A stretch of DNA of 64,000 nucleotides, taken from Roseovarius pacificus. GTDB lineage: Bacteria; Pseudomonadota; Alphaproteobacteria; Rhodobacterales; Rhodobacteraceae. Below are positions 1 through 64,000 of this stretch, piece by piece; position 1 is the stretch's first letter; the number at the start of each line of letters is the position of its first letter. Both the position numbers and the translations under genes were made by a program. The notes beneath the pieces were generated by a model that did no database searches, was not told where the DNA came from, and saw only the letters and a list, made by a program, of their open reading frames with translations. The stretch is taken from the NCBI RefSeq assembly GCF_900142665.1, contig NZ_FRBR01000008.1, positions 1 through 64,000 of the forward strand, in the 5' to 3' direction.

Positions 1-54
1 ATCCGCGTAGATCACCACACCAAGCGACCTGAGAAACTCCGCCGTAGTCTCCAT
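1..54 (-). CDS. Start of an unknown protein, cut by the window edge
   Basis: Only the first 18 codons are inside the window; the rest lies before base 1. The ATG at 54 reads METTAEFLRSLGVV and is preceded on the minus strand by a purine-rich AGGAAGGA about eight bases upstream, a good ribosome binding site. No function can be assigned from 18 residues. It is the leftmost visible gene of the integrated island. Confidence 0.5.
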   Translation of the reverse strand, partial: METTAEFLRSLGVVIYAD

Positions 55-534
55 GGAGAAAATCCTTCCTGTTCAACAACAGGGATGACCTCGCACAAAA
101 CCAAACAGCAAAAAACGTGGGGCGCGGACACCGTTTACCAACTCCCCGAAATCGCCGGAGATTAAATTTGTGCCGCGCACAAATCCTTGAGGACGGTACC
201 AATCTCTTTTCGAGATGTGGGCATTATGTTCTCATATCGTCCACTCTATAGTTAACGGCTGGGGTTCAATCCGCCCCGGTCCGTTCCGCCGAATTGTGCT
301 CAAGTTCCCCAATGGCTCATGGTGCGCGATGGCGGTCTTTGGGTCGGCTGACAGTCAGTAGCGCAGGCGCGGGTCAAACACGACTGTCGGAAACGAATTT
401 GCCGAGAGGCGCAAGCACCGCTCTGGTCGCATTGCTACCGGGATCTATCGGTCAGAAGCGTTCCGCCCGCACCGAGGGAGGCGAAGGCGGAGCGCTGTTA
501 TTTCGGGAAAGGCGTTTGAGACAGTATACCGTGC
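55..534. other. Gap without a convincing gene
   Basis: About 480 bases between two minus-strand genes. An open frame at 294-623 on the plus strand has no ribosome binding site, overlaps the end of the next gene and has arginine- and serine-rich composition typical of a shadow frame. I see no tRNA, repeat or clear promoter. A short stretch near 262-282 resembles a T-arm, but no acceptor or anticodon arm accompanies it. Confidence 0.4.
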
Positions 535-1017
535 TCAGGAAACACCCGCGATTTTGCGTGCATCGATCTCAATTTTTGCGCGCTCATGCGCGGAGGCATC
601 CAACGGCATGTCTTGGACTCTGAAGTCCGCCCGCAGCTTTTTCGCGGCATAGAGTTCAGCGGCAATGGTCTGACAAGGTGACAGGTGCACATCGCAGATG
701 CTGCGATCGCCGGACCTAACATGTGCTTCCGTCACCTGCACCAGGAACCAATCCCGGGCTCCGCGCTCAAGGACCAGGTCTGTAGACTTCGCAGGATAAC
801 CATAAGAGCTTGCAGAGGGGCCAGCGGGCCGGCATTCGACCCGGGCCCCTTTCCATCCTGCCTTCGGCAGAATGCCCTTGAGCTTTTCTTCGGCGCGCGC
901 GGCATAGTCCCCGAGCACTTCAGGGTTTGTCACGGTAAAGGACTTGGCACGTTTGTTCACCAGGTCCAAAGCCGTTTGGATCTTGGTCGTGTTGGTTTCG
1001 GAAAGTTTGATGCGCAT
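535..1017 (-). CDS. Unknown 160-residue island protein
   Basis: The frame starts MRIKLSETNTTKIQ and has a clear ribosome binding site (GAAGGAAC about six bases before the ATG). The protein is soluble, with no signal peptide or membrane segment. It has a charged helical N-terminal half (ALDLVNKRAKSFTV, YAARAEEKLKGILPKAGWKGARVE), a middle part predicted as strands (DLVLERGARDWFLVQV) and a lysine-rich C-terminus. I do not recognise a family. It is divergent from the zinc-ribbon protein on the right and may share a promoter region with it. The start is secure; the function is unknown. Confidence 0.6.
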   Translation of the reverse strand: MRIKLSETNTTKIQTALDLVNKRAKSFTVTNPEVLGDYAARAEEKLKGILPKAGWKGARVECRPAGPSASSYGYPAKSTDLVLERGARDWFLVQVTEAHVRSGDRSICDVHLSPCQTIAAELYAAKKLRADFRVQDMPLDASAHERAKIEIDARKIAGVS

Positions 1018-1221
1018 CGTTTGGTTCCTTCATGTTCAGAGTTGGCATCGCCGCGATTGCAGCGGCTGAACATGAAATCGGAGCGCTTCCAGAAGATCGG
1101 AAGAAAAATCGAAAACTTTTCTGAAAAGCTGCGCCACTTCACGACCTTGCGGAAACATCGAAAATCCCGATCTGATCGCCAGCTTCAAATTTTCGCCAGA
1201 TTCCGATGTTTTCAACGCCCT

Positions 1222-1809
1222 ATGAAAAAGAAATCTGAAAGACATTCGAATCCTGGTGTTGGGCGCTCAGCACCGGTTGGTGCTCGAGTGGAATGCCCGG
1301 GCTGCGCGGAAGGATTCGTCAAAACACGCAGCAACAAGCTTTTCTGCAGTCGTGCCTGCGCGAAAGCCCGTTCGGCACGCCTGGCATTAGAAAACGCCGA
1401 CGGTGAGTTCATTGAACGACGTCGGCGTCGGAAAGCCGACGAGAACGCGCGGCTTGTCGAGAGACTTGACCAATTGTCGGCGGACTACATCGAAACAGTC
1501 TTGCGCGGACAGAAGCCGGACGATGTCAATCGATTGATGGAAGATGTTTTGGTTTCAGCGCGAAGCGGCGGTCCGTTGCGATTGGCATTGCTGAACCGGC
1601 GAATGAATGGTGATCTGCCGCGGCCCTCAGGCCTTCAGCGCGGGCGCCGCGCGTACGCGGCACGCATAGCAGGACGTCGTTTGAAGTTCGTCGCGGCACT
1701 CAGGCACCATTGCAGCAAAACGCGTGGTGTTCCGCTCGCGCGTTACCTTGCGCGACCGACAAAAGTGCGTCTGACATCTTCAAGAACGCGCCGCGTTAAA
1801 AAGAGATAA
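1222..1809 (+). CDS. Small zinc-ribbon-like unknown protein
   Basis: The start chosen is ATG 1222 (MKKKSERHSNPG), giving 195 residues. An alternative ATG at 1072 would add 50 basic residues, and neither has a good ribosome binding site. Around residues 26-46 a four-cysteine pattern, CPGC followed about fourteen residues later by CSRAC, looks like a treble-clef or zinc-ribbon finger of the kind seen in DNA- or RNA-associated proteins. After it come a charged helix (ERRRRRKADENARLVERLDQL) and a basic C-terminus rich in arginine. No catalytic motif is visible. It lies inside the island and is divergent from the preceding gene. A nucleic-acid-binding role is inference from the finger and the basic charge. 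Confidence 0.5.
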   Translation: MKKKSERHSNPGVGRSAPVGARVECPGCAEGFVKTRSNKLFCSRACAKARSARLALENADGEFIERRRRRKADENARLVERLDQLSADYIETVLRGQKPDDVNRLMEDVLVSARSGGPLRLALLNRRMNGDLPRPSGLQRGRRAYAARIAGRRLKFVAALRHHCSKTRGVPLARYLARPTKVRLTSSRTRRVKKR

Positions 1810-1924
1810 TTGTCTGATACTAATTAGGTATTCGTTCCTTCCCATCATGTATTGAGCCTGACCGCTGCGCGGTAAGAGCGCGCGGCGAGTGATGATTGCG
1901 CTTCTGCGTCGATGCTTTGGCGAT

Positions 1925-1958
1925 CGACCCCGGGTGTGGCTCGTGCCACCCGGGGTCG
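1925..1958. promoter_or_regulatory. Perfect 12-bp hairpin in the leader of the next gene
   Basis: CGACCCCGGGTG at 1925-1936 is followed ten bases later by its exact reverse complement at 1947-1958. It lies 48 bases before the ATG at 2007 and about 115 bases after the previous stop codon. There is no T-run, so it is not a textbook terminator. A role as an mRNA leader structure or protein-binding site is inference. Confidence 0.5.
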
Positions 1959-2006
1959 CCGCTGCGCATCTTTGAGGGTGGTTCATCCCAACCGCAGGAG
2001 ACATCC

Positions 2007-2648
2007 ATGAAACTCTACAGCCCCAATGAATTCAACGTTACGAGCGCGTGGCGGAGCACAGCCTGCAGCGTTGCCAGTACTTTTCCGCGATACATTTCGA
2101 ACAGAGGCAACACGCTCCATTGTCGCCTGCCGCAGTGCAATGCGGACCTGCCACGCCATGACGTCAAGCCTGGCGATGTTGTTTCCTTCCAATTTCCCCA
2201 CCTGGACAGCGAGGATGAACGGCTTTCCGGGTGTTTTGCCGACGCGCGACCGTGCCTGGTTGCAGAGATCGATCCGGAGACGGACAGCGCCTTGATCGTC
2301 TACGGGACCGCCAGAAATACAAATGCCAACAGAGGATTTGAAATCTGGATCAAAAGGGATCTCGACGCGTGCGGTTTGAACCGACCCACGCGGTTCATAT
2401 TCTCTCGGCGTTTCCGGGTGCCGCTGAACGATCCGCGCTTCAATGTTCGCGCGCAGGGAACCCCGGTTACCGGGCGCTTGCCGGAGGTTTTGATGTCTCG
2501 ACTTGAGCGATTGCACGCTCTGGTTTCAGCCAGCTATGGCGGGAACGAAAAACTCCGCCATGTGCACGAATGGATCGGTTCCAACGAAGTCGATGATTGC
2601 GACATCGTGGCTCGACTGATGTTCCGACGGTCCCGAGCTGCGTCTTGA
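2007..2648 (+). CDS. Unknown protein, possibly PemK/MazF-like fold
   Basis: Start ATG 2007 (MKLYSPNEFNVT) is chosen because CAGGAG lies seven bases upstream; an in-frame ATG at 1896 has none. The protein is 213 residues. Residues about 53-125 read VKPGDVVSFQFPHLDS, then RPCLVAEID and ALIVYGTARNT. This resembles the order of strands in PemK/MazF-type toxins (GDVV..F, RP.LV, then a strand), with a C-terminal helical part. The similarity is by eye and weak, and no partner antitoxin gene is adjacent. A strong hairpin terminator follows at 2667-2701, supporting a real transcription unit. Confidence 0.55.
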   Translation: MKLYSPNEFNVTSAWRSTACSVASTFPRYISNRGNTLHCRLPQCNADLPRHDVKPGDVVSFQFPHLDSEDERLSGCFADARPCLVAEIDPETDSALIVYGTARNTNANRGFEIWIKRDLDACGLNRPTRFIFSRRFRVPLNDPRFNVRAQGTPVTGRLPEVLMSRLERLHALVSASYGGNEKLRHVHEWIGSNEVDDCDIVARLMFRRSRAAS

Positions 2649-2666
2649 GGATCCGACGTGAGGTGA

Positions 2667-2701
2667 AAGCAATCGGAGGCCATTGCGGCCTCCGATTGCT
2701 T
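2667..2701. terminator. Bidirectional hairpin terminator
   Basis: A perfect 15-bp stem (AAGCAATCGGAGGCC and its complement) with a five-base loop ATTGC. It lies between the plus-strand gene ending at 2648 and the minus-strand frame ending at 2700. The convergent position suggests that it serves both directions. No long T-run follows. Confidence 0.7.
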
Positions 2702-3005
2702 ACGGAAGAAAGACCCGCCAAATTGCGATACCCGATCCGATTGCAGTAACACCGATTATTTCTTCGTCTCGCCGTCTTCGCCGGACGGCTTTCGCCAGTT
2801 TGAGGGGATTGGGAAAGTCTGTATGATCTGTTGCATGTTCATGCCTTGAGTGATGATGCATTTTAACGTACATCTCCTGAAAATCCAAATTATCGAATGG
2901 GCTCCGGGGGAATTGCTGGCAGAGATCATGACCACACGCGTGCTGGCCATGTTTCCTGGTGAAGCGCTTCACTTTCATTGCTCTGGAATTGGTTGCTAAC
3001 CGCAT
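2700..3005 (-). CDS. Possible small protein with a hydrophobic C-terminus
   Basis: A 101-residue frame from ATG 3005 (a TTG at 3023 could extend it). The N-terminal part is basic. The middle carries histidine- and cysteine-containing stretches (HGQHACGHDLCQQF, MHHHSRHEHATDH) that could bind metal, followed by RRRRR and a hydrophobic C-terminal stretch (IIGVTAIGSGIAIW) that could be a tail anchor. It ends inside the hairpin terminator at 2667-2701, which favours a real gene. No family is recognised and the ribosome binding site is poor. Confidence 0.35.
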   Translation of the reverse strand: MRLATNSRAMKVKRFTRKHGQHACGHDLCQQFPRSPFDNLDFQEMYVKMHHHSRHEHATDHTDFPNPLKLAKAVRRRRRDEEIIGVTAIGSGIAIWRVFLP

Positions 3006-3246
3006 GAAGCTGGTTGTCTTCAAACGTTGAGATAAAGCGCAGCGATAATCGTACGGCGACAGCAGCGCAGCCGCTCATTCGGCGCCAATGTTAGGCGCCC
3101 AGCACGCGAGTTGCACGATAGACGGGTGCCATTCTGCTGGTCAATTTCCGTTCTCGCCAAGAATTGGTGTTTCTGCTCCCCCAGAGCTCGACCCATCTGT
3201 TGGACAGGGCTTCAACCCTCGTCAGACCAACAAAACGGAAATCGCT

Positions 3247-3446
3247 ATGAGCCCAAAGTACCCACACGTTCACGTGCCGCTCACTGGTGAAGACAGTTCA
3301 GCCCCGCCATAGTCTCGCGTTGTCGCCGTGCTGCGCGGCGTGCCGGATTGCCCCAAGCCGAATGTGACGAGTTTACGCGCGCCGCATTCTCCGGAACCTA
3401 AGACGACTTGGTTGCAACGGCCATGACATGGTTCAAGTGTTCATGA
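3247..3446 (+). pseudogene. Degraded copy of a small conserved unknown protein
   Basis: ATG 3247 opens MSPKYPHVHVPLTGEDSS and hits a stop at 3310. After a one-base frame change the reading resumes as SPAIVSRCRRAARRAGLPQ and AECDEFTRAAFSG. An in-frame TAA then stands where a codon for tyrosine would fit, and the frame goes on as DDLVATAMTWFKCS to a TGA at 3444-3446. The combined reading matches, from memory, a short conserved family of mobile-element-linked unknown proteins (PKYP.V.V.LTGEDGNA ... RRAGV....DEF...A.SGDYD.LL.T.M.W). One frameshift and one nonsense codon make it a pseudogene. Confidence 0.5.
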
Positions 3447-3611
3447 CCACACTTCGTAATCGCCACAGGGAAGCAATCGTGCCGAAACCGTCCAGCTGGC
3501 TGGATCGACACGTCCGCAGTCTTGCCGTCCGTCTCCGGGCCGCGTTCTGGGCGTGGAATTTGAAACCTCTCCATCCGGGGCCTTTCTCCTGCGAAAGACC
3601 AGGAGAACCGG

Positions 3612-3995
3612 ATGCGACCTTCGACCATTTTCGAACCTGACGCCCTTCGCCTGCTCAGTCGCAGGCGGCTGTTGCAACGCTGGCAGCACGGGAGCGACGC
3701 GTTTTTTTGGCGCGCGGAACGCGACGGGCTGCTCGTCCCGCGGCGTGACGGGCGCCGGATTGGCTATGCCGAAGCGGATGTGTTTGCGTTCGAAGGCGGT
3801 CAGCCGCCGAAGGGCTTGCTCGACGCATATCGTCTCGATTTGCTGACACCGGAGGAGGTCGCGGCGCGGTGCACGCTGAAGCGGGGAACGATCCTCGAGC
3901 GTGCCCGGCGAGGTGCGCTGCCGGGCCGGAGAATTGGCGCGGCCTGGCGCTTTGTTCCCGCCGAGGTCGCAAATTGGTTGCAGACGTGGAGCTGA
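3612..3995 (+). CDS. Excisionase-like double helix-turn-helix protein
   Basis: A 127-residue protein with AGGAGA seven bases before ATG 3612. The C-terminal half, from about residue 77, reads LLTPEEVAARCTLKRGTIL then GALPGRRIGAAWRFVPAEV. This is the pattern of MerR/excisionase-type HTH_17 domains: a helix-turn-helix, then a wing with a W-R-F-containing strand and a final helix. The N-terminal half (LLSRRRLLQRWQHGSDAF, RDGRRIGYAEADVFAFE) looks like a second, diverged copy of the same fold. Such proteins act as recombination directionality factors or repressors on mobile elements. The two tyrosine recombinases 2 kb downstream are plausible partners, but that link is inference. Confidence 0.7.
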   Translation: MRPSTIFEPDALRLLSRRRLLQRWQHGSDAFFWRAERDGLLVPRRDGRRIGYAEADVFAFEGGQPPKGLLDAYRLDLLTPEEVAARCTLKRGTILERARRGALPGRRIGAAWRFVPAEVANWLQTWS

Positions 3996-4060
3996 TGCAG
4001 GCGCCATAGCGAAACGTCACATCAAACTTTCCGAGTACACTTCAATCAAAGGACCAAACC

Positions 4061-5086
4061 ATGTCGAAACACCCCAAGCATGTCAGTGTCGCCGAGCCGA
4101 CCCTGATCATCTCCAACGCTCTGCATGTCGGAGCGACATACCGTGTCGCGGCCGACAGGCTCAACGCCGATGGCTATTTGCCGGACGACGATTTCCGTCT
4201 TGCGCGCGATGTCCAGGATATTGATCGGCGTCTGCCGGACTTCAACGCCGCCTACCTTCGCGATTGCCATGGTCATGTCATGGCGCTCCGGGATGAACTC
4301 TCACCCCTGGGGCGATCTGAAACGCAGACTCTGACGTCGCTTCTTGCAGTTCACGGCAAGCTCGTAAATGCAGCCGGCCAGGGTCCGCTCAATCAGTTCG
4401 AAGGCCTCGGCGGTCTCGCGATCGTTGAAGAGGATATCGCCCTTTTGTTCAAAAAAACAGGCACTGAGCGCGCGGGTGCCGCTGCGCGGGCGGTGATCGC
4501 ATATGCCGCCAATGCCTGCGACACGGCCGTTCTCAGTCGCCGGCACCAGGAGTTCGACGGCCTTGCCGGCCCGGTCGCCGCGAGGTCGGGGCTGTCTTTC
4601 ACCCGGGTCGTCCACGACCTCTGGCGTCACGGGAGCATCAAGGATGACGACCCGCGGCGGAAGCTCGATCCATCCCGTGTCAAATCACATCCGCTCTTTG
4701 ACGCCCCTTCGGGGCAATTCCTGGAGGAAGCCTCCGCTTCAATGCGGGATATCATGCCCGAGTTGACCGGCGCCCGAGACCACCCGATCTGGGGACGGGC
4801 CATTATCGAGAACGATATCGGGGAGTTCCAGGCCGCGGCCGAGCAGATGCGTACTCGGACCAATTCGGGTCAGAAGGTCCAGACAAAAGTACATGCCCGG
4901 GTGATGATGGCCCTGGCAAGCATGATCGAGCGGGCCGGGCTCAATGTGTCACAATTGGCTCCGGCCTCCGGGGCCACAGCGAGCTTGTTTGCGATCTGCG
5001 CCAGCGCCTCAGCCCGAAGCCATGTCTATCAGAAGCGCGCCCGCGAGCAGGCCTCGCCGACAAGGCAATCCTCCGCACGTCATTGA
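4061..5086 (+). CDS. Unknown 341-residue island protein
   Basis: Start ATG 4061 (MSKHPKHVSVAEP) has AAGGAC about seven bases upstream. The protein is soluble and almost entirely helical, with no signal peptide and no membrane segment. The first 60 residues contain LIISNALHVGATYRVAADRL. The middle is alanine-rich (GAAARAVIAYAANACDTAVL). A region near residue 190 (FTRVVHDLWRHGSIKDDDP) and an alanine/serine-rich C-terminus complete it. I find no catalytic motif and recognise no family. It follows the double-HTH gene by 65 bases in the same direction, so the two may form one transcription unit, which ends before the hairpin array at 5384. Confidence 0.55.
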   Translation: MSKHPKHVSVAEPTLIISNALHVGATYRVAADRLNADGYLPDDDFRLARDVQDIDRRLPDFNAAYLRDCHGHVMALRDELSPLGRSETQTLTSLLAVHGKLVNAAGQGPLNQFEGLGGLAIVEEDIALLFKKTGTERAGAAARAVIAYAANACDTAVLSRRHQEFDGLAGPVAARSGLSFTRVVHDLWRHGSIKDDDPRRKLDPSRVKSHPLFDAPSGQFLEEASASMRDIMPELTGARDHPIWGRAIIENDIGEFQAAAEQMRTRTNSGQKVQTKVHARVMMALASMIERAGLNVSQLAPASGATASLFAICASASARSHVYQKRAREQASPTRQSSARH

Positions 5087-5383
5087 TCCCGGCGGACGCC
5101 GGGGCAGTGGCCACAGGCAACCGCGTCGACCGGGGCGGACATGAGGTCCTCAGATCTGTTTTCCACGAGATTGTGCACTGGCAGGACAAACGGCCATGAG
5201 AGAGAAGAGATCTCGAAAAAGAAATGCGCAAAATCAATTGCTTATAAATTTCTCGGGATTTCCAGTTCCGGAAGGGTGTCGCCGAACCCTTATTTTGAGT
5301 GTCGGCAGCAGCGAAGCGAGGCCAAGGCCTTGTTACACCGCTCCGGCGCATCCGACTGGGAGATAGGGCAACTGTCTTTCCGG
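5087..5383. other. AT-rich gap before the hairpin array
   Basis: About 300 bases without a gene. The part at 5205-5260 is clearly more AT-rich than its surroundings (GCTTATAAATTTC, then CGGGATTTCC), and a TATTTT box lies near 5291. These could provide a promoter for the rightward array that follows, but no confident -35/-10 pair can be named. Confidence 0.35.
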
Positions 5384-5411
5384 GTTTGCCGCCGAACAGG
5401 CGGCTGAGAAG
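5384..5411 (+). repeat. Hairpin repeat copy 1
   Basis: Begins GTTTGCCGCCGAACAGG and ends GCGGCTGAGAAG. The stem CCGCC/GGCGG closes the loop GAACA. Confidence 0.65.
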
Positions 5412-5490
5412 AAAATGGCGTATACCCGCACCGTTTCACGGACAGCGTGGGCAACAATGGACCGGATGTCCGGTACCGCGCGCCAAAACA

Positions 5491-5518
5491 GTTTGCCGCC
5501 GCATAGGCGGCTGAGACA
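5491..5518 (+). repeat. Hairpin repeat copy 2
   Basis: Begins GTTTGCCGCCGCATAGG and ends GCGGCTGAGACA. It differs from copy 1 in the loop (GCATA) and in the last bases. The start-to-start distance to copy 1 is 107 bases. Confidence 0.65.
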
Positions 5519-5603
5519 TCGTATGCGGTCGTGAGGCCGTGGCGGCTGGCCCGGGCAACGGGCTGGCACCGGACCGGAACGTCCGGCACGGCAAGCCAAA
5601 ACC

Positions 5604-5631
5604 CATTGCCGCCGAACAGGCGGTTCGTGTT
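5604..5631 (+). repeat. Hairpin repeat copy 3, degenerate
   Basis: The core TTGCCGCCGAACAGGCGG is identical to copy 1, but the first bases (CAT) and the 3' end (TTCGTGTT) differ. A decayed last repeat is typical of the trailing end of CRISPR arrays, but it could also mark the end of any tandem array. It starts 113 bases after copy 2. Confidence 0.6.
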
Positions 5632-5684
5632 CCAAACGTCTGGGGCACACGACCTGGAAAGATGGTCTCCTTTTGCACTTGCGG

Positions 5685-5716
5685 CCCGCAGGTCTCGTTC
5701 CTGCGGGTCTTTTTTC
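5685..5716 (+). terminator. Rho-independent terminator after the array
   Basis: CCCGCAGG at 5685-5692, a seven-base loop and CCTGCGGG at 5700-5707 are followed by TCTTTTTT. The T-run lies on the plus strand, so it ends rightward transcription. No ORF ends just upstream, so the transcript it ends is probably the hairpin array itself. Confidence 0.75.
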
Positions 5717-5862
5717 GTGTTCCGACCCGCCAATTTGAAACCGGCCCTTCGCGGAGCTTTTTCCGTCTCATGACTTCGATGAAACCCCGGAGAGCCCCAT
5801 GGAAAACCCTTCCGAAAGCCGACCTCACGGCGCGCAAATGGGTGCGTCCGCGAACCGCCCGT

Positions 5863-5979
5863 CTGAACGGACAACCAAGCGTTTGAAGGGCATTCAGAGC
5901 CATCTGAACGAAACGCCTATCCAGGTTTACGGGCCTTATCTGCACCCCCGTTCCGTTCAGCGAGGCGTGACTGAACGGA
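5863..5979. promoter_or_regulatory. Repeated CTGAACGGA boxes before the recombinase operon
   Basis: CTGAACGGA occurs at 5863-5871 and 5971-5979, the near-copy CTGAACGAA at 5904-5912, and the reverse complement TCCGTTCAG at 5952-5960. The last two exact copies form an inverted pair with a ten-base gap. The cluster ends about 50 bases before the first recombinase start at 6030. Clusters like this are typical of operators or recombinase arm-type sites; which one applies here cannot be told from the sequence. Confidence 0.5.
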
Positions 5980-6029
5980 CGGCGCTGCCGATGAACACTC
6001 AACCTTCCCGATGAACGAAAGGAAAACCG

Positions 6030-7883
6030 ATGCAAATCGAAACTCTCCAACATGTCTACCAACTGCTGCCAGATATCTACTCGGAAACCTCGCGGGACGC
6101 GTATCGCGCCGCCTTCCGGCGCGCGGAGCGCCTGACGAACAAGAAGCTCTCGCAACTTGCGGCGGACGAGCGGGCGTGGGAGCAAGAGCTCTCGAAAATC
6201 GTCTGGGCCGGCGAATTCCGCGCAAAGACTCCGGAAGCTGCCGAGCGCGCGTTCGAGACCTGGGGCGGCAAGATCCCCGCGGCGATCCGACGCGCGCGCA
6301 AACATACCGGATCGGGTCCGGCCGGCGATCGCGACGCGCAGGGCGCTTGGGACCGGATCGCGGACTATGTGTCCGACGTGGAGAACTGCTTCGACGAGAC
6401 GGGCCAGAGGATTCTGCCCAACATGTCGGGCCTGTCGATCGCAAATCTGCGCGCGCGGCTGGGGCACATGCGTCCGCAAACGGTGGACACCGAAGGTGCA
6501 ATCGAGGCACTGAGGAAGCTCCCAGCGGACAAGACGGAGAGCTATCGGAATGCCGTGCGGTTTTTCAACCGCTTGATCCGCGAACAGAACTGTCACGCGC
6601 CCATCGCGGACCTGCTGCCGAATTCACCGGTGGGGACGTTGCCCACGCGGCGCGATGCGCCGATCGACTGGTCACTCTTCTCGCAAGAGTTCCTCGACGC
6701 TCGTGACACCGCGCTGGACGAAGCGGTGGGGACCGAGGCCGACAAGAAAAGCTCCCGCGCCGCCCGGATTTCCGCGCGGCGTCAAAACAAGCGTACGCGC
6801 CGGCGGCGCGTCTTCAACCCGGACGCAACGCGGAAAAACTACGTCCGGTCGCTGTCCTGGCTTGCACGTCATGCCGAAGCAGAACGCGCGGATGTCTACG
6901 ATGTCAAAACGCTCGGTGATCTCGTCACGGAAGAACGCGTCGAAGCGGCGGTCAACCGCTTCATTGCGCGCAGCCAGTCGGACGAGGAGCTCCGCGATAC
7001 GAAACAGACGAGTTCGCTCAAAAGCTACCTGTCAGCTCTCGTGTCGCTTGTGCGCCGCAACGGAATGGACGAGGACCTGGTCTTCGCGCTCGAGGATATC
7101 GCGGATGACCCGGACTATGTCTCGGATCGTGCGGGTGAGATGTCCGCGACCCGCGAGGAGTTCATCCGTCTTGTCGATCGCGACCCGGCGATCGTGCGAG
7201 CGATCGTCGCAGGTCCGGAGACGCTCATGAAGGAGTCCCGGCGGGGTTTCGATCGCTGGGAGCGGTCGCGTGACTCTCAGCAAGCCGAAACCCTCCATCT
7301 TTCGGTCGCGTCTGCCGCGATGGCCGTGCAACTGGCGCGGCCGCTTCGGACGCGCAACGTCAACGAGTTCGACGCGGGCGGACAGGGGGCGGATCTCATC
7401 GCCCCGCGCCGCGCGGGCGCCCAGGCCTGGATCGAGATCGATCGAACGAAAGTGAAGAACCGCCGCGCGATCGAGGGCCCGGTGCCGGAGTGGCTCTGGG
7501 CGGTTCTGGAAGCCTGGCAGGACGAAGGCCGGCCGCTCTGGATCGCGCGGCACAAGAAGACCGGATGCCGCGACACCGATGCCCTCTTTCCCGGAACGCG
7601 GGGCGGCTATCTCACGCGCTCGACATTCAACAAGTGCTGGAACCGGGGCATGTCGCGCCTTGGGCTTACCGGGCTCACGCCACACATGATGCGTCACGTT
7701 GCGGCCACACTCTATCTCGCGGTGCATCCCGGCGACTATCATGTCGTCGCAGCGCTGCTCTGCGACGAGTTGAAGACCGTCGAGCAATTCTACTCTCGGG
7801 GAGAGGGACGGGCGGCCGCCGAACTCTTCGCGCAGGTGCTGGAAGACCTGCATCCCACTTTGCGCTTGCGGGGGGCCGCGTGA
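6030..7883 (+). CDS. Large tyrosine recombinase, first of a pair
   Basis: A 617-residue protein with AAGGAAAA before ATG 6030. The C-terminal catalytic domain shows the tyrosine-recombinase signature: an arginine in RPLRTRN near residue 438, a lysine-containing strand (KVKNRRAIEGPVP), HMMRHVAATLYL (the H-x-x-R box) near 552, and the likely nucleophile tyrosine in VEQFYSRG near 588. The usual second histidine (GH box) is replaced (LLCDELK), which some family members tolerate. The long N-terminal part (about 400 residues, charged and helical) far exceeds a normal SAM-like domain. The stop overlaps the start of the second recombinase by one base (TGATG), so the two are translationally coupled and may act as a heteromeric pair. 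Confidence 0.75.
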   Translation: MQIETLQHVYQLLPDIYSETSRDAYRAAFRRAERLTNKKLSQLAADERAWEQELSKIVWAGEFRAKTPEAAERAFETWGGKIPAAIRRARKHTGSGPAGDRDAQGAWDRIADYVSDVENCFDETGQRILPNMSGLSIANLRARLGHMRPQTVDTEGAIEALRKLPADKTESYRNAVRFFNRLIREQNCHAPIADLLPNSPVGTLPTRRDAPIDWSLFSQEFLDARDTALDEAVGTEADKKSSRAARISARRQNKRTRRRRVFNPDATRKNYVRSLSWLARHAEAERADVYDVKTLGDLVTEERVEAAVNRFIARSQSDEELRDTKQTSSLKSYLSALVSLVRRNGMDEDLVFALEDIADDPDYVSDRAGEMSATREEFIRLVDRDPAIVRAIVAGPETLMKESRRGFDRWERSRDSQQAETLHLSVASAAMAVQLARPLRTRNVNEFDAGGQGADLIAPRRAGAQAWIEIDRTKVKNRRAIEGPVPEWLWAVLEAWQDEGRPLWIARHKKTGCRDTDALFPGTRGGYLTRSTFNKCWNRGMSRLGLTGLTPHMMRHVAATLYLAVHPGDYHVVAALLCDELKTVEQFYSRGEGRAAAELFAQVLEDLHPTLRLRGAA

Positions 7884-9358
7884 TGCCACGCAAGCCCAAA
7901 AGCCGCGCCGCGCGCGCCGATGCGCTGCTAGTCGCAATGCCCAGTGTCCCGAGGGACGTGGCCGAACGTCTGCGCCAGGCCGCGCTCGTCAAGGATCTTG
8001 CGCCGCGGGGCATGCCCGCGGCGCTGGAGCGCTTCTTTTCCCGCCTGGCGACGGAGGGCCGCGCGCCGGAGTTCGCACAGGCAGAGGACTTTGCCGCATC
8101 GGCGCAGAGCCGGACGGTGTTCCGCACGCTCTTGACGGCGCTGTCGCGGTTCGCGCCGGAGGTGCCGACCGCGGCGGCCGTGCCGGTCAAGCGCGACTGG
8201 GACGCCTGGCTCAACGGGCGGTACAACGCCCGCACGCCGCGTCCGCGCCGCTCGCGCCGCGAAGCCCTGAGGCCCGAGGATTGGCCCGAGCCCTGGCGCG
8301 ATACCTTGGCGTGCCTCGAAAAACGCGTTCGTCGCGACGGGCGGCGGTATCGTCCCCTCGCGCCGAAAACCCGGGACGCGGTGGTCCAGGCGGTCGGTCT
8401 CCTTGCGCTTGCGCGGGAGAATGTGATCGCCGAAGGCTGTGAGCCTGGCAACGGGTTCACGCCAGAGCTCGCGGAGGCGTTTCTCGGCTTCCTCGTCGAC
8501 CGTGTAAACCCGGCAAGTGGGGAGTTCATCCGGTTCGGGACAATCGCTGATTATTTCGAGCGCGTGATGCGTCTTGCCGCCCGGGCCGAACTCTACGAGC
8601 CGGACGGTGAAGCCTCCTTCGGAGAGATCCTCGCAGCTTGCCGCGCGGAGGAGGCTGAAGAGACCCCGGCAAAGCGGGCCGCGATGCGCGCGTTCCGCGA
8701 GACGCACGGGCTTGAGGGCGTTCTCGAGGCCGCCGTCGCTGCAAGCGAGGAGGCGCGCGATCTGCCCGGGCATTCGGACAAGGCGGCCCGCCTGCGGCGC
8801 AAGGCGGTCGTCTTCGCGCTTCTTGTCAACGGTGCGGACCGGCAGGGAGATCTGTCCGAGTTCCGGATCGGGCGGGAAATCGTGCGCCGGGCGGACGGAT
8901 CCTGGGAGCCGGCGTTCCGGCAATCGAAGACGGCCCGCTGGAAAGAGAACGGTCCGCTCTGGGGGCTGACCGGTTTGCTCATCGATGCCCATGTGCTCGA
9001 GGGCCGACCGGCCTGGTGCATCGAGACCCGCATCGCGGAGCTCGATGGGTGCAATCTCCTGAGCCTGCGGCCGGAAGGCTTCGACACGTATCACGCGTCC
9101 AAGCTGCTCCGCGAGGCGTTCGAGATATCCGGGCATCTCATTCGGACAGCTGTCACCGACCTGCTGCGCCGCCATCGCCCCGATGCCGCCTGGGCCGTCC
9201 AGAGATTGCTGGGACACTCGGTCGAGTGGATGCAGGAAAGCTATCGCAGTGAGTTCGCGGAAGTTGCCAGCGTGGAGAAATACCATGCCGCTCTGGAAAT
9301 GCTTGTTCGGAAAGAAACATCTCCGGCTTCGTCGCCAAGGCGACGAAATCGCGGGTGA
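7883..9358 (+). CDS. Second tyrosine recombinase of the pair
   Basis: A 491-residue protein starting at ATG 7883 (MPRKPKSRAARAD), overlapping the stop of the first recombinase. Catalytic residues appear in order: arginine in NGADRQGDLSEF near residue 319, lysine in RQSKTARWKENGP, the H-x-x-R box HLIRTAVTDLL near 418, GH in LLGHSVEW near 443 and the tyrosine in MQESYRSEF near 453. The active site looks complete, unlike that of the first protein, which lacks the GH histidine. The sequence is not close to the first recombinase, so it is not a recent duplicate. The pair resembles multi-recombinase cassettes of mobile elements, but only two genes are present. Excision, inversion or cassette capture are possible roles, and the substrate is unknown. 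Confidence 0.75.
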   Translation: MPRKPKSRAARADALLVAMPSVPRDVAERLRQAALVKDLAPRGMPAALERFFSRLATEGRAPEFAQAEDFAASAQSRTVFRTLLTALSRFAPEVPTAAAVPVKRDWDAWLNGRYNARTPRPRRSRREALRPEDWPEPWRDTLACLEKRVRRDGRRYRPLAPKTRDAVVQAVGLLALARENVIAEGCEPGNGFTPELAEAFLGFLVDRVNPASGEFIRFGTIADYFERVMRLAARAELYEPDGEASFGEILAACRAEEAEETPAKRAAMRAFRETHGLEGVLEAAVAASEEARDLPGHSDKAARLRRKAVVFALLVNGADRQGDLSEFRIGREIVRRADGSWEPAFRQSKTARWKENGPLWGLTGLLIDAHVLEGRPAWCIETRIAELDGCNLLSLRPEGFDTYHASKLLREAFEISGHLIRTAVTDLLRRHRPDAAWAVQRLLGHSVEWMQESYRSEFAEVASVEKYHAALEMLVRKETSPASSPRRRNRG

Positions 9359-9683
9359 CGCAACGACGGGTCGCCGCTGTTCTCTGTGCAAGGCAGTGGC
9401 GAGCTGTTGGTCGTGCGATCGGATCTTGGGACCACCCGCTTAGGTGCCAGGGACGCCTTGCTGCGTTGATGGAAAAACTGCAACGCCGGGCGGGGCGCCG
9501 GTCTCATGGAAGATCGAAGTGCTGGCGTCGTTGGGGTCGGTCGGTAGGCGTAGATCGGCGTTTATCCGGCAGTGCCACTCCTGGCGCAGACAAAGCCACC
9601 ATCGGCATCGAACCCTACGGGCTGGCCAAGCGCACGTTTCGCAGGGCAGGGCAGCCTCGGTCCAAGCGACGAAGCGCGGATAC
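9359..9683. other. Gap after the recombinase operon
   Basis: About 325 bases between convergent genes. The open frames on both strands are arginine-rich and lack ribosome binding sites. I see no clear hairpin or repeat here. Confidence 0.4.
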
Positions 9684-10391
9684 TCAGAACTTGCGGTCGC
9701 GATATGCGAGGACGACCTGATCTTCATGATCGAGGAACGCATGTTGGTAAGACATGTGAACGGTATATCCGTGCACCCTGCGATTATCGAACCACTTCTT
9801 TGCCTGCTCCCGTTCAGCGCGCATCGCCGCGTCGTTGTCCTCTGCGAAGGCTTCATACGCCGCCAGTCGTTTCAGGCGGGCATGCGCGCTTTCCTCGGCA
9901 CGGGTGTGCAACTCGAGAGCGGCCACGGCGTTGAGGAGCTGCAGCGACATCGTTTCGTCGCGGGTAAAACGCCGGCAGACGTTGTCCAATGATTCCCACA
10001 GCTGTTCCAGTGCGCTGTCGGAGAGGTGTGCAAGTTCACAATTGCCGCGAGTCGCGCGGGCTTCGGCCTCCGCTTCCGAAATATGCTCGAGCAGCGGGCC
10101 AAGTTTACCTCGGACCGAGCGTGATCCGAGGACGTCGAGATCGCATGTGAAAGTCGGCGGATTTGTCCTTGGCCGGGGTTTAACATTTGAATCGAGCCTC
10201 ATCTTGCGCACGCGCATGTTCTTGTAGAACACGACGTGTCCGAGACACGGCACGCAGTAGTGAAGCGGCGCAAGTCGCTTTCGGGCTTCGTACACCTGCC
10301 ATTCGTCGTACTCCCGGTAAATGGGGTCGGCGGCCTTCTGCAGCTTCGATTTAAGGCGGTCGTACGTGTTGATAGGAGGGCATATCAGCAT
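9684..10391 (-). CDS. Unknown protein, copy A of a tandem paralogous pair
   Basis: Start ATG 10391 (MLICPPINTYDRLKSK) is chosen because AAGGAC precedes it and because its paralog at 10835-11596 begins the same way (MLIRPPVNTPDRLEIK). The protein has 235 residues and is soluble. Shared blocks include the N-terminal P-P-x-N-T-x-D-R-L, a Y/F..VPC.G.V.F.K.MRVR strand region near residue 50, GPLLEH followed by a helix E-A-E-A-R-A, and a C-terminal DQ(V/L)VLAYRDR. No catalytic motif is recognised. The family is unknown to me and is probably island-borne. Confidence 0.6.
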   Translation of the reverse strand: MLICPPINTYDRLKSKLQKAADPIYREYDEWQVYEARKRLAPLHYCVPCLGHVVFYKNMRVRKMRLDSNVKPRPRTNPPTFTCDLDVLGSRSVRGKLGPLLEHISEAEAEARATRGNCELAHLSDSALEQLWESLDNVCRRFTRDETMSLQLLNAVAALELHTRAEESAHARLKRLAAYEAFAEDNDAAMRAEREQAKKWFDNRRVHGYTVHMSYQHAFLDHEDQVVLAYRDRKF

Positions 10392-10687
10392 GTCGAGGTC
10401 CTTTTCTGGGCGGTGATGCACGGGATGTTGGTCTGTTTCGTGTTTCCCGGGATCGAAAACCCGCAGGTGGCTCCAACGCCAGCGGGGCGCCTGGACCACG
10501 GTCCAAGTCTCGCGGGCGCGGGCATCCGGGCGTTGCTTTGGTCATAGCGATTGGCGCGGAAATAAGACCCGGCCGGTCCGGAAGGCACCGCAACAGCGGC
10601 GACGTTGATGTCACGCGGAGCAGGGCCAGTCAGCGGAACGACGGGCAGGCGTCCGGACGTAGCGGATTTTTGCACGGAGATGGTCAT
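10385..10687 (-). CDS. Possible small upstream ORF
   Basis: A 100-residue frame (MTISVQKSATSGRLPVVPL) that stops seven bases inside the start of the copy A gene, as expected for coupled genes. The composition is proline-, alanine- and arginine-rich, and the ribosome binding site (GAAGAGCCC) is weak. No family is recognised. It could be a real leader gene of the copy A operon or a chance frame. Confidence 0.3.
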   Translation of the reverse strand: MTISVQKSATSGRLPVVPLTGPAPRDINVAAVAVPSGPAGSYFRANRYDQSNARMPAPARLGPWSRRPAGVGATCGFSIPGNTKQTNIPCITAQKRTSTC

Positions 10688-10834
10688 CGAGGGCTCTTCT
10701 TCGTTCGGTTCATAAAGAAGAGGTCGGATCGTTGACTTCAGCCGGAAGAAATTTCCCGAAAAAATGAAAATTGTTTCGCAGAGCCCCGGAGAAGAACGTG
10801 CTGTTGCCCATCAAGAGCGCCACTGGCATCGGTT

Positions 10835-11596
10835 TCACGGGGAAGGACGGTCGGGCGCCGCCCTCAGGCGCGTGCCGTCTATCCGACGGGTGCGGTCGCG
10901 ATACGCAAGGACAAGCTGGTCGATCTCCTCCATAAAACCAAAAACGGACGGCAGATGGACATTGCTGCCGCGCGCTCTCCGCTCGTCCAGCCAGGCTGTC
11001 GCGTTTCGGCGTTCTTCGTTCCTGATCGCCGCGTTTTCCGAGGCGAATGCCTGGCTCGCGGCCCCTCGTTTCATGCGCTGATGGGTGCTTTCGGAGAGCC
11101 GCGCTTCCTGCTCCAGCGATACGGCCGCACGCAGGAGCTGAAGAGAAAACCCGTCGTTTCCGTTGAACCAGGCGCTCGCGTCCTGCAGCGCGCGTGCGAG
11201 GCGCGTGAGTTCCTCATCTGGAACCTCGATCAGCTCCCAGTTTCCGGCGCTGGCGCGGGCTTCCACTTCGGCTCTGGCGACATGCTCGAGGAGCGGGCCG
11301 AGCGCGGACAGGTTCCGAACGAAGCACGCGCGGAAGACATCGAAGGCGCACTGGAAGACGCAGGTCTGCGGCACCTGGGGCCGATCCGTGTATTGAACGA
11401 GCGTCACCTGGCGCACGCGCATTGTCTTGAAAAACCGCACCCGCCCGACGCACGGCACGAGAAAATGAAACCGAGCAAGCCGCCGGCGTGCGTCGTTGAC
11501 GGTCATTTTCCCGTACTCACGGCAAATCGGGGCTGCGGCTTTCAAGAGCTTGATTTCAAGCCGGTCGGGCGTATTGACCGGAGGACGTATCAGCAT
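10835..11596 (-). CDS. Unknown protein, copy B of the tandem pair
   Basis: 253 residues from ATG 11596, with AAGGGAT upstream. It is clearly homologous to copy A along its whole length, though much diverged. The conserved blocks are the N-terminal PPVNTPDRL, FLVPCVGRVRFFKTMRVR, LGPLLEHVARAEVEARA and IDQLVLAYRDR. It has an extra C-terminal tail (RIDGTRLRAAPDRPSP). It lies downstream of the Rep-like gene on the same strand, 88 bases after it. Two diverged copies kept side by side suggest either subunits of one complex or selection for variation. No biochemical role can be read from the sequence. Confidence 0.6.
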   Translation of the reverse strand: MLIRPPVNTPDRLEIKLLKAAAPICREYGKMTVNDARRRLARFHFLVPCVGRVRFFKTMRVRQVTLVQYTDRPQVPQTCVFQCAFDVFRACFVRNLSALGPLLEHVARAEVEARASAGNWELIEVPDEELTRLARALQDASAWFNGNDGFSLQLLRAAVSLEQEARLSESTHQRMKRGAASQAFASENAAIRNEERRNATAWLDERRARGSNVHLPSVFGFMEEIDQLVLAYRDRTRRIDGTRLRAAPDRPSP

Positions 11597-11684
11597 AATG
11601 GCAATCCCTTTGATCTCGGTTGTCGATGAGAGATTGGCTCATATCGAGTTGCCCGAAATCGAAAGACCGCGGGATGACGCAACG

Positions 11685-12473
11685 TCAGGCAGGACCTTGA
11701 ACCCGGGTCCAGTGCTCACGCGCGCGCATTTCGCCGCGGGTCAATGCAACGGAGCTTCCGTTGAACACCGCAATGGGTGGCTTGTCCGCAACCCGGTGAT
11801 AGAGACGCCCGGGAAACCACGTCGTGGCGTCATGAGAGATCTTGACGCGCATGCGGATCACCGCGTCGCTCGCGAAATCCACTTCCGGGCAGAACAGGTA
11901 GCCATGCGGCAAGACGCGAGAGAGCTTGCACGCGGCGCCGATCCAGCGGCGCCGGTTCTTTGACCAGGGTGACGTGCCGGGATCGAGGCCTGGTATGTAG
12001 AATTCCGGGGCGTTGGCAGGCGCGTGCATCGCGACACGCGTGTAGAAGAGCAGCTGTGCGGAGGACGAGACGCAGGACAGCATCGACGTATCGATCATTG
12101 CGAACTGGCCGTTCTTCGGCCGGCTAGTATACGCTTCGATCACCGCACGAGGGAAGCGGAAGCTCAGATCGCGGGCACTGGCGCCGAGCTGGAAGCTTTC
12201 GATCAGCCTCGCGTCGCCGAGTTCGGACATCGCGGGCCCAATCGCGCGCAGGTCGTTTGTCGACCGTGGGAAAGCGCAGGCGATGAGTTTCCGCGACAGC
12301 ACGTCGAGGGAGCGCTGCACGGGGCGTGACATCGACGTTATTTTGAAAAACGGATGCTTGTCGGTGATAAAACACAAGGCGTGAAAGACACGAAGGGCAT
12401 CGAGGGAGAGATTTGCGTGCTCGACAAGCGCGACTAATTCCGCGGGGCAGAGGTATTCGTTGGATTCGGACAT
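11685..12473 (-). CDS. Unknown protein, possibly replication-initiator-like
   Basis: Start ATG 12473 (MSESNEYLCPAELV) is chosen over upstream in-frame ATGs, which fall in an AT-rich, non-coding-looking stretch; the ribosome binding site is weak. It has 262 residues. The helical N-terminus (ALVEHANLSLDALRVFHAL) is followed by a region with LLFYTRVAMHAP, FYIPGLDPGTSPW and PHGYLFCPEV. The layout of two winged-helix-like halves recalls plasmid Rep initiators, but this is a weak by-eye impression. It heads a leftward gene group with the two paralogs. It could also be an unrelated DNA-binding protein of the island. Confidence 0.5.
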   Translation of the reverse strand: MSESNEYLCPAELVALVEHANLSLDALRVFHALCFITDKHPFFKITSMSRPVQRSLDVLSRKLIACAFPRSTNDLRAIGPAMSELGDARLIESFQLGASARDLSFRFPRAVIEAYTSRPKNGQFAMIDTSMLSCVSSSAQLLFYTRVAMHAPANAPEFYIPGLDPGTSPWSKNRRRWIGAACKLSRVLPHGYLFCPEVDFASDAVIRMRVKISHDATTWFPGRLYHRVADKPPIAVFNGSSVALTRGEMRAREHWTRVQGPA

Positions 12474-12804
12474 GATGATCTCGGTTGCGTCGGTTTCTCC
12501 GGAGATGGATCCAAAGGCCGCCCGCACAAAATGCCGAACCGGCCGTGAAACCCGCCAACATGTCCGTATGATCTTCCCACATACCCGAAAGTTTTGTCTT
12601 TTTGCCCGGAAGAGCCGCGTGTGAATTCCGGGGTTTTGGCTTTGGTATCCGGAAATCTTTGCGACCTGCCCGAGAAATATGTGCAATATTCCGATAAATG
12701 TGCCGGTCCGGCCAGACAAGCCACGAAGATCATTCGGTTATCCGGCGCGAGAAACTCTCAGAATATAGAACCTCTACAGACCCCAAACAGAATGGATGGG
12801 TGGG
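12474..12804. other. Less GC-rich gap between unrelated segments
   Basis: About 330 bases, more AT-rich than the neighbours. It probably carries the promoter of the leftward Rep-like gene. Short related words (CCCGAAAG, CCGGAAGAG, TCCGGAAAT, CCCGAGAAA) recur between 12580 and 12690 but do not form a regular iteron array. At about 12805 the prolyl-oligopeptidase fragment begins abruptly. Confidence 0.35.
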
Positions 12805-13181
12805 GGGGTGTTATGCTTCGCTTCGATCGGTTCACCGGAAGCAAGCTATGGACACAGGAATTTGGCGATCCGGGCGTAGAGAAGGATTTTCGCAACCTGC
12901 CCGCCTACTCTCCGCTGCACAACGTTGGGAGTGAGTTGGACCACCCGGCCATCCTAGTTACCACGGGCGATACCGACGACCGCGTCGTGTCGGCGCATTC
13001 CTTCAAGTATGTCGCAACGCTGCAAGCGGCGGATATCGGTTCCGGGCCACATTTGCTTCGGGTCGAAACGCAGGCTGGGCATGGTGCGGGCAAGTCGACC
13101 GAAATGCTGATCGAGGAACTGGCAGACAAGTGGGTATTCGCCGCCCACTGGATAGGTCTGCACGTGTCCAGCCCAGACTGA
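12805..13181 (+). pseudogene. C-terminal fragment of a prolyl oligopeptidase (S9 family)
   Basis: The reading from about 12805 (MLRFDRFTGSKLW, FRNLPAYSPLHNV, HPAILVTTGDTDDRVV, HSFKYVATLQAAD, ETQAGHGAGKSTE) matches the end of S9A prolyl oligopeptidases. The catalytic aspartate (in DDRV) and histidine (in GHGAGK) are present. The propeller and the serine nucleophile region (GxSxGG) are missing, so the product could not be an active peptidase. The break falls just before the conserved V-M-L-R-F. The right side stops normally and is followed by the IS630-family element at 13192. It is carried inside the island rather than at its native place. Confidence 0.75.
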
Positions 13182-13264
13182 AACGCGCATTTAAAGCGTT
13201 TTGCATTTAATCTGAGGCATATCCGGCAGCTTTGAAGAAGTTCCAGCATTCGTCTGGATTGAAC

Positions 13265-13273
13265 ATGTCACAG
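13265..13273. repeat. Target-site duplication, left copy (ATGTCACAG)
   Basis: The identical nine bases stand immediately outside both ends of the nested element (13265-13273 and 14783-14791). Nine is longer than the 3-5 bp usual for IS3 members. Confidence 0.7.
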
Positions 13274-13346
13274 TGTGCGTCGTCAGATAATTTGGGACAC
13301 CTGAGCGGTTTTCCGTTTGGAGGCTCTGGCTCATCCTTGATTGAGT

Positions 13347-14327
13347 TTATGCGTGTTCGGTTTGATGGCGCAAGCGCCGGGTGAGCATGGTTTTCCGTTT
13401 GATCTCCTCTCGCTGTTTTAGGATCTGCTCTGCGCGCCCGAAGTAGACGTCGGCGGGCGTTAGGTTTCCAAGGCTCTCGTGGTAGCGTCGGCTGTTGTAA
13501 TATTCGACGAAGGCACTGATCTGGCGCTCGAGATCTCCGGGCAGGAAGTAATGCTCAAGCAGAACACGGTTCTTCATGGTCTGGTGCCAGCGCTCGATCT
13601 TGCCCTGGGTCTGCGGGTGGTAGGGCGCGCCTCGGACATGATCCATGCCCTTTTCGTTGAGGTAATCCGCCAAGTCCCCCGCGATGTAAGACGCGCCGTT
13701 GTCGCTGAGAAGTCTTGGCTTGGCGACCACGGTTGCGCAGTCACATCCCGAGGCCTCCAGCGCCAGGTCGAGCGTGGCGGTCACGTCCTCGGCCTTCATC
13801 GTCGTGCAAAGCTTCCAGGAGATGATGTAGCGGCTGTAATCGTCCAAGATGGTGCTGAGGTAGAACCAGCCCCAGCCCAGGACCTTCAGATAGGTGAAGT
13901 CGGTCTGCCACAGCTCGTTGGGGCGCGTAGTTTTGTCCCGGAACTCATTGGCCGCCTTGATCACGATATGCGCCGGTGCCGTGACCAGGTCTTCCGCCTT
14001 CAGGATTCGGTAAACCGATGATTCCGAGACAAAATACCGCTTCTCGTCGGTATATTTCACCGCCAGCTCACGGGGCGTCAGATCCTCATGTTCGAGTGCA
14101 AACTCGATAATGTCCGCCCGGCTCTCATCCGGGAGGCGGTTCCACACAGACCCCGGATGGGACGGCGTATCCTCAAGCGCGTCAAGCCCACCCTCGGACC
14201 AGCGGTCATACCAGCGGTAATAGGTCGTGCGTGGAATGCCGAGCATGGCCAGCGTCTGACGGGCGGGCAGATGCGAGGCTTCGACGGTGCGGATGATCTC
14301 CAGCTTTTCCGATGCAGGATACCTCAT
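13347..14327 (-). CDS. Transposase orfB, integrase core
   Basis: 326 residues. An N-terminal helix-turn-helix (LPARQTLAMLGIPRTTYYRWYDRW) precedes an HTH_21-like segment (ELAVKYTDEKRYFVSESSVYR) and the rve integrase core. The DDE residues are visible in WQTDFTYLKVLG, LLSDNGASY and GKIERWHQTMKN, the last followed by the conserved YNSRRYHESLGNLTP. No internal stop is present. The ATG overlaps the orfA stop (ATGA), so coupling by re-initiation is likely. Synthesis of a fusion by frameshifting is possible, but no slippery heptamer is obvious. Confidence 0.85.
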   Translation of the reverse strand: MRYPASEKLEIIRTVEASHLPARQTLAMLGIPRTTYYRWYDRWSEGGLDALEDTPSHPGSVWNRLPDESRADIIEFALEHEDLTPRELAVKYTDEKRYFVSESSVYRILKAEDLVTAPAHIVIKAANEFRDKTTRPNELWQTDFTYLKVLGWGWFYLSTILDDYSRYIISWKLCTTMKAEDVTATLDLALEASGCDCATVVAKPRLLSDNGASYIAGDLADYLNEKGMDHVRGAPYHPQTQGKIERWHQTMKNRVLLEHYFLPGDLERQISAFVEYYNSRRYHESLGNLTPADVYFGRAEQILKQREEIKRKTMLTRRLRHQTEHA

Positions 14328-14698
14328 GCCTCGTACTCCCCATCCCCGATCATGCTTTTTTTGAGCAGACGGTTTTCCAGAGTCAGATCAGCAACGACCT
14401 CCTTGAGCGCGGCCGATTCCGAGCGCAGCTCCTTGACCTCAGGCGATGTCGCCTGGCGGGCAGTATCCCCCGCAAGGCGTTGCTTGCCCGCTTCGAGGAA
14501 TTCCTTCGACCAAGTGTAATACAGGCTCTCGCTGATGCCTTCCCGGCGACACAGCGCGGCGATACTCTCCTCGCCGCGCAGACCAGCCAGCACGATCCTG
14601 ATCTTCTCTTCCGCAGAATAATGCTTGCGCGTCTTGCGCTTGATCCCTTTGACCAGCTTGTCGGCTGCGTCCTTCGATGTTCCGGATTTCTTGTTCAT
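14324..14698 (-). CDS. Transposase orfA, helix-turn-helix protein
   Basis: 124 residues. Residues about 25-65 (KHYSAEEKIRIVLAGLRGEES, ALCRREGISESLYYTW) form the HTH of the IS3 orfA / transposase_8 family, which binds the element ends. The C-terminal part (KELRSESAALKEVVADLTLENRLLKKSM) is a leucine-zipper coiled coil used for dimerisation. The gene directly precedes orfB and looks intact. Confidence 0.85.
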   Translation of the reverse strand: MNKKSGTSKDAADKLVKGIKRKTRKHYSAEEKIRIVLAGLRGEESIAALCRREGISESLYYTWSKEFLEAGKQRLAGDTARQATSPEVKELRSESAALKEVVADLTLENRLLKKSMIGDGEYEA

Positions 14699-14782
14699 CT
14701 TCGCCTCTTGATAGCTGCGATGAACCAGAAATCCTCCGTTACGAAAACCTCAAATCTGTCCCATAGGCGCTGACGTCAGACA

Positions 14783-14791
14783 ATGTCACAG
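14783..14791. repeat. Target-site duplication, right copy (ATGTCACAG)
   Basis: Right partner of the copy at 13265-13273. It lies inside the IS630-family transposase gene at the codons for C-D. Confidence 0.7.
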
Positions 14792-15766
14792 ATGACGCCA
14801 AGAGCTTCGAACAAGGCATCAAAGGTCCTGACACCGACCCGCCTCAGGTGAGCTTTGAGTTTGGAGAAGGCCATTTCGATCGGATTGAGATCGGGGCTGT
14901 AGGCGGGCAAGAACAGGAACCAGCAGCCTCTCTTGCGCAGTGCTTCGGCAGCGCGCGGACTTTTGTGTGTGGACAGGTTGTCGAGGATGACGACGGTTCC
15001 GAGATCAAGCGCCGGTGCCAGTTGCGTCTTGATGTAGGTGTCGAAGGCGGGACCGTTCATAGCCCCTTTGATCACCCAAGGCGCGATCAGGGCGTCCTGC
15101 GTCAGTCCAGCGATGAAGGTCTGCGTACCCCATTTGCCGAATGGGGCTGTGCCGTACAGCCGCTCCCCGACAGGGGCACGTCCGCGCAGCCGCGTGAGGT
15201 TCGTCTTGACCGCCGTCTCGTCGATGAAGACCAGCCTGTGCGGTTCCTGGAGCATGCGAGGCTGACGGCGCATGATCCAATCGTGACGGGCCTGGCGGAG
15301 CGCGGGCCGGTCACGCTCGGCTGCGATCAGTCCTTTTTTATATGACAGTCCAGCCCGTTCGAGAGCACGGTGCAGCGAGGAAAGCTGAACATCTACGCCA
15401 TGTGTTTCCGACAGGGCTGCGGCCAGCTCCTTGAGCGTGATGTCCGGTTCGGCCTGCACGATTTCCAGCAGAAATTCCCGATGCGGGGCGAGTTTGCCAA
15501 ACTGACCAGCGGGGCGGCCCTGCGGCTTGGGAAGCGCAGTGCCATGGTCTCGATGCTCCGCTGCAAACCGAACCGCAGTCGCCGCGCTCACCCCGAAAAG
15601 TCGCCCTGCAGACCGGCCGAGTTTCCCTTGGCAACGTATGCGCAAATCCGTTCACGAAGATCCAAAGAGTAAGGCTTGCCCATGATCCACCTCCCAGAAG
15701 AAGTGAATCAAACAAACCCCCTCATGTGAATCCCAAATCGATTCAGATCAAACGCAAACCGCTTTA

Positions 15767-16135
15767 GGGTCGTGGCCTAAGCCATGTCCCGCTGGACATG
15801 CTGCCAGCTTGAATAATTTAAGCGTTTCGTCTTCAACTCGGGGCATCTGTGAAAGGCGAAACGCTTCAGATCACTCTCCCGGATGATTTATCCAGCAAGG
15901 CGCCAAGACAGTAATTTCGGCCAGGTATTTATCGACATGAGTGGATGCCGCCGATGTGTGGCGCCGGTGACGATGCGCCCAAGTCAACCAAGGCAAGTCC
16001 AACCCGGTCCAGGGGCGCCCCGCTGAGTGGTCCAGAGACAGGCGGCTGCAAAGAACGAATGCAAACCAGATTGTCTTCGCTCCCCGATAATCAGCGGAAC
16101 CTAAGAGGTGGTAGTAGAGGCTGCAGTGCCACGTG
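15767..16135. other. Gap with two inverted repeats before the integrase
   Basis: About 370 bases without a convincing gene. CATGTCC at 15783-15789 pairs with GGACATG at 15794-15800. A perfect 10-bp pair, AAGCGTTTCG at 15820-15829 and CGAAACGCTT at 15857-15866, follows. The second pair could end leftward transcription of the integrase or serve as a protein-binding site. A frame at 15871-16251 on the minus strand overlaps the integrase end and looks like a shadow. Confidence 0.4.
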
Positions 16136-17617
16136 TTATTCAGCCGTGGCCCAAGGAGAACGCTTTTTCGTTTGTTCGGGTGTTGAGCTTGCCTCATTGC
16201 AAGAAACAGAAAACCCGATCTGTGGCTCGCTGCAAATCGACCCGAGCGCACTTGCCAGCAAGTTCACGGCAACTCGTTCGTGGTCGACGACGTTCTGGAG
16301 TAGCTTTTTATCAATCAGATAGTTCTGTGCCGCCGCTGAGACTTTTTCACGACTAAGTGGGTTCACGTGGCAAAGAAGAGTGTCGATGATAGCTGGAGCG
16401 ACACCCAGTTGCTGCAGTATTGTAGCGGCGGTTCGGCGGAGATCGTGACGATGCCATCCAAAGGTTCCGCTTGCGCGGTTTATCGTTTCTTGAGTGCGAT
16501 CCCAGTTGCAGAGAAGTCCGCCCGAAGATGACGGGAATACCAAGTCGTCCGGCCTCCCGTAGGTGAGACTCGGGAGGGAATTGAGGAGGCTTATAGCCGC
16601 ATCCGATAGTGGAATAGTCACAGTCCGGCGGTTCGCATGTCCACGGATTCCGGGCTTGCGTCTCGTTTTAACCTGCTTCGTCCAAGTTCCAGACTGAAGA
16701 TCGAAATCCTTACAACGGGCTCCGGCGACCTCCTCGCGCCGTGAAAGCGTGAGCAAGATGAACCTGAACGCAATAGGCCCATAATCTGCTTGTGGAGCTA
16801 GCTCGGGTCGCAATTGGGCGGGCGCAGGATGGATAAGAAATGGCATCACTTTGGCAAGTTCGGTTTGGCTAAGAACCCGTTCTCGCACTCCTTCAAGTGT
16901 TGGATCATCTATCGATGGATCGTAGATTTTCGATAAGTCCGGAAGCTCCAGACGCTGTTCGCGACCGGCACCTTCCTTCGTGAAGCGGCCACGGTGGCAG
17001 GCCCAGTCGAAGACAGGTCGAAGGTATGCCAGCGCCCGAGCTGATGTTCCATTAGCAGTTTTTTTACCCTTGCGTGGCCGCTTCGGCGAATAGTGCTTAA
17101 CAGCTTTGGAGAAATCGGATGACTTCAATTTTGTTAACGGCTTATTAAGGAGTGCTGAGAAGACATTCTCGATTGCCGACCTAGCTTCAGGTTTGGATCG
17201 ACCAAAGCGGCTGCCCGCACGCCAAGTCGACTTTGTCAAAGCAAAGATAGGTTCGACTTCATCGAGCAGATTGGTGAGGGATAAGCTTTCAGTTTCGAGT
17301 TGTGCTTTGGTAAGGCGAACCTTTTCTCGAGGGTCGTGGCCCCGCCGGATATCCGCAAGATGGTTCATTGCTATTGTTCTGGCGTCTTTCAGCGAAACAG
17401 CGGGATAAGATCCGATCGTGATCTGCATCTTATCGCCGGCCATTGATCGAGTTTGAAGAGTAAATGTTTTCTTGTTCTTTGGCGTTATTCTCAGCACAAG
17501 ACCGGTGATCTTTGAGTCTCGGATTTCGGCTCTCTTACCCGAGTTGTTTTTGAATCCTCGCACAAATACATCGGTTATTTCCCGAGGTGTATTGGAGTTT
17601 TTGTTGGTCATTTTCAT
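16136..17617 (-). CDS. Tyrosine integrase of the island (tRNA-targeting, P4-like)
   Basis: Start ATG 17617 (MKMTNKNSNTPREIT) has GAGGAG directly upstream; 493 residues. The N-terminal 90 residues (GLVLRITPKNKKTFTLQ, ITIGSYPAVSLKDARTIA) are the DUF4102 arm-binding domain of P4/CP4-57-type integrases. The catalytic domain shows the arginine in LTLSRREEVAGARC near 292, a KTRRKPG lysine, HRHDLRRTAAT near 387, CH in LLCHVNP and the tyrosine in AAQNYLIDKK near 432. It reads away from the tRNA fragment 240 bases to its right, the standard layout for a tRNA-integrated island. It very likely catalyses insertion and excision at the tRNA-Met 3' end. Confidence 0.9.
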   Translation of the reverse strand: MKMTNKNSNTPREITDVFVRGFKNNSGKRAEIRDSKITGLVLRITPKNKKTFTLQTRSMAGDKMQITIGSYPAVSLKDARTIAMNHLADIRRGHDPREKVRLTKAQLETESLSLTNLLDEVEPIFALTKSTWRAGSRFGRSKPEARSAIENVFSALLNKPLTKLKSSDFSKAVKHYSPKRPRKGKKTANGTSARALAYLRPVFDWACHRGRFTKEGAGREQRLELPDLSKIYDPSIDDPTLEGVRERVLSQTELAKVMPFLIHPAPAQLRPELAPQADYGPIAFRFILLTLSRREEVAGARCKDFDLQSGTWTKQVKTRRKPGIRGHANRRTVTIPLSDAAISLLNSLPSLTYGRPDDLVFPSSSGGLLCNWDRTQETINRASGTFGWHRHDLRRTAATILQQLGVAPAIIDTLLCHVNPLSREKVSAAAQNYLIDKKLLQNVVDHERVAVNLLASALGSICSEPQIGFSVSCNEASSTPEQTKKRSPWATAE

Positions 17618-17618
17618 G

Positions 17619-17639
17619 CTCCTCGTTTCCAGCGAGGAG
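17619..17639 (-). promoter_or_regulatory. Hairpin covering the integrase ribosome binding site
   Basis: CTCCTCG at 17619-17625 and CGAGGAG at 17633-17639 are perfect complements with a seven-base loop. On the minus strand the GAGGAG next to the integrase start is one arm, so the stem would hide the Shine-Dalgarno sequence. Reduced or conditional translation of the integrase is the inference. Confidence 0.45.
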
Positions 17640-17855
17640 GAAGTCGGTCCGTTTGCACTCTTCACAAAAAAAATTCTGCTGGGGTGGCGCTGGGGTGGCA
17701 AAATCGCTGCGCTTGGGTGCGATCTGCTGAAACACGATGATATACGCACGACCCTATCTTCAATCAGGTAGGTCTTTGGAGATAAAAAGTTTTTTCATCT
17801 CTTCCAGTCTCATCCCATCTCTAGGTTTATCTGGTGGTAGAAGGATGCTTGCTGC

Positions 17856-17900
17856 ATCATAATCCGCGTGTCGGGGGTTCAAGTCCCTCCTCCGCTACCA
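17856..17900 (+). other. Attachment-site copy: 3' part of an elongator tRNA-Met gene
   Basis: The 45 bases run from the anticodon loop (ATCATAA, anticodon CAT) through the T-arm (CGGGGGTTCAAGTCCC) to the encoded TACCA end. No 5' half is present: upstream bases do not supply the acceptor strand GGCGGAG or the 5' anticodon strand GCGGA. It is therefore not a functional tRNA gene but the duplicated 3' end left by integration. It marks the right boundary of the island. Its orientation predicts the intact tRNA-Met to the left, outside this window. Confidence 0.8.
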
Positions 17901-18130
17901 CTATCCCAAACGGCGAAAAATACTTTAAAAACAAAGGCTTTGACGTCTTTTGGGGTCGCGGATTCTGCCGTTTCTGTAGGGTGTTATGATACCTCGAATT
18001 ACTCGAAATTCTGGATTCTAGCATACATTGGAGTGGAAAAAGTTGGGGGCAGGGGTGGGCTGCGCGACTCAGTTTCACCGGTTAAGGATACGGGTAAGCG
18101 TGCAGCGGCGAGTTAAAGCTGTGGCGGGCG

Positions 18131-18562
18131 TCAAATCCGGCGGCTCATCCTGAGCGCCGAGTTCTGAAATCCAATCGCCTCATAGAATGCATGGGCTTCC
18201 TTGCGGGCGATGCCTGTGGTCAGTTCAATCGTGTCGCATCCGGCTTCCCTCGCAAGCGAGACCGCTGCATTTACCAACGCACGGCCTATCCCCTGCTTTC
18301 GCTTCGACGGTTCAACGACGAGAGTAGAAATCCGGGCTATTGGCTCTGGGTAGAAGAGTAAGGGGGCGACATGAATCGCCAATAAGCCCACAGGCGTCTC
18401 GCCCTCTTCGGCGAGAAACACGTGGTCGATTTCACCGCTGATCAAGGCCCAGCGGCGTTCTATTTCTTTCGGAGTGTGGTTGAAGCCCATGCCGATCATC
18501 AAGCGCGCGATACAGGCGGCGTCGTTTACGTCAGCTAAGCGTATCGCGAATGTAGGACACAT
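18131..18562 (-). CDS. GNAT-family N-acetyltransferase
   Basis: 143 residues from ATG 18562 (MCPTFAIRLADVND); upstream in-frame ATGs at 18583 and 18622 are possible. The acetyl-CoA-binding motif A is visible as ISTLVVEPSKRKQGIGRALV (the RKQGIG turn), followed by REAGCDTIELTTG and the motif B helix EAHAFYEAIGFQ. This is the usual single-domain length for the family. The substrate is unknown. It is the first gene outside the island boundary and stands alone. Confidence 0.75.
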   Translation of the reverse strand: MCPTFAIRLADVNDAACIARLMIGMGFNHTPKEIERRWALISGEIDHVFLAEEGETPVGLLAIHVAPLLFYPEPIARISTLVVEPSKRKQGIGRALVNAAVSLAREAGCDTIELTTGIARKEAHAFYEAIGFQNSALRMSRRI

Positions 18563-18670
18563 GGCGAATATCCCGATCTGCATTTGCCGAACAGCATAGT
18601 AACAGGGCTGAGGTTTGAACACCTCAGCTTATATATGTGTCACGACAAGCCGTCATTTTCGTCGACCGCG

Positions 18671-18877
18671 TTAGCGGTCCCGCCGAGTCCGGCGGGTAAG
18701 ATGATCGTCAGCCCACATTAGCAGTTCCCGTTCCATTGCTTCTTTATCGCCCCGTAGCGGATCGCTGCTGTCTTCCCGGAATCCTGCGGGCGTCATCCCC
18801 TGCTGTTCCCTCAGTTCTTCGAAGTCTTCGCGCCGCATGCCGGTTGGGTGCGGTGCCGGTGGTGATTTGTAGGTCAT
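18671..18877 (-). CDS. Small unknown protein
   Basis: 68 residues from ATG 18877 (MTYKSPPAPHPTGMRRED), with a strong GGAGGCG ribosome binding site. It is hydrophilic and acidic in the middle (EDFEELREQQGMTP), with a basic end (HLTRRTRRDR). Its start overlaps the stop of the upstream small gene by four bases (ATGA), so both are probably translated from one message. The family is not recognised. Confidence 0.5.
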   Translation of the reverse strand: MTYKSPPAPHPTGMRREDFEELREQQGMTPAGFREDSSDPLRGDKEAMERELLMWADDHLTRRTRRDR

Positions 18878-19092
18878 GCGTTTCGCCTCCTTATGCGTTC
18901 CGCCACAATGCCCGCAGCGCTGCCGACGGCCCATCTACAGCCAGGCGTTTCAGTGCGTTCTTGGCTGTCTGAGGATGCCACTTCCTGCCTCTTGGCGTCT
19001 CGACACCTGCGCAGCATAAGCGGCCCTCTGGCGCGCCGCTCCAGATCCGAATAGCCCGGTGACGTCAGGCCGCGCTGATTTTGCAGGTTCAT
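18874..19092 (-). CDS. Small unknown protein, upstream partner
   Basis: 72 residues from ATG 19092 (MNLQNQRGLTSPGYSD). Its ribosome binding site, GAAGAGGAGAGC, is one of the strongest in this stretch. The protein is hydrophilic and arginine-rich, without signal peptide, membrane segment or recognised motif. Coupling to the next small gene supports a two-gene unit. Confidence 0.45.
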   Translation of the reverse strand: MNLQNQRGLTSPGYSDLERRARGPLMLRRCRDAKRQEVASSDSQERTETPGCRWAVGSAAGIVAERIRRRNA

Positions 19093-19467
19093 GGCGCTCT
19101 CCTCTTCGTTGCAAATTCGGAGCAGAGACTCTAATTCGGGTTTGTCGTCAGCTTGCCAGATGCTTGTGCCTGAACTCCTGACAACCATGGGCCGGTGGGG
19201 CATCCCAGCCGGTCCCTTTTATTGTCGCCGGCAGATCAAAACTCCCGAGCGGCGCCGCGCCGGTCGAAAGGCGGTCCTGGCGGTCCAATGTCCCTTGAGC
19301 CGTTCGAAGATCACAATCAGGCCCGTTTCCGAGTCGACCCGCATGTACTTGCGATCAATGACCAGTGCTTTGCCGCCGCCTTTGCACTTCTGGAATTCGG
19401 ACCTCTGCGACACCAACCCAGATTTCGCCGGGATCGCGGATCGCGGATCGCGTCGGCAAGGCGGCAT
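19093..19467. other. Gap with an uncertain 82-residue frame
   Basis: About 375 bases. A minus-strand frame at 19219-19467 contains a protein-like stretch (KALVIDRKYMRVDSETGLIV) but starts inside an arginine-rich segment without a ribosome binding site. It may be a remnant or a real small gene with a later start. I do not annotate it as a gene. Confidence 0.3.
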
Positions 19468-22400
19468 TCAATCGGGACGTCGCACGGGGATGAGCCTCGG
19501 ATAAAGGAAGCAGTCCGTGTTTGGCGACCGGCCCACCACGCGGACCTCCAGCTGGAGCGGTGCGGAACTGATCCGTGCGAGCGGCGGAGGGCGAAGGCCG
19601 AAACAATCGTAGTAGATTTGGCCCGGTTGCCAGCGGCTGGTGGGCTGCATCCAGTCGCAGGGATCATGCTCGCTACCAGGCCCCCATTCGGAGCCGTCCT
19701 CGGCCCGCCCGCGCGGGATGGCGATGTAACTGAGCCGCAGGTCTTCGGAGAGGGGGCCGGGGCTGGACCACCATGATTCGACCCAGAGCATCTGGCGGCC
19801 GGTAATGCATGGCGGTTTCACTCGTAGTCCAAGGAGCGTCAGGCCGCCGAGCGTCACCGGCGCGAGGCGCGCGTCTCCGGGCACGAAGGCGGCCTGCCCG
19901 AGGTCGGGAGCAGGGGAGTAGGCGGCGAGACGGTCCGGGCGGTAGCGGCGTCGGGACTTGACAACAGGTGGGAGCCTGCCGGTTTTTTCGTCCGGGGACG
20001 TCAATTTAACGAAGGCCCGATCCCCGTGTCGGGTGAGCGAGGTGCCGAGATTCTGGCAGGCAGTGTCATATCGGTCAATGGCTTGCTCTGCCATCTCTCC
20101 TTCGAGGCGCTGACTGAAGCCGTAGCCGATACCGACAGGCAGGTATTCAACCCAGTTCAGGCAGGTTTTGCCGAGGCCGAGGCGAAACAGGCCGCCCGTC
20201 CGGAACCAGGCTCGCGGGGCCTCGGAGAGCAGGGAGCCAGTGCCATGGATGATCGGTTTGGACTTGTAGAGCTCAATCCCGTGGAGGTGGGGGCCGATCG
20301 AGCCGAGCACGCCGTCCGCGCCTGCATCGATGAGCGCATGGGACAGGGCGCGGGCATTGCTCTCCGGGGTCGGAGTGGTCCGTGCACCCCAGTGAACTGA
20401 GACGAGGACAATATCGGCCTTGTCCTTTGCCTGAGCGATCCGCCCCGCCATCACTGTACGCCATACGTCGCGGTCCTGCGGAGAGAGGTAGGCGGTGCCG
20501 GGGGCGCTTTTGCCGGCGGCGAACCTATGCTGAGTTGTGTCGATGCTAAAGAGAGCCACGCGTGTCTCGCCCACGGTGCAGATCGTGGGGCAGAAGGCGT
20601 CTTGTTGCGTGAGGCCGCTGCCGGTGCTGGCGATGCCGAGCGCGTCGAGGATTTCCTTCTGCTGGAGCAGCGCCGTGGGCCCGTAATCGCCACTATGGGC
20701 ATTGGCCACCGTGACGGCATTGATCCCGGCAGCGGTCAGGATGCCGAGCATTTCGGGCCGGGCGCGGTAGTAGAAGGGGCCCTCTTCGCCCTTGTTGACG
20801 CCTTGTTTGCCAAGCGTACTGACGACGCAGTCGAGGTTTGCGACGGAAAGGTCGGCTTGGCCCAGTTCAGGGATGTCGAGGACGTTGTCTGTGCCCAGCT
20901 GGGCGGTCCGCATATGTTGTCGCCGGCCGAGATTGATGGCGCCGCCCCAGACGAGGGTGGCATCCGCTGGCATGGGCAACTCATGCGGGGGAGGTGTTTT
21001 CGGGCGGATGCCCGGGGACGCGGCGATCGTATCTTGCGACGGTGTCTCGCCACGCAGGTAATGCTTCAGGAAGGCTACATAGCCTGAGAGATAGTGTTCG
21101 ACATCGTCGATGCGGACGCGGAATGCATGGTGGCGGATAAAGAAGCTGCCGAGGATGCGTTGCGGGTTCCGGAAGTACATGGCGACCTCGGGCCAGAAGA
21201 ACCCGTTTAACAGGTACCGGGCGCGGGTTTCCAGCGCGCGGTAGAACTTGTCGCGGTCGATATGTTTCAGAAGGTGCTGATGCGCTTCGCTGCGTTCGAG
21301 GCGCTGTATCATCTTGTGAGCCGCCATCATCAATTCGAGCAGGGTCGGAAAGGTGGTGATCCTGTCGATTACGAAATCGAGGTGATTGGCGAAGTTCTGA
21401 AGGCCGAAGCGGAAATACCGCTCCTCGGGGCGGTGGAGCGTCAATTCATTGACACAGTAGCTGAGCCAATGGTCGTGGGTGCGCCAATGTTCCTGCGCGA
21501 TGAAATAGTCAAAGGCCTTTTCTACGACCGTCAGCCAACGCGGATCTTTTGTCAGGCCATAGAGTCGCATGAGGCCGAAGGCCGCCTCACCGTCGTAGTA
21601 GATGATCCGAAAGCGCTCCTTGACGCTGAGATCATCCTCGTTGAGGACATGCATCAGCTGTCCCGTCTCGGGGTCCTGTATGCGGGCGATGCCCTGCGCC
21701 AGCTGTTCGAGTAGCGTCAGGTAGCGCGTGTCTTCGGTAAGCTCCGTATAGGTGACCAGGGCCAGAAGGCAGACAGCGCTTCCGCCAAGCTTCACCTCGT
21801 TGTTGATGTCCTGAAGATAGGCAACCTTTTCCCCGTTGGGCAGGGTATATTGGCGGATGAATCTCTCGGTCAAAAGATGCAGGGCGCGGTCGATTGCTAT
21901 CTTGAGGCCCGCGTCGCGCGTGACCTCCCATGCTTCGAGCATGGCATAGATTGTGCTGGCGTGCCGGAGTGTGTTGTAGGCGTTGATCTCGCGGTCGAAA
22001 CACGGATGCATGCCGTAGACGAACTTCCCGTTGGCGTCGACCTGGGCCGCAAGGAAGCGGCTGGATTGGTCCACTATGCTTTCGACGGTGGCGGTATCGA
22101 GCGAATCGATTCTGCGGCGCCCGGTGTCGCGGCCTTCCGTGCCGCCGCTGAAACCGTGTAGCGGTATGGGGGGGCTGTCCGGCTGTATGAGGAAGGCGTC
22201 GGTGGAAAAGAGGCACACCGGATCGGTGGATGCGTCAGGCAGATGGAAGTCGTCGCCGAAGCGCCGGCGCCCATAGATGCCTGAATTTTTTCCGTTGAGC
22301 CCGCCATTGGGACGGTCGTTGCCGAGATAGAGCATCGCGTTGGCGTTCAGCTCCTGCTCCAGAAATGCCTGCGAGAAGTCTGGATCGAACGCGAGGCCGT

Positions 22401-22785
22401 AGCGAAAATAGTTGCGTTTGCTGCTGCGGATCGCGAGCTGACACTGACCCCAGTTCAGGGCCCATGTGCGGGTGACCCAGTCTACGCGAAGCCAGCGGAT
22501 GACCGGGTTCGAGTCAGCTTGGGTGCGCCGCCATGTCTCGAATTGATCCCATATCCCGTTTAGGTCGGCGCTGGTGAAATGCACAACCAAGGCACGTTTG
22601 GTGCCGGTCCCCATTGAAAAGAACACACGCAAGGGCGCGTCGCGTTCCGCCGATCCTGCCGCGTAGGTCAGGGCCGCGCGTGTCTGGGGCAAGATCGTGG
22701 TGAGAGGAGCCTCGGGATGCGCAGCGAGTGGAGAAGCCGGGGCCCCGATCTGTGACCCGCCCCGGCAGGAGTTCTTTTTCGCCAT
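19468..22785 (-). CDS. Large fusion protein with a CapA-type poly-gamma-glutamate domain
   Basis: 1105 residues from ATG 22785. Residues about 1-230 are not recognised. Residues about 245-590 are a helical toroid-like region with repeated helix pairs (INAYNTLRHASTIYAMLEAW, YLTLLEQLAQGIARIQDPETG, FGLMRLYGLTKDPRWLTVVE), similar in style to glycan-processing alpha/alpha barrels. From about 640 to 920 there is a CapA (PGA_cap) metallophosphoesterase-like domain: ATLVWGGAINLGRR, SVANLDCVVSTLG, TVANAHSGDYG, VLVSVHWGARTTPTP and GIELYKSKPIIHGTGS. The last 180 residues are unknown. There is no signal peptide. CapA proteins act in poly-gamma-glutamate capsule formation; the fusion suggests a role in a surface polymer. 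Its own substrate is unknown. Confidence 0.7.
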   Translation of the reverse strand: MAKKNSCRGGSQIGAPASPLAAHPEAPLTTILPQTRAALTYAAGSAERDAPLRVFFSMGTGTKRALVVHFTSADLNGIWDQFETWRRTQADSNPVIRWLRVDWVTRTWALNWGQCQLAIRSSKRNYFRYGLAFDPDFSQAFLEQELNANAMLYLGNDRPNGGLNGKNSGIYGRRRFGDDFHLPDASTDPVCLFSTDAFLIQPDSPPIPLHGFSGGTEGRDTGRRRIDSLDTATVESIVDQSSRFLAAQVDANGKFVYGMHPCFDREINAYNTLRHASTIYAMLEAWEVTRDAGLKIAIDRALHLLTERFIRQYTLPNGEKVAYLQDINNEVKLGGSAVCLLALVTYTELTEDTRYLTLLEQLAQGIARIQDPETGQLMHVLNEDDLSVKERFRIIYYDGEAAFGLMRLYGLTKDPRWLTVVEKAFDYFIAQEHWRTHDHWLSYCVNELTLHRPEERYFRFGLQNFANHLDFVIDRITTFPTLLELMMAAHKMIQRLERSEAHQHLLKHIDRDKFYRALETRARYLLNGFFWPEVAMYFRNPQRILGSFFIRHHAFRVRIDDVEHYLSGYVAFLKHYLRGETPSQDTIAASPGIRPKTPPPHELPMPADATLVWGGAINLGRRQHMRTAQLGTDNVLDIPELGQADLSVANLDCVVSTLGKQGVNKGEEGPFYYRARPEMLGILTAAGINAVTVANAHSGDYGPTALLQQKEILDALGIASTGSGLTQQDAFCPTICTVGETRVALFSIDTTQHRFAAGKSAPGTAYLSPQDRDVWRTVMAGRIAQAKDKADIVLVSVHWGARTTPTPESNARALSHALIDAGADGVLGSIGPHLHGIELYKSKPIIHGTGSLLSEAPRAWFRTGGLFRLGLGKTCLNWVEYLPVGIGYGFSQRLEGEMAEQAIDRYDTACQNLGTSLTRHGDRAFVKLTSPDEKTGRLPPVVKSRRRYRPDRLAAYSPAPDLGQAAFVPGDARLAPVTLGGLTLLGLRVKPPCITGRQMLWVESWWSSPGPLSEDLRLSYIAIPRGRAEDGSEWGPGSEHDPCDWMQPTSRWQPGQIYYDCFGLRPPPLARISSAPLQLEVRVVGRSPNTDCFLYPRLIPVRRPD

Positions 22786-22962
22786 TCAGCACACCCTTTG
22801 CACGTCTCTGTTTTCCGAACAGAACGAAACGTTCTGCCGGTGGCCCCATATCTGGAACGCTTTGAAACTATGGTGAAGGAAACCGCACCGTCTATGCCAT
22901 ATCGCTGTCCGAATGGCTTAATGCTGCCCGGCGATGCTGCGGGTATCCCGTGTCGCGGGTCT

Positions 22963-23286
22963 TCACGGCTTGTCAGATGAACTCTGTGCCTGAGCAAAAT
23001 GGGCTGTGCCCTTGCAAATCCGGACGTCTGGTAGCGAACCACCGCTCCTTGACGATCGGAATACCAAAAGGGCTGCCAATAGCAGGAGTGACGACATCCC
23101 GCCGAGAGTATACGCCAACAATAACATCCAGAGGCCGGCTCCCATAACAAATGCTGTCACTGCGGTGATTGTCGCACAGACCATCCCAATCAAGACGATC
23201 CCCGAAACGGAGGGGGCATCGGAACCTGCATAGTCATGGCTCTCGTGCGGGGGGGTGGGCACGTCATACTCATAAAACATAGTCAT
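22963..23286 (-). CDS. Small membrane protein with two transmembrane segments
   Basis: 107 residues from ATG 23286 (MTMFYEYDVPTPPHESHD), with GAGGTGA seven bases upstream. Residues about 28-50 (SGIVLIGMVCATITAVTAFVMGAG) and about 52-75 (WMLLLAYTLGGMSSLLLLAALLV) are membrane-spanning. Both tails are hydrophilic. No family is recognised. The promoter region contains the operator-like repeats at 23304-23357, suggesting regulated expression. Confidence 0.6.
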   Translation of the reverse strand: MTMFYEYDVPTPPHESHDYAGSDAPSVSGIVLIGMVCATITAVTAFVMGAGLWMLLLAYTLGGMSSLLLLAALLVFRSSRSGGSLPDVRICKGTAHFAQAQSSSDKP

Positions 23287-23303
23287 AGGTCACCTCGCTG
23301 GAT

Positions 23304-23357
23304 ATAACTAATGTATGTATCAGCATTCATTAGTTATTTTACACAAACTAAAGTATG
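23304..23357. promoter_or_regulatory. Operator-like inverted and direct repeats
   Basis: ATAACTAATG at 23304-23313 pairs perfectly with CATTAGTTAT at 23328-23337. A further near-copy of the half site, AACTAAAGTATG at 23346-23357, matches AACTAATGTATG at 23306-23317 except for one base. The cluster begins 18 bases upstream of the membrane-protein start at 23286, the usual place for a repressor or activator site. The binding protein is unknown. Confidence 0.5.
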
Positions 23358-23444
23358 TTTCAAGAGCCTCGACGCCATCGGATTGATCTCAAGCGTGCTG
23401 TCGGACAGATTCCAGCCGCTCTCAGTTAGGTCAGACGCCGTCCA

Positions 23445-23585
23445 TTATACCGCGCAAAGACCGCGCCACCCGGCGAGAGCGGCGGCGCGGTTGAGCTTGA
23501 AAACCTGTCGGCTGGAGAGGCTGCGTTCCTCATTGAAGCGGTTCAAAACCGAAGCGTGGACGGTGGCGATTTTCTGCAAGCGTCA
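23445..23585 (-). pseudogene. C-terminal remnant of an insertion-sequence transposase
   Basis: The minus strand reads RLQKIATVHASVLNRFN, then EERSLSSRQVFKLNRAAALA and GWRGLCAV followed by TAA. This matches, from memory, the end of DDE transposases of the IS6-like kind (KFA.VHASV.NHFN.ERHL..R..FK..RAAALAEWR.L). The rest of the gene and any element ends are absent, so it is a dead scar. It marks the left edge of the molybdate cluster. Confidence 0.6.
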
Positions 23586-23601
23586 TAAACCGGCAGACGC
23601 T

Positions 23602-24702
23602 CTACCGGCTCTGCCGCGAAAGCTCCATACCGCCCACGTCCTCGGGGGCGATGGCGACGGTTTTGACGATGGCGTGGCAGGTCACACCCGGCTCAAGCCC
23701 CATCGCCCTGGCTGAGCGTTGCGTCACCCGCGCCAGAACCCGGCCCGCCGGGGTGGCCAGCGAGACGATGGCCCCCGGCCCTGCGCCGGGGCGGATCTGT
23801 TCGATGGTTCCGGGCAGGATGTTCAGCGCCGACAGGCCCTCGGGCCTCTTGCGGGACAGCACCACCTCCTGCGCCGCGATGCGGATGCGGATCGGCTGGC
23901 CGATGGCATGGGGCACGCGCGGCAGGAACAGCGGCACGCCCCCCGCATCCAGCTCCGACAGCCCGTCCTCGTGATGCGCCGCCACGGTGGCGGCCAGCAC
24001 CGCGCCCGCCGCCCGTGCGCCAAGCGGCGTCAGCATCGGATCGCCCAGAACCTCGGCGGCGGGCCCCTGACCGGCCACGCGCCCGTCCTGGAGGGCGACG
24101 ACGGTGGTCGCCAGCCGGGCCACCTCGGCGGCGGAATGGCTGACATAGAGGATCGGCACCGACACCTCGTCGCGCAGCCGCTCGAAATAGGGCAGGATCT
24201 CGGCTTTGCGGTCCTCGTCCAGCGCCGCCAGCGGCTCGTCCGCCAGAATGATCGCCGGATCGCTCAACAGTGCGCGGCCAATGGCGACGCGCTGCTTTTC
24301 GCCCCCCGACAGCGCGCCGGGACGGCGCTCCAGCAACGCGCCGATGCCCAGCATATCGACCACCTGATCGAAACTGCTGCGGCCCGTCTTGCGAAACCAT
24401 CGCCCGTATTTCAGGTTCTGCCGCACGCTCAGGTGCGGAAACAGCCGCCCCTCCTGAAACACATAGCCAAGCCCCCGGCGATGCGGCGGCAGGTTCACGC
24501 CCCGCGCGCGGTCCAGCAGGGTCTGCCCATCCACGTCGATCCGCCCCTCGTCGGGCGTCAGCAGCCCGGCCACCGCGTTGATCACCGTCGTCTTGCCCGA
24601 GCCCGAGCGCCCATACAGCACGGTCAGCCCCGGCGGGGCCTCGAACGCGACATCGAGTGCGAACCGCCCCAGATCGTGTTTGATCCGCACCGACAGCGTC
24701 AT
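23602..24702 (-). CDS. modC: Molybdate ABC transporter ATP-binding protein
   Basis: 366 residues from ATG 24702, overlapping the modB stop by ATGA. Residues about 30-37 are the Walker A GRSGSGKT. The Q-loop lies in YVFQEGRLFPHL, the signature in LSGGEKQRVAIGRALL and Walker B in IILADEPLAALD, with the switch histidine in YVSHSAAEVARL. The C-terminal third (LNILPGTIEQIRP, VLARVTQRSARAMGLEPG) is the molybdate-binding TOBE/Mop domain typical of ModC. It energises uptake of molybdate through ModB in the cytoplasmic membrane. The order modA-modB-modC is the standard operon. Confidence 0.93.
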   Translation of the reverse strand: MTLSVRIKHDLGRFALDVAFEAPPGLTVLYGRSGSGKTTVINAVAGLLTPDEGRIDVDGQTLLDRARGVNLPPHRRGLGYVFQEGRLFPHLSVRQNLKYGRWFRKTGRSSFDQVVDMLGIGALLERRPGALSGGEKQRVAIGRALLSDPAIILADEPLAALDEDRKAEILPYFERLRDEVSVPILYVSHSAAEVARLATTVVALQDGRVAGQGPAAEVLGDPMLTPLGARAAGAVLAATVAAHHEDGLSELDAGGVPLFLPRVPHAIGQPIRIRIAAQEVVLSRKRPEGLSALNILPGTIEQIRPGAGPGAIVSLATPAGRVLARVTQRSARAMGLEPGVTCHAIVKTVAIAPEDVGGMELSRQSR

Positions 24703-25391
24703 GTGCCCGCCACCCGGTTCGCGGCGCGGCGCGCCAGCCACTCGGAGATCAGCAAGGCCCCCATCGCCACCACCACCGACACGATGACCAGCCGCATGGC
24801 CGACCCCTCGCCGCCGGGCACCTGCAAAAAGGCATAGATGGCCGACGGAACGGTGCGGGTTTCGCCGGGGATGTTCGACACGAAGGTGATCGTCGCGCCG
24901 AATTCGCCCATGGCCTTGGCAAAGCCCAGAATGCTGCCCGCGATGATCCCCGGCAGGATCAGCGGCAGCGTGACGGTCGTGAAGACCCATGCGCGCGATG
25001 CGCCCAATGTGGCGGCGGCCTGTTCCAGCTTCGGGTCAACCGCCTCGATCGACAGGCGGATCGCCCGCACCATCAGCGGAAAGCCCATGACCCCCGCCGC
25101 CAGCGCCGCCCCGGTCCAGCGAAAGGCCAGGACGATGCCGAAGTCCTGCAACAGCCCGCCCACCGGCCCCCTTGTGCCGAAGGTCAGCAACAGCAGGTAG
25201 CCCGTCACCACCGGCGGCAGGATCAGCGGCAGGTGCACGAGCCCGTTCAGCACCTGCTTGCCCGGAAAGGACCACCGCGCCAGCGCATGCGCCACGAGCA
25301 CTCCAAGCGGCAGCGCGGCCAGCGTCGCCCAGAACGACACGCGCAGCGACAGCGCCACCGCCTCCCATTCCTGTGGTCCCAGCCAGTTCAT
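24699..25391 (-). CDS. modB: Molybdate ABC transporter permease
   Basis: 230 residues with about five membrane helices (VSFWATLAALPLGVLVAHAL, LVHLPLILPPVVTGYLLLLTF). The EAA-loop characteristic of binding-protein-dependent permeases is visible: EQAAATLGASRAWVFTTVTL, then PLILPGIIAG, which contacts ModC. Length and sequence fit the ModB/CysU family. It sits between modA, nine bases upstream, and modC, which overlaps by four bases. It forms the membrane channel for molybdate. Confidence 0.93.
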   Translation of the reverse strand: MNWLGPQEWEAVALSLRVSFWATLAALPLGVLVAHALARWSFPGKQVLNGLVHLPLILPPVVTGYLLLLTFGTRGPVGGLLQDFGIVLAFRWTGAALAAGVMGFPLMVRAIRLSIEAVDPKLEQAAATLGASRAWVFTTVTLPLILPGIIAGSILGFAKAMGEFGATITFVSNIPGETRTVPSAIYAFLQVPGGEGSAMRLVIVSVVVAMGALLISEWLARRAANRVAGT

Positions 25392-25400
25392 TGCCGCCGT

Positions 25401-26180
25401 TTATTCCGTCACGACGACAAACCCTTGCCGCTCGAAAGCGGCCCGCGCAACCGGCCCGCGCAGGTAGTCCAGAAATTCCGCCTCGGCCCCGGTATCGCGG
25501 CCCGCGATATCGGCTGCGGGATAGACGATGGGCGGGTGGCTGTCCTTGGGAAAGGTGGCGACAACGGTCACGTTGTCATCGGCCACGGCATCGGTGGCAT
25601 AGACGATCCCGTAGGGCGCTTCCCCAAGGGAAACCAGCGCCAGCGCGGCGCGCACATTGTCGGCCTGCACCACCTGCGGGGCAACAGTTTCCCACAGGCC
25701 CAGATGCTCCAGCGCGGCCTTGCCGTAAATCCCTGCCGGAACAGCATCGACCAGCGCCATCGCCAGCTTGCCGTCCGCCAGAAGGGCAGGCAGGTCCATA
25801 TCGGGGCCGACCTCGACCTCGTCGGCATCCGTGCCATGCGCGATCAGGACAATGGCATTGTTCAGCAGATCGAACCGCGTGCCCGGCTCCAGCAGACCGT
25901 CTTCTTCAAGCGCATCCATCCAGCCGGGATTGGCCGAAATGAACACATCCGCCGGGGCGCCTTGCTGAATCTGACGCGCCAGCGCCGAGGACCCGGCCAG
26001 CGAAACCGACAGGTCATGGCCGGTCTCGGCCTCGAACCGTTCTTCGATTTCGGCCATGGCGTTGGTCATGCTGGCGGCCGCGAAAACCGTGATTTCCTCG
26101 GCCAGCACAGTGGCCGGGGCGCAGATCGAAAAGGCCAGTGTCCAGCCTGCAAGGCGGCGCGCCGATGTGAACAGTCCCAT
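25401..26180 (-). CDS. modA: Periplasmic molybdate-binding protein
   Basis: 259 residues, with GGAGGGAAT before ATG 26180. The signal peptide spans about residues 1-28 (WTLAFSICAPATVLA, cleaved before EEI). The mature protein begins ITVFAAASMTNAMAEIEERF and continues LAGSSALARQIQQGAPADVF and SANPGWMDAL, the ModA oxyanion-binding signature. It ends VARAAFERQGFVVVTE, typical of the family. It captures molybdate (or tungstate) in the periplasm and hands it to ModBC. A candidate ModE site lies between its start and the modE gene. Confidence 0.93.
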   Translation of the reverse strand: MGLFTSARRLAGWTLAFSICAPATVLAEEITVFAAASMTNAMAEIEERFEAETGHDLSVSLAGSSALARQIQQGAPADVFISANPGWMDALEEDGLLEPGTRFDLLNNAIVLIAHGTDADEVEVGPDMDLPALLADGKLAMALVDAVPAGIYGKAALEHLGLWETVAPQVVQADNVRAALALVSLGEAPYGIVYATDAVADDNVTVVATFPKDSHPPIVYPAADIAGRDTGAEAEFLDYLRGPVARAAFERQGFVVVTE

Positions 26181-26199
26181 GTGATTCCCTCCGGAGTTT

Positions 26200-26223
26200 C
26201 GTTATGTCTCATCGGGAATAACG
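26200..26223. promoter_or_regulatory. Candidate ModE-binding palindrome upstream of modA
   Basis: CGTTAT at 26200-26205 and ATAACG at 26218-26223 form an inverted repeat with a 12-base gap, in the 67-base space between modA and the ModE-type gene. ModE boxes are inverted repeats of a similar half site (cgTTATAT) and repress mod operons when molybdate is plentiful. The match is partial. Confidence 0.45.
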
Positions 26224-26247
26224 GGGTGGGGGATTATAAGGCAAGCG

Positions 26248-26619
26248 TTATTTCCCCTCGGGAATATCGCGCAGCATCGCCTGCAATCTTGCAATATGGT
26301 CGGCCCCGGCCTTCCGCGCGGCATCTTCCAGCCCGCGAAACTCGGCCAGAACGGCCTGTCCGGTCTCGGTCACCTCCGCCCCGCCGCCCTTGGCGCCGCC
26401 CCGCGTGCTTTCGACCAGAGGTTCGCGGAACATGGCGTTCATCGTTTCCACCAGCTGCCACGCGCGCTTGTAGCTCATGCCCATCTCGCGCCCGGCGGCG
26501 GCGATCGACCCGGTCCGCGCGATCCGTTCCAGCAATTCGGCCTTGCCCGGCCCCAGCATCTCGCCGGGGGCGAAATGCAGGCGCAGGCGGAAACGGGGGT
26601 CAGAAGGCTGGTCGGTCAT
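26248..26619 (-). CDS. ModE-type winged-helix regulator without a molybdate-binding domain
   Basis: Start ATG 26619 (MTDQPSDPRFRLR), 123 residues. The winged helix is clear: GKAELLERIARTGSIAAAGR, EMGMSYKRAWQLVETMN, and the wing with STRGGAKGGGAEVTETG. These match the ModE N-terminal DNA-binding domain. The tandem Mop domains of full ModE (about 260 residues) are absent, as in the short LysR-like ModE proteins common in alphaproteobacteria, so the metal-sensing mechanism is unclear. It reads toward modA, 67 bases away, and probably regulates the mod genes. Confidence 0.85.
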   Translation of the reverse strand: MTDQPSDPRFRLRLHFAPGEMLGPGKAELLERIARTGSIAAAGREMGMSYKRAWQLVETMNAMFREPLVESTRGGAKGGGAEVTETGQAVLAEFRGLEDAARKAGADHIARLQAMLRDIPEGK

Positions 26620-26662
26620 GCGCACGATCTTGCGCCGAAACACCGGACAGGACAAGTCACAG

Positions 26663-27613
26663 CTACCCTCCGTCCCGCAGGTCCGAAGGCGTTACCCCGT
26701 ATACCTGCCGTACTGCACGGCTCAGCGCGGCAGGGCTGTCATATCCGCTGCGCAGGGCGATCTCGGCCACGCTCAGCCCGGTCGTCTCCAGCATCCGCCG
26801 CGCCGCCGCCAGCCGCAAATGGCGATAAACCATGCCGGGCGGCGCACCCAGCCGGGCGCGAAACCGCCGGTCCAGCGTGCGCGGCTGGCACGACAGCGCC
26901 CGCGCCAGCGCGGCAAGGGGCAGGGGGGCCTCGACATGCTCGCGCATCAGCGCCAGCGCCCGCTGCACCAGCGGATCGCTGACCGCCTGCCGCTCGCGCC
27001 CCGCTTCCAGCGGCGGATCGCCCTGAATGAACAGCGCCTCGGCATCCAGCCGTACCGACAGGCCCAGATGATCCGCGATCAGCCCCATCGTCATGTCCAT
27101 TGCCGACATCGCCCCGGCGCAGCTCCACCACGGGCCGTCGCGGATGACGCGGGCGCGTTCGGCCTCCACATCCAGAAACCGCTCGGTGAACGCATCCAGC
27201 AGATCCCAGTGCAGCGTCGCCCGCCGCCCCGCCAACAGCCCCGCCGAGGCCAGCAGCCACGGCCCCGCATCCAGCCCCACGACCGTGCGCGCCCCGGCCA
27301 CCGCCGCCCGCAAGGCGCGGCGCGTGGCGGGGGTGTCATGGCAACGATGATCGTAGCCCGACAGCACGAACAGGTAGTCCACCCGCCCCATCTGTGCCAG
27401 CGCCGCATCGGGCAGCACCTGCAACCCGCTCGACGACAGGGCAGGCGCGCCCTCCATCGTCACGATCCGCCAGTCGAACGCCTCCCGCCGCACCAGAGTG
27501 TTGGCCGCGCGCAGCGGCTCAAGGCAATTGGCAAGGCACAGGTTGGAAAACGCATCGAACACCAACAGGGCGATACGCACCGGGGATTGCGCGGGTTTGG
27601 TCCATTTCTGCAT
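26663..27613 (-). CDS. GlxA-family AraC-type regulator, probably of carnitine catabolism (CdhR-like)
   Basis: 316 residues. The N-terminal part (RIALLVFDAFSNLCLANCLE, YLFVLSGYDHRCHD, TVVGLDAGPWLLASAGLL) is a DJ-1/PfpI-like amidotransferase-type sensor domain without its catalytic cysteine nucleophile motif. The C-terminal part has two helix-turn-helix motifs of AraC type (LPLAALARALSCQPRTLDRRF, and LSVAEIALRSGYDSPAALSRA). This architecture is that of CdhR/GbdR regulators, which respond to carnitine or glycine betaine in pseudomonads. It is divergent from the BKACE gene with 81 bases between them, so it probably activates the carnitine genes. Confidence 0.85.
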   Translation of the reverse strand: MQKWTKPAQSPVRIALLVFDAFSNLCLANCLEPLRAANTLVRREAFDWRIVTMEGAPALSSSGLQVLPDAALAQMGRVDYLFVLSGYDHRCHDTPATRRALRAAVAGARTVVGLDAGPWLLASAGLLAGRRATLHWDLLDAFTERFLDVEAERARVIRDGPWWSCAGAMSAMDMTMGLIADHLGLSVRLDAEALFIQGDPPLEAGRERQAVSDPLVQRALALMREHVEAPLPLAALARALSCQPRTLDRRFRARLGAPPGMVYRHLRLAAARRMLETTGLSVAEIALRSGYDSPAALSRAVRQVYGVTPSDLRDGG

Positions 27614-27694
27614 GATATTTGTCTTTTATGGCAAAATGCGCAGCCCCGCCATCGCGATACGCTTCCCCGGACACACCGTTTCAGGGAGGCCCCG

Positions 27695-28609
27695 ATGCCG
27701 CTTGCCATGACCCGAGAGGTTTTCATTACCTGTGCCGTCACCGGCTCGGGCGCAACGCAGGACCGCAGCCCGCACGTCCCCCGCTCACCGCGCCAGATCG
27801 CCGACAGCGCCATCGCCGCCGCCAAAGCCGGGGCGGCCATCGTGCATTGCCACGTGCGCGACCCCGATACCGGCGCCCCCTCGCGCGATCCGCGCCTGTT
27901 TCGCGAACTCACCGACCTGATCCGCGCCTCCGATACCGACGTGGTGCTGAACCTGACGGCGGGCATGGGCGGCGACATCACCTTTGGCGGGGTGGAACAG
28001 CCCCTGCCGCTCGATCCCGCAGGCACCGACATGGCCGGCGCCACCGAACGCGTCGCCCATATCGCCGACTGCCTGCCGGAAATCTGCACGCTCGATTGCG
28101 GCACCATGAATTTCGCCGAATCCGATTACGTCATGACCAACACGCCCGGCATGTTGCAGGCAATGGGCCGTATGATGACCGATCTCGGCGTCAAACCCGA
28201 GATCGAGGCCTTCGACACCGGCCACCTGTGGTACGCCAGACAACTGGTGGCCGACGGCATCCTTGCCCCCGACGCGCTGGTGCAACTGTGCATGGGCGTG
28301 CCCTGGGGAGCGCCGGACGACCTGAACACCTTCATGGCGATGGTCAACAACGTGCCGCCCGACTGGACCTTCTCGGCCTTTTCGCTGGGGCGCAACCAGA
28401 TGCCCTATGTGGCGGCCTCGGTGCTGGCGGGCGGGCATGTGCGCGTCGGGCTCGAAGACAACCTGATGCTGGATCGCGGCGTTCTGGCCGAAAACTGGCA
28501 ACTGGTCGAACGCGCGGCGGGGATCGTCGAAAACCTCGGCGCGCGGGTCATCGGCCCGCAAGAGGTGCGTAAGAAACTGAACCTGACCAAACAGGCCCCC
28601 AGCGGCTGA
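27695..28609 (+). CDS. BKACE-family beta-keto acid cleavage enzyme, probable dehydrocarnitine cleavage
   Basis: Start ATG 27695 (MPLAMTREVFITCAVTG) with AGGGAGG upstream; 304 residues. The family signature is visible: zinc-ligand histidines in IVHCHVRDPDTG near residues 51 and 53, VLNLTAGMGGD, ICTLDCGTMNF and GHVRVGLEDNLMLDRG near the C-terminus. BKACE enzymes condense a beta-keto acid with acetyl-CoA. Beside an L-carnitine dehydrogenase the likely substrate is 3-dehydrocarnitine, giving betainyl-CoA and acetoacetate. The specific substrate is inferred from context. The divergent CdhR-like gene is its likely regulator. Confidence 0.88.
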   Translation: MPLAMTREVFITCAVTGSGATQDRSPHVPRSPRQIADSAIAAAKAGAAIVHCHVRDPDTGAPSRDPRLFRELTDLIRASDTDVVLNLTAGMGGDITFGGVEQPLPLDPAGTDMAGATERVAHIADCLPEICTLDCGTMNFAESDYVMTNTPGMLQAMGRMMTDLGVKPEIEAFDTGHLWYARQLVADGILAPDALVQLCMGVPWGAPDDLNTFMAMVNNVPPDWTFSAFSLGRNQMPYVAASVLAGGHVRVGLEDNLMLDRGVLAENWQLVERAAGIVENLGARVIGPQEVRKKLNLTKQAPSG

Positions 28610-28706
28610 GCGCGGATGCCCCGATCCGCCCTCGCCCCGATTGGGCGTTGCCCATGGCCGGGCCATCGCGCAGTCTGGCGCGACACCCTGAAAGGAAGGT
28701 TCCCCC

Positions 28707-29219
28707 ATGATCCGCCCCGCCATCGCCCTTGCCGCGCTGACCCTGCTGACGGCCTGCGCCACGACGCCCACGCCCTCCTACCGCAACACCGATCAGCCGC
28801 TTTCGGTGACCACCCGCCACGATGCCGCGCGTCTGGCCGGGGAATGGCGTGTACGCGCCGCAACCCCCGGTGATGCCTCCCTGACCGCTGTCACCTACCG
28901 CCCCGGCGGGCAAGAAGCCTTCGCCCTGACCCGCCGCATCTGCAACGAGTCCGGCGCATGCGAACCCCGGCGCAGCACCTACCCCGCCAAACCCCTGGGG
29001 CCCAACCGCTGGGCGCTGCGCGCCGCGGACGGGGCCGAGTGGCAAATCTGGGTGGTCTGGGTCGATGCCGATTACCGCACCGCCGCCATCGGCACGCCCG
29101 ACGGGCGCTTCGGCTGGGTGCTGGACCGCGCCGCCACCGGCGGCGAGGACAGGATCACCGCCGCCCGCGAGATACTCGACTTCAACGGATACCAGAGCGG
29201 CGCCCTCATCCCGCGCTGA
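28707..29219 (+). CDS. Small lipoprotein, function unknown
   Basis: 170 residues with GAAAGGAAGG upstream of ATG 28707. The N-terminus MIRPAIALAALTLLTACATT is a lipoprotein signal with the lipobox L-T-A-C, so the mature protein starts at cysteine 17 and is anchored in a membrane. The remainder (LAGEWRVRAATPGD, RWALRAADGAEWQIWVVWVD, RTAAIGTPDGRFGWVLDR) is strand-rich and resembles a lipocalin/Blc-like barrel in rhythm. It lies between two carnitine genes, so it may be co-transcribed with them, but a direct role in carnitine use is not evident. Confidence 0.75.
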   Translation: MIRPAIALAALTLLTACATTPTPSYRNTDQPLSVTTRHDAARLAGEWRVRAATPGDASLTAVTYRPGGQEAFALTRRICNESGACEPRRSTYPAKPLGPNRWALRAADGAEWQIWVVWVDADYRTAAIGTPDGRFGWVLDRAATGGEDRITAAREILDFNGYQSGALIPR

Positions 29220-29232
29220 CAGGAGACGGACA

Positions 29233-30639
29233 ATGACCAAAACGGCAGCGATCATAGGCGGCGGCGTCATCGGCGGCGGATGGGCCGCGCGCTTCCTGCT
29301 CAATGGCTGGAACGTGCAGGTGTTCGACCCCGACCCGCAGGCCGGGCGCAAGATCGGCGAGGTTCTGGATAACGCCCGCCGCGCCCTGCCCATGCTCTAC
29401 GATTGCGCCCTGCCGGACGAAGGCGCGCTGACCTTTCACGCGTCCATCGCCGAAGCGGTGAACGATGCCGACTGGGTGCAGGAAAGCGTCAGCGAACGGC
29501 TCGACCTCAAGCACCGGGTCTTTGCCGACGTTCAGGCCGCCAACCCGGCGGTGCCGATCGGCTCGTCCACCTCGGGCTTCACGCCCTCCGAACTGCAACA
29601 GGGTGCGGCGGACCCCGCGCGCATCATGGTCACACACCCGTTCAACCCGGTTTACCTTCTGCCGCTGGTTGAACTCGTGCCCTCGCCGGCCACCGACCCG
29701 GAGGCGGTGGACAGCTGCAAGGCCATGCTTACCTCGCTTGGGATGTACCCGCTGCGCGTGCGCAAGGAAATCGAGGCCCATATCGCCGACCGCCTGCTCG
29801 AATCCGTCTGGCGCGAGGCCCTCTGGCTGGTCAATGACGACATCGCCACCACCGAGGAAATCGACAACGCCATCCGCTACGCCTTCGGCCTGCGCTGGGG
29901 GCAGATGGGGCTGTTCGAAACCTACCGCATTGCCGGGGGCGAGGACGGCATGCGCCATTTCATCGCCCAGTTCGGCCCGACCCTGCACTGGCCCTGGTCG
30001 AAACTGACCGACGTGCCCGACCTGACCGATACGCTGATCGACAGGATCGCCACGCAGTCCGATGCGCAATCCGGCCACCTGTCGATCCGCCAGCTCGAAC
30101 GCAAACGCGACGGCAACCTCATCGCCATGATGCGCGCCCTGCGCCAGCAAGACAACGCCACGGGCCGCCTGATCAATGCACACCAACAGGCCCTGCGCGC
30201 GCCCCTGTCCGACAGCGCGCCCCTGATCAGCCAGGATCGCGTGATCCCGGTGGACTGGACCGACTTGAACGGCCACATGAACGAAGGCCGCTACGGCCAG
30301 ATATTCTCCGACGCCGCCGACGCGGTCCTGGCCCATGTCGGCGCGGGCGAGGATTACATCGCCTCGGGCCTCAGCTATTTCACCGTCGAGACCACGACGA
30401 AATACCTGGCCGAAACCCATGCCGGCGAACGGGTCCGGGTGCAGACCCGCATCACCGAAGGGCAGGGCAAGAAACTGCGCTGCGCCCACGAACTGATCCG
30501 CGCCGCCGATGGCGCGGTGCTGGCCAGTTGCGACCAGCTGATGATCCATGTCAGCCTGCAAACCCGCCGCAGCTGCGCGCCGGGCCCCTCCGTGGCCGAC
30601 CGCGTCGCATCCCTGGCCACCCTTCACGCCAGCGGCTGA
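29233..30639 (+). CDS. lcdH: L-carnitine dehydrogenase fused to a betainyl-CoA thioesterase domain
   Basis: Start ATG 29233 with AGGAGAC upstream; 468 residues. Residues 1-320 are a 3-hydroxyacyl-CoA-dehydrogenase fold: the NAD-binding turn in AAIIGGGVIGGGWAARF, SSTSGFTPSELQ, and MVTHPFNPVYLLPLVELV, which carries the catalytic histidine. Residues about 335-468 (VDWTDLNGHMNEGRYGQIFS, YFTVETTTKYLAETHAGERV) are a hot-dog thioesterase domain. The same fusion is known for carnitine dehydrogenases of soil and marine bacteria. The product would oxidise L-carnitine with NAD and hydrolyse betainyl-CoA to glycine betaine, completing the route with the BKACE enzyme. Confidence 0.88.
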   Translation: MTKTAAIIGGGVIGGGWAARFLLNGWNVQVFDPDPQAGRKIGEVLDNARRALPMLYDCALPDEGALTFHASIAEAVNDADWVQESVSERLDLKHRVFADVQAANPAVPIGSSTSGFTPSELQQGAADPARIMVTHPFNPVYLLPLVELVPSPATDPEAVDSCKAMLTSLGMYPLRVRKEIEAHIADRLLESVWREALWLVNDDIATTEEIDNAIRYAFGLRWGQMGLFETYRIAGGEDGMRHFIAQFGPTLHWPWSKLTDVPDLTDTLIDRIATQSDAQSGHLSIRQLERKRDGNLIAMMRALRQQDNATGRLINAHQQALRAPLSDSAPLISQDRVIPVDWTDLNGHMNEGRYGQIFSDAADAVLAHVGAGEDYIASGLSYFTVETTTKYLAETHAGERVRVQTRITEGQGKKLRCAHELIRAADGAVLASCDQLMIHVSLQTRRSCAPGPSVADRVASLATLHASG

Positions 30640-30660
30640 GCGCGCACCGAAAAAGATTTC

Positions 30661-30697
30661 ATGCCTCCGGCGGGGATACTTCCGGCAAGAAGAAAAG
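30661..30697 (+). repeat. Rhodobacterales-type intergenic repeat, forward copy
   Basis: ATGCCTCCGGCGGGGATACT followed by TCCGGCAAGAAGAAAAG. From memory this word (GCCTCCGGCGGGG.TATTT..GGCAAGA.GAA) recurs between genes in many Rhodobacterales genomes. A second copy in the opposite direction lies at 30820-30854. Confidence 0.6.
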
Positions 30698-30718
30698 GGG
30701 GGCTGTTACACCCCCCTT
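30695..30718 (+). terminator. Hairpin after the carnitine genes
   Basis: AAGGGGGG and CCCCCCTT are perfect complements around the eight-base loop CTGTTACA. It lies 55 bases after the lcdH stop. The stem ends in TTCC rather than a long T-run, so termination is likely but not certain. Confidence 0.55.
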
Positions 30719-30819
30719 CCGAAAAAGGTCGTACCTTTCTCCTTGCACGGTCATCGGCGTCCCCGCCTGTACCACACCCACCACGTTACGGGGCGCTGGT
30801 TAAAAAGCGGTTACCGGGC

Positions 30820-30854
30820 TTTCTTCTTGCCAAAAATACCCCCGCCGGAGGCAT
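30820..30854 (-). repeat. Rhodobacterales-type intergenic repeat, inverted copy
   Basis: On the minus strand it reads ATGCCTCCGGCGGGGGTATT followed by TTTGGCAAGAAGAAA, close to the forward copy at 30661-30697. The two copies form a large inverted repeat about 120 bases apart between convergent genes. Confidence 0.6.
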
Positions 30855-30916
30855 CCGGCATTTCAGCCCCGAACAGCGGGAGCGGTCTGCGCGAACCGGA
30901 TAGCCGGGCAAAGACA

Positions 30917-30943
30917 AGGCCCCGGCGGCAATCGCCGGGGCCT
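30917..30943 (-). terminator. Terminator of the dctPQM operon
   Basis: AGGCCCCGGCG at 30917-30927 and CGCCGGGGCCT at 30933-30943 are perfect 11-bp complements with a five-base loop. On the minus strand the stem is followed by TGTCTTT. It lies 24 bases beyond the stop of the large TRAP permease gene. Confidence 0.75.
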
Positions 30944-30966
30944 CGGCCCGAAGGTCCGTGAGCGGG

Positions 30967-32343
30967 TCACTTCGTTATGATTTCCGGCCCCATGAAGGTG
31001 TTGGGCAGGAAGGTCGAGATCGCGGGGATGTAGGTCACCATGATCAGGAACACGAACAGCACCGCGAGGAAGGGCAGGGCAGCGCGCACCACGCCCATCA
31101 TCGGCATGCCCGCCACGCCCGAGGTCACGAACAGGTTCAGGCCCACCGGCGGGGTGATCATGCCGATTTCCATGTTCACCACCATGATGATGCCCAGGTG
31201 GATCGGGTCGATCCCCAGTTCGATGGCGATCGGGAACACCAGCGGCGCGACGATCACCAGAAGGCCCGAGGGTTCCATGAACTGCCCGCCGATCAGCAGG
31301 ATCACGTTGACCACGATCAGGAACATCACCGGCCCGAACCCCGCGCTCAGCATGGCGCGTGCGATCTGTTGCGGGATCTGCTCGTCGGTCAGGACGTGTT
31401 TCAGGATCAGCGCGTTGGCGATCACGAACAGCAGCGTCACCGTCAGCTTGCCCGCCTCGAACAGCGTATGGCGCGTGTCGGCGTGGAAGAACGCGGTGAT
31501 CAGCGCCTGCGGCTTGCGCCAGAGCGACAGGTTGCGCCCTTCGCCCCCGGTCGCCAGCGGCCCCATGTCCTTGTAGACGAAGCTGGCGATGAAGAAGGCA
31601 TAGACCGCCGCCACCGCCGCCGCTTCGGTCGGGGTGAAGATGCCGCCATAGATGCCGCCCAGGATGATGACGATCAGGAACAGCCCCCAGGCCGCATCCC
31701 GCCCCGAGGCGAAGATCTCGCCCCAGCCCCGCCATTCGCCCTTGGGCATGTTGCGCAGCCGCGCCATGATATAGATCGCGGTCATCAGCATGAAGCCCGC
31801 CATCAGCCCCGGAATCACACCGGCCAGGAACATCCGGCCCACCGATACCTCGACCGCGGCGGCATAGACCACCATCACGATGGAGGGCGGGATCAGGATG
31901 CCCAGTGTCCCGGCATTGGCGATGACGCCGGCGGCGAAGTCACGGGTATAGCCCACCTGGCGCATGCCCGCGATCACGATCGTTCCGATGGCCACCACCG
32001 TGGCCGGGCTCGAGCCCGACAGCGCGGCGAACAGCATGCAGGCGAAAACCCCGGCAATGGCCAGCCCGCCATGCAGATGCCCCACGCAGGCGATGGAAAA
32101 CCGGATGATCCGCTGCGCCACGCCGCCCGTCGTCATGAAGGACGAGGCGAGGATGAAGAACGGGATCGCCAGCAGGGTGAAATGCCCCTCGAACGCCTCG
32201 AACAGCGTCTGCGCGATGGACGCCATCGAGCTTTCCGAGAACCACAGCAGGAACAGGGTGGAACTCAGCCCCAGTGAAACGGCGATTGGCACGCCGATCA
32301 GCAGCAGCCCGACCACCATGAAGAACAAAAGAACCACTTCCAT
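30967..32343 (-). CDS. dctM: TRAP transporter large permease
   Basis: 458 residues and about twelve hydrophobic segments, starting MEVVLLFFMVVGLLLIGVPI. The family landmarks are present: IPFFILASSFMTTGGVA, FACMLFAALSGSSPATVVAI, GTLGILIPPSIVMVVYA and GMITPPVGLNLFV near the end. It carries the sodium-coupled substrate across the cytoplasmic membrane with DctQ. The ATG overlaps the dctQ stop by one base. The length is slightly above the usual 430 because of a loop after residue 230 (KDMGPLATGGEGRNLSL). The substrate is probably a C4-dicarboxylate, judged from the dctBD pair upstream. Confidence 0.92.
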   Translation of the reverse strand: MEVVLLFFMVVGLLLIGVPIAVSLGLSSTLFLLWFSESSMASIAQTLFEAFEGHFTLLAIPFFILASSFMTTGGVAQRIIRFSIACVGHLHGGLAIAGVFACMLFAALSGSSPATVVAIGTIVIAGMRQVGYTRDFAAGVIANAGTLGILIPPSIVMVVYAAAVEVSVGRMFLAGVIPGLMAGFMLMTAIYIMARLRNMPKGEWRGWGEIFASGRDAAWGLFLIVIILGGIYGGIFTPTEAAAVAAVYAFFIASFVYKDMGPLATGGEGRNLSLWRKPQALITAFFHADTRHTLFEAGKLTVTLLFVIANALILKHVLTDEQIPQQIARAMLSAGFGPVMFLIVVNVILLIGGQFMEPSGLLVIVAPLVFPIAIELGIDPIHLGIIMVVNMEIGMITPPVGLNLFVTSGVAGMPMMGVVRAALPFLAVLFVFLIMVTYIPAISTFLPNTFMGPEIITK

Positions 32344-33008
32344 CAGTCATGCTCCCCCTGCTGGGCGCGGACGTTGTCCAGCTCGTCCTCGACCTCGTGA
32401 CTGGCGACCAGACGGTCCACGTCGCCCTTCAGGATGCCCACCGCCGCCTGCACGAAGCGGATCACCAGCAGCAGCATCGACACGGGCAGGACCACATAGG
32501 GAATGGCCTTGGGAATCTTCTCGTAGCTTTCGCCGTAATTGATCAGCTCTTCCAGGAACCGGAACGGCGCGATCATCGGGATGTCCTGCACCTCGTACCA
32601 GCCCTGGCCGCGCGCGTTCCAGTCGAACCCGGTGGGGAACCAGCGGCCCGTGGTGGGCGGCAGTTCGGCAAAGACCGACCAGTAATCCCAGGCCCCCTTG
32701 AGCAGCATCAGCGAAAACACCAGGCAGCACGCCACCGAAATCAGCGCCAGACTGCGCCGCACCGGCGCGGACACCATGTTGAGGATCGCGTCCACCCCCA
32801 GATGGGCGTGTTTCTTCACCGCATAGGAGGCGCCCAGCAGAACCAGCCAGCCGAACATGAACACGGTGACCTCGAGCGCCCAGAGAATGTTTGAATTGAA
32901 CAGGTAACGGGCGACGACATTGGCGAAGGTCACCATCGTCATCAGGCCAAGCAGCACGGCGATCACCGTCTCCTCGATCCTGTCCGTCAGGCTGTGCCCG
33001 GTCTGCAT
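32343..33008 (-). CDS. dctQ: TRAP transporter small permease
   Basis: Start ATG 33008 (MQTGHSLTDRIEETVIAVLL), 221 residues; an in-frame ATG at 33035 overlaps the hairpin region less plausibly. Four membrane helices are visible (VIAVLLGLMTMVTFANVVA, LEVTVFMFGWLVLLGASYAV, ALISVACCLVFSLMLLKGAW, IPYVVLPVSMLLLVIRFVQA). ANVVARY and FMFGWLVLLGASYA are typical DctQ words. A long periplasmic loop (WSVFAELPPTTGRWFPTGFD) is inserted between helices 3 and 4. It forms the complex with DctM. Confidence 0.88.
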   Translation of the reverse strand: MQTGHSLTDRIEETVIAVLLGLMTMVTFANVVARYLFNSNILWALEVTVFMFGWLVLLGASYAVKKHAHLGVDAILNMVSAPVRRSLALISVACCLVFSLMLLKGAWDYWSVFAELPPTTGRWFPTGFDWNARGQGWYEVQDIPMIAPFRFLEELINYGESYEKIPKAIPYVVLPVSMLLLVIRFVQAAVGILKGDVDRLVASHEVEDELDNVRAQQGEHD

Positions 33009-33038
33009 TGTTCCCCCTCCCAGCTGTGGTTGCAAAAA

Positions 33039-33066
33039 GGGCGGGCCATGCGGTTATGGCCCGCCC
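33039..33066 (-). promoter_or_regulatory. Intercistronic hairpin between dctP and dctQ
   Basis: GGGCGGGCCAT at 33039-33049 and ATGGCCCGCCC at 33056-33066 are perfect complements. The stem sits in the 85-base gap after the dctP stop. In binding-protein operons such stems usually stabilise the upstream message or stop part of the transcription, so more DctP is made than permease. That role is inferred. Confidence 0.6.
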
Positions 33067-33093
33067 CGGTGACTGCGCTGAAACGCAGCCGGC

Positions 33094-34095
33094 TTACATG
33101 CTGGCGTTGATCGACTGGGCCGCGTCGATGTTTTCCTGGCCCACGTCGTCCTTGAACTGGTCCCAGACGGGTTTCATCACATCGACCCACTTGGTGCGCT
33201 GTTCGTCGGTCAGCTGGCGCACTTCGCCACCGGCGTCGACGATCGCCTGCCTGGCCTCCTGGTTCACCCTGGCCGACTCGCTGTTGCGCGCCTCGGTCAC
33301 TTCGCCAAGGATGGTCAGGAACTGCTCGCGCACATCGGCGTCCAGCCCTTCCAGCCAGTCGATATTGGTCACCACCAGATAGTCGATCACGCCGTGGTTG
33401 GTTTCGGTGATACCGTCCTGCACCTCGAAGAACTTCTTGCCGTAGATGTTCGACCAGGTGTTTTCCTGCCCGTCCACGACCCCCTGCTGGAGCGCGCCGT
33501 AAACTTCGGAAAACGCCATTTTCTGCGGGCTGCCGCCGATGGCTTCCATCTGCGCCACCAGAACGTCCGAGGACTGCACGCGGAATTTCAGGCCGTTGGC
33601 GTCCGACGGCTCCAGCAGCGGCTTGTTGGCCGACATCTGCTTCATGCCGTTGTGCCAGTAGGCCAGCCCCTGCAAGCCGCGGCGCTGCATCGAGTCAAGC
33701 ATCGCCTGGCCGTTGTCCGAGGCCTGGAACGCGTCCACGGCGTCGATGTCCTTGAACATGAAGGGCAGGTCGAACAGGCGGAACTGCTTGGTGAATTTCT
33801 CGAATTTCGACAGCGACGGCGCGGCCAGCTGCACGTCGCCCTGCAACATCGCTTCCAGCACCTTGTTGTCGTTGTAAAGCGTCGAGTTCGGATAGACTTC
33901 CATGCACATCGTGCCGTTCATCTCGTCGTTCACGCGCTGTTCCAGCAGCGACGCGGCGATCCCCTTGGGGTGCTTGTCGGTGTTGGTGACGTGGCTGAAC
34001 TTGACGACGATCTCGCCATCGTCGCAGGCCGCGCTTGCGGCGCCGGCGGTGATGGACAGGGCCACGGCCGTGGCGGCGGCGGTCAGGAATTTCAT
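33094..34095 (-). CDS. dctP: TRAP transporter periplasmic binding protein
   Basis: 333 residues, with GGGAGGAGAC before ATG 34095. The signal peptide is about residues 1-23 (MKFLTAAATAVALSITAGAASA). The mature protein starts ACDDGEIVVKFSHVTNTDK. DctP family words follow: VQLAAPSLSKFEKF, LKFRVQSSDVLVAQMEAIGG, FSEVYGALQQGVVDGQENTW and NHGVIDYLVVTN. The arginine that pairs with the substrate carboxylate is in KFRVQS. It binds the C4-dicarboxylate in the periplasm for DctQM. It is the first gene of the operon and lies next to two DctD-type sites. Confidence 0.92.
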   Translation of the reverse strand: MKFLTAAATAVALSITAGAASAACDDGEIVVKFSHVTNTDKHPKGIAASLLEQRVNDEMNGTMCMEVYPNSTLYNDNKVLEAMLQGDVQLAAPSLSKFEKFTKQFRLFDLPFMFKDIDAVDAFQASDNGQAMLDSMQRRGLQGLAYWHNGMKQMSANKPLLEPSDANGLKFRVQSSDVLVAQMEAIGGSPQKMAFSEVYGALQQGVVDGQENTWSNIYGKKFFEVQDGITETNHGVIDYLVVTNIDWLEGLDADVREQFLTILGEVTEARNSESARVNQEARQAIVDAGGEVRQLTDEQRTKWVDVMKPVWDQFKDDVGQENIDAAQSINASM

Positions 34096-34266
34096 GTCTG
34101 TCTCCTCCCATGTATTGAGACGGTTGCAATCGGCGCCCGTTACGGCGCGACGCGCGCATCGTTCCGTATGGCGGATATTCGCTCAAGTCATAACGCACAA
34201 AAAATGGTGCGTTTTGAAACTTCGTGTTAAATCAATGGCTTGACGTGTACGTCGGGAGACGAAGGA

Positions 34267-34285
34267 AATGCTGCGCGGCAGCATT
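34267..34285. promoter_or_regulatory. Palindrome next to the DctD sites
   Basis: AATGCTGC at 34267-34274 and GCAGCATT at 34278-34285 are perfect complements around GCG. It directly abuts the first DctD-type site. It may be a separate operator or an RNA hairpin in the leader. Confidence 0.45.
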
Positions 34286-34302
34286 GTGCGGGAACCCGCA
34301 CA
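34285..34302. promoter_or_regulatory. DctD-type binding site 1
   Basis: TGTGCGGGAACCCGCACA is an 18-bp palindrome (eight-base arms). It closely matches the rhizobial DctD upstream activating site as I recall it (TGTGCGGAAATCCGCACA). It lies 190 bases upstream of dctP and 125 bases before the end of the dctD gene region. Confidence 0.75.
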
Positions 34303-34316
34303 GTGACGCACCACGT

Positions 34317-34334
34317 TGTGCGAAAATCCGCACA
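34317..34334. promoter_or_regulatory. DctD-type binding site 2
   Basis: TGTGCGAAAATCCGCACA differs from the recalled rhizobial DctD site at one position. It is 32 bases (about three helical turns) from site 1, so two dimers could bind on the same face of the DNA. Confidence 0.75.
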
Positions 34335-34426
34335 ACGAGTCGGGGGCGATCCGGCCATGCGCGCTGGCCTTTGGCCGCAATCTCGCGCAAAGAGCAGGCC
34401 AAATCCTCCGCAAGAGCCCCCACGCC

Positions 34427-35668
34427 TCACCCCCGCCGGTAATCCTCGGGCTTGATGCCATAGCGCGCCAGCTTGTCGTAAAAGGTCTTGCGCGGCAGTT
34501 TCAGGGCTTTGGCGGCTTCCGAGGCGCGCCCGTTCTGCCGCCCGAGCGCCGCCACCAGCAGCGAGCGTTCCACCCGCGCCATCTGTTCGGCCAGCCCCAG
34601 TTCGGCGGCGGCCTGGCTTTCCTCGGGCATGCCCAGAACGAACCGCATCGCCGCGCTCATCAGCGAGCGGGCGTTTCCCGGCCAGTCCTGCGCCATCAGC
34701 GCGGCCAGGTGATCGGGCGAGATTTCGGGCACCGGCAGCCCCGCCTGTTCGGCGGCCTGCGCCACGTATTGGCGGAACAGCACCGGGATATCCTCGGGGC
34801 GTTCGGACAGCGCCGGGATGCGCACCGGCATCACGTCCAGCCGGTAATACAGTTCGGCATGCATCCGCCCGGCCTGCAATTCGGCGGCCAGATCGGCGGT
34901 GGCCCCGGCAATCACGCGGGCCTCGGGGCCCTGTTCGATCCGTTCCAGCAAAGCATACTGCGCCGGACGGGGCAGGGCGGCGATCTCGTCCAGAAACAGG
35001 CTCCCGCCCCTGGCGGCGCTCAGCGCCTCGTCCAGCGCCCCGACCTCCAGCGCCGCCGCCGGGCGCTTGACGAACGGGCCCCCGGCAAAGGGCGACATCA
35101 GGTGCAGCACCTCGGCCACCCGCGACACGCCCGCGCCGGGCGGGCCGGTCACCAGCACCTCGGCCCCGGTCCGGGCCACGGCCCGGATGCGCCTGCGCAG
35201 GTCCTCGGCAATCCGCGAGGTGCCGTGCAGCATCCGCGCCGCCGGGTCGCCGGTTTCAAGCTGCACCTTCAGGTGGCGGTTCTCCAGCACCAGCGCGCGG
35301 GTTTGCAAGGCGCGCTGCAACACCGGCAGCAGATCGTCCGCCGCACAGGGCTTTTCCAGGAAATCGAACGCCCCTTGCCCCATCGCCTCGACCGCCATCG
35401 GGATATCGCCCTCGCCGGTCAGCAGGATCACCGGCAATTCGCCATCCACCGCCTGCGCATGGCCCAGCAGGTGAAACCCGTCGCGCCCCGGCATGCGGAT
35501 ATCCGACAGGATCACCCCCGCGAACCCGGCGGTGATGTGATCCTTGGCCTCGATGAACGACCCGGCGGCGATCACCTGGAGGTCGGCCAGTTCCAGCGTC
35601 TGGATCAGCGCCTCGCGCACCGCCGCGTCGTCATCGACGACCAGCACCGTTTCGGGTGTCGCGCTCAT
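34427..35668 (-). CDS. dctD: DctD-family response regulator with a degenerate AAA+ domain
   Basis: 413 residues, coupled to dctB by ATGA. The receiver domain has the acidic pocket D12-D14, phospho-acceptor D56 in LSDIRMPGRDG and K106. The AAA+ domain follows from about 145. Its Walker A reads GPPGAGVS at 175-182, without the usual lysine. Walker B (LFLDEI at 224-229) and YYRLDV are kept. Between FV at 200 and GG at 221 only about 20 residues remain where sigma-54 activators have about 45, so the ESELFGHEKGAFTGA segment is missing. The Fis-type helix-turn-helix is intact (GRASEAAKALKLPRKTFYDK). It should bind the nearby palindromes but is unlikely to drive sigma-54 polymerase. Confidence 0.88.
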   Translation of the reverse strand: MSATPETVLVVDDDAAVREALIQTLELADLQVIAAGSFIEAKDHITAGFAGVILSDIRMPGRDGFHLLGHAQAVDGELPVILLTGEGDIPMAVEAMGQGAFDFLEKPCAADDLLPVLQRALQTRALVLENRHLKVQLETGDPAARMLHGTSRIAEDLRRRIRAVARTGAEVLVTGPPGAGVSRVAEVLHLMSPFAGGPFVKRPAAALEVGALDEALSAARGGSLFLDEIAALPRPAQYALLERIEQGPEARVIAGATADLAAELQAGRMHAELYYRLDVMPVRIPALSERPEDIPVLFRQYVAQAAEQAGLPVPEISPDHLAALMAQDWPGNARSLMSAAMRFVLGMPEESQAAAELGLAEQMARVERSLLVAALGRQNGRASEAAKALKLPRKTFYDKLARYGIKPEDYRRG

Positions 35669-37422
35669 GCTGCGGCCTCCTTGTCGGGCCAGCGTTCCAG
35701 TTCCACCCGGAACACCGCGCCGCCTCCCGGCGCGTTGCGGCCCTTGATCTCGCCGCCGAAACTCTGCACCAGCCCGTAGGAAATGGACAGCCCCAGCCCC
35801 ATCCCTTCCGAGGCCCCGACCTCCTTGGTGGAATAGAACGGATCGAAAATCTTCTCCGGCTCGTCGATGCCCGGCCCGGTATCCGCCACTTCCAATGCCA
35901 CCGGATCGCCCCGATGCACGGCAATCGTAATCCGCTTTTGCGGGCTTTCGGCCATCGCGTCCGCGGCGTTCGAGATCAGGTTGACCATCACCTGCCCCAG
36001 CCGCACCTCGCCGCCCTGCACATGCACCGCCGCCTCGGGGCGCTGCCAGTCCAGCGCGATCCCGTCGCGCGCCAGCCGCGCCTCGGTCAGTTCCAGCGCC
36101 TGATCCACCACCGCCACGATATCGACCCGGCCCACCGGCTCGTTCTCCTGCTTGGCGAAGGCGCGCAGGTTGCGGATGATCCGCGCCGCCCGCGCCGCCA
36201 GATCGCCGATCCGGTTCAGGTTCTCGCCCGCCTTGTCGGCCTTGCCGCGCGCAAGGAAGGTCGCGCCGTTTTCCGCGAATTGCCGGATCGCCATCAGCGG
36301 CTGGTTCAATTCATGGCTGATCCCGGCCGAAATCTGCCCGAGCGCGCTCAGCTTGCCCGCCTGTACCAGATCGTCCTGCGCCTTCTTCAGCGCCGCCTCG
36401 GCCTCCTGCCGCTCGGCCACCTCGCGGCGCAGCGCAAGGTTCGCGCCCGACAATTCGGCGGTGCGCTCGGCCACGCGATGCTCCAGCCGCTCGTTCGCGC
36501 GGGTCAGGATGCGCCGCCGTTCGGTGGCCAGAAACAGCAGCCCGCCAAAGGCCAGACAGATCACCGCGAACACGCTGGCCTGCAACCCCGCGACCCACCG
36601 CGCCTGCCGCACATCCAGCAGGGCGTGCCCGATCATGCCGATCACCGGCAGATCCTGCGCCATGTGCAGCGCGCGGGCGGGCAGGTAATCGCCCCAGTCC
36701 ATTTCCCAGACGTCATGTCCCGACACCGTATCGGCGTCGAACGAGGGCATGTTCGCCCCGCCTCCGGGTTGCAGCCCCGTACCCTCGGGCCCCGTCTGCC
36801 AGAACAGGATTTCCGAGCGGTTCGACACGAAAACCTCGCCCCGTGCATCGGTAAAGAACACCGGAGGCTGCCCGCCGATCCAGTCCCATTCCAGTTCCGC
36901 GATCTCGATCAGCACAACCAATACGCCGCGCACGCCCTCACCGGGGCCAAAGGCCGGGGCGGCATAGACATAGGCGCGCTGCCCCACCGGCCCGTAGCGG
37001 CCATAGCCCTGCCCAAGCGCCCCGTTCAGCGCCCGCTCGAAATAGGCGCTGTCGCGCAAGCTGTCCGGCACATCGCCCGCCCGCGCCAGAACCCGCCCGT
37101 CGGGCGCGGCATAGAACAGGCCCATCGCCCCGGTCTTGTCGGCGGCATCCAGCAACAGCGCCCGCGCCTCATGGCCCGGCGCATCGCCCTCGCTCAGCGC
37201 GATCAGCGTGGGATGCTCGGCCATCAGCACCGCCAGTTCCTGATAGCGGCGCAACTGCCCGGTGAACCGGTCGGCGGCCAGCGCCAGATCGGAGGTCGCC
37301 TGTTTCTCCAACTGATCCAGCGCCTGCCCGTACCCATAGCGCCAGATCCCGGCGGCACACAGGCCCACCGCCAGCATGAACAGCGCGATCACCGCGATCC
37401 GGGTACGTGTTTCAGATGTCAT
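35665..37422 (-). CDS. dctB: C4-dicarboxylate sensor histidine kinase
   Basis: 585 residues. TM1 is at about residues 8-28 (IAVIALFMLAVGLCAAGIW) and TM2 near 290 (GLQASVFAVICLAFGGLLFLA). The periplasmic part between them is a double-Cache sensor (LALAADRFTGQLRRYQELAVL, MGLFYAAPDGRVLARAGDV, GVLVVLIEIAELEWDW). A coiled linker leads to the phospho-acceptor region ISHELNQPLMAIRQFAENG, near histidine 370. The N box (LISNAADAMAE), G1 (VADTGPGID) and G2 (GASEGMGLGLSIS) are intact. It senses external dicarboxylates and phosphorylates the DctD-type regulator, which starts at its stop codon. Confidence 0.92.
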   Translation of the reverse strand: MTSETRTRIAVIALFMLAVGLCAAGIWRYGYGQALDQLEKQATSDLALAADRFTGQLRRYQELAVLMAEHPTLIALSEGDAPGHEARALLLDAADKTGAMGLFYAAPDGRVLARAGDVPDSLRDSAYFERALNGALGQGYGRYGPVGQRAYVYAAPAFGPGEGVRGVLVVLIEIAELEWDWIGGQPPVFFTDARGEVFVSNRSEILFWQTGPEGTGLQPGGGANMPSFDADTVSGHDVWEMDWGDYLPARALHMAQDLPVIGMIGHALLDVRQARWVAGLQASVFAVICLAFGGLLFLATERRRILTRANERLEHRVAERTAELSGANLALRREVAERQEAEAALKKAQDDLVQAGKLSALGQISAGISHELNQPLMAIRQFAENGATFLARGKADKAGENLNRIGDLAARAARIIRNLRAFAKQENEPVGRVDIVAVVDQALELTEARLARDGIALDWQRPEAAVHVQGGEVRLGQVMVNLISNAADAMAESPQKRITIAVHRGDPVALEVADTGPGIDEPEKIFDPFYSTKEVGASEGMGLGLSISYGLVQSFGGEIKGRNAPGGGAVFRVELERWPDKEAAA

Positions 37423-37634
37423 ATCGGTGTTTTAGTCCGCCGTACCCGAAAGAGGCAACATCGCTCGACCGCTTCCCGGATAGCGCCCGTCACGCCCTTG
37501 TCCCAGGCGCGAAACAGCGCCGAAGGCGATGCGCGGCTTGTCAAATGTCGCTCCGCTCCCGCATGGGCAACCTTGGGAAAGCGCGCGATCGTTCCCCGGT
37601 CCAACCCCGGCCCCGCCCCTTGACCAGCGCCGCC

Positions 37635-38336
37635 TCAGCCCATCGCCACCGCGCGGCCCAGCGTGATGCCCTCGGGGCTGATCACGGTGTCGAACGCCAG
37701 CGCCTCGACCCCCGCCGCGCGCGCCGCCCCGAACGCCGCCGCATAGGCCGGGTCGATATCCTCCGCCAGCCGGAACGCCCGCGCATCCGTGCGCTGGATC
37801 AGATAGAGCATCACCGCGCGATGCCCCGCCTGCGCCATCGCCACCAGTTCCGCCAGATGTTTCGCGCCGCGCGCCGTCACGCTGTCGGGAAACTCGGCCA
37901 TGCCCGCCTCGCGCATCAGCGTCACCGATTTCACCTCGACATAGGCGTCGCGCCGCCCCGCGCCCTGCAACAGGAAGTCGATCCGGCTGTTCTCGCCGTA
38001 TTTCACCTCCGGGCGCACGCTGTCATACCCTTCCAGCCCGGCAACCTCCCCGGCCACCAGCGCCGCGCGCAGCGCGCGGTTGGGCACCGATGTATCGACC
38101 CCGGTGAAATGCCCGGTGTCGTGTTCCACCAGACGCCAGCCGTATTTCAGCTTTTTCTTCGGATCGTCATTGGGCTCCACCCAGATCCGCAAGCCCGGTT
38201 CGGCCAGCCCCATCATCGAGCCGGGATTGGCGCAATGGGCCACCGCCTCGCGCCCGTCCTCCAGCCGGATATCGGCCAGAAAGCGTTTATAGCGCCGGAT
38301 CAGCGTGGCGGGCTCAAGAGGGGTTTGAAAGCGCAT
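37635..38336 (-). CDS. sfsA: SfsA family protein (sugar fermentation stimulation)
   Basis: 233 residues. The family signature is clear: KRFLADIRLEDGREAVAHCA followed by NPGSMMGL, RLVEHDTGHFTGVDTSVPN, SRIDFLLQGAG, AYVEVKSVTLMRE, FPDSVTARGAKHL and VMLYLIQRTDARAF. The D..(E/V)K core suggests a nuclease-like fold with a nucleic-acid-binding N-terminal domain. The cellular role is poorly known even in E. coli. It is divergent from the CinA-type gene with only 48 bases between starts, so the promoters overlap. Confidence 0.92.
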   Translation of the reverse strand: MRFQTPLEPATLIRRYKRFLADIRLEDGREAVAHCANPGSMMGLAEPGLRIWVEPNDDPKKKLKYGWRLVEHDTGHFTGVDTSVPNRALRAALVAGEVAGLEGYDSVRPEVKYGENSRIDFLLQGAGRRDAYVEVKSVTLMREAGMAEFPDSVTARGAKHLAELVAMAQAGHRAVMLYLIQRTDARAFRLAEDIDPAYAAAFGAARAAGVEALAFDTVISPEGITLGRAVAMG

Positions 38337-38384
38337 GGCGACAGGCCTATACCGATCCTGTCACCCGTTGCAAGGAGCGCTCCC

Positions 38385-39107
38385 ATGCCCAATCCCACCG
38401 CCGCCATGCTCGTCATAGGGGATGAAATCCTGTCGGGGCGCACGCGCGATGCGAACATGAACCACCTCGCGCGGGAACTGACCAGCCACGGCATCGACCT
38501 GCAGGAGGTGCGTATCGTCAGCGACGACGCCGGGGCCATCACCGCCGCCGTGCAGGCGCTCAGCGCCGCATACGATCATGTCTTTACCTCGGGCGGGATC
38601 GGCCCGACCCATGACGACATCACCGCCGAAAACGTCGCCCGCGCCTTCGACCGGCCCATTTCGGTGCGCGCCGATGCCCGCGCCATCCTGCAATCCCATT
38701 ACGACCGGCAGGGGCTGGAACTGAACGAGGCCCGCCTGCGCATGGCCCGCATTCCCGACGGGGCCACCCTGATCGACAACCCGATCAGCGCCGCGCCGGG
38801 CTTCAGCATCGAAAACGTGCATGTCATGGCCGGGGTGCCCTCGATCTTCAACGCGATGCTGGCGGGGCTCTTGCCCACGCTGACCGGCGGTGCGCCGGTG
38901 CTGTCGCAATCCCTGCTGGTGTACCGGGGCGAGGGCGATATCGCCGGTCCCCTGGGCGATCTGGCCACACGTTACCCCGATCTGTCCATCGGCTCCTACC
39001 CGTTCCAGCGCGACGGCGTGTTCGGCGCGCAGATCGTGGTGCGCGGGCAGGACGGTGCACAGGTCGATGCCGCCATGTCCGAACTCAACAGGATTTTCCC
39101 CGCATGA
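38385..39107 (+). CDS. CinA/MoaB-type molybdopterin-binding-domain protein
   Basis: 240 residues with AAGGAGCG before ATG 38385. The MoCF_biosynth domain is clear: AAMLVIGDEILSGRTRDANM, HVFTSGGIGPTHDDIT and MAGVPSIFNAMLAGL. The C-terminal CinA deamidase domain is absent, so this is the short stand-alone form common in alphaproteobacteria, annotated as competence/damage-inducible CinA-like. A role in nucleotide-pyrophosphatase-type repair (ADP-ribose or FAD hydrolysis) is known for the COG1058 half. The stop overlaps the start of the following acetyltransferase. Confidence 0.85.
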   Translation: MPNPTAAMLVIGDEILSGRTRDANMNHLARELTSHGIDLQEVRIVSDDAGAITAAVQALSAAYDHVFTSGGIGPTHDDITAENVARAFDRPISVRADARAILQSHYDRQGLELNEARLRMARIPDGATLIDNPISAAPGFSIENVHVMAGVPSIFNAMLAGLLPTLTGGAPVLSQSLLVYRGEGDIAGPLGDLATRYPDLSIGSYPFQRDGVFGAQIVVRGQDGAQVDAAMSELNRIFPA

Positions 39108-39829
39108 CGCCCCAACATCTCTATGCCGTGACCGACGCCACATGGCCCGCCGCCGCAACCGAAACCGTCGGTCCCTGGACCGTCCGTGACGGGCAGGGCG
39201 GGGGCAAACGCGTCTCCGCCGCCACCGCGCGGCAGCCGGTCACGCCCGACGATCTGCCAATGGCCGAATCCGCGATGCAGGCGCTGGGCCAGACCCCGCT
39301 GTTCATGATCCGTCAGGGCGACGAGGCGCTCGACGCCATGCTGGCCGACCGGGGCTATGCGGTGATCGACCCGGTCAATCTCTATGTCGCGCCCGTGGCC
39401 GATCTCGCCGTGCCGCCGCCGCACGCCACCACCTTCGCCATCTGGGAACCACTGGCGATCCAGCGCGATATGTGGGCTGAGGGCGGGATCGGCCCCGCGC
39501 GCCTTGCGGTGATGGAACGGGCTGCGCCCCCCAAAACGACGATCATCGCCCGCGACGGCCAGCGGCCCGCCGCCACCGCCTTTGTCGGCATCCATGACGG
39601 CACCGCCATGATCCACGCGCTCGAAGTCACCCCCGAATGCCGCCGCCACGGCATCGGCAAACGGGTCGTGCAACAGGCCGCTCTCTGGGCGCAGCAGAAC
39701 GGCGCCAGCCATGTCGCGGCCCTCTGCACGCAGGCCAACACCGGGGCCAATGCGCTTTATGCCGCCTTGCACATGGCGCTCGCCGGGCAGTATCACTATC
39801 GCATCAAGGAGGAGGCGAACCCAACATGA
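39104..39829 (+). CDS. GNAT-family N-acetyltransferase
   Basis: 241 residues, coupled to the CinA-like gene (ATGA). The N-terminal half (VTDATWPAAATETVGPWTVR, LFMIRQGDEALDAMLADRGY) is diverged. The C-terminal half carries motif A as HALEVTPECRRHGIGKRVV and the helix ANTGANALYAALHMA, followed by YHYR. The layout of two halves of GNAT-like length fits the bipartite family found in Rhodobacterales. The substrate is unknown. It overlaps the next gene by four bases, so these three genes are translated together. Confidence 0.85.
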   Translation: MTPQHLYAVTDATWPAAATETVGPWTVRDGQGGGKRVSAATARQPVTPDDLPMAESAMQALGQTPLFMIRQGDEALDAMLADRGYAVIDPVNLYVAPVADLAVPPPHATTFAIWEPLAIQRDMWAEGGIGPARLAVMERAAPPKTTIIARDGQRPAATAFVGIHDGTAMIHALEVTPECRRHGIGKRVVQQAALWAQQNGASHVAALCTQANTGANALYAALHMALAGQYHYRIKEEANPT

Positions 39830-40398
39830 GCGATACCGACAGACCCACCGCGCTCGACCTGCCGATGGTCGATCCGCTGCCCGCCGAGACTCGGAAATAT
39901 TTCGATATCTGCCAGGACAAGCTGGGCATGATCCCCAACGTGCTGCGCGCCTACGCGATTGATATCGACAAGCTGAACGCCTTCACCGGCATGTATAACG
40001 ATCTGATGCTGGCCGACAGCGGCTTGTCCAAGCTGGAACGCGAGATGATCGCGGTGGTGGTCAGTTCCATCAACCGCTGCTGGTATTGCCAGGTTGCCCA
40101 CGGCGCGGCCGTGCGTGCGCTCTCGGGCAAGCCCGAACTGGGCGAGGCGATGGTGATGAACTGGCGCGCCGCCGGTCTGGACGCGCGGCAGACCGCCATG
40201 CTGAGTTTTGCCGAGAAGATCACCAAGGCCAGCTCCGAAACCGTCGAGGCCGACCGTCAGGCGCTGCGCGATGTCGGCTTCTCGGATCGCGACATCTGGG
40301 ACATCGCCAATGTCATCGGCTTTTTCAACATGAGCAATCGCGTGGCCAGCGCCACGGGCATGGTCCCCAACGCCGATTACCACGCTCAGGCCCGCTGA
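39826..40398 (+). CDS. Peroxidase-related AhpD-like protein
   Basis: 190 residues with AAGGAGG about nine bases before ATG 39826. The alkylhydroperoxidase core is visible: MIAVVVSSINRCWYCQVAHG near residues 75-95 carries the C-x-x-C-like redox pair as C-W-Y-C followed by H, then FAEKITKASSETV and DIWDIANVIGFFNMSNRVAS. This matches the uncharacterised peroxidase-related family (TIGR01926 type). It probably reduces peroxides in the cytoplasm. Confidence 0.85.
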   Translation: MSDTDRPTALDLPMVDPLPAETRKYFDICQDKLGMIPNVLRAYAIDIDKLNAFTGMYNDLMLADSGLSKLEREMIAVVVSSINRCWYCQVAHGAAVRALSGKPELGEAMVMNWRAAGLDARQTAMLSFAEKITKASSETVEADRQALRDVGFSDRDIWDIANVIGFFNMSNRVASATGMVPNADYHAQAR

Positions 40399-40403
40399 GC
40401 GCG

Positions 40404-41342
40404 ATGCTGGCGCGTCTCGCCCTGCTGGTCGGCCTCGTGCTGCTGCCCGTCGCCGGCCATGCGCTGGACCTGTCGATTCCCGGCAACGCCAGCCTGACCC
40501 GCGAGATCAGTCAGGACAGCGACAGCTACCGCCTGCCTCTGGGTCCGTTCGAGGACGGCACCCTGCGCACCCTGCGCATCGAGGGGCCAAGCGTTCAGCA
40601 GGCCTGGCGGATCGAAGGGCAGGGCATGACCACCGCCCAGATATTCCTCCCCCTGCGCGACCAGATCGAGGCACAGGGCTTCGATATCCTGTTCGACTGC
40701 GCCGGATCGGCCTGCGGCGGGTTCGATTTCCGTTTCAACACCCGCGTCATGGCCGCGCCGGATATCTACGTGGACCTGCTCGATTACCGCTTCCTCTCGG
40801 CGCGCAAGGACGCACAGGGCGAGGCCGCCGCCGAATATGTCTCGGTGCTGGTGTCGCGCTCGGGCAGGATGGGCTATGTGCAGATCATGCAGGCGGGTCA
40901 GGCGGCCTCCGCCGCGTCGGTCGGCACGGTCACCGCCCGCCCCGCACCCGCCCCCGTGGCCACCGGGGAACTGGAGCAGGCGCTCCTGCGCGACGGGCAT
41001 GTGATCCTCTCCGATCTCGTTTTCGAAACCGGAGCGTCGGACCTGTCCGACACGGAGCATGCCTCGCTTCAGGCGCTGGCGGCCTTCCTGCGCGCCGACC
41101 CTGACCGCCGGATCGCGCTGGTGGGCCATACCGATTCCGTCGGCGGGCTGGACGACAACATCGCCCTGTCGCGCCGCCGCGCGGCCTCGGTGCTGGAACG
41201 GCTGGTCAGCGCCCATGACGTGCCCCGCACGCAACTGGAATCCAACGGTATCGGCTATCTGTCCCCGATCATGGCCAACACCACCCCCGAGGGGCGCGAG
41301 GCCAACCGCCGGGTCGAGGCGGTGCTGCTCGACACCGACTAG
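40404..41342 (+). CDS. OmpA-family periplasmic protein
   Basis: 312 residues from ATG 40404, five bases after the previous stop. The signal peptide is about residues 1-21 (MLARLALLVGLVLLPVAGHA). Residues 22-165 form an unclassified strand-rich domain with a likely disulphide (FDCAGSACGGF). A proline/alanine linker (TARPAPAPVATGELE) leads to the C-terminal OmpA peptidoglycan-binding domain: VFETGASDLSD, ALVGHTDSVGGLDDN, LSRRRAASV and EGREANRRVEAVLL. The aspartate and arginine that bind diaminopimelate are present. It probably links a periplasmic or outer-membrane assembly to peptidoglycan. Confidence 0.88.
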   Translation: MLARLALLVGLVLLPVAGHALDLSIPGNASLTREISQDSDSYRLPLGPFEDGTLRTLRIEGPSVQQAWRIEGQGMTTAQIFLPLRDQIEAQGFDILFDCAGSACGGFDFRFNTRVMAAPDIYVDLLDYRFLSARKDAQGEAAAEYVSVLVSRSGRMGYVQIMQAGQAASAASVGTVTARPAPAPVATGELEQALLRDGHVILSDLVFETGASDLSDTEHASLQALAAFLRADPDRRIALVGHTDSVGGLDDNIALSRRRAASVLERLVSAHDVPRTQLESNGIGYLSPIMANTTPEGREANRRVEAVLLDTD

Positions 41343-41568
41343 GCCGCAGCGCAGCAAATCCGTCACGTCAATCATCCCCCCGTGTCACACAAGGTTGCGC
41401 TTTGCGCGCGGATTTGTATGTTGCGCCGCAGCGAACACGGAGCCGGGTGCGATCCCCGGCTGGCTCTTCCGGCCGCCGATCCGCCGGACAACCTGACACG
41501 AACCGCGCCACACCGCGCCGTACCACAGACCGCCCCGCCGGGGACGGCCAAAGGAAACGCTTTTCACC

Positions 41569-43059
41569 ATGATGTCCCTGCACAGCTACCGCCGCGAATG
41601 GACCTCCAACATTCGTGGCGATCTCCTCTCGGGTCTCGTCGTCGCGCTGGCCCTCATCCCCGAGGCCATCGCCTTTTCCATCATCGCGGGCGTCGACCCC
41701 AAGGTCGGGCTCTACGCCAGCTTCTCCATCGCCATCATCGCCGCCATCACCGGCGGGCGGCCCGGCATGATCTCGGCCGCCACGGCGGCCACCGCCGTTC
41801 TGATGGTCACGCTGGTCAGGGATCACGGGCTGCAATACCTGCTGGCCGCCACGGTTCTGGCGGGACTTTTGCAAATCGGCGCCGGATTCCTGCGGCTGGG
41901 CTATGTCATGCGCTTTGTGTCGAAATCGGTGATGACCGGCTTCGTCAATGCACTGGCGATCCTGATCTTCATGGCGCAACTGCCCGAACTCGACCCGTCG
42001 AAAGTGCCGCCGCTGACCTATGCGCTGGTCGCGGGCGGGCTGGCGATCATCTACCTGTTCCCCCGCATCACCACCGCCATTCCCTCGCCGCTGGTCACCA
42101 TCGTCGTGCTGACCGTGCTGACCGTGCTGATGGGCTGGGACGTGCGCACCGTGGGCGACATGGGGCAACTGCCCGACACCCTGCCGGTGTTCCTGATCCC
42201 CGATATCCCGTTCACCTTCGAAACCCTGCAAATCATCCTGCCCTATTCCATCGCCGTGGCGGTGGTGGGCCTGCTCGAAAGCCTGATGACCCAGCAGATC
42301 GTCGACGACCTGACCGACACCGGCAGCGACCGCAATCAGGAATGCATCGGGCAGGGGCTTGCCAACACCTTCACCGGCTTCATCGGCGGCATGGCGGGCT
42401 GCGCCATGATCGGCCAGTCGATCATCAACGTGAAATCCGGCGGGCGCGGGCGGCTTTCGACCTTCGTCGCCGGAATTTTCCTCCTGATCCTCTGCGTCGG
42501 TCTGGGCGATATCGTCGGCATCATCCCGATGGCGGCGCTGGTGGCGATCATGATCATGGTCTCGATCGGCACGTTTTCATGGTCCTCGATCAAAAACCTG
42601 CGCGATCACCCGCGCTCGTCCTCCATCGTGATGCTGGCCACGGTGTTCTTCGTGATCTACACCCACAACCTCGCCATCGGCGTTCTGGTCGGCGTGCTGC
42701 TCTCGGGCATCTTCTTTGCATGGAAGATCGCGCAACTGTTCCGCGTCCGCTCCGAGATCACGCCCGACGGCACCCACCGCACCTATTATGTCGAAGGCCA
42801 GCTTTTCTTTGCCTCCTCCGAGGACTTCATGAAAGCGTTCGATTTCCGCGAAGCCCCCGACAAGGTCACGCTCGACCTCAGCCGCGCCCATATCTGGGAC
42901 ATTTCTTCGGTTGCGGCGGTGGACATGGCCGTGCTCAAGTTCCGCCGGGAAGGGGCCGATGTGGAGCTCATCGGCATGAACGAAGCCTCGGAAACCATCG
43001 TCGATCAGCTTGCCGTCCATGACAAGCCGGGCGCGATGGATCAATTGCTGGGACACTAA
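41569..43059 (+). CDS. SulP-family anion transporter with STAS domain
   Basis: 496 residues (ATG 41569 or 41572). About ten to eleven membrane helices start with [20 protein letters not shown] and [13 protein letters not shown], the SulP signature, then [35 protein letters not shown] and [19 protein letters not shown]. The cytoplasmic STAS domain occupies about 395-490 ([37 protein letters not shown]). Such proteins import sulfate, bicarbonate or dicarboxylates; the substrate here is not known. The universal stress protein 33 bases downstream is probably co-expressed, a frequent pairing for SulP genes. The stop region is duplicated (43041-43078). Confidence 0.9.
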
Positions 43060-43078
43060 TCAATTGCTGGGCCACTAA
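43041..43078 (+). repeat. 19-bp tandem duplication at the SulP stop codon
   Basis: TCAATTGCTGGGACACTAA at 43041-43059 is repeated as TCAATTGCTGGGCCACTAA at 43060-43078 with one difference. The first copy ends with the SulP stop codon, so the second copy is untranslated and lies just before the ribosome binding site of the next gene. Confidence 0.8.
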
Positions 43079-43092
43079 GGGAGAGCCGGACA

Positions 43093-43950
43093 ATGACAAC
43101 GAACACACTGATCGCCCTGGTGGACGGCTCGGCCTATTCCGAAAGCGTCTGCCACCACGCCGCTTGGATCGCCGGGCGCACCGGCTCCAGGGTCAAGATC
43201 TATCACGTCATGGGCCGCCGCGACACGACCGAAAAACAGGACCTGTCCGGCGCGATCCGCCTCGGCGCGCGCTCGCGCCTGCTGGAAAAGCTGGCCGACC
43301 TCGACGCCGAACGCGCCAAACTGGCCCATGAACACGGCCGCGCCATCCTCGAAGACGCCAGGGCGATTGTCGAAGGCGACGGCGATATCGAGGTCGAAAC
43401 CCGCCTGCGTCAGGGCGATCTGGTCGAAACCGTCACCGCCAAGGAAGAAACCGGCGACATGATCGTGATCGGCAAACGCGGCGAGGCCGCAGGCCTGGCC
43501 GCCGAGCATCTGGGCTCCAACCTCGAACGCATCGTGCGCGCCAGCCACAAACCCGTCTTCGTGGCCAACCGAGCGTTCAAGGCGCCGCAAAAGGTTCTGG
43601 TGGCCTTCGATGGTGGCGCCTCCTCGCTCAAGGCGGTGGATTACATCTCGCGCAGCCCGCTCTTTGCCGGGCTGCATGTCACGCTGGTCTTCGCCGGGGC
43701 CGAAACCGATGCCATGCGCAAATCGCTCGATGACGCCGCCGCCACCCTGCGCGCAGGCGGGTACGAGGTCGAAACCCTCATTCAGGGCGGCGAGCCGGAA
43801 AAGGTGCTCTCGGCGTTGACCGGGGATCAGGGGTATGACCTTCTGGTGATGGGGGCCTATGGGCACAGCCGCGTGCGCTCCCTCCTGATCGGCTCCACCA
43901 CCACCGAGATGATCCGCTCCTGCAAGGTGCCCGTGGTTCTGATGCGCTAG
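43093..43950 (+). CDS. Universal stress protein with two Usp domains
   Basis: 285 residues with GGGAGAG before ATG 43093. Two UspA domains follow one another. The first (TLIALVDGSAYSESVCHHAA, VIGKRGEAAGLAAEHLGSNL, VFVANRAF) lacks a good G-x-G-GS ATP turn. The second (KVLVAFDGGASSLKAVDYIS, LVMGAYGHSRVRSLLIGSTT, VPVVLMR) carries G-x2-G-x9-G(S/T)-type residues and should bind ATP. It is cytoplasmic and located after the SulP gene, and may modulate the transporter or respond to ion or energy stress. That link is inferred from position. Confidence 0.88.
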   Translation: MTTNTLIALVDGSAYSESVCHHAAWIAGRTGSRVKIYHVMGRRDTTEKQDLSGAIRLGARSRLLEKLADLDAERAKLAHEHGRAILEDARAIVEGDGDIEVETRLRQGDLVETVTAKEETGDMIVIGKRGEAAGLAAEHLGSNLERIVRASHKPVFVANRAFKAPQKVLVAFDGGASSLKAVDYISRSPLFAGLHVTLVFAGAETDAMRKSLDDAAATLRAGGYEVETLIQGGEPEKVLSALTGDQGYDLLVMGAYGHSRVRSLLIGSTTTEMIRSCKVPVVLMR

Positions 43951-43996
43951 ATCGGGGCAGCGGGCCTGCCAAAGGTCGCTGAAAAGGGAAACGGCA

Positions 43997-44128
43997 GGTT
44001 CGCGCCCGACCCCGAGGGTGGGCATGATGCAGTGTGCGCAGACGTTGCTTCAGAATACCAACGTCGTGATGTGTGCAAACCGTGGAACAATTCGCGCCCG
44101 CCCTGGGGGGCGGGGTCGGGCGCGAACC
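43997..44128. repeat. 18-bp perfect inverted repeat between convergent genes
   Basis: GGTTCGCGCCCGACCCCG at 43997-44014 returns as its exact reverse complement at 44111-44128, with a 96-base interior. The inner bases continue to pair imperfectly (GAGGGTGGGC against GCCCGCCC). It lies between the Usp gene and pcs. It could be a long terminator, a scar of a small mobile element or a REP-like unit. Confidence 0.7.
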
Positions 44129-44146
44129 GGATCGCAGGCGATCCGG
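44127..44146. terminator. Short hairpin between convergent genes
   Basis: CCGGATCG at 44127-44134 and CGATCCGG at 44139-44146 pair perfectly around CAGG. No T-run follows. It overlaps the end of the larger inverted repeat by two bases. Confidence 0.45.
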
Positions 44147-44258
44147 GGGCTTATTTGGCCAATGCCACGCATTCGGGCTCAGGTTTCGGCACCGCCACAG
44201 GCGGCCCTGATCGGCCCATTGCGCCCCTCATGGACGCAACTCTCCCGCACACCCCCGG

Positions 44259-44305
44259 TTTTCGTACAAAACCCGCGTACACTTCGTACAAAACGTACGA
44301 AACTC
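44259..44305. repeat. Duplicated 47-bp intergenic element, copy 1
   Basis: Starts TTTTCGTACAAAACCC and ends AACGTACGAAACTC. Inside is the palindrome TTCGTAC-N5-GTACGAA and three GTACA/GTACG-type half sites. The same 47 bases with one change occur at 59233-59279. It lies at the 3' end of pcs. Confidence 0.75.
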
Positions 44306-45002
44306 AGCCCCCCGCGCGCTGCGGAATCAGTTGCTGCGCGATGCCCGCGAACAGCAGGTAGACGCTGGTCACCACCAGCCCCCAATGCGCCCAGCTTTCG
44401 GGGTGAAAATCCACCCACGCAGCCCATCCTGCGAAAAACGTCCAGGCAAACGCCATCGGCAGCGATATCGTCCGCCAGCGTTTGGTGCGGACCGGATGGA
44501 TGAACTTCAGCGGCAGGAACATCGCCACCGACACCAGAGTCACCAGCACCAGAATGATCCAGATCGGGGGTTTGACCGCGAACAGCACCAGCACCAGCAT
44601 GTTCCAGCAACCGGGAAAGCCGGAAAACGATTTGTCTTTTGTTTTCATGCCTGTATCTGCAAAATATAGGGCGCTGGTATAGGTGATGATGATGATCGCC
44701 ACCCATCCTGTCCACCCCGGCAGCAGGTCGGAGCGAAAGAGCGCAAAGGCGGGGATGAACACATAGGTCAGGTAGTCGATGATCAGGTCCAGCAACACCC
44801 CGTCGAAACGCGGCGCGTTCTCCCACACCAGATAACGGCGCGCCAGCGGCCCGTCGATGCCGTCCACCGCAAAGGCCACCACCAGCCACAAGAACATCAG
44901 ATCCCATTTTTCATCGACGGCGGCCAGCATTGCCAGCATGGCGAAAACCGCGCCGGTCGCGGTCAGCCAATGAACCAGTAACGCTTTGAATTGTCTCGTC
45001 AT
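44304..45002 (-). CDS. pcs: Phosphatidylcholine synthase
   Basis: 232 residues and about eight hydrophobic segments. The CDP-alcohol phosphotransferase motif is intact: DGIDGPLARRYLVWENAPRF continuing DGVLLDLIIDY, which gives D-G-x2-D-G-x2-A-R-x8-G-x3-D-x3-D with the family spacing altered as in Pcs. Words such as SGFPGCWNMLVLVLF and LKFIHPVRTKRWR are typical of bacterial phosphatidylcholine synthases, which join choline directly to CDP-diacylglycerol in the cytoplasmic membrane. It is a leftward single gene whose end touches the 47-bp repeat. Confidence 0.92.
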   Translation of the reverse strand: MTRQFKALLVHWLTATGAVFAMLAMLAAVDEKWDLMFLWLVVAFAVDGIDGPLARRYLVWENAPRFDGVLLDLIIDYLTYVFIPAFALFRSDLLPGWTGWVAIIIITYTSALYFADTGMKTKDKSFSGFPGCWNMLVLVLFAVKPPIWIILVLVTLVSVAMFLPLKFIHPVRTKRWRTISLPMAFAWTFFAGWAAWVDFHPESWAHWGLVVTSVYLLFAGIAQQLIPQRAGG

Positions 45003-45032
45003 TCTTACCTCTTCATGCCACAGCGCGCGGGG

Positions 45033-45950
45033 TCATCGCCCTTTGGGATGCGCGTTGCGGTACACGTCCATCAACCGCGCGCTGTCCACGGCAGTATAGG
45101 CCTGTGTCGTCGAAAGCGACGCATGGCCCAAAAGTTCCTGAATGGCGCGCAAGTCCCCGCCGGCATTCAATAGATGCGTGGCAAAGCTGTGCCGCATCGC
45201 ATGCGGCGTGGCGCTGGCGGGCAGGCCCAGTTGCGTGCGCGCGGCCTGCGTGACCTTCTGCACCGCGCGCGGGCTCAGCGCCCCGCCCCGCACCCCGCGA
45301 AACAACGGCCGATCGGGCGTCAGGTCATGCGGGCACAGCCGCACATACTGCTCCACCGCCGCGCGCGCCGGGGCGATGACCGGCACGATCCGCTCCTTGC
45401 CGCCCTTGCCGGTGATGCGCAGCGCCTCGGCCATCGGCAGCACGTCCGCCCTCAGCCCGAGCGCCTCGGAAATCCGCAGCCCGCACCCATAGAGCAACGT
45501 CACGACCGCCTGATCGCGCGCCGCGACCCACGGGTTTTCGCTTTGCATTTCAAGGGTTTCGATTAAATCCTGCGCCGCGTCCGGGGCCAGCGGGCGGGGC
45601 AGCTTGCGCTGAAATTTCGGGGCCCGCGCCGACAGGACGGCAGTGGCATCGAACCCTTCGCGCTCGGACAGCCAGCGATAGAAACTCTTGACCGCCGACA
45701 ATTTGCGCGCCAGCGACCGCGCACCCACGTCCTTGCCCCGCGTAAAGGCCATCCAGCTGCGCATATCCGCCACGCCGACCCGCGCCAAGGCGGACAGCCC
45801 CTGCGCTTCGCCCTTGTGTTCGGTGACAAAGGCCAGGAACCCGCCGACATCGCGCCCGTATGCTTCCAGCGTGTTGTCCGCCGCACCCTTCAGCGCCTTC
45901 TGGGCGTCCAGCCACCCCTGCAAAGCATCGCGGGCGGCCGGGCTGATCAT
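45033..45950 (-). CDS. xerC: Tyrosine recombinase XerC
   Basis: 305 residues. The SAM-like N-terminal domain (AARDALQGWLDAQKALKGAA, LEAYGRDVGGFLAFVTEH) is followed by the catalytic domain: R in YGCGLRISEALGLR, K in ITGKGGKERIVP, HAMRHSFATHLLNAGGDLRA, GHASLSTTQ and the nucleophile tyrosine in QAYTAVDSARL. It resolves chromosome dimers at dif with XerD. The ATG overlaps the stop of the DUF484 gene, an order conserved in proteobacteria. Confidence 0.93.
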   Translation of the reverse strand: MISPAARDALQGWLDAQKALKGAADNTLEAYGRDVGGFLAFVTEHKGEAQGLSALARVGVADMRSWMAFTRGKDVGARSLARKLSAVKSFYRWLSEREGFDATAVLSARAPKFQRKLPRPLAPDAAQDLIETLEMQSENPWVAARDQAVVTLLYGCGLRISEALGLRADVLPMAEALRITGKGGKERIVPVIAPARAAVEQYVRLCPHDLTPDRPLFRGVRGGALSPRAVQKVTQAARTQLGLPASATPHAMRHSFATHLLNAGGDLRAIQELLGHASLSTTQAYTAVDSARLMDVYRNAHPKGR

Positions 45951-46657
45951 GACAACCAGCGGCGCATCGCCCGCTCGAAGACACCGGCGAAAAACGCCAG
46001 CAAATCAGTGCCTTGCTGCGGGCTGAACTGATGCGGGTCTTCGGCGCCCATGGCCAGCATGCCGGGCAGGCGCCCCTCGCCCAGATCCAGCAACAGGCAG
46101 GCTTCGGAGCGGATGAATTCGGCCTGCTGGCCGTAAATCCGTTCATCGCCCTCATGAATCTGGCGCAGGGTCACCTGCCGGGGGTCGCCATTGCGCCCGT
46201 CCATCAGGTAATCGGTGATAAAGCCCGGCTCGGCCACCGACAGGACATCGCCCAGCTTCTTGACCGCGGGATCGTCCTTGTCCTGAACGGTTTCCAGCAC
46301 CAGCTTCATGCTGTCCACGCGCAGGATCTGGGCCACCTCGGCCCCGAGGTCGCGCAGGAAATACTCGAACTCGACCGGGTCCAGCATCCGCAGAATGGCG
46401 CGATGCACCTGGTTGGTGCCGGCAAGGTTCTCATAGGCCGCGGCGATGACCGAACGGTGGGTATCCTCCAGCCGGTCCAGCCGCGCCTCCAGCCGTTCCA
46501 TCGCGATCCCGCGCAGATCGACGATATTGCCCCCCATGGCGCGCTCGTTCGCCGCGATCAGGGCATGCATAAGATCTTGATCTTCAAGAATAACGTCGGG
46601 CTGCGCGATGATCTTTTCGCGCAGGGTGTCGTCCATCTGTGGCTTGCCACTCATCAC
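45947..46657 (-). CDS. DUF484 family protein
   Basis: 236 residues. The N-terminal helix (IIAQPDVILEDQDLMHALIA) matches the start of DUF484, where a residue run F-L..P-D-V-I-L-E-D..L is typical. A GAF-like domain follows (LGAEVAQILRVDSMKLVLE, GFITDYLMDGRNGDPRQVTL, SEACLLLDLGEGRLPGMLAM, HQFSPQQGTDLLAFFAGVFE). The function is unknown in all bacteria, although it is regularly coupled to xerC, as here by an ATGA overlap. A regulatory or sensing role is suggested by the GAF fold only. Confidence 0.9.
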   Translation of the reverse strand: MMSGKPQMDDTLREKIIAQPDVILEDQDLMHALIAANERAMGGNIVDLRGIAMERLEARLDRLEDTHRSVIAAAYENLAGTNQVHRAILRMLDPVEFEYFLRDLGAEVAQILRVDSMKLVLETVQDKDDPAVKKLGDVLSVAEPGFITDYLMDGRNGDPRQVTLRQIHEGDERIYGQQAEFIRSEACLLLDLGEGRLPGMLAMGAEDPHQFSPQQGTDLLAFFAGVFERAMRRWLS

Positions 46658-46693
46658 CGGCCTCGGTCTTGTTTTCAGGCTTTATAGCACGGG

Positions 46694-47347
46694 TTACAGA
46701 ATTTTCTGCCCCGTTTTTTCCCAATCCTTCATGAAGGCGTCCAGCCCCTTGTCGGTCAGCGGATGGTTGGCCATCTGCTTGATCACGGCGGGCGGTGCGG
46801 TCATCACGTCGGCCCCGATCTGCGCCGATTGGAACGCATGGTTCACCGTCCGGATCGAGGCCGCGAGGATCTGCGTTTCAAACCCGTAATTGTCGTAGAT
46901 CTGGCGGATATCCGCGATCAGTTCCATACCGTCGAGGTTGATGTCGTCCAGACGCCCGATGAACGGGCTGATGAAGGTCGCCCCGGCCTTGGCCGCCAGC
47001 AGCGCCTGGTTGGCCGAGAAACACAGCGTCACGTTCACCATGTTGCCTTCGCCCGACAGCACCTTGCAGGCCTTCAGCCCGTCCCATGTCAGCGGCACCT
47101 TGACCGCGATATTGTCGGCGATCTTGGCCAGCTTGCGGCCCTCTTCGATCATCGCGTCGGCCTCCAGCGCGACAACCTCGGCGCTGACCGGGCCCTCGAC
47201 CATCCCGGCGATTTCCCTGGTCACGTCCAGAATGTCGCGGCCCGATTTCAGAATCAGCGACGGGTTGGTGGTGACGCCGTCCACCATGCCCAGTTCGTTC
47301 AGTTCGGCAATGGCCTCGACTTCGGCGGTATCGACAAAGAATTTCAT
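46694..47347 (-). CDS. tal: Transaldolase / fructose-6-phosphate aldolase family
   Basis: Start ATG 47347 ([20 protein letters not shown]), with AAGGGAC upstream; 217 residues, the short form. Landmarks are [37 protein letters not shown] with the Schiff-base lysine in [24 protein letters not shown] and [12 protein letters not shown]. Short proteins of this kind are annotated as transaldolase or as FSA; the sequence alone does not separate the two. It acts in the cytoplasm in the pentose phosphate pathway. It is divergent from priA with 78 bases between starts. Confidence 0.9.
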
Positions 47348-47425
47348 ATCAGCGGTCCCTTGGTGCGGGTTGGGGTTTTTCATCCCCGGCTTTACCCCAT
47401 AGAGTGCGCTGCCGAAACCCCTGTC

Positions 47426-49642
47426 ATGGAGCGATCAGAGTTGCCGTCACCCGCCAAGGATTATTTCGTCGAGGGCGACCTCGTGGGCGTCATGACCACG
47501 CAGCCGTTTGACCGGGTGCTGGATTATCGTGCCCCCGAAGGCGGTTGCCATACCGGCGCCTTCGTCGAGGTGCCGCTTGGCCCGCGCAAGGTGATCGGCG
47601 TGGTCTGGGGGCCGGGGCGGGGCGATTTCGACCGCGCGAAAATCCGCCAGGTGATCCGCGTTCTCGATGTCGCGCCGATGCGCGCCGAGATGCAGGCGTT
47701 TTTGCATCGCGCCGCCGATTACACCCTCACGCCGATGCCCGCCATGCTGCGGCTCGCTACCCGCGCGCCGGGGCTGGCCAACCCGCCGTCGATGCAGAAA
47801 ATCTATCGGGCGGGGCAGGGCACACCCGACCGGATGACGGACGCGCGCAAACGTGTGCTTGCCGTGCTCGAGGACTTCGGCGGCCTTGCCTTTACCCTCG
47901 GTGAATTGTCCCAACAGGCCGGGGTCACCACCTCCGTCGTCAAGGGGCTGGTCAAGCAGGGCGCCGTGCTTGAGGAAGACACCCCGCGCGACCTGCCGTA
48001 TCCCCGGCTCGATCCCGACCGCCCCGGCAAGGCCCTGACCGACGATCAGGCCGCCGCCGCCGACAGCCTGCGCGCCGGGATCGCCGGCGGCGATTACGGC
48101 ACCACCCTGCTGCGTGGTGTCACCGGATCGGGCAAGACCGAGGTTTACCTCGAAGCGGTCGCCGAAACCCTGCGCCAGCAGCGGCAGGCGCTTGTCCTGT
48201 TGCCCGAAATCGCCCTGACCTCGGAATTCCTGACCCGGATCGAGGCCCGGTTCGGTGCGCGCCCCGCCGAATGGCATTCGGGCGTCACCATGACCGAACG
48301 CCGCCGCACCTGGAAAATGGTGGGCGAGGGCGGCTGTCAGGTGGTGGTCGGCGCGCGCTCGGCCCTGTTCCTGCCGTTCCAAAACCTTGGCCTGATCGTC
48401 GTGGATGAGGAACACGATACCTCCTACAAACAGGAAGACGGTGTTCTTTATAACGCCCGCGACATGGCCGTCCTGCGCGCCAGCATCTGCGGCGCGCAGG
48501 TGGTGCTGGCCTCGGCCACGCCCTCGCTGGAAAGCTGGGCCAATGCCGAGGCGGGCAAATACAAGCGGCTGGACCTTACCGCGCGCTTCGGCGCGGCGGT
48601 GATGCCCGACATGCGCGCCATCGACATGCGGGCCGAAACCCTGCCCGCCAGCCGCTGGATTTCCCCCAGCCTGCAATCGGCGGTGAATGCCCGTATCGCC
48701 AAAGGCGAACAGGCGCTGTTGTTCATCAATCGCCGGGGGTATGCACCGGTCACGCTCTGCCGGGCCTGCGGGCACCAGATCGGTTGCGATCATTGCGATG
48801 CGCGCATGGTCGAACACCGCTTTCAGAAACGCCTCGTCTGCCACCAGTGCGGCGAGACGAAACCCATTCCCACCGTCTGCCCCGCCTGTCAGGCCGAAGA
48901 TCGCCTTGCCGCCGTCGGCCCCGGTGTCGAACGCCTGACCGAAGAGGCGCAGGCGTTGTTCCCGCAGGCGAAAATCGCCACGCTCAGTTCCGATCTGTTC
49001 GGCTCCGCCCGCGCGCTCAAGGACCAGATCAGGGAAATCGCCGAGGGCGACACCGATATCGTCATCGGCACCCAGCTGGTGGCCAAGGGGCACAACTTTC
49101 ACCGCCTCACGCTGGTTGGTGTGATCGACGCCGATCTGGGCTTGCAGGGGTCCGACCTGCGCGCCGCCGAGCGCACCTTCCAACTGATGCGGCAGGTGGC
49201 GGGCCGCGCCGGGCGCAGTGACAAACCGGGCACCGCCCTGTTGCAGACCTTCCAGCCCGAACACCCGGTGATCCGCGCCATCCTGTCGGGCGACGAGGAA
49301 GGTTTCTGGCGTGCCGAGGCCGATGAGCGCCGTCAGGCCGGTGTGCCCCCCTTCGGGCGCATGGCGGGCATCATCCTGTCCTCACCCGACGCGCAGGAGG
49401 TGTTCGATTTCGCCACCGAACTGGCCCGCCGCGATGCTCCGGTGCGGGCCGTCGGCGCGCAGGTCTTCGGCCCCGCCCCCGCGCCGATCGCCCGTATCCG
49501 GGGGCGGCACCGGGTGCGCCTTCTGGTCAAGGCCCCCAAGGGCGTGGCGCTGCAAGGGGCGGTGGCGCAATGGGTCGGCCAGTTGAAACCGCCGAGCAAC
49601 CTGCGCCTCAATGTCGATATCGACCCGCAGAGCTTTTTCTGA
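47426..49642 (+). CDS. priA: Primosomal protein N', replication restart helicase
   Basis: 738 residues from ATG 47426. The N-terminal 3'-BD domain is [20 protein letters not shown] and [11 protein letters not shown]. The helicase core has Walker [13 protein letters not shown], Walker [26 protein letters not shown] and [13 protein letters not shown]. The zinc-binding insertion carries eight cysteines in pairs ([30 protein letters not shown]). All expected domains are present, although the length is nearer 740 than 730. It reloads DnaB at stalled forks. There is no good ribosome binding site at the ATG (TGTCATGGAG), which is common for low-abundance priA. Confidence 0.94.
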
Positions 49643-49686
49643 GCGGTTGCGCCCTTCTGCGTATCGGCCCTTCGCCCGATACTGCC

Positions 49687-50340
49687 CTATCCGATCCGAA
49701 ACCCCGTCACATGACCGGGCATTTCGACCCCGTCCAGATTGCGCGGGTCCGGGATCGGGTCGCCCACCTGCATCTGCACCGGGATCACCCCAGCCCAGAT
49801 CGGCAGGGCGTAATCTTCCTCGTCGTCGCCGGGATGGCCCGTGCGGACCTTTGCGCTGCCCTCGGTGATCTCCATCCCCAGAACCGTGGTCGCCTTCAGG
49901 TCCTGCGCATGATCCGGGCGCAGGGTTTCGTACCGGCCCGGAAACAGGCCGTTCACGAAATTGCCCAGCTTCTCCAGCTTTTCCTGCGGGTCTTCGACCT
50001 TGAACGCCGTACCGAACAGCGTCACGGAACGGGTGTTGAGCGAATGATGCATCCCCGAGCGCGCCAATACGAACCCGTCCAGGATCGCGACGCTCAGGCA
50101 GACCTCGGCCCCCCTGGAGTGGCGCAATGCCCGGCTGGCCGAGGACCCGTGCCAGTACACGTGATTTCCTTCGCGCCACTGCATCGTCGGCGTCACATAG
50201 GGCTTGCCGTCGATGGTATAACCCACGCTGCACATCGGCTGCGCGTCCAGAATGGCGTTGATCGTCTCACGGTCGAAATGGCCGCGCTCGTGCAGGCGGC
50301 GCAGGCGCGAGCGTTCGGTGATCTCAAGGGTGTCTGGCAT
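49687..50340 (-). CDS. Pyridoxamine 5'-phosphate oxidase family protein
   Basis: Start ATG 50340 (MPDTLEITERSRLRRLHE), 217 residues. The flavin-reductase-like split barrel is visible: CSVGYTIDGKPYVTPTMQWR, NHVYWHGSSASRALRHSRG, AEVCLSVAILDGFVLARSG and SLNTRSVTLFGTAFKVED. HSLNTRSV contains the usual FMN-contacting pattern. It belongs to the large unassigned PNPOx-like group rather than to PdxH. It is divergent from a PdxR/MocR-type regulator with a shared 61-base promoter region, so it is the probable target of that regulator. Confidence 0.85.
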   Translation of the reverse strand: MPDTLEITERSRLRRLHERGHFDRETINAILDAQPMCSVGYTIDGKPYVTPTMQWREGNHVYWHGSSASRALRHSRGAEVCLSVAILDGFVLARSGMHHSLNTRSVTLFGTAFKVEDPQEKLEKLGNFVNGLFPGRYETLRPDHAQDLKATTVLGMEITEGSAKVRTGHPGDDEEDYALPIWAGVIPVQMQVGDPIPDPRNLDGVEMPGHVTGFRIG

Positions 50341-50384
50341 GTCGGCTGTCCTCGGGTCTGTCTTGCAGGTCAACGGATAGCCGG

Positions 50385-50412
50385 ATATTGGATATTCAGA
50401 AATGTCCAATAT
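50385..50412. promoter_or_regulatory. Operator-like inverted repeat between the PNPOx-like and MocR genes
   Basis: ATATTGGA at 50385-50392 and TCCAATAT at 50405-50412 are perfect 8-bp complements with a 12-base gap. The right arm overlaps the first codons of the MocR-type gene (ATG 50402). A further TCCAAT lies at about 50429. Such an arrangement fits autoregulation plus control of the divergent gene. Confidence 0.6.
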
Positions 50413-51838
50413 TGTAAAAATAAATCAGTCCAATCTGGACGCCGCCCTGCTGGGCATCGCGCTGGAGCGCACTGCGCCGGACAGCTTGCAGGCGCAACTG
50501 ACCGAAGGCCTGCGCCACGCCATACTGAACGATCCGGGCACCTCCGGCGCGCGCCTGCCGGCCAGCCGCAAACTGGCCGGGGAACTGTCGGTATCTCGCA
50601 CCACGGTCCAGATCGCCTATGACCAGCTGATCAGCGAAGGCTACCTGACATCGCGCAGGGGCAGCGGCACCTTCGTGGCCGACAACCTGCCGCACCTCTC
50701 GCCGCCCGTGACCAAAACCGCCGGCTTGCGGCCAGAGGCACAGCCCTGGCGCCCGTTCCACACCGGCGTCCCGGATCAGGCGTTGTTTCCCCATCAAAGC
50801 TGGGCGCGTCACCTGGAACGGGCGTGGCGTGCGCCTGAAAACGCGCTGCTGGCGCGGCCGGACCCGATGGGGTGGTATCCCCTGCGTCAGGCGATTGCCG
50901 ATCACCTGTCGGCCTGGCGCGGATTGCCCTGCGATCCGGGGCAGGTGCTGATCACCTCGGGCGCATGGGAAGCGTTCGAACTGATCTGCCGCGCCCTCCT
51001 GCCGGGCGGCAGCGCCGTGGCCCTCGAAGACCCCGGCTGGTCCCCCCTGCGCGAGGTGCTGGACGCCTGCGGCGCTCGCGCCTGCCCGTTGCGGACAGAT
51101 CACGAGGGGCTGAACCCCGCGGATATCCCCACCGGCGTCGCGGCGGCAATCGTCACGCCCTCGCGCCATTACCCCACCGGCGCAACGATGCCGCTCGCCC
51201 GGCGTGCCGCGCTGCTGGACTGGGCGCAGCAAACCGGCGGGCTGGTCGTCGAAGACGATTACGACAGCGAATTTCGCTACAAGGGGCATCCCCTGCCGTC
51301 GCTCGCCGGGTTGGACGGGCTGCGGCACTGCATCTATATCGGCAGCTTTTCCAAGCTGCTCAGCCCGGCCTTGCGCATCGGCTACGCGGTTCTGCCCCAA
51401 ACGCAAGTGGACCCCGCCCGACACCATCTTGCACGGACAGGTACGCGCGCCTCGCTGATCCCGCAACCGGCCCTTGCCAGCTTCATGACCAGCGGAGAGT
51501 TCGCCACCCACCTGCGCCGCATGCGCCGGATTTATGCGCGTCGTCAGGAATACCTGCTGTCCGAACTGGCCCCGCTGTCCGATCTGCTCGATCTTTCCCC
51601 CGACCCGGCGGGCATGCACCTGTGCGCGCGGCTGACACCGAAACTGGCGGGCCGGATCACCGACCGGCACATCGCTGCGCGGGCGCAGGAACGGGGCGTT
51701 TTCCTGCGCGCCCTGTCGTCGCATTCGGTTCTACCCGATCCGCCGCAGGGGCTGTTGCTCGGCTATGCCGGACATGACGAGGCCGCGCTCGGCGCCGCCG
51801 CGCATACCCTTGCCCGGTTGTTGCGCGATATTGCCTGA
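50402..51838 (+). CDS. MocR/PdxR-type regulator: GntR helix-turn-helix fused to an aminotransferase fold
   Basis: 478 residues. The winged helix occupies about residues 35-95 (RLPASRKLAGELSVSRTTVQ, IAYDQLISEGYLTSRRGSGTF). The rest is a type I aminotransferase fold: LITSGAWEAFELICRALLPG, VALEDPGWSPLREVLDACGA, VTPSRHYPTGATMPLARRA, VVEDDYDSEFRYKGHPLPSL and the PLP-lysine region YIGSFSKLLSPALRIGYAV. The PLP-binding D, Y and K are present, so it probably binds PLP as effector. It is divergent from the PNPOx-like gene, a combination that supports a PLP-homeostasis role. Confidence 0.9.
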   Translation: MSNIVKINQSNLDAALLGIALERTAPDSLQAQLTEGLRHAILNDPGTSGARLPASRKLAGELSVSRTTVQIAYDQLISEGYLTSRRGSGTFVADNLPHLSPPVTKTAGLRPEAQPWRPFHTGVPDQALFPHQSWARHLERAWRAPENALLARPDPMGWYPLRQAIADHLSAWRGLPCDPGQVLITSGAWEAFELICRALLPGGSAVALEDPGWSPLREVLDACGARACPLRTDHEGLNPADIPTGVAAAIVTPSRHYPTGATMPLARRAALLDWAQQTGGLVVEDDYDSEFRYKGHPLPSLAGLDGLRHCIYIGSFSKLLSPALRIGYAVLPQTQVDPARHHLARTGTRASLIPQPALASFMTSGEFATHLRRMRRIYARRQEYLLSELAPLSDLLDLSPDPAGMHLCARLTPKLAGRITDRHIAARAQERGVFLRALSSHSVLPDPPQGLLLGYAGHDEAALGAAAHTLARLLRDIA

Positions 51839-51847
51839 TGCCTCCGC

Positions 51848-52909
51848 TCAGGCCGGTTGCCGCACGCCGCGCTGATCGACCAGAACATCGGTCACCATCG
51901 CGCCGATCCACATGCACAGCAGCGCCAGCCACGCGGTTCCGGCAAAGACCGATCCGCCGGTCACGCCGTTGCCGATGGCGCAGCCCCCGGCCAGCATCCC
52001 GCCGAACCCCATGAAGGCCGCCCCGGTCAGCGCGCGGCGCATGTTGGCCTCGTCCTCGAAGCCCTGAAACCGGAACTCCCCGGCCAGCCACGACGCCAGG
52101 AACGATCCGACGAACACGCCCGGCACAAGCCCCACGTCGAATTCCAGGATCGCGGTATTGTCGAGGAAAAACATCAGCGTACTGGCCGACGGGCCGGTGA
52201 ACGTGGCGCTTTCCACCGGCACCGGATCGAAGGCCACCTGCGACAGCGCATAGGTCGACACCCAGCCCACGGCCACGGCGAACCCCACGCCCGAGGCAAA
52301 GATCAGACGCCAGGCGCCGATCTTGTTGCGCGCCGCCACGACCAGCGCCAGCGCCGCCACCGCAATGCCGAAGGCCAGCCCCGACATCGGCGGCAGGCCG
52401 AGCGCCGCCAGAAGGTCCATGTTGTGCCCGCCCGAGGTGACCCAGAGCGCCGCCAGCGAATCCCGCGTCGAGGCCAGCCACCCCGACAGGCTCATCTGCG
52501 CGACCACGGCAAACACCAGCCCCGACACGACCGAACGCAGGTTGCCCGTGGCCGCCAGCACCAGCAGGCGCCCCGAACAGCCGCGCGCCAGCACCATGCC
52601 CACGCCGAACAGCAAGCCACCGATCACCGCCCCCGACCAACTGCCGGGGATCGCCATGATGCGCGCCTCCTCGGCCCGGAACAGGCCCAGGTACTGCGCG
52701 CCCTGCACCCAGACCACGGCAGTGGAAAAGGTCAGCAGCCAGACCGCCACCTTGTCGCCCATCCTGCCACGGGCGAATTCCACCGTCGCCGCGCGCAGGC
52801 AGAACCGCGATCGCTGCGCCGCGATGCCGAAGATCACGCCGGTCAACAGCCCCAGCAGGGCGGCCGCCGGAGCCTCGCCGATCCGCTCCACAAGTGTCAG
52901 AATGTCCAT
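51848..52909 (-). CDS. YeeE/YedE-family sulfur transporter (TsuA-like)
   Basis: 353 residues with about nine membrane helices. Family motifs appear in order: AAQRSRFCLRAATVEFARG, GMVLARGCSGRLLVLAATG and GGMLAGGCAIGNGVTGGSVF. The conserved cysteines in S-R-F-C, G-C-S-G and G-C-A-I-G-N-G match the three cysteines proposed to pass thiosulfate-type sulfur through TsuA. It lies in the cytoplasmic membrane. It stands alone: no tsuB/TusA-like gene is adjacent, although YeeE proteins often have one. The promoter side contains a small hairpin (AAAGAC at 52952, GTCTTT at 52963). Confidence 0.88.
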   Translation of the reverse strand: MDILTLVERIGEAPAAALLGLLTGVIFGIAAQRSRFCLRAATVEFARGRMGDKVAVWLLTFSTAVVWVQGAQYLGLFRAEEARIMAIPGSWSGAVIGGLLFGVGMVLARGCSGRLLVLAATGNLRSVVSGLVFAVVAQMSLSGWLASTRDSLAALWVTSGGHNMDLLAALGLPPMSGLAFGIAVAALALVVAARNKIGAWRLIFASGVGFAVAVGWVSTYALSQVAFDPVPVESATFTGPSASTLMFFLDNTAILEFDVGLVPGVFVGSFLASWLAGEFRFQGFEDEANMRRALTGAAFMGFGGMLAGGCAIGNGVTGGSVFAGTAWLALLCMWIGAMVTDVLVDQRGVRQPA

Positions 52910-53097
52910 GTCGCGCGCCTTTCCCGTTCTGGGTGGGTGTCATCGCATGCAAAAGACTGAATGTCTTTGATTCAGATCAGGATACCACATCCGCCGCATC
53001 ACATGCGGGAAATCCTATGTTTTCCGGGCCGGTCTTTCGTCCCGAAAAATGCCGCGCGCCTCTTACCAACCCTGAAATATGGGCGTACACGATCTGC

Positions 53098-54330
53098 ATG
53101 AGAAATCCTGTCCCCCTGGCCGAGGCGCGGCATCTGCCGCTCTGGCGCCGCCCCGTGACCTTGCTGTTCCTGATGGCTGCGGCCATGCCGGTGGCTTTCG
53201 CCACATGGTCGGCGCTGCTCAATAATTTCGTGATCGAGGCCGCGGGGTTCGACGGTTCCGATATCGGCTGGCTGCATACGGTGCGCGAGATACCGGGCTT
53301 TCTGGCCGTCGGGGTGATCGCGATCATCATCTTCATGCGCGAACAGGTGCTCGGGCTGGTCTCGCTTCTGCTTCTGGGGGTGGCCACCGCCATGACGGCG
53401 CAATTCCCCTCCCTTGGCGGCATCCTGACGATTACGATGCTCAGTTCCATCGGCTTTCACTATTACGAAACGGTCAACCAGTCGCTGCAACTGCAATGGA
53501 TCGACAAGCTGCGCGCGCCGCAGGTCCTGGGCTGGCTGATCGCCGCCGGGTCGGGCGCGACGCTGGTGGCCTATGTGCTGATCGTCATGACGTGGGAGGC
53601 GTTCGACCTCAGCTATAATACCGTCTACCTGCTGGCCGGGGGCTTTACCGCGCTGGTCGCGCTGTTCTGCCTGTTCGCCTATCCGCAGTTCGAAGCCCCG
53701 AACCCGCAGGTCAAGCGCATGGTGCTGCGCCGCCGGTACTGGCTCTATTATGCCTTGCAGTTCATGGCGGGCGCACGGCGGCAGATATTCGTGGTGTTCG
53801 CCGGCTTCATGATGGTCGAGAAATTCGGCTTCGAGGTGCACGAGGTCACATCGCTGTTCCTGATCAATCTCGTGGCCAACATGATCTGCGCGCCGCTGAT
53901 GGGGCGGGCCGTGCATCGCTATGGCGAACGCGCGACCCTGCTGTTCGAATATTTCGGTCTGGCATTGGTTTTCATGGCCTATGGCGGCATCTACATGTTC
54001 GGCTGGGGTGTGATGCTGGCCTCGGTGCTCTATGTCGTGGATCACCTGCTGTTCGCGCTGGCGCTCGCGCTCAAGACCTATTTCCAGAAAATCGCCGATC
54101 CGGGCGATATCGCCCCCACGGCGGCGGTGGCCTTTACCATCAACCATATCGCGGCCGTGTTCCTGCCCGCGCTTCTGGGGTATCTCTGGCTGGTCTCCCC
54201 GGCGGCGGTCTTCGTTCTGGCGGCCGGCATGGCCTGTGTCTCGTTCATGCTGGCGCTGCTGATCCCGCGCCACCCCGAACCGGGCCACGAAACCAGACTC
54301 AGCCGCGCCGTTCCCACACCCGCGGAATAA
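53098..54330 (+). CDS. Major facilitator superfamily transporter
   Basis: About 410 residues and twelve hydrophobic segments from ATG 53098 (MRNPVPLAEARHLPLWRR), for example PVTLLFLMAAAMPVAFATW, LAVGVIAIIIFMREQVLGL, VLGWLIAAGSGATLVAYVLI and AVFVLAAGMACVSFMLALLI. A loop of charged residues between helices 6 and 7 (FEAPNPQVKRMVLRRRYWL) marks the typical centre. No substrate-specific motif is recognised. It is divergent from the YeeE gene and precedes prmA by 24 bases. The start has no clear ribosome binding site, so an alternative start inside the first 20 residues is possible. Confidence 0.8.
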   Translation: MRNPVPLAEARHLPLWRRPVTLLFLMAAAMPVAFATWSALLNNFVIEAAGFDGSDIGWLHTVREIPGFLAVGVIAIIIFMREQVLGLVSLLLLGVATAMTAQFPSLGGILTITMLSSIGFHYYETVNQSLQLQWIDKLRAPQVLGWLIAAGSGATLVAYVLIVMTWEAFDLSYNTVYLLAGGFTALVALFCLFAYPQFEAPNPQVKRMVLRRRYWLYYALQFMAGARRQIFVVFAGFMMVEKFGFEVHEVTSLFLINLVANMICAPLMGRAVHRYGERATLLFEYFGLALVFMAYGGIYMFGWGVMLASVLYVVDHLLFALALALKTYFQKIADPGDIAPTAAVAFTINHIAAVFLPALLGYLWLVSPAAVFVLAAGMACVSFMLALLIPRHPEPGHETRLSRAVPTPAE

Positions 54331-54354
54331 CGCGCCAACGAAAGGAGAGGGCCG

Positions 54355-55227
54355 ATGCCCACCTATACCGCCCTGACAACCCTTTCCGGTAAGGACAAGG
54401 CCGAGGCCCTGGCCGAAGGTCTGGAAACGCTGGACCCGAGCCCGACCGGCGTCGGCACCTTCGAGATGGAGGACGGCTCGGGCCTGTGGGAAGTGGGCGG
54501 TTATTTTGACGAGGCCCCCGATCAGGCCGGGCTGGCGCTTCTGGCCACGATGCACGGGGCCAGGCCCTTTGCCGTGTCCGAACTGCCCGAAACCGATTGG
54601 GTCGCCAAGGTGCGGCGCGAACTGGTCCCGGTCGAGGCGGGGCGGTTCTTCGTCTACGGCAGCCACGACGCCGACAAGGTGCCCGAGGGGGCCGAACCCC
54701 TGCTGATCGAGGCCGCGATGGCCTTTGGCACCGGGCACCACGGCACCACGCTGGGGTGCCTGCGCGCGCTGGACCGGCTGGTTTCCGGCGGGTTCGTGGG
54801 CCGTTCGGTGATCGACGTGGGCTGCGGCACCGCCGTTCTGGCCATGGCGGCGGCGCGGATATGGCCGGGGACCGTGCTGGCCAGCGATATCGACGAGGTC
54901 GCGGTGGACGTGGCCCGCGCCAATGTGGCCGCCAACGGGCTGGAGGGCCGGGTGCAGTGTTACGAGGCGACGGGCCTCGATCATCCGACCACCGCCTCCG
55001 CCGCGCCTTTCGACCTGATCTTCGCCAATATCCTCAAAGGGCCGCTGATCGCCCTGGCCGATGACGTGACCTCATGCCTGGCGCCCGGTGGCATGGTGAT
55101 TCTCTCGGGCGTCCTGAACGAACAGGCCGACGAGGTGATCGACGTTTATACCCGTGCTGGAAACAGTCTTGTCCATCGCGAAGAGATTGGCGACTGGACA
55201 ACGACAACCATGTCCAGAAATACCTGA
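54355..55227 (+). CDS. prmA: Ribosomal protein L11 methyltransferase
   Basis: 290 residues with AAAGGAGAGG before ATG 54355. The N-terminal substrate-recognition domain (YTALTTLSGKDKAEALAEGL, GLWEVGGYFDEAPDQAG) is followed by EAAMAFGTGHHGTTLGCLR, the PrmA signature, and by the SAM-binding motifs SVIDVGCGTAVLAMAAARIW, VLASDIDEVAVDVARANVA and DLIFANILKGPLIALADDV (the N-I-L motif). It trimethylates ribosomal protein L11 in the cytoplasm. It is probably in a transcript with the MFS gene. Confidence 0.93.
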   Translation: MPTYTALTTLSGKDKAEALAEGLETLDPSPTGVGTFEMEDGSGLWEVGGYFDEAPDQAGLALLATMHGARPFAVSELPETDWVAKVRRELVPVEAGRFFVYGSHDADKVPEGAEPLLIEAAMAFGTGHHGTTLGCLRALDRLVSGGFVGRSVIDVGCGTAVLAMAAARIWPGTVLASDIDEVAVDVARANVAANGLEGRVQCYEATGLDHPTTASAAPFDLIFANILKGPLIALADDVTSCLAPGGMVILSGVLNEQADEVIDVYTRAGNSLVHREEIGDWTTTTMSRNT

Positions 55228-55336
55228 AAACAAAGAGGAATTAAGGGAATCTTGTGGCACATGCCCAGGTTTTGCCTTACTTTCGACTTACACTTTTCAT
55301 GAACTTTGCTGGATACGCCAGAACAGGACGGTACCT

Positions 55337-55681
55337 ATGAGTGGAACGGTTGAAGCATTCGATAAACGCCTGAAACGCATCGAGAAGAACAAGGCTCGCA
55401 TGCGCGAGGGATATGTCGGTCAGGTGTCGAAAGATGGCCTGATTGTTTTCCGTCCCAAACGGCGCCGGACCGTATTTTCGGTCCGGGGTCTGGCTCTTGT
55501 CGTTCTGGGCTTCGTTGCATTCAAGGCGCTGATCATGGCGCATCTCGGTCCGAACACGTATCAGTCGCGCATCGACGCGCTGAGCGAAGGCACCGTGGTG
55601 GAACAGGCCGGGGCATTCCTGATGCAGCCCGATCCTGCCACGCAGATGGCCGCGGCAAAGTTGCGTACCTATCTGAACTAG
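55337..55681 (+). CDS. Small single-pass membrane protein, function unknown
   Basis: Start ATG 55337 (MSGTVEAFDKRLKRIEKNKA), 114 residues. The N-terminal 45 residues are basic and helical. Residues about 47-68 (VRGLALVVLGFVAFKALIMA) are a membrane segment. The C-terminal part (YQSRIDALSEGTVVEQAGAF, MQPDPATQMAAAKLRTYL) would be periplasmic. Rhodobacterales commonly carry such a gene near prmA, without a known role. A strong terminator follows 30 bases after its stop. Confidence 0.7.
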   Translation: MSGTVEAFDKRLKRIEKNKARMREGYVGQVSKDGLIVFRPKRRRTVFSVRGLALVVLGFVAFKALIMAHLGPNTYQSRIDALSEGTVVEQAGAFLMQPDPATQMAAAKLRTYLN

Positions 55682-55712
55682 TACTCTCGTTACCACTCTC
55701 TCAGGTTACGAA

Positions 55713-55748
55713 GAAAGCCCTGCGCCATGGTCCCGGCGCAGGGCTTTC
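55713..55748. terminator. Strong hairpin terminator
   Basis: GAAAGCCCTGCGCC and GGCGCAGGGCTTTC are perfect 14-bp complements with an eight-base loop. It lies between the small membrane protein and the convergent DUF1127 gene, so it can serve both. Confidence 0.8.
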
Positions 55749-55802
55749 ACTTTGTGGTGGCCTTGAAAATGGCGCGGGCCGCCGAACGGCCCGCCCGAGT
55801 CC

Positions 55803-55994
55803 TCAGACGGAACGCGATACCGATTGGATGTCGCTGCGGCTCAGGCCGATGTCGTCCAGTTCGCGGTCGGTCAGTTGCGACAGCGCGGCACGGGTGACGC
55901 GCGCGTCGTTCCAGGCGCGGACAGCGTTGAGCAGGCGGGCGACAGCGTGGCGAAAACCGCCAGCATGCGACTGGGTGGAGACGATTGCAGCCAT
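55803..55994 (-). CDS. DUF1127 family small protein
   Basis: Start ATG 55994 (MAAIVSTQSHAGGFRHAV), 63 residues, with AAGGA nine bases upstream. The C-terminal half, VTRAALSQLTDRELDDIGLS followed by RSDIQSV, is the DUF1127 signature (R.L..L.D..L.DIGL.R.DI). Proteins of this kind are small, abundant, arginine-rich and RNA-binding; members affect phosphate metabolism and stress adaptation in other alphaproteobacteria. Its promoter lies in the 220-base gap before ruvC, which is transcribed away from it. Confidence 0.88.
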   Translation of the reverse strand: MAAIVSTQSHAGGFRHAVARLLNAVRAWNDARVTRAALSQLTDRELDDIGLSRSDIQSVSRSV

Positions 55995-56213
55995 GACGAT
56001 AGTCCTTCTTTGTCTTGCGGTGCGGGATAACCTTGTCTGCCGTGCAGGTATGAGGAACCACCGTTTCGAACAAGCCGCCATTTGCGCATAGTCCCTATGC
56101 AGGGTCTGCATGGCGAAAAGCCCTGCATATGCGCATTCCTCTTGGTCTTTGTTCCCGTTTCGTGCTAGTGCTGGACCAAAGCAAAACGCAAGCAGTACGG
56201 CAGGGTCAGGCAG

Positions 56214-56711
56214 ATGCGGGTAGTGGGAATCGATCCGGGGTTGCGAAACCTCGGCTGGGGCGTGATCGACGTGAACGGCAGCCGGCTGTCTCATGTGGCC
56301 AACGGCATCTGCCATTCCGAGGGCGGCGATCTGGCCGCGCGCCTTCTGTCGCTGCACCATCAGCTCACCGAAATCTTCCATCGTTTCGCGCCACAGGCCG
56401 CCGCGGTCGAAAAGACCTTCGTCAACAAGGACGGGGCGGGCACCCTGAAACTGGGGCAGGCGCGCGGCATCGCCATGCTGGTCCCGGCGCAGTTCGGCCT
56501 GTCCGTGGGCGAATACGCCCCCAACTCGGTCAAGAAGACCGTGGTCGGCGTCGGCCACGCCGCGAAGGAACAGATCGCCCATATGGTGCGCGTGCAACTG
56601 CCCGGTGTCGATCTGGCCGGCCCGGATGCCGCCGACGCGCTGGCCATCGCCATCTGCCATGCCCATCACGCACGCATCCCGGCGGCCATCGCGCAAAAGG
56701 TGCGGGCATGA
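56214..56711 (+). CDS. ruvC: Holliday junction resolvase RuvC
   Basis: 165 residues from ATG 56214. [20 protein letters not shown] carries the first catalytic aspartate (D7). [20 protein letters not shown] carries the E of the site, and [21 protein letters not shown] has the two late aspartates. A complete D-E-D-D site is present. It cuts four-way junctions. The stop overlaps ruvA by four bases, and ruvB follows, so ruvCAB is one operon. Confidence 0.95.
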
Positions 56712-57388
56712 TCGGGCGTCTGGCGGGCCGCATAGATTACCGCGCCACCGATCACGTCCTGATCGACGTGCGCGGCGTGGGCTACCTCGTCTATTGCTCG
56801 GACCGCACCTTGCAGGCCCTGCCGCGCGTGGGCGAGCATGTGGCGCTCTACACCGATCTCGTGGTGCGCGAAGACCTGTTGCAGCTGTTCGGCTTCACCT
56901 CGCTTCTGGAAAAGGAATGGCACCGCTTGCTGATGAGCGTGCAGGGCGTTGGCGCCAAGGCGTCGCTCGCAATCCTCGGCACCCTCGGCCCCGAGGGCGT
57001 GGGGCGGGCCATCGCGCTTGGCGACTGGAACGCCGTCAAGGCGGCCAAAGGCATCGGCCCCAAGACCGCGCAGCGCGTGGTCAACGAACTCAAGGACAAG
57101 GTGCCCGAAATCATGGCCATGGGGGCCAACACCGCCCCCGCCGCCGCCCCGGTGGCCCCCGCGCCGGATGCGGACGACGTGATCGAACCCACCCCCGCAC
57201 CGGCCCCCGCCGCAGCGCCCCCCGCACCCTCGAATGCGCAGGCCGAGGCCCTGTCGGCCCTGACCAATCTGGGCTATGCTCCGGGCGAAGCGGCCGGCGC
57301 CGTCGCGCAGGCCGCCAGCGACGACGCACAGGCCGACACCGCCGCCCTGATCCGCGCCGCCCTGCGGCTGCTGGCCCCCAAAGGATAA
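56708..57388 (+). CDS. ruvA: Holliday junction branch migration protein RuvA
   Basis: 226 residues from ATG 56708. Domain I is [20 protein letters not shown]. Domain II has the two helix-hairpin-helix motifs ([20 protein letters not shown] and [19 protein letters not shown]). An alanine/proline-rich linker (about 140-175), longer than in E. coli, joins domain III ([20 protein letters not shown]), which binds RuvB. It holds the junction for the RuvB motor. Confidence 0.95.
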
Positions 57389-57391
57389 GTC

Positions 57392-58420
57392 ATGGATCAG
57401 CCCGACCCGACATTGCGTCCCGATCCTCTCCCCGAAGACGGCGATCGCGCCCTGCGTCCGCAGATGCTGGACGATTTCATCGGTCAGGCCGAGGCCCGCG
57501 CCAACCTCAAGGTGTTCATCCAGTCCGCCCGCCAGCGGGGCGAGGCGATGGATCACACCCTGTTTCACGGCCCCCCCGGTCTGGGCAAGACGACGCTGGC
57601 GCAGATCATGTCGCGCGAACTGGGGGTCGGCTTTCGCATGACCTCGGGGCCGGTTCTGGCCAAGGCGGGCGATCTGGCCGCGATCCTGACCAACCTCGAA
57701 CGCAATGACGTTCTGTTCATCGACGAAATCCACCGCCTCAACCCCGCCGTGGAAGAGGTGCTTTACCCCGCGATGGAGGATTTCGAACTGGACCTCGTGA
57801 TCGGCGAAGGCCCCGCCGCGCGCACCGTGCGGATCGAATTGCAGCCCTTCACGCTTGTCGGCGCGACCACCCGTCTGGGCCTGCTCACAACGCCCCTGCG
57901 TGATCGCTTCGGCATCCCCACGCGCCTGCAATTCTACACCGAGGACGAACTGAACCGGATCGTCACCCGCAACGCCATAAAGATGGACGCCCCCGCCGAT
58001 CCCGAAGGGGCGCGTGAAATCGCCCGCCGCTCGCGCGGAACGCCCCGGATCGCCGGGCGGCTCCTGCGCCGGGTGGTGGATTTCGCCGTGGTCGAAGGCG
58101 ACGGCCGCATCACACGCGATCTGGCCGACAACGCGCTGACCCGTCTGGGCGTGGACGGTCTTGGCCTCGACGGAGCCGACCGGCGCTATCTGACCCTGAT
58201 CGCCGAGGCCTATCAGGGCGGCCCGGTCGGGATCGAAACGCTCAGCGCGGCATTGTCGGAATCGCGCGACGCGCTGGAAGAGGTGATCGAACCCTTCCTT
58301 TTGCAACAGGGCCTGATTCAGCGCACCCCCCGCGGGCGGATGCTGGCCTCCCGCGGCTGGCAGCATCTCGGTCTTGCCGCTCCCGCGCCCAGGGGGCAAT
58401 CGGATCTTTTCGGCAAATAG
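57392..58420 (+). CDS. ruvB: Holliday junction branch migration ATPase RuvB
   Basis: 342 residues, three bases after ruvA. The large AAA+ domain has Walker [16 protein letters not shown], Walker [21 protein letters not shown], sensor 1 [11 protein letters not shown] and the arginine finger in PLRDRFGIP. The C-terminal winged helix ([31 protein letters not shown]) is complete. It drives branch migration in the complex with RuvA. It ends the operon. Confidence 0.96.
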
Positions 58421-58551
58421 GCGGTTCATGGCGCAAGCCATCGCCGTTTTTTTGCGGCATCCCGCGTATCAACCTTGAATTGATCGTCGATTATTGCTTT
58501 CATTCCTCATTGATCCGCATGTTTTTTCGGTGCGGCCGGATAGTCGTTTTG

Positions 58552-59184
58552 ATGTTTGAATTGTTTCAGGGTTTTTTTGTCGTGATCGTTCCTCTGCTTC
58601 TGTTTCTGATGGCCTGCGTCGTTGCGGCAATGGCTTTGTTTCTTCCCGACCAGCAAGATTTGGTACTGTTGGCAATACCCGCAGCTTTGGCGGCGCTGGT
58701 GCTCCTGATAGCGGCACGCTTGCGCGCCCCGCGACGGACGAGTGTGCCAGAGCCGCGTCATGCCTCCGACAGGCGGCAATACGTGATCGTGGATGGCTCT
58801 AACGTCATGCACTGGAAGAACGAGGTTCCAAGCCTCGACACCTTGCGCGAGGTTCTGGGCGATCTGACCGCCCGCGGCCTGACGCCCGGTGTCGTCTTCG
58901 ATGCGAATGCGGGCTACCTCCTTGCGAACCGCTATCTTCATCATCAGGATTTCGCCGGGCTGCTTGGTCTGCCCGTCGAACGGGTGATGGTCGTCGCCAG
59001 GGGCGCCCCCGCTGACCCCACCATTCTGACCGCTGCCCGCAACATGAAGGCCCGTGTCGTTTCAAACGATCAGTTCCGGGATTGGGCCGACAATCACCCC
59101 GAGGTGCACGAGCCGGGGCATGTGATCCGGGGGCGGTATCGCGGGGATCGTCTTGTGCTGGATCTGGGTGAAAACCCGGCCTGA
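58552..59184 (+). CDS. Membrane-anchored NYN/Zc3h12a-like ribonuclease
   Basis: The start is uncertain: ATG 58552 (MFELFQGFFVVIVPLLLFL) gives 210 residues, and ATG 58519 is an alternative; no ribosome binding site decides. Two membrane helices span about residues 5-32 and 40-62. The cytoplasmic part (YVIVDGSNVMHW, LREVLGDLTARGLTPGVVFD, VVARGAPADPTILTAARN, ARVVSNDQFRDWADNHPEV) is the NYN domain of the Zc3h12a type, with the acidic residues D in VDGSNV, D in VFDAN, D in ADPT and D in SNDQF. It should be an endoribonuclease tethered to the inner membrane. Substrates are unknown. Confidence 0.8.
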   Translation: MFELFQGFFVVIVPLLLFLMACVVAAMALFLPDQQDLVLLAIPAALAALVLLIAARLRAPRRTSVPEPRHASDRRQYVIVDGSNVMHWKNEVPSLDTLREVLGDLTARGLTPGVVFDANAGYLLANRYLHHQDFAGLLGLPVERVMVVARGAPADPTILTAARNMKARVVSNDQFRDWADNHPEVHEPGHVIRGRYRGDRLVLDLGENPA

Positions 59185-59232
59185 TCCCGGGAATGCGTCC
59201 ATGATGGACACGGTCCTGTCTGAAGGGGCCGA

Positions 59233-59279
59233 TTTTCGTACAAAACCCGCGTACACATCGTACAAAACGTACGAAACTC
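59233..59279. repeat. Duplicated 47-bp intergenic element, copy 2
   Basis: Identical to the element at 44259-44305 except for one base (ACATCG for ACTTCG). It contains the palindrome-like block TCGTAC-N5-GTACGA. It lies between the NYN nuclease gene and the next gene, with no coding role. Confidence 0.75.
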
Positions 59280-59350
59280 CGGGGCGGCGGTACTATTTGC
59301 CTGACGGTGCCGCTCTGCTAAGGGAAGGGCCGACGCAAAAGAGGCCCGCC

Positions 59351-59995
59351 ATGACCGTTCCCGCCCCCCTGACCGCCGACCGGATCGCGCAATTCTTTAC
59401 CCGTTCCGACGGCTCATACGTATTCGCACGTTGGGGGCGGCCCATTGCGCCAATCGTATTTGGTGTTGAAGATCAGACACTTGGCATCGTCAAAGGCGCG
59501 CTCGAGGCGGTGGTGGCCATGGCCGGACACCAGATGGCCGAAACCGACCCCGAGCTTGGCGTGAACCTGATGATGTTCTTCTTTCGCGATTGGGACGAAC
59601 TGCTCGAAGTGCCCGATCTCGACCGTCTGGTGCCGGATTTGGCGCCGTTGGTTAACAAACTGAAAACGGCCAACGCCAACCAGTACCGGATTTTCCGCTT
59701 CGACGAGACAGGCGCGATCAAGGCCAGCTTTGTTTTTCTGAGGATGAACAAGGACTTGAGTGCAATTCCCGCCGAAACGCTGGCGCTGTCGCAAATCGTG
59801 CAAACGGTGCTTTTATGGTCCGATACCGCCTTCCGCGACAGTTCCCCCCTGGCCCATATCCCGGAAAAGAACACCACGATCCTGCGCCCCGACATCGCCG
59901 ACCTGATCCGCGCCGCCTACGATCCGGTGATGCCCCCCGCCGCCTCCGACCCCAGTCATGCCTTGCGGCTTGCCGCCCGGTTGCGCCCCGACTGA
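59351..59995 (+). CDS. Conserved hypothetical cytoplasmic protein
   Basis: 214 residues from ATG 59351 (MTVPAPLTADRIAQFFTRSD). There is no signal peptide or membrane helix. The sequence alternates strands and helices: GSYVFARWGRPIAPIVFGVE, VNLMMFFFRDWDELLEVPDL and YRIFRFDETGAIKASFVFLR, then a helical end (LALSQIVQTVLLWSDTAFRD). I recognise the look of a Rhodobacterales family without an assigned function but cannot name a domain. It follows the NYN gene and the 47-bp element. Confidence 0.75.
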   Translation: MTVPAPLTADRIAQFFTRSDGSYVFARWGRPIAPIVFGVEDQTLGIVKGALEAVVAMAGHQMAETDPELGVNLMMFFFRDWDELLEVPDLDRLVPDLAPLVNKLKTANANQYRIFRFDETGAIKASFVFLRMNKDLSAIPAETLALSQIVQTVLLWSDTAFRDSSPLAHIPEKNTTILRPDIADLIRAAYDPVMPPAASDPSHALRLAARLRPD

Positions 59996-60091
59996 TCCTG
60001 TCGTGCTCATCGGGCGAGGGCACAAAATGTGCCTTCCGCCTTGACGAAAACCGCAATATCCGCCTTATTTCCGCGTGGTGAGGGTCGTGTC

Positions 60092-61108
60092 ATGTGTCGT
60101 GTTCTTTTCGGGTTTCTGCTGGCTTTTTTCGTGACAGGCATATCCCCGGTATCAGCCCGGGACTGCACCCGCACCTATATCGTGCAACCCGGCGAAAGCC
60201 TGTCGATGATTGCCCAGGCGCAATATGACGATGCCGCCTTGTGGGAAAAAATCCATGCCGACAATCTGGATGTGATCGGAGAAAAGCCCGATGCCGTCCG
60301 GGCCGGCATGACACTCCGGCTGGGCTGCATGGGCGATGCACCGTCAACGAACACCCCCATGCCCCGAGACGCTATCAAGGTGCTGACCGCCAGCGGGTTC
60401 GCCCCTTTCTCCGACCGTGATCTTCCGAATGGCGGATTAATGACCGAACTGGTGGACGCGGTGATGACACGGGCTGCGCCGGCAGGCGGGCATACCATTC
60501 ACTGGATCGAGGACCGCGCGGCGCATCTTGATCCGCTGTTGTCCAACGCATTGATGGATATGGGTTTTCCATGGCCACGCCCGGATTGCGAGACCGCGCC
60601 GCAAACGCCGCTTTGCCGGACGGTCCTGTTCTCGGACCCGGTGTTCGAGGCGCTTGTCGTGCTGTTCACCGACGCATCCCGCCCATTGCCTTACAGCAAT
60701 GAAAGCGACATCGCAGGGCGCACGCTCTGCCGGCCCAGGGGCTTCCCGACCGACGATCTGGACCGTCCCGACCGGCGCTGGACCAGTGACGGGGTCATCA
60801 TTCTGATACAGCCCGACAGTATCGACGACTGCCTTTTACTTGTTCTTGAGGGGCAGGCAGATGCCATGGTCATGGATGAATTTTCGGGGCAATCCGCCGT
60901 TCGTCGTTTGAACCTGACCGGGCGCATCACGGCCCTGCGTGAGCATCCTCTGTCGATCGAAACCCTGCATGTGGTTGTCCCGCGCGCCCATCCGCAGGCG
61001 CAACAGCTTGTGGATATGGTCAATACCGCCTTGCACGATATGCGTGAAAGCGGAACCTTCCATGATATTCTGGAGGCGCATCTGATGCGTTTCTGGGGGG
61101 AGGGATGA
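60092..61108 (+). CDS. Periplasmic LysM plus solute-binding-like protein, copy 1
   Basis: 338 residues from ATG 60092. A signal peptide (MCRVLFGFLLAFFVTGISPV, cleaved after VSA) exports it. Residues about 28-78 are a LysM peptidoglycan-binding module (TYIVQPGESLSMIAQAQYDD, MTLRLGC). Residues about 95-335 resemble a type 3 solute-binding protein (IKVLTASGFAPFSDRDLPNG, TLCRPRGFPTDDL, GQADAMVMDEFSGQSAVRRL, ETLHVVVPRAHPQAQQLVDM). The pairing suggests a wall-tethered ligand sensor or scavenger. Its paralog follows with a four-base gap. Confidence 0.75.
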   Translation: MCRVLFGFLLAFFVTGISPVSARDCTRTYIVQPGESLSMIAQAQYDDAALWEKIHADNLDVIGEKPDAVRAGMTLRLGCMGDAPSTNTPMPRDAIKVLTASGFAPFSDRDLPNGGLMTELVDAVMTRAAPAGGHTIHWIEDRAAHLDPLLSNALMDMGFPWPRPDCETAPQTPLCRTVLFSDPVFEALVVLFTDASRPLPYSNESDIAGRTLCRPRGFPTDDLDRPDRRWTSDGVIILIQPDSIDDCLLLVLEGQADAMVMDEFSGQSAVRRLNLTGRITALREHPLSIETLHVVVPRAHPQAQQLVDMVNTALHDMRESGTFHDILEAHLMRFWGEG

Positions 61109-61112
61109 CGGT

Positions 61113-62141
61113 ATGAGAGTTCCTTCACTCTTCATTTTATCCTGTCTTTCTGTGACCTTGGCAGTATTCCCGATGGCCGCGTCAGCATTGTGCAATGTCA
61201 CCTATACCGCGCAGGACGGTGATAACCTGTCCGGCGTGGCGGAACTGCACTATGCGGACTCTGCGCGTTGGTCCTGGCTTGCCGCCGCAAATCCCGACCT
61301 TTCCGCCAGTCCCGACAGCGCCCTTGCGCAAGGGTCGCAGGTCTTCATCCCTTGCACCCCGCCGGACCCATCGGGCCAGACGGCCGCTTCGCCGGATATG
61401 CCCAAAGTGAATGTGCTGAGCATTGTAGATTTTGCGCCGTTTTCTTCCCGGACATGGCCCGCCCAGGGTATCATGGCCGAATTGATCACCGCTGCGCTTG
61501 GGGCCGGTCCAGCACCGTTGAGGCCGGTAACCGCATGGGCTGAAAACGCGGCTGACGGGGTGTCGCAATTGGCGGATAGTCGCGGAGCCGAGATTGGTTT
61601 TCCCTTGCCCCGGCCCGATTGCAGTGCCGATGAGGCGCGCGATGCCTGTGCCCGTTTGCTCTATTCCGATCCGGTGATCGAGATTCCGCTGGTTCTGTTC
61701 GTGCGTTCCGGCGGTGGGGTAACGTATCAGGATGACAGTGATCTGGCGGGCCGCCATCTGTGCCGTCCGGCGGCATACAGCATGGCCTCGCTCGACACTC
61801 CGGATCGTCACTGGATAAGTGAAAAGGTGGTAAATTTGGTCACCCCGGATAGGCCCGAGACTTGTTTTCAGATGCTGGCCGGGGGGCAGGTTGACGCCGT
61901 GATGCTGAACGCGCTTACGGGGGCAACCACCATCGCGGCGATGAACCTGAGCGAACAAGTCACGGCACTGGACAAGCCGCTGGCGCAGCATACCCTGCAT
62001 GTTGCGGTGCCCAAGGTGCATTGGCGTGCAACAACCTTGATTTACCGTATCAATGCAGGCTTGCGGGCGTTGCGGGAAACGGGGGAGTATGACCGGGTTG
62101 TCGGGCGGCACATGACCCTGCTCTGGGATCGGTTGAACTGA
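61113..62141 (+). CDS. Periplasmic LysM plus solute-binding-like protein, copy 2
   Basis: 342 residues, same architecture as copy 1. The signal peptide is followed by LysM (NVTYTAQDGDNLSGVAELHY, GSQVFIPC) and a solute-binding-like domain (VNVLSIVDFAPFSSRTWPAQ, GRHLCRPAAYSMASLDTPDR, GGQVDAVMLNALTGATTIAA, HTLHVAVPKVHWRATTLIYR). The two copies share block order and many residues but have diverged, so the duplication is old. They are translated from one message. No transporter permease is adjacent, which argues against an ABC role. Confidence 0.75.
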   Translation: MRVPSLFILSCLSVTLAVFPMAASALCNVTYTAQDGDNLSGVAELHYADSARWSWLAAANPDLSASPDSALAQGSQVFIPCTPPDPSGQTAASPDMPKVNVLSIVDFAPFSSRTWPAQGIMAELITAALGAGPAPLRPVTAWAENAADGVSQLADSRGAEIGFPLPRPDCSADEARDACARLLYSDPVIEIPLVLFVRSGGGVTYQDDSDLAGRHLCRPAAYSMASLDTPDRHWISEKVVNLVTPDRPETCFQMLAGGQVDAVMLNALTGATTIAAMNLSEQVTALDKPLAQHTLHVAVPKVHWRATTLIYRINAGLRALRETGEYDRVVGRHMTLLWDRLN

Positions 62142-62144
62142 CTC

Positions 62145-62687
62145 ATGCGACTATTCGTTGCCATAGCCTTGCCTGACGCGGTTCAGGACAGATTGGAACG
62201 GCTTCAGTCGGATCTGGGGGCGGGGCGCTTGGTGCCGCCTGAAAACATGCATGTCACGCTGGCGTTCCTGGATCAGCAGGAAGTGCCGGTCGCGGAGGCC
62301 CTGCATGATCGCCTGTCCGACATTGACCTGCCGGCGTTCGATATGCGGATTTCAGGTGTGGACGTGTTCGACCGGCGCGCACCCAGGTTGCTTTTCGCCG
62401 GGGTAGAGAGAGACGCGTCCTTGGTGGCTCTGCGTGACAAGGTTCGTGTCGCGGCCCATGACGCCGGGATAGAATTGCGGCGCGAACGGTTTCGCCCGCA
62501 TGTCACCCTTGCCCGATTTCGTCATAAAATGCAGGCGCAGGAACGTGACCGCCTCGGCGCGTTCCTTGAGGCGCATGGCGATTTCTCGTTGGCCCCGTTC
62601 CATGTGGATGGTTTCGGCCTTTATCGCTCGACCTTGGGGCATGATGGGCCGATCTATGATCTCTTGGCTAACTATGCCTTGCAGTGA
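62145..62687 (+). CDS. thpR: RNA 2',3'-cyclic phosphodiesterase
   Basis: 180 residues from ATG 62145, three bases after the LysM gene. The 2H phosphoesterase superfamily is identified by the two H-x-T/S-x motifs, HVTLAFLDQQEVP near residue 41 and HVTLARFRHKMQA near residue 123. MRLFVAIALPDAVQDRLERL is the usual start and FHVDGFGLYRSTLGHDGPIY the usual end. It opens 2',3'-cyclic phosphates in RNA in the cytoplasm. The preceding two genes may share its promoter. Confidence 0.92.
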   Translation: MRLFVAIALPDAVQDRLERLQSDLGAGRLVPPENMHVTLAFLDQQEVPVAEALHDRLSDIDLPAFDMRISGVDVFDRRAPRLLFAGVERDASLVALRDKVRVAAHDAGIELRRERFRPHVTLARFRHKMQAQERDRLGAFLEAHGDFSLAPFHVDGFGLYRSTLGHDGPIYDLLANYALQ

Positions 62688-62754
62688 AACGGTGTTTTGC
62701 GGTTTCCTCCGGCCCATGGGCATGGTTGAGTGCCGCGACTGGCAAGAATGGAGG

Positions 62755-63171
62755 ATGAGCGTGGCCAAGACAGCTTCGGACGGAACCCACCGCTTTGATA
62801 TCCGTGTCTATTACGAAGATACCGACATGGCCGGGATCGTTTATCATGCCAATTACCTGAAATATATCGAGCGCGCGCGCAGCGATTGGGTGCGCCAGTT
62901 GGGGGTCGACCAGAACGCCATGCGTGAACAGGACGGCGTTGTTTTTGTCGTGCGCCGGGTCGAGGCCGATTATCTCGGTTCGGCCAGGTTCGATGACGAA
63001 CTGGTGGTCAGAACCCGCACGCAGACGGTCACCGGCGCGCGGCTGGTGATGGAGCAGACAGTAACCCGCAACGAGGAAACGCTGTTTTCCGCTATCGTTA
63101 CTGTCGTCTGCGTCAACGAGGCGGGCCAACCGGCCCGCTTGCCGCCGAATATCCGCCTGATGTTGCATTGA
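62755..63171 (+). CDS. ybgC: Tol-Pal system acyl-CoA thioesterase
   Basis: Start ATG 62755 (MSVAKTASDGTHRFDIRVYY) with GGAGGA upstream; 138 residues. The 4-hydroxybenzoyl-CoA thioesterase signature is complete: YYEDTDMAGIVYHANYLKYI with the catalytic aspartate, then ERARSDWVRQLG, and a hot-dog core (LVVRTRTQTVTGARLVMEQT). It hydrolyses short acyl-CoA or acyl-ACP. As in most proteobacteria it heads the tol-pal cluster, with tolQ 150 bases downstream. Confidence 0.93.
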   Translation: MSVAKTASDGTHRFDIRVYYEDTDMAGIVYHANYLKYIERARSDWVRQLGVDQNAMREQDGVVFVVRRVEADYLGSARFDDELVVRTRTQTVTGARLVMEQTVTRNEETLFSAIVTVVCVNEAGQPARLPPNIRLMLH

Positions 63172-63322
63172 CGGTCCCGGCGGATATTCGCCGGGACACT
63201 GTCGATCACGCGAATTTTGACACCGATGATGCGGAACAGGTTGGCTTTCCCCTTGGAAATCGGGTACTTTGCCGCTCAATAAGGCCGGAAAACAAGGCCG
63301 CACAACATAAAGAGCAGGCATT

Positions 63323-64000
63323 ATGGAAGCAGAAACTCTGGCACTGGCGCAGGAGATTGATTTCTCCATGTGGGCGTTGTTTGCACGCGCCACCCTGATC
63401 GTGAAACTGGTGATGCTGATTTTGATCGTGGCATCGTTCTGGGCGTGGTCGATCATCATTCAGAAACTGATCATCTATCGCAAGGCCCGCCGTGAGGCCG
63501 AGATTTTCGACCGCCGCTTCTGGTCGGGGGACCCGCTGGACGAGTTGTTCGACGATATCGGCCCTGACCCCGCAGGGCAGTCCGAGCGGATTTTTGCCGC
63601 CGGTATGATGGAGTGGCGGCGCAGCCACCGCAATGACGGCGCCCTGATCGCCGGGGCGACGGCCCGGATTGACCGTTCGATGGACGTGGCGATCGCCAAG
63701 GAATCCGAAAGTCTTCAGAGCGGGCTGTCGGTGCTGGCCACCGTCGGGTCCACCGCACCTTTCATCGGTCTTTTCGGCACGGTCTGGGGGATCATGAACG
63801 CCTTCATCGAGATTGCCGAGCAGCAGAACACCAATCTGGCCGTTGTCGCGCCCGGTATTGCCGAGGCTTTGCTGGCCACCGGTCTGGGCCTGATGGCCGC
63901 CATTCCGGCCGTGATCTTCTATAACAAGCTGAGCGCGGATGCCGACAGGATCGTGGCCAACTACGAGGCCTTCGCAGACGAATTCGCCACCATTCTCAGC
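63323..64000 (+). CDS. tolQ: Tol-Pal system protein TolQ, partial at the window edge
   Basis: 226 codons are visible from ATG 63323 to the window end, so the last few residues lie outside. Three membrane segments are present: LFARATLIVKLVMLILIVAS near residue 22, GLSVLATVGSTAPFIGLFGT near 135 and GIAEALLATGLGLMAAIPAV near 175. VGSTAPFIGLFGTVWGIM is the MotA/TolQ/ExbB signature. The lone N-terminal helix followed by the large cytoplasmic loop fits TolQ. With TolR it forms the proton-driven motor that powers TolA and outer-membrane constriction. The gene order ybgC-tolQ is standard. Confidence 0.94.
   Translation, partial: MEAETLALAQEIDFSMWALFARATLIVKLVMLILIVASFWAWSIIIQKLIIYRKARREAEIFDRRFWSGDPLDELFDDIGPDPAGQSERIFAAGMMEWRRSHRNDGALIAGATARIDRSMDVAIAKESESLQSGLSVLATVGSTAPFIGLFGTVWGIMNAFIEIAEQQNTNLAVVAPGIAEALLATGLGLMAAIPAVIFYNKLSADADRIVANYEAFADEFATILS

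Follow-up and report, generated by a model that had tools for sequence, protein, structure and literature searches.

A tandem array of type I-F-like CRISPR repeats in a putative mobile element of Roseovarius pacificus: a possible multi-copy RNA anti-CRISPR

What does a repeat of the type I-F CRISPR format do at a locus where the intervals between its copies are 79 and 85 nt instead of 32 nt and where no cas gene is found? This question is raised by a short array in a stretch of 64,000 nt from Roseovarius pacificus (contig NZ_FRBR01000008.1, positions 1 to 64,000, forward strand; from here: the window). The three hairpin repeats described in the initial annotation are indeed present on the + strand, starting at 5384, 5491 and 5604:

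5384..5411, + strand: repeat 1, a full I-F-like repeat with the pentaloop GAACA and the handle-like flank CTGAGAAG
5491..5518, + strand: repeat 2, a full I-F-like repeat with the pentaloop GCATA and the flank CTGAGACA
5604..5629, + strand: repeat 3, hairpin retained and handle gone (TTCGTG), comparable to the last repeat of CRISPR arrays

The stem of repeat 1 consists of 5 bp (5389-5393/5399-5403), the start-to-start spacing is 107 and 113 nt and the three copies span 246 nt. The exact stem-loop CCGCC-GNNNA-GGCGG occurs three times on the + strand of the window, always within the array, and once on the - strand, elsewhere. When 200 sequences of 64 kb were simulated with the dinucleotide composition of the window, none had two exact stem-loops within 260 nt. 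Hence, the cluster is not due to chance.

In a cmscan search of a 441-nt stretch, copies 1 and 2 aligned to positions 1-28 of the Rfam family CRISPR-DR4 with 28.8 and 26.6 bits (E 2e-4 and 1e-3), below the curated cut-off of 35 bits, while copy 3 aligned at positions 6-22 only, corresponding to the hairpin (E 3.9). CRISPR-DR4 is presumably the type I-F repeat form, as borne out by the genuine I-F array of another alphaproteobacterium (see below). Copies 1 and 2 show the 28-nt repeat, 5-bp stem, pentaloop and CUNAGAA-like end of type I-F, although they score below the Rfam cut-off, and with an alignment over all 28 positions the likeness is stronger than first thought. The last copy, which had been described as degenerate, keeps the hairpin alone and has lost the handle. 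No match was obtained in the array region when the whole window was scanned at curated cut-offs. Other known RNA families were considered and rejected; CRISPR-DR4 was the sole plausible Rfam match and the remaining tail of eight families was weak. Elsewhere in the window, at 41436-41493 on the + strand, a sul1 RNA (RF03058, 75.6 bits) is the only Rfam match at the curated cut-off.

The array is located between an excisionase-like gene and an orphan gene on one side and a tyrosine recombinase on the other:

3612..3995, + strand: HTH_17 / excisionase-like gene, upstream of the array
4061..5086, + strand: gene of a 341-aa protein, no family match
6030..7883, + strand: tyrosine recombinase, 617 aa (Pfam above cut-off, PHROGs; weak NCBIfam matches)
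7877..9358, + strand: partner gene, 493 aa, no family match

We infer from the integrase and excisionase-like genes that the element is mobile. Two tyrosine recombinases had been proposed here; Pfam and PHROGs agree for the gene at 6030-7883, whereas its partner at 7877-9358 had no family match in Pfam, PHROGs or NCBIfam. A relative of the 341-aa protein was found in only one of 72,556 plasmid records, that of R. indicus. We considered this protein as a Cas6-like reader and dropped it, given the missing family match and a single-sequence structure model with a mean pLDDT of 38, which was useless. The window further contains a protein with a GDVVSF motif (1896-2648, + strand), look-alikes of which were seen by eye near arrays in the loci L002, L069 and L076, the last with a weak PemK match below the cut-off, and a transposase-like ORF, assigned by eye, at 13347-14327 on the - strand.

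In R. indicus, the same element is found on the plasmid pRIdsm_01, where it has two arrays. Array 1 comprises three hairpins and is flanked by the HTH gene and the 341-aa gene's relative; array 2 has two hairpins and lies between the latter gene and the recombinase. Comparison of the window array with these two arrays, all three of which have the leader block and the terminator in common, defined the following parts:

5266..5329, + strand: leader block, also conserved in the two R. indicus arrays (three-way alignment)
5412..5490, + strand: interval 1, 79 nt long, with a predicted closing stem; interval 1 of each R. indicus array is related to it
5519..5603, + strand: interval 2, 85 nt long; in R. 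indicus array 1, interval 2 is related to it
5683..5716, + strand: intrinsic terminator, hairpin 5683-5709 plus T-run, conserved with both R. indicus arrays

The interval lengths originally given are correct when the repeats are read as 28 nt, the rho-independent terminator was found, and the second palindrome, CCGGA..TCCGG followed by GCCAAAAC, is seen in both intervals. GCCA forms part of the 3′ strand of a predicted 5-bp stem, UGGYG/CGCCA, closing interval 1, and according to the prediction this closure is possible in all three arrays. On their own, the intervals folded weakly, with z = -0.98 for interval 1 and z = -1.55 for interval 2. The RNAalifold covariation term was slightly unfavourable for interval 1 (+1.67, 3 sequences only) and favourable for interval 2 (-1.75, 2 sequences only), and these terms are no proof of covariation in the intervals. 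The leader block is probably the promoter and 5′ end, lacking a sigma-70 consensus, which was sought at the array and not found. The conserved leader together with the intrinsic terminator suggests that the array yields an RNA of about 400 nt. Being structured and, position by position, related to their counterparts in the R. indicus arrays, the intervals do not look like spacers; in place of unique spacers of about 32 nt with a 60-nt period, we found a spacing of 107/113 nt and related intervals.

The window segment 5570-10618 is 87.7% identical to the R. indicus stretch holding the end of array 2 and the recombinase, while positions 5476-5623 also match array 1, at 70%, so that the window array looks recombined. 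In Roseovarius sp. A-2, similarity to the window begins at 5746, just past the terminator. Judged by this start and by the mosaic match to arrays 1 and 2, the array behaves as an exchangeable module. A blastn search of plasmids with the 401-nt array (E limit 1e-5) returned nothing besides the related R. indicus record, and the search of phages (E limit 1) yielded a single match of 28 nt, between the hairpin and a gene of a Microbacterium phage.

Similar units occur more widely in the order Rhodobacterales. The pattern of hairpin plus CTTAGAA, with up to 2 mismatches allowed, had 57 matches in 47 of 380 genomes, against 12 for the reversed pattern, as tallied from the listed matches. Inspection of 30 of these loci and of genome G275 revealed tandem arrays in G000, G344, G207, G046, G233, G014, G372 and G275; the single hairpins of G146 and G178 came with extra structure. 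In Sulfitobacter sp. OXR-159, a plasmid stretch of about 1.4 kb contains 18 hairpins. With 35.1 bits, two repeats in the array of G046 (L045) attain the Rfam cut-off for CRISPR-DR4. A second scan for pairs of hairpins, blind to the flank, pointed to 22 places in 12 of 371 genomes, with one match for the reversed-pattern control; it took hairpin gaps of 46-76 nt only and thereby did not recover the window's own array. Twelve of the 22 places belong to five array loci that were already known, and the other ten were coding sequence or another CRISPR type, by eye. In each of the five arrays at least one hairpin is followed by the CTKAGAA flank (9 of 21 hairpins in all), which argues against the flank being an artefact of the first search; the exact flank is missing in 12 of the 21. 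Within the gaps of 46-76 nt, the flank-blind scan disclosed no non-coding array wholly devoid of CTKAGAA.

The surroundings of these loci vary. L075 lies between a DNA methylase and ArdC, L069 near a MobA/MobL relaxase gene and L073 near a transposase. Only ordinary-looking genes were seen by eye around L068 and L071, and by eye the arrays of G344 and G233 lie amid ordinary-looking genes. At L074 (3400-3670, - strand), one I-F-like hairpin and two I-E-like repeats, CCCCGC-N4-GCGGGGAT, share a single intergenic stretch; by eye, a terminator-like hairpin follows the set, and the neighbours are S24 peptidase and impB/mucB/samB-family genes. These I-E-like repeats were not reported by Rfam, and in about 1 Mb of loci their core was found elsewhere only in contigs chosen for I-E repeats and once in L057. 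Similar units with irregular spacing are present on the IMG/VR contigs L048, L055/L060 and L053.

Some further observations were made on phage contigs and plasmids. On L055/L060, two I-F-like hairpins 50 nt apart precede a terminator-like hairpin, with phage-like structural genes nearby, by eye. The Moraxella lincolnii plasmid L066 has a single I-F-like repeat (1510-1531) directly before a type IV secretion gene and is a candidate for an RNA anti-CRISPR (Racr). The Shewanella baltica plasmid pSB01-1 (L067) carries a series of I-F-like hairpins with short spacing and a terminator-like end at about 2800-3170, whose stems differ in a compensating way (e.g. CCGCT/AGCGG, CACC/GGTG), all by eye. A match in an E. 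coli plasmid (L064) was a plain inverted repeat and was discarded. A literature search over titles and starts of abstracts, with preprints and most subscription papers outside its scope, found no Cas-less I-F-like arrays of Rhodobacterales among the matches listed.

Do these hairpins act as RNA or as DNA? Of the 22 distinct locus-loop types in arrays, every one fits GNRNA and 21 also fit GNRYA, a count that leaves out two L002 matches lying outside arrays; among 51 distinct control GNNNA loops outside arrays, 29 are GNRNA and 12 GNRYA (p 6e-9 for GNRYA). Array intervals folded with a median z of -1.30 (n=22 distinct of 43), compared with -0.27 for same-length controls (n=110; p 5e-4) and with 0.22 for genuine I-F intervals, which are shorter, about 45 nt (n=51; p 1.5e-5). 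The loops and the interval structure above that of controls favour RNA over DNA. The proposal of a tandem structured RNA is therefore supported, as hairpin and pentaloop recur elsewhere, at least one copy in each of the five flank-blind arrays has the CTKAGAA flank, and interval structure exceeds that of controls. An outer stem shared by the units and enclosing the hairpin was tried as well and is not general: z fell below -1.64 in only 5 of the 19 distinct units (in L069, L070, L074, L075 and L063, one in each), the median z was -0.41, and the values for the window units, 0.12 and -0.89, lend it no support.

I-F cas genes were found neither in the host nor in nine other genomes bearing arrays or hairpins. 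The Pfam model of Cas6f had no match in 390 genomes of the order or in 190 of the class, the NCBIfam model TIGR02563 none in 12 carrier genomes or records at a limit as loose as E 10, and Csy3 was absent from the matches in 61 genomes of the order and in 10 carriers; none of 36 plasmid records with Csy3 comes from this order. In the host genome (G000), Cas1, Csy3 and Cas6f were all without a match. Cas1 was found in one of the ten carriers, G146, where by eye it adjoins a Cas9-like ORF, which indicates that the resident system there is neither I-E nor I-F. The Pfam test for Cas6f is leaky: G500, an alphaproteobacterium from a different family, has a genuine Cas6f that reaches 24.8 bits where the cut-off is 25, and this genome was probably among the 190 class genomes with no Pfam match. 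G500, which the Csy3 search does find, has I-F arrays with a 60-nt period and Csy1-4 together on one contig; its array repeat has the same stem as the window hairpins and its last repeat is degenerate. At L139 of this genome (2315-7103), the I-F genes Csy1-4 include a divergent Cas6f (6282-7103) just under the Pfam cut-off. Type I-F appears to be rare or absent in the order.

Our preferred reading, which we hold tentatively and somewhat short of an even chance, is that a single RNA of about 400 nt, containing three I-F repeat mimics, is made from this locus, most likely a multi-copy RNA anti-CRISPR, i.e. a Racr-like decoy, travelling as mobile cargo. This RNA would string the three mimics between structured linkers and end at the intrinsic terminator, and its array would be exchangeable cargo of the mobile element. 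Once transcribed in a cell with a type I-F system, which the element would have to encounter, each hairpin would be bound and cut by Cas6f, which would stay on its product. Cas6f, together with Cas7f and possibly the rest of Cascade, would be tied up on RNAs unable to guide, and CRISPR activity would be inhibited. The observations that this reading joins are the repeats, their loop and flank, the terminator, the interval structure over all arrays, the other loci, the mobile context of several copies and the lack of I-F cas matches in the tested carriers. It is supported by the full-length CRISPR-DR4 match, by the score of L045, by the CTKAGAA flank and GNRYA loops, and by the genuine alphaproteobacterial I-F array of G500 with the same stem beside Csy1-4. 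Further support comes from the I-E-like repeats of L074, the positions of L075 beside ArdC and L069 near MobA/MobL, and the units on IMG/VR contigs and the Moraxella plasmid. The main obstacle is that the searches of carriers and of the sampled order found no I-F system that such an RNA could inhibit. The hairpins lacking the exact flank and the arrays of G344 and G233 among ordinary-looking genes also weaken the decoy reading, as does the handle of window copies 1 and 2, because RacrIF1 has no 5′ handle (PMC10651486). If the arrays are Racrs, L074 might be a single locus acting against two CRISPR subtypes together.

Because the hosts seem to lack I-F systems, a CRISPR-independent structured RNA of the order and its mobile elements is kept as the near rival, a possible if rather doubtful explanation in which the I-F likeness is convergence or old co-option and the hairpins are recognised by an RNA-binding protein or RNase of the host, or serve as sRNA modules. 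It agrees with the absence of I-F cas genes from carriers and sampled order, with intervals that fold better than same-length controls and genuine I-F intervals, and with the copies in ordinary-looking chromosomal surroundings (by eye), but it leaves unaccounted that stem, GNRNA loop and 3′ flank are all as in I-F repeats, that I-E-like repeats adjoin one copy and that similar units are found on IMG/VR contigs and gammaproteobacterial plasmids. In a more specific and unlikely version, Rhodobacterales and their mobile elements would carry CRISPR-repeat arrays that lack Cas, have folded linkers where spacers would be expected, and work independently of CRISPR through a putative host protein reading the I-F-type hairpin, the CRISPR repeat having become a general RNA module that at one locus is joined with I-E-type repeats. 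If the arrays are not Racrs, CRISPR-repeat hairpins would have a second life in bacteria where the matching Cas proteins were not found, read there by some other protein.

That the array is a degenerate remnant of a type I-F array with altered spacing, as the initial annotation had considered, fits the repeat form and the last copy without a handle, the last repeat of the G500 array being likewise degenerate. The intervals do not fit, being 79 and 85 nt long and related between arrays by position; moreover, no cas genes were found, the R. indicus element has two arrays, and leader and terminator are conserved. We regard this explanation as improbable.

Highly improbable is the view that the array acts as DNA, offering folded recombination sites to the adjacent tyrosine recombinase, even though it lies directly upstream of this gene in the window and in R. 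indicus. Three Thioclava plasmids, G158 and G215 have relatives of the recombinase but no hairpin array, showing only isolated near-matches of the hairpin, two of them inside the HTH gene; for G215 the check covered about 2.5 kb upstream of the recombinase, and G213 was set aside because its copy is a fragment at the end of a contig. Conversely, the array carriers G344, G207, G046, G014, G372 and G275 have no recombinase relative at E <= 1e-20, nor has the Sulfitobacter array plasmid, and in G233 a distant relative is on another contig than the array. Arrays and recombinase thus each occur without the other, and the expectation that arrays always lie upstream of recombinase homologs fails along with the recombination-site reading. 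The start of the Roseovarius sp. A-2 similarity only past the terminator and the GNRNA loops, which point to RNA, speak against it as well. Equally remote is a guide-bearing mini-array or CreTA-like antitoxin RNA using Cascade in trans, since the crRNA-like order of handle, interval and hairpin is opposed by the missing Cas1, Cas6f and Csy3 matches in the genome and by 401-nt array searches that gave only the R. indicus plasmid and the 28-nt phage match at the hairpin.

Among known systems, type I-F arrays (CRISPR-DR4) share with the window the 28-nt repeat, 5-bp stem, pentaloop, CUUAGAAA-like end and degenerate last copy, but the window intervals of 79/85 nt are related to those of other arrays, no cas genes were found and the scores are below the Rfam cut-off. 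Viral CRISPR mini-arrays resemble it in having few repeats in mobile DNA with no cas genes; they carry guide spacers, most of them against related viruses (PMC11656645), whereas no such match was found for the window intervals. CreTA modules, including the I-F CreTA of Acinetobacter, resemble it through ectopic CRISPR-like repeats that give rise to a crRNA-like RNA, but they are reported to work with the resident Cascade (PMC10097628, PMC9458426), and no I-F gene was found in the window genome.

RacrIF1 is the precedent for an I-F RNA anti-CRISPR, and the window array resembles it as an I-F repeat mimic in intergenic, putatively mobile DNA for which binding and cutting by Cas6f would be expected (PMC10651486). 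It differs by its tandem copies, three within 246 nt rather than a solitary repeat unit, by structured linkers, by handle-like flanks on copies 1 and 2, and by the lack of a matching host system in our searches (Csy3 in 0/61 genomes of the order and 0/10 carriers, Cas6f in 0/390), while 83% of the published Racr cases match the CRISPR subtype of the host. The published search clustered full matches within 100 bp as arrays and disregarded them, and candidates with a partial match of >70% in the 100-bp flanks were discarded (PMC10651486); by these two rules, copies spaced like those of the window are removed. Racrs are the closest known kind to the window array, and if the arrays are Racrs, the published catalogue omits closely spaced tandem copies by design.
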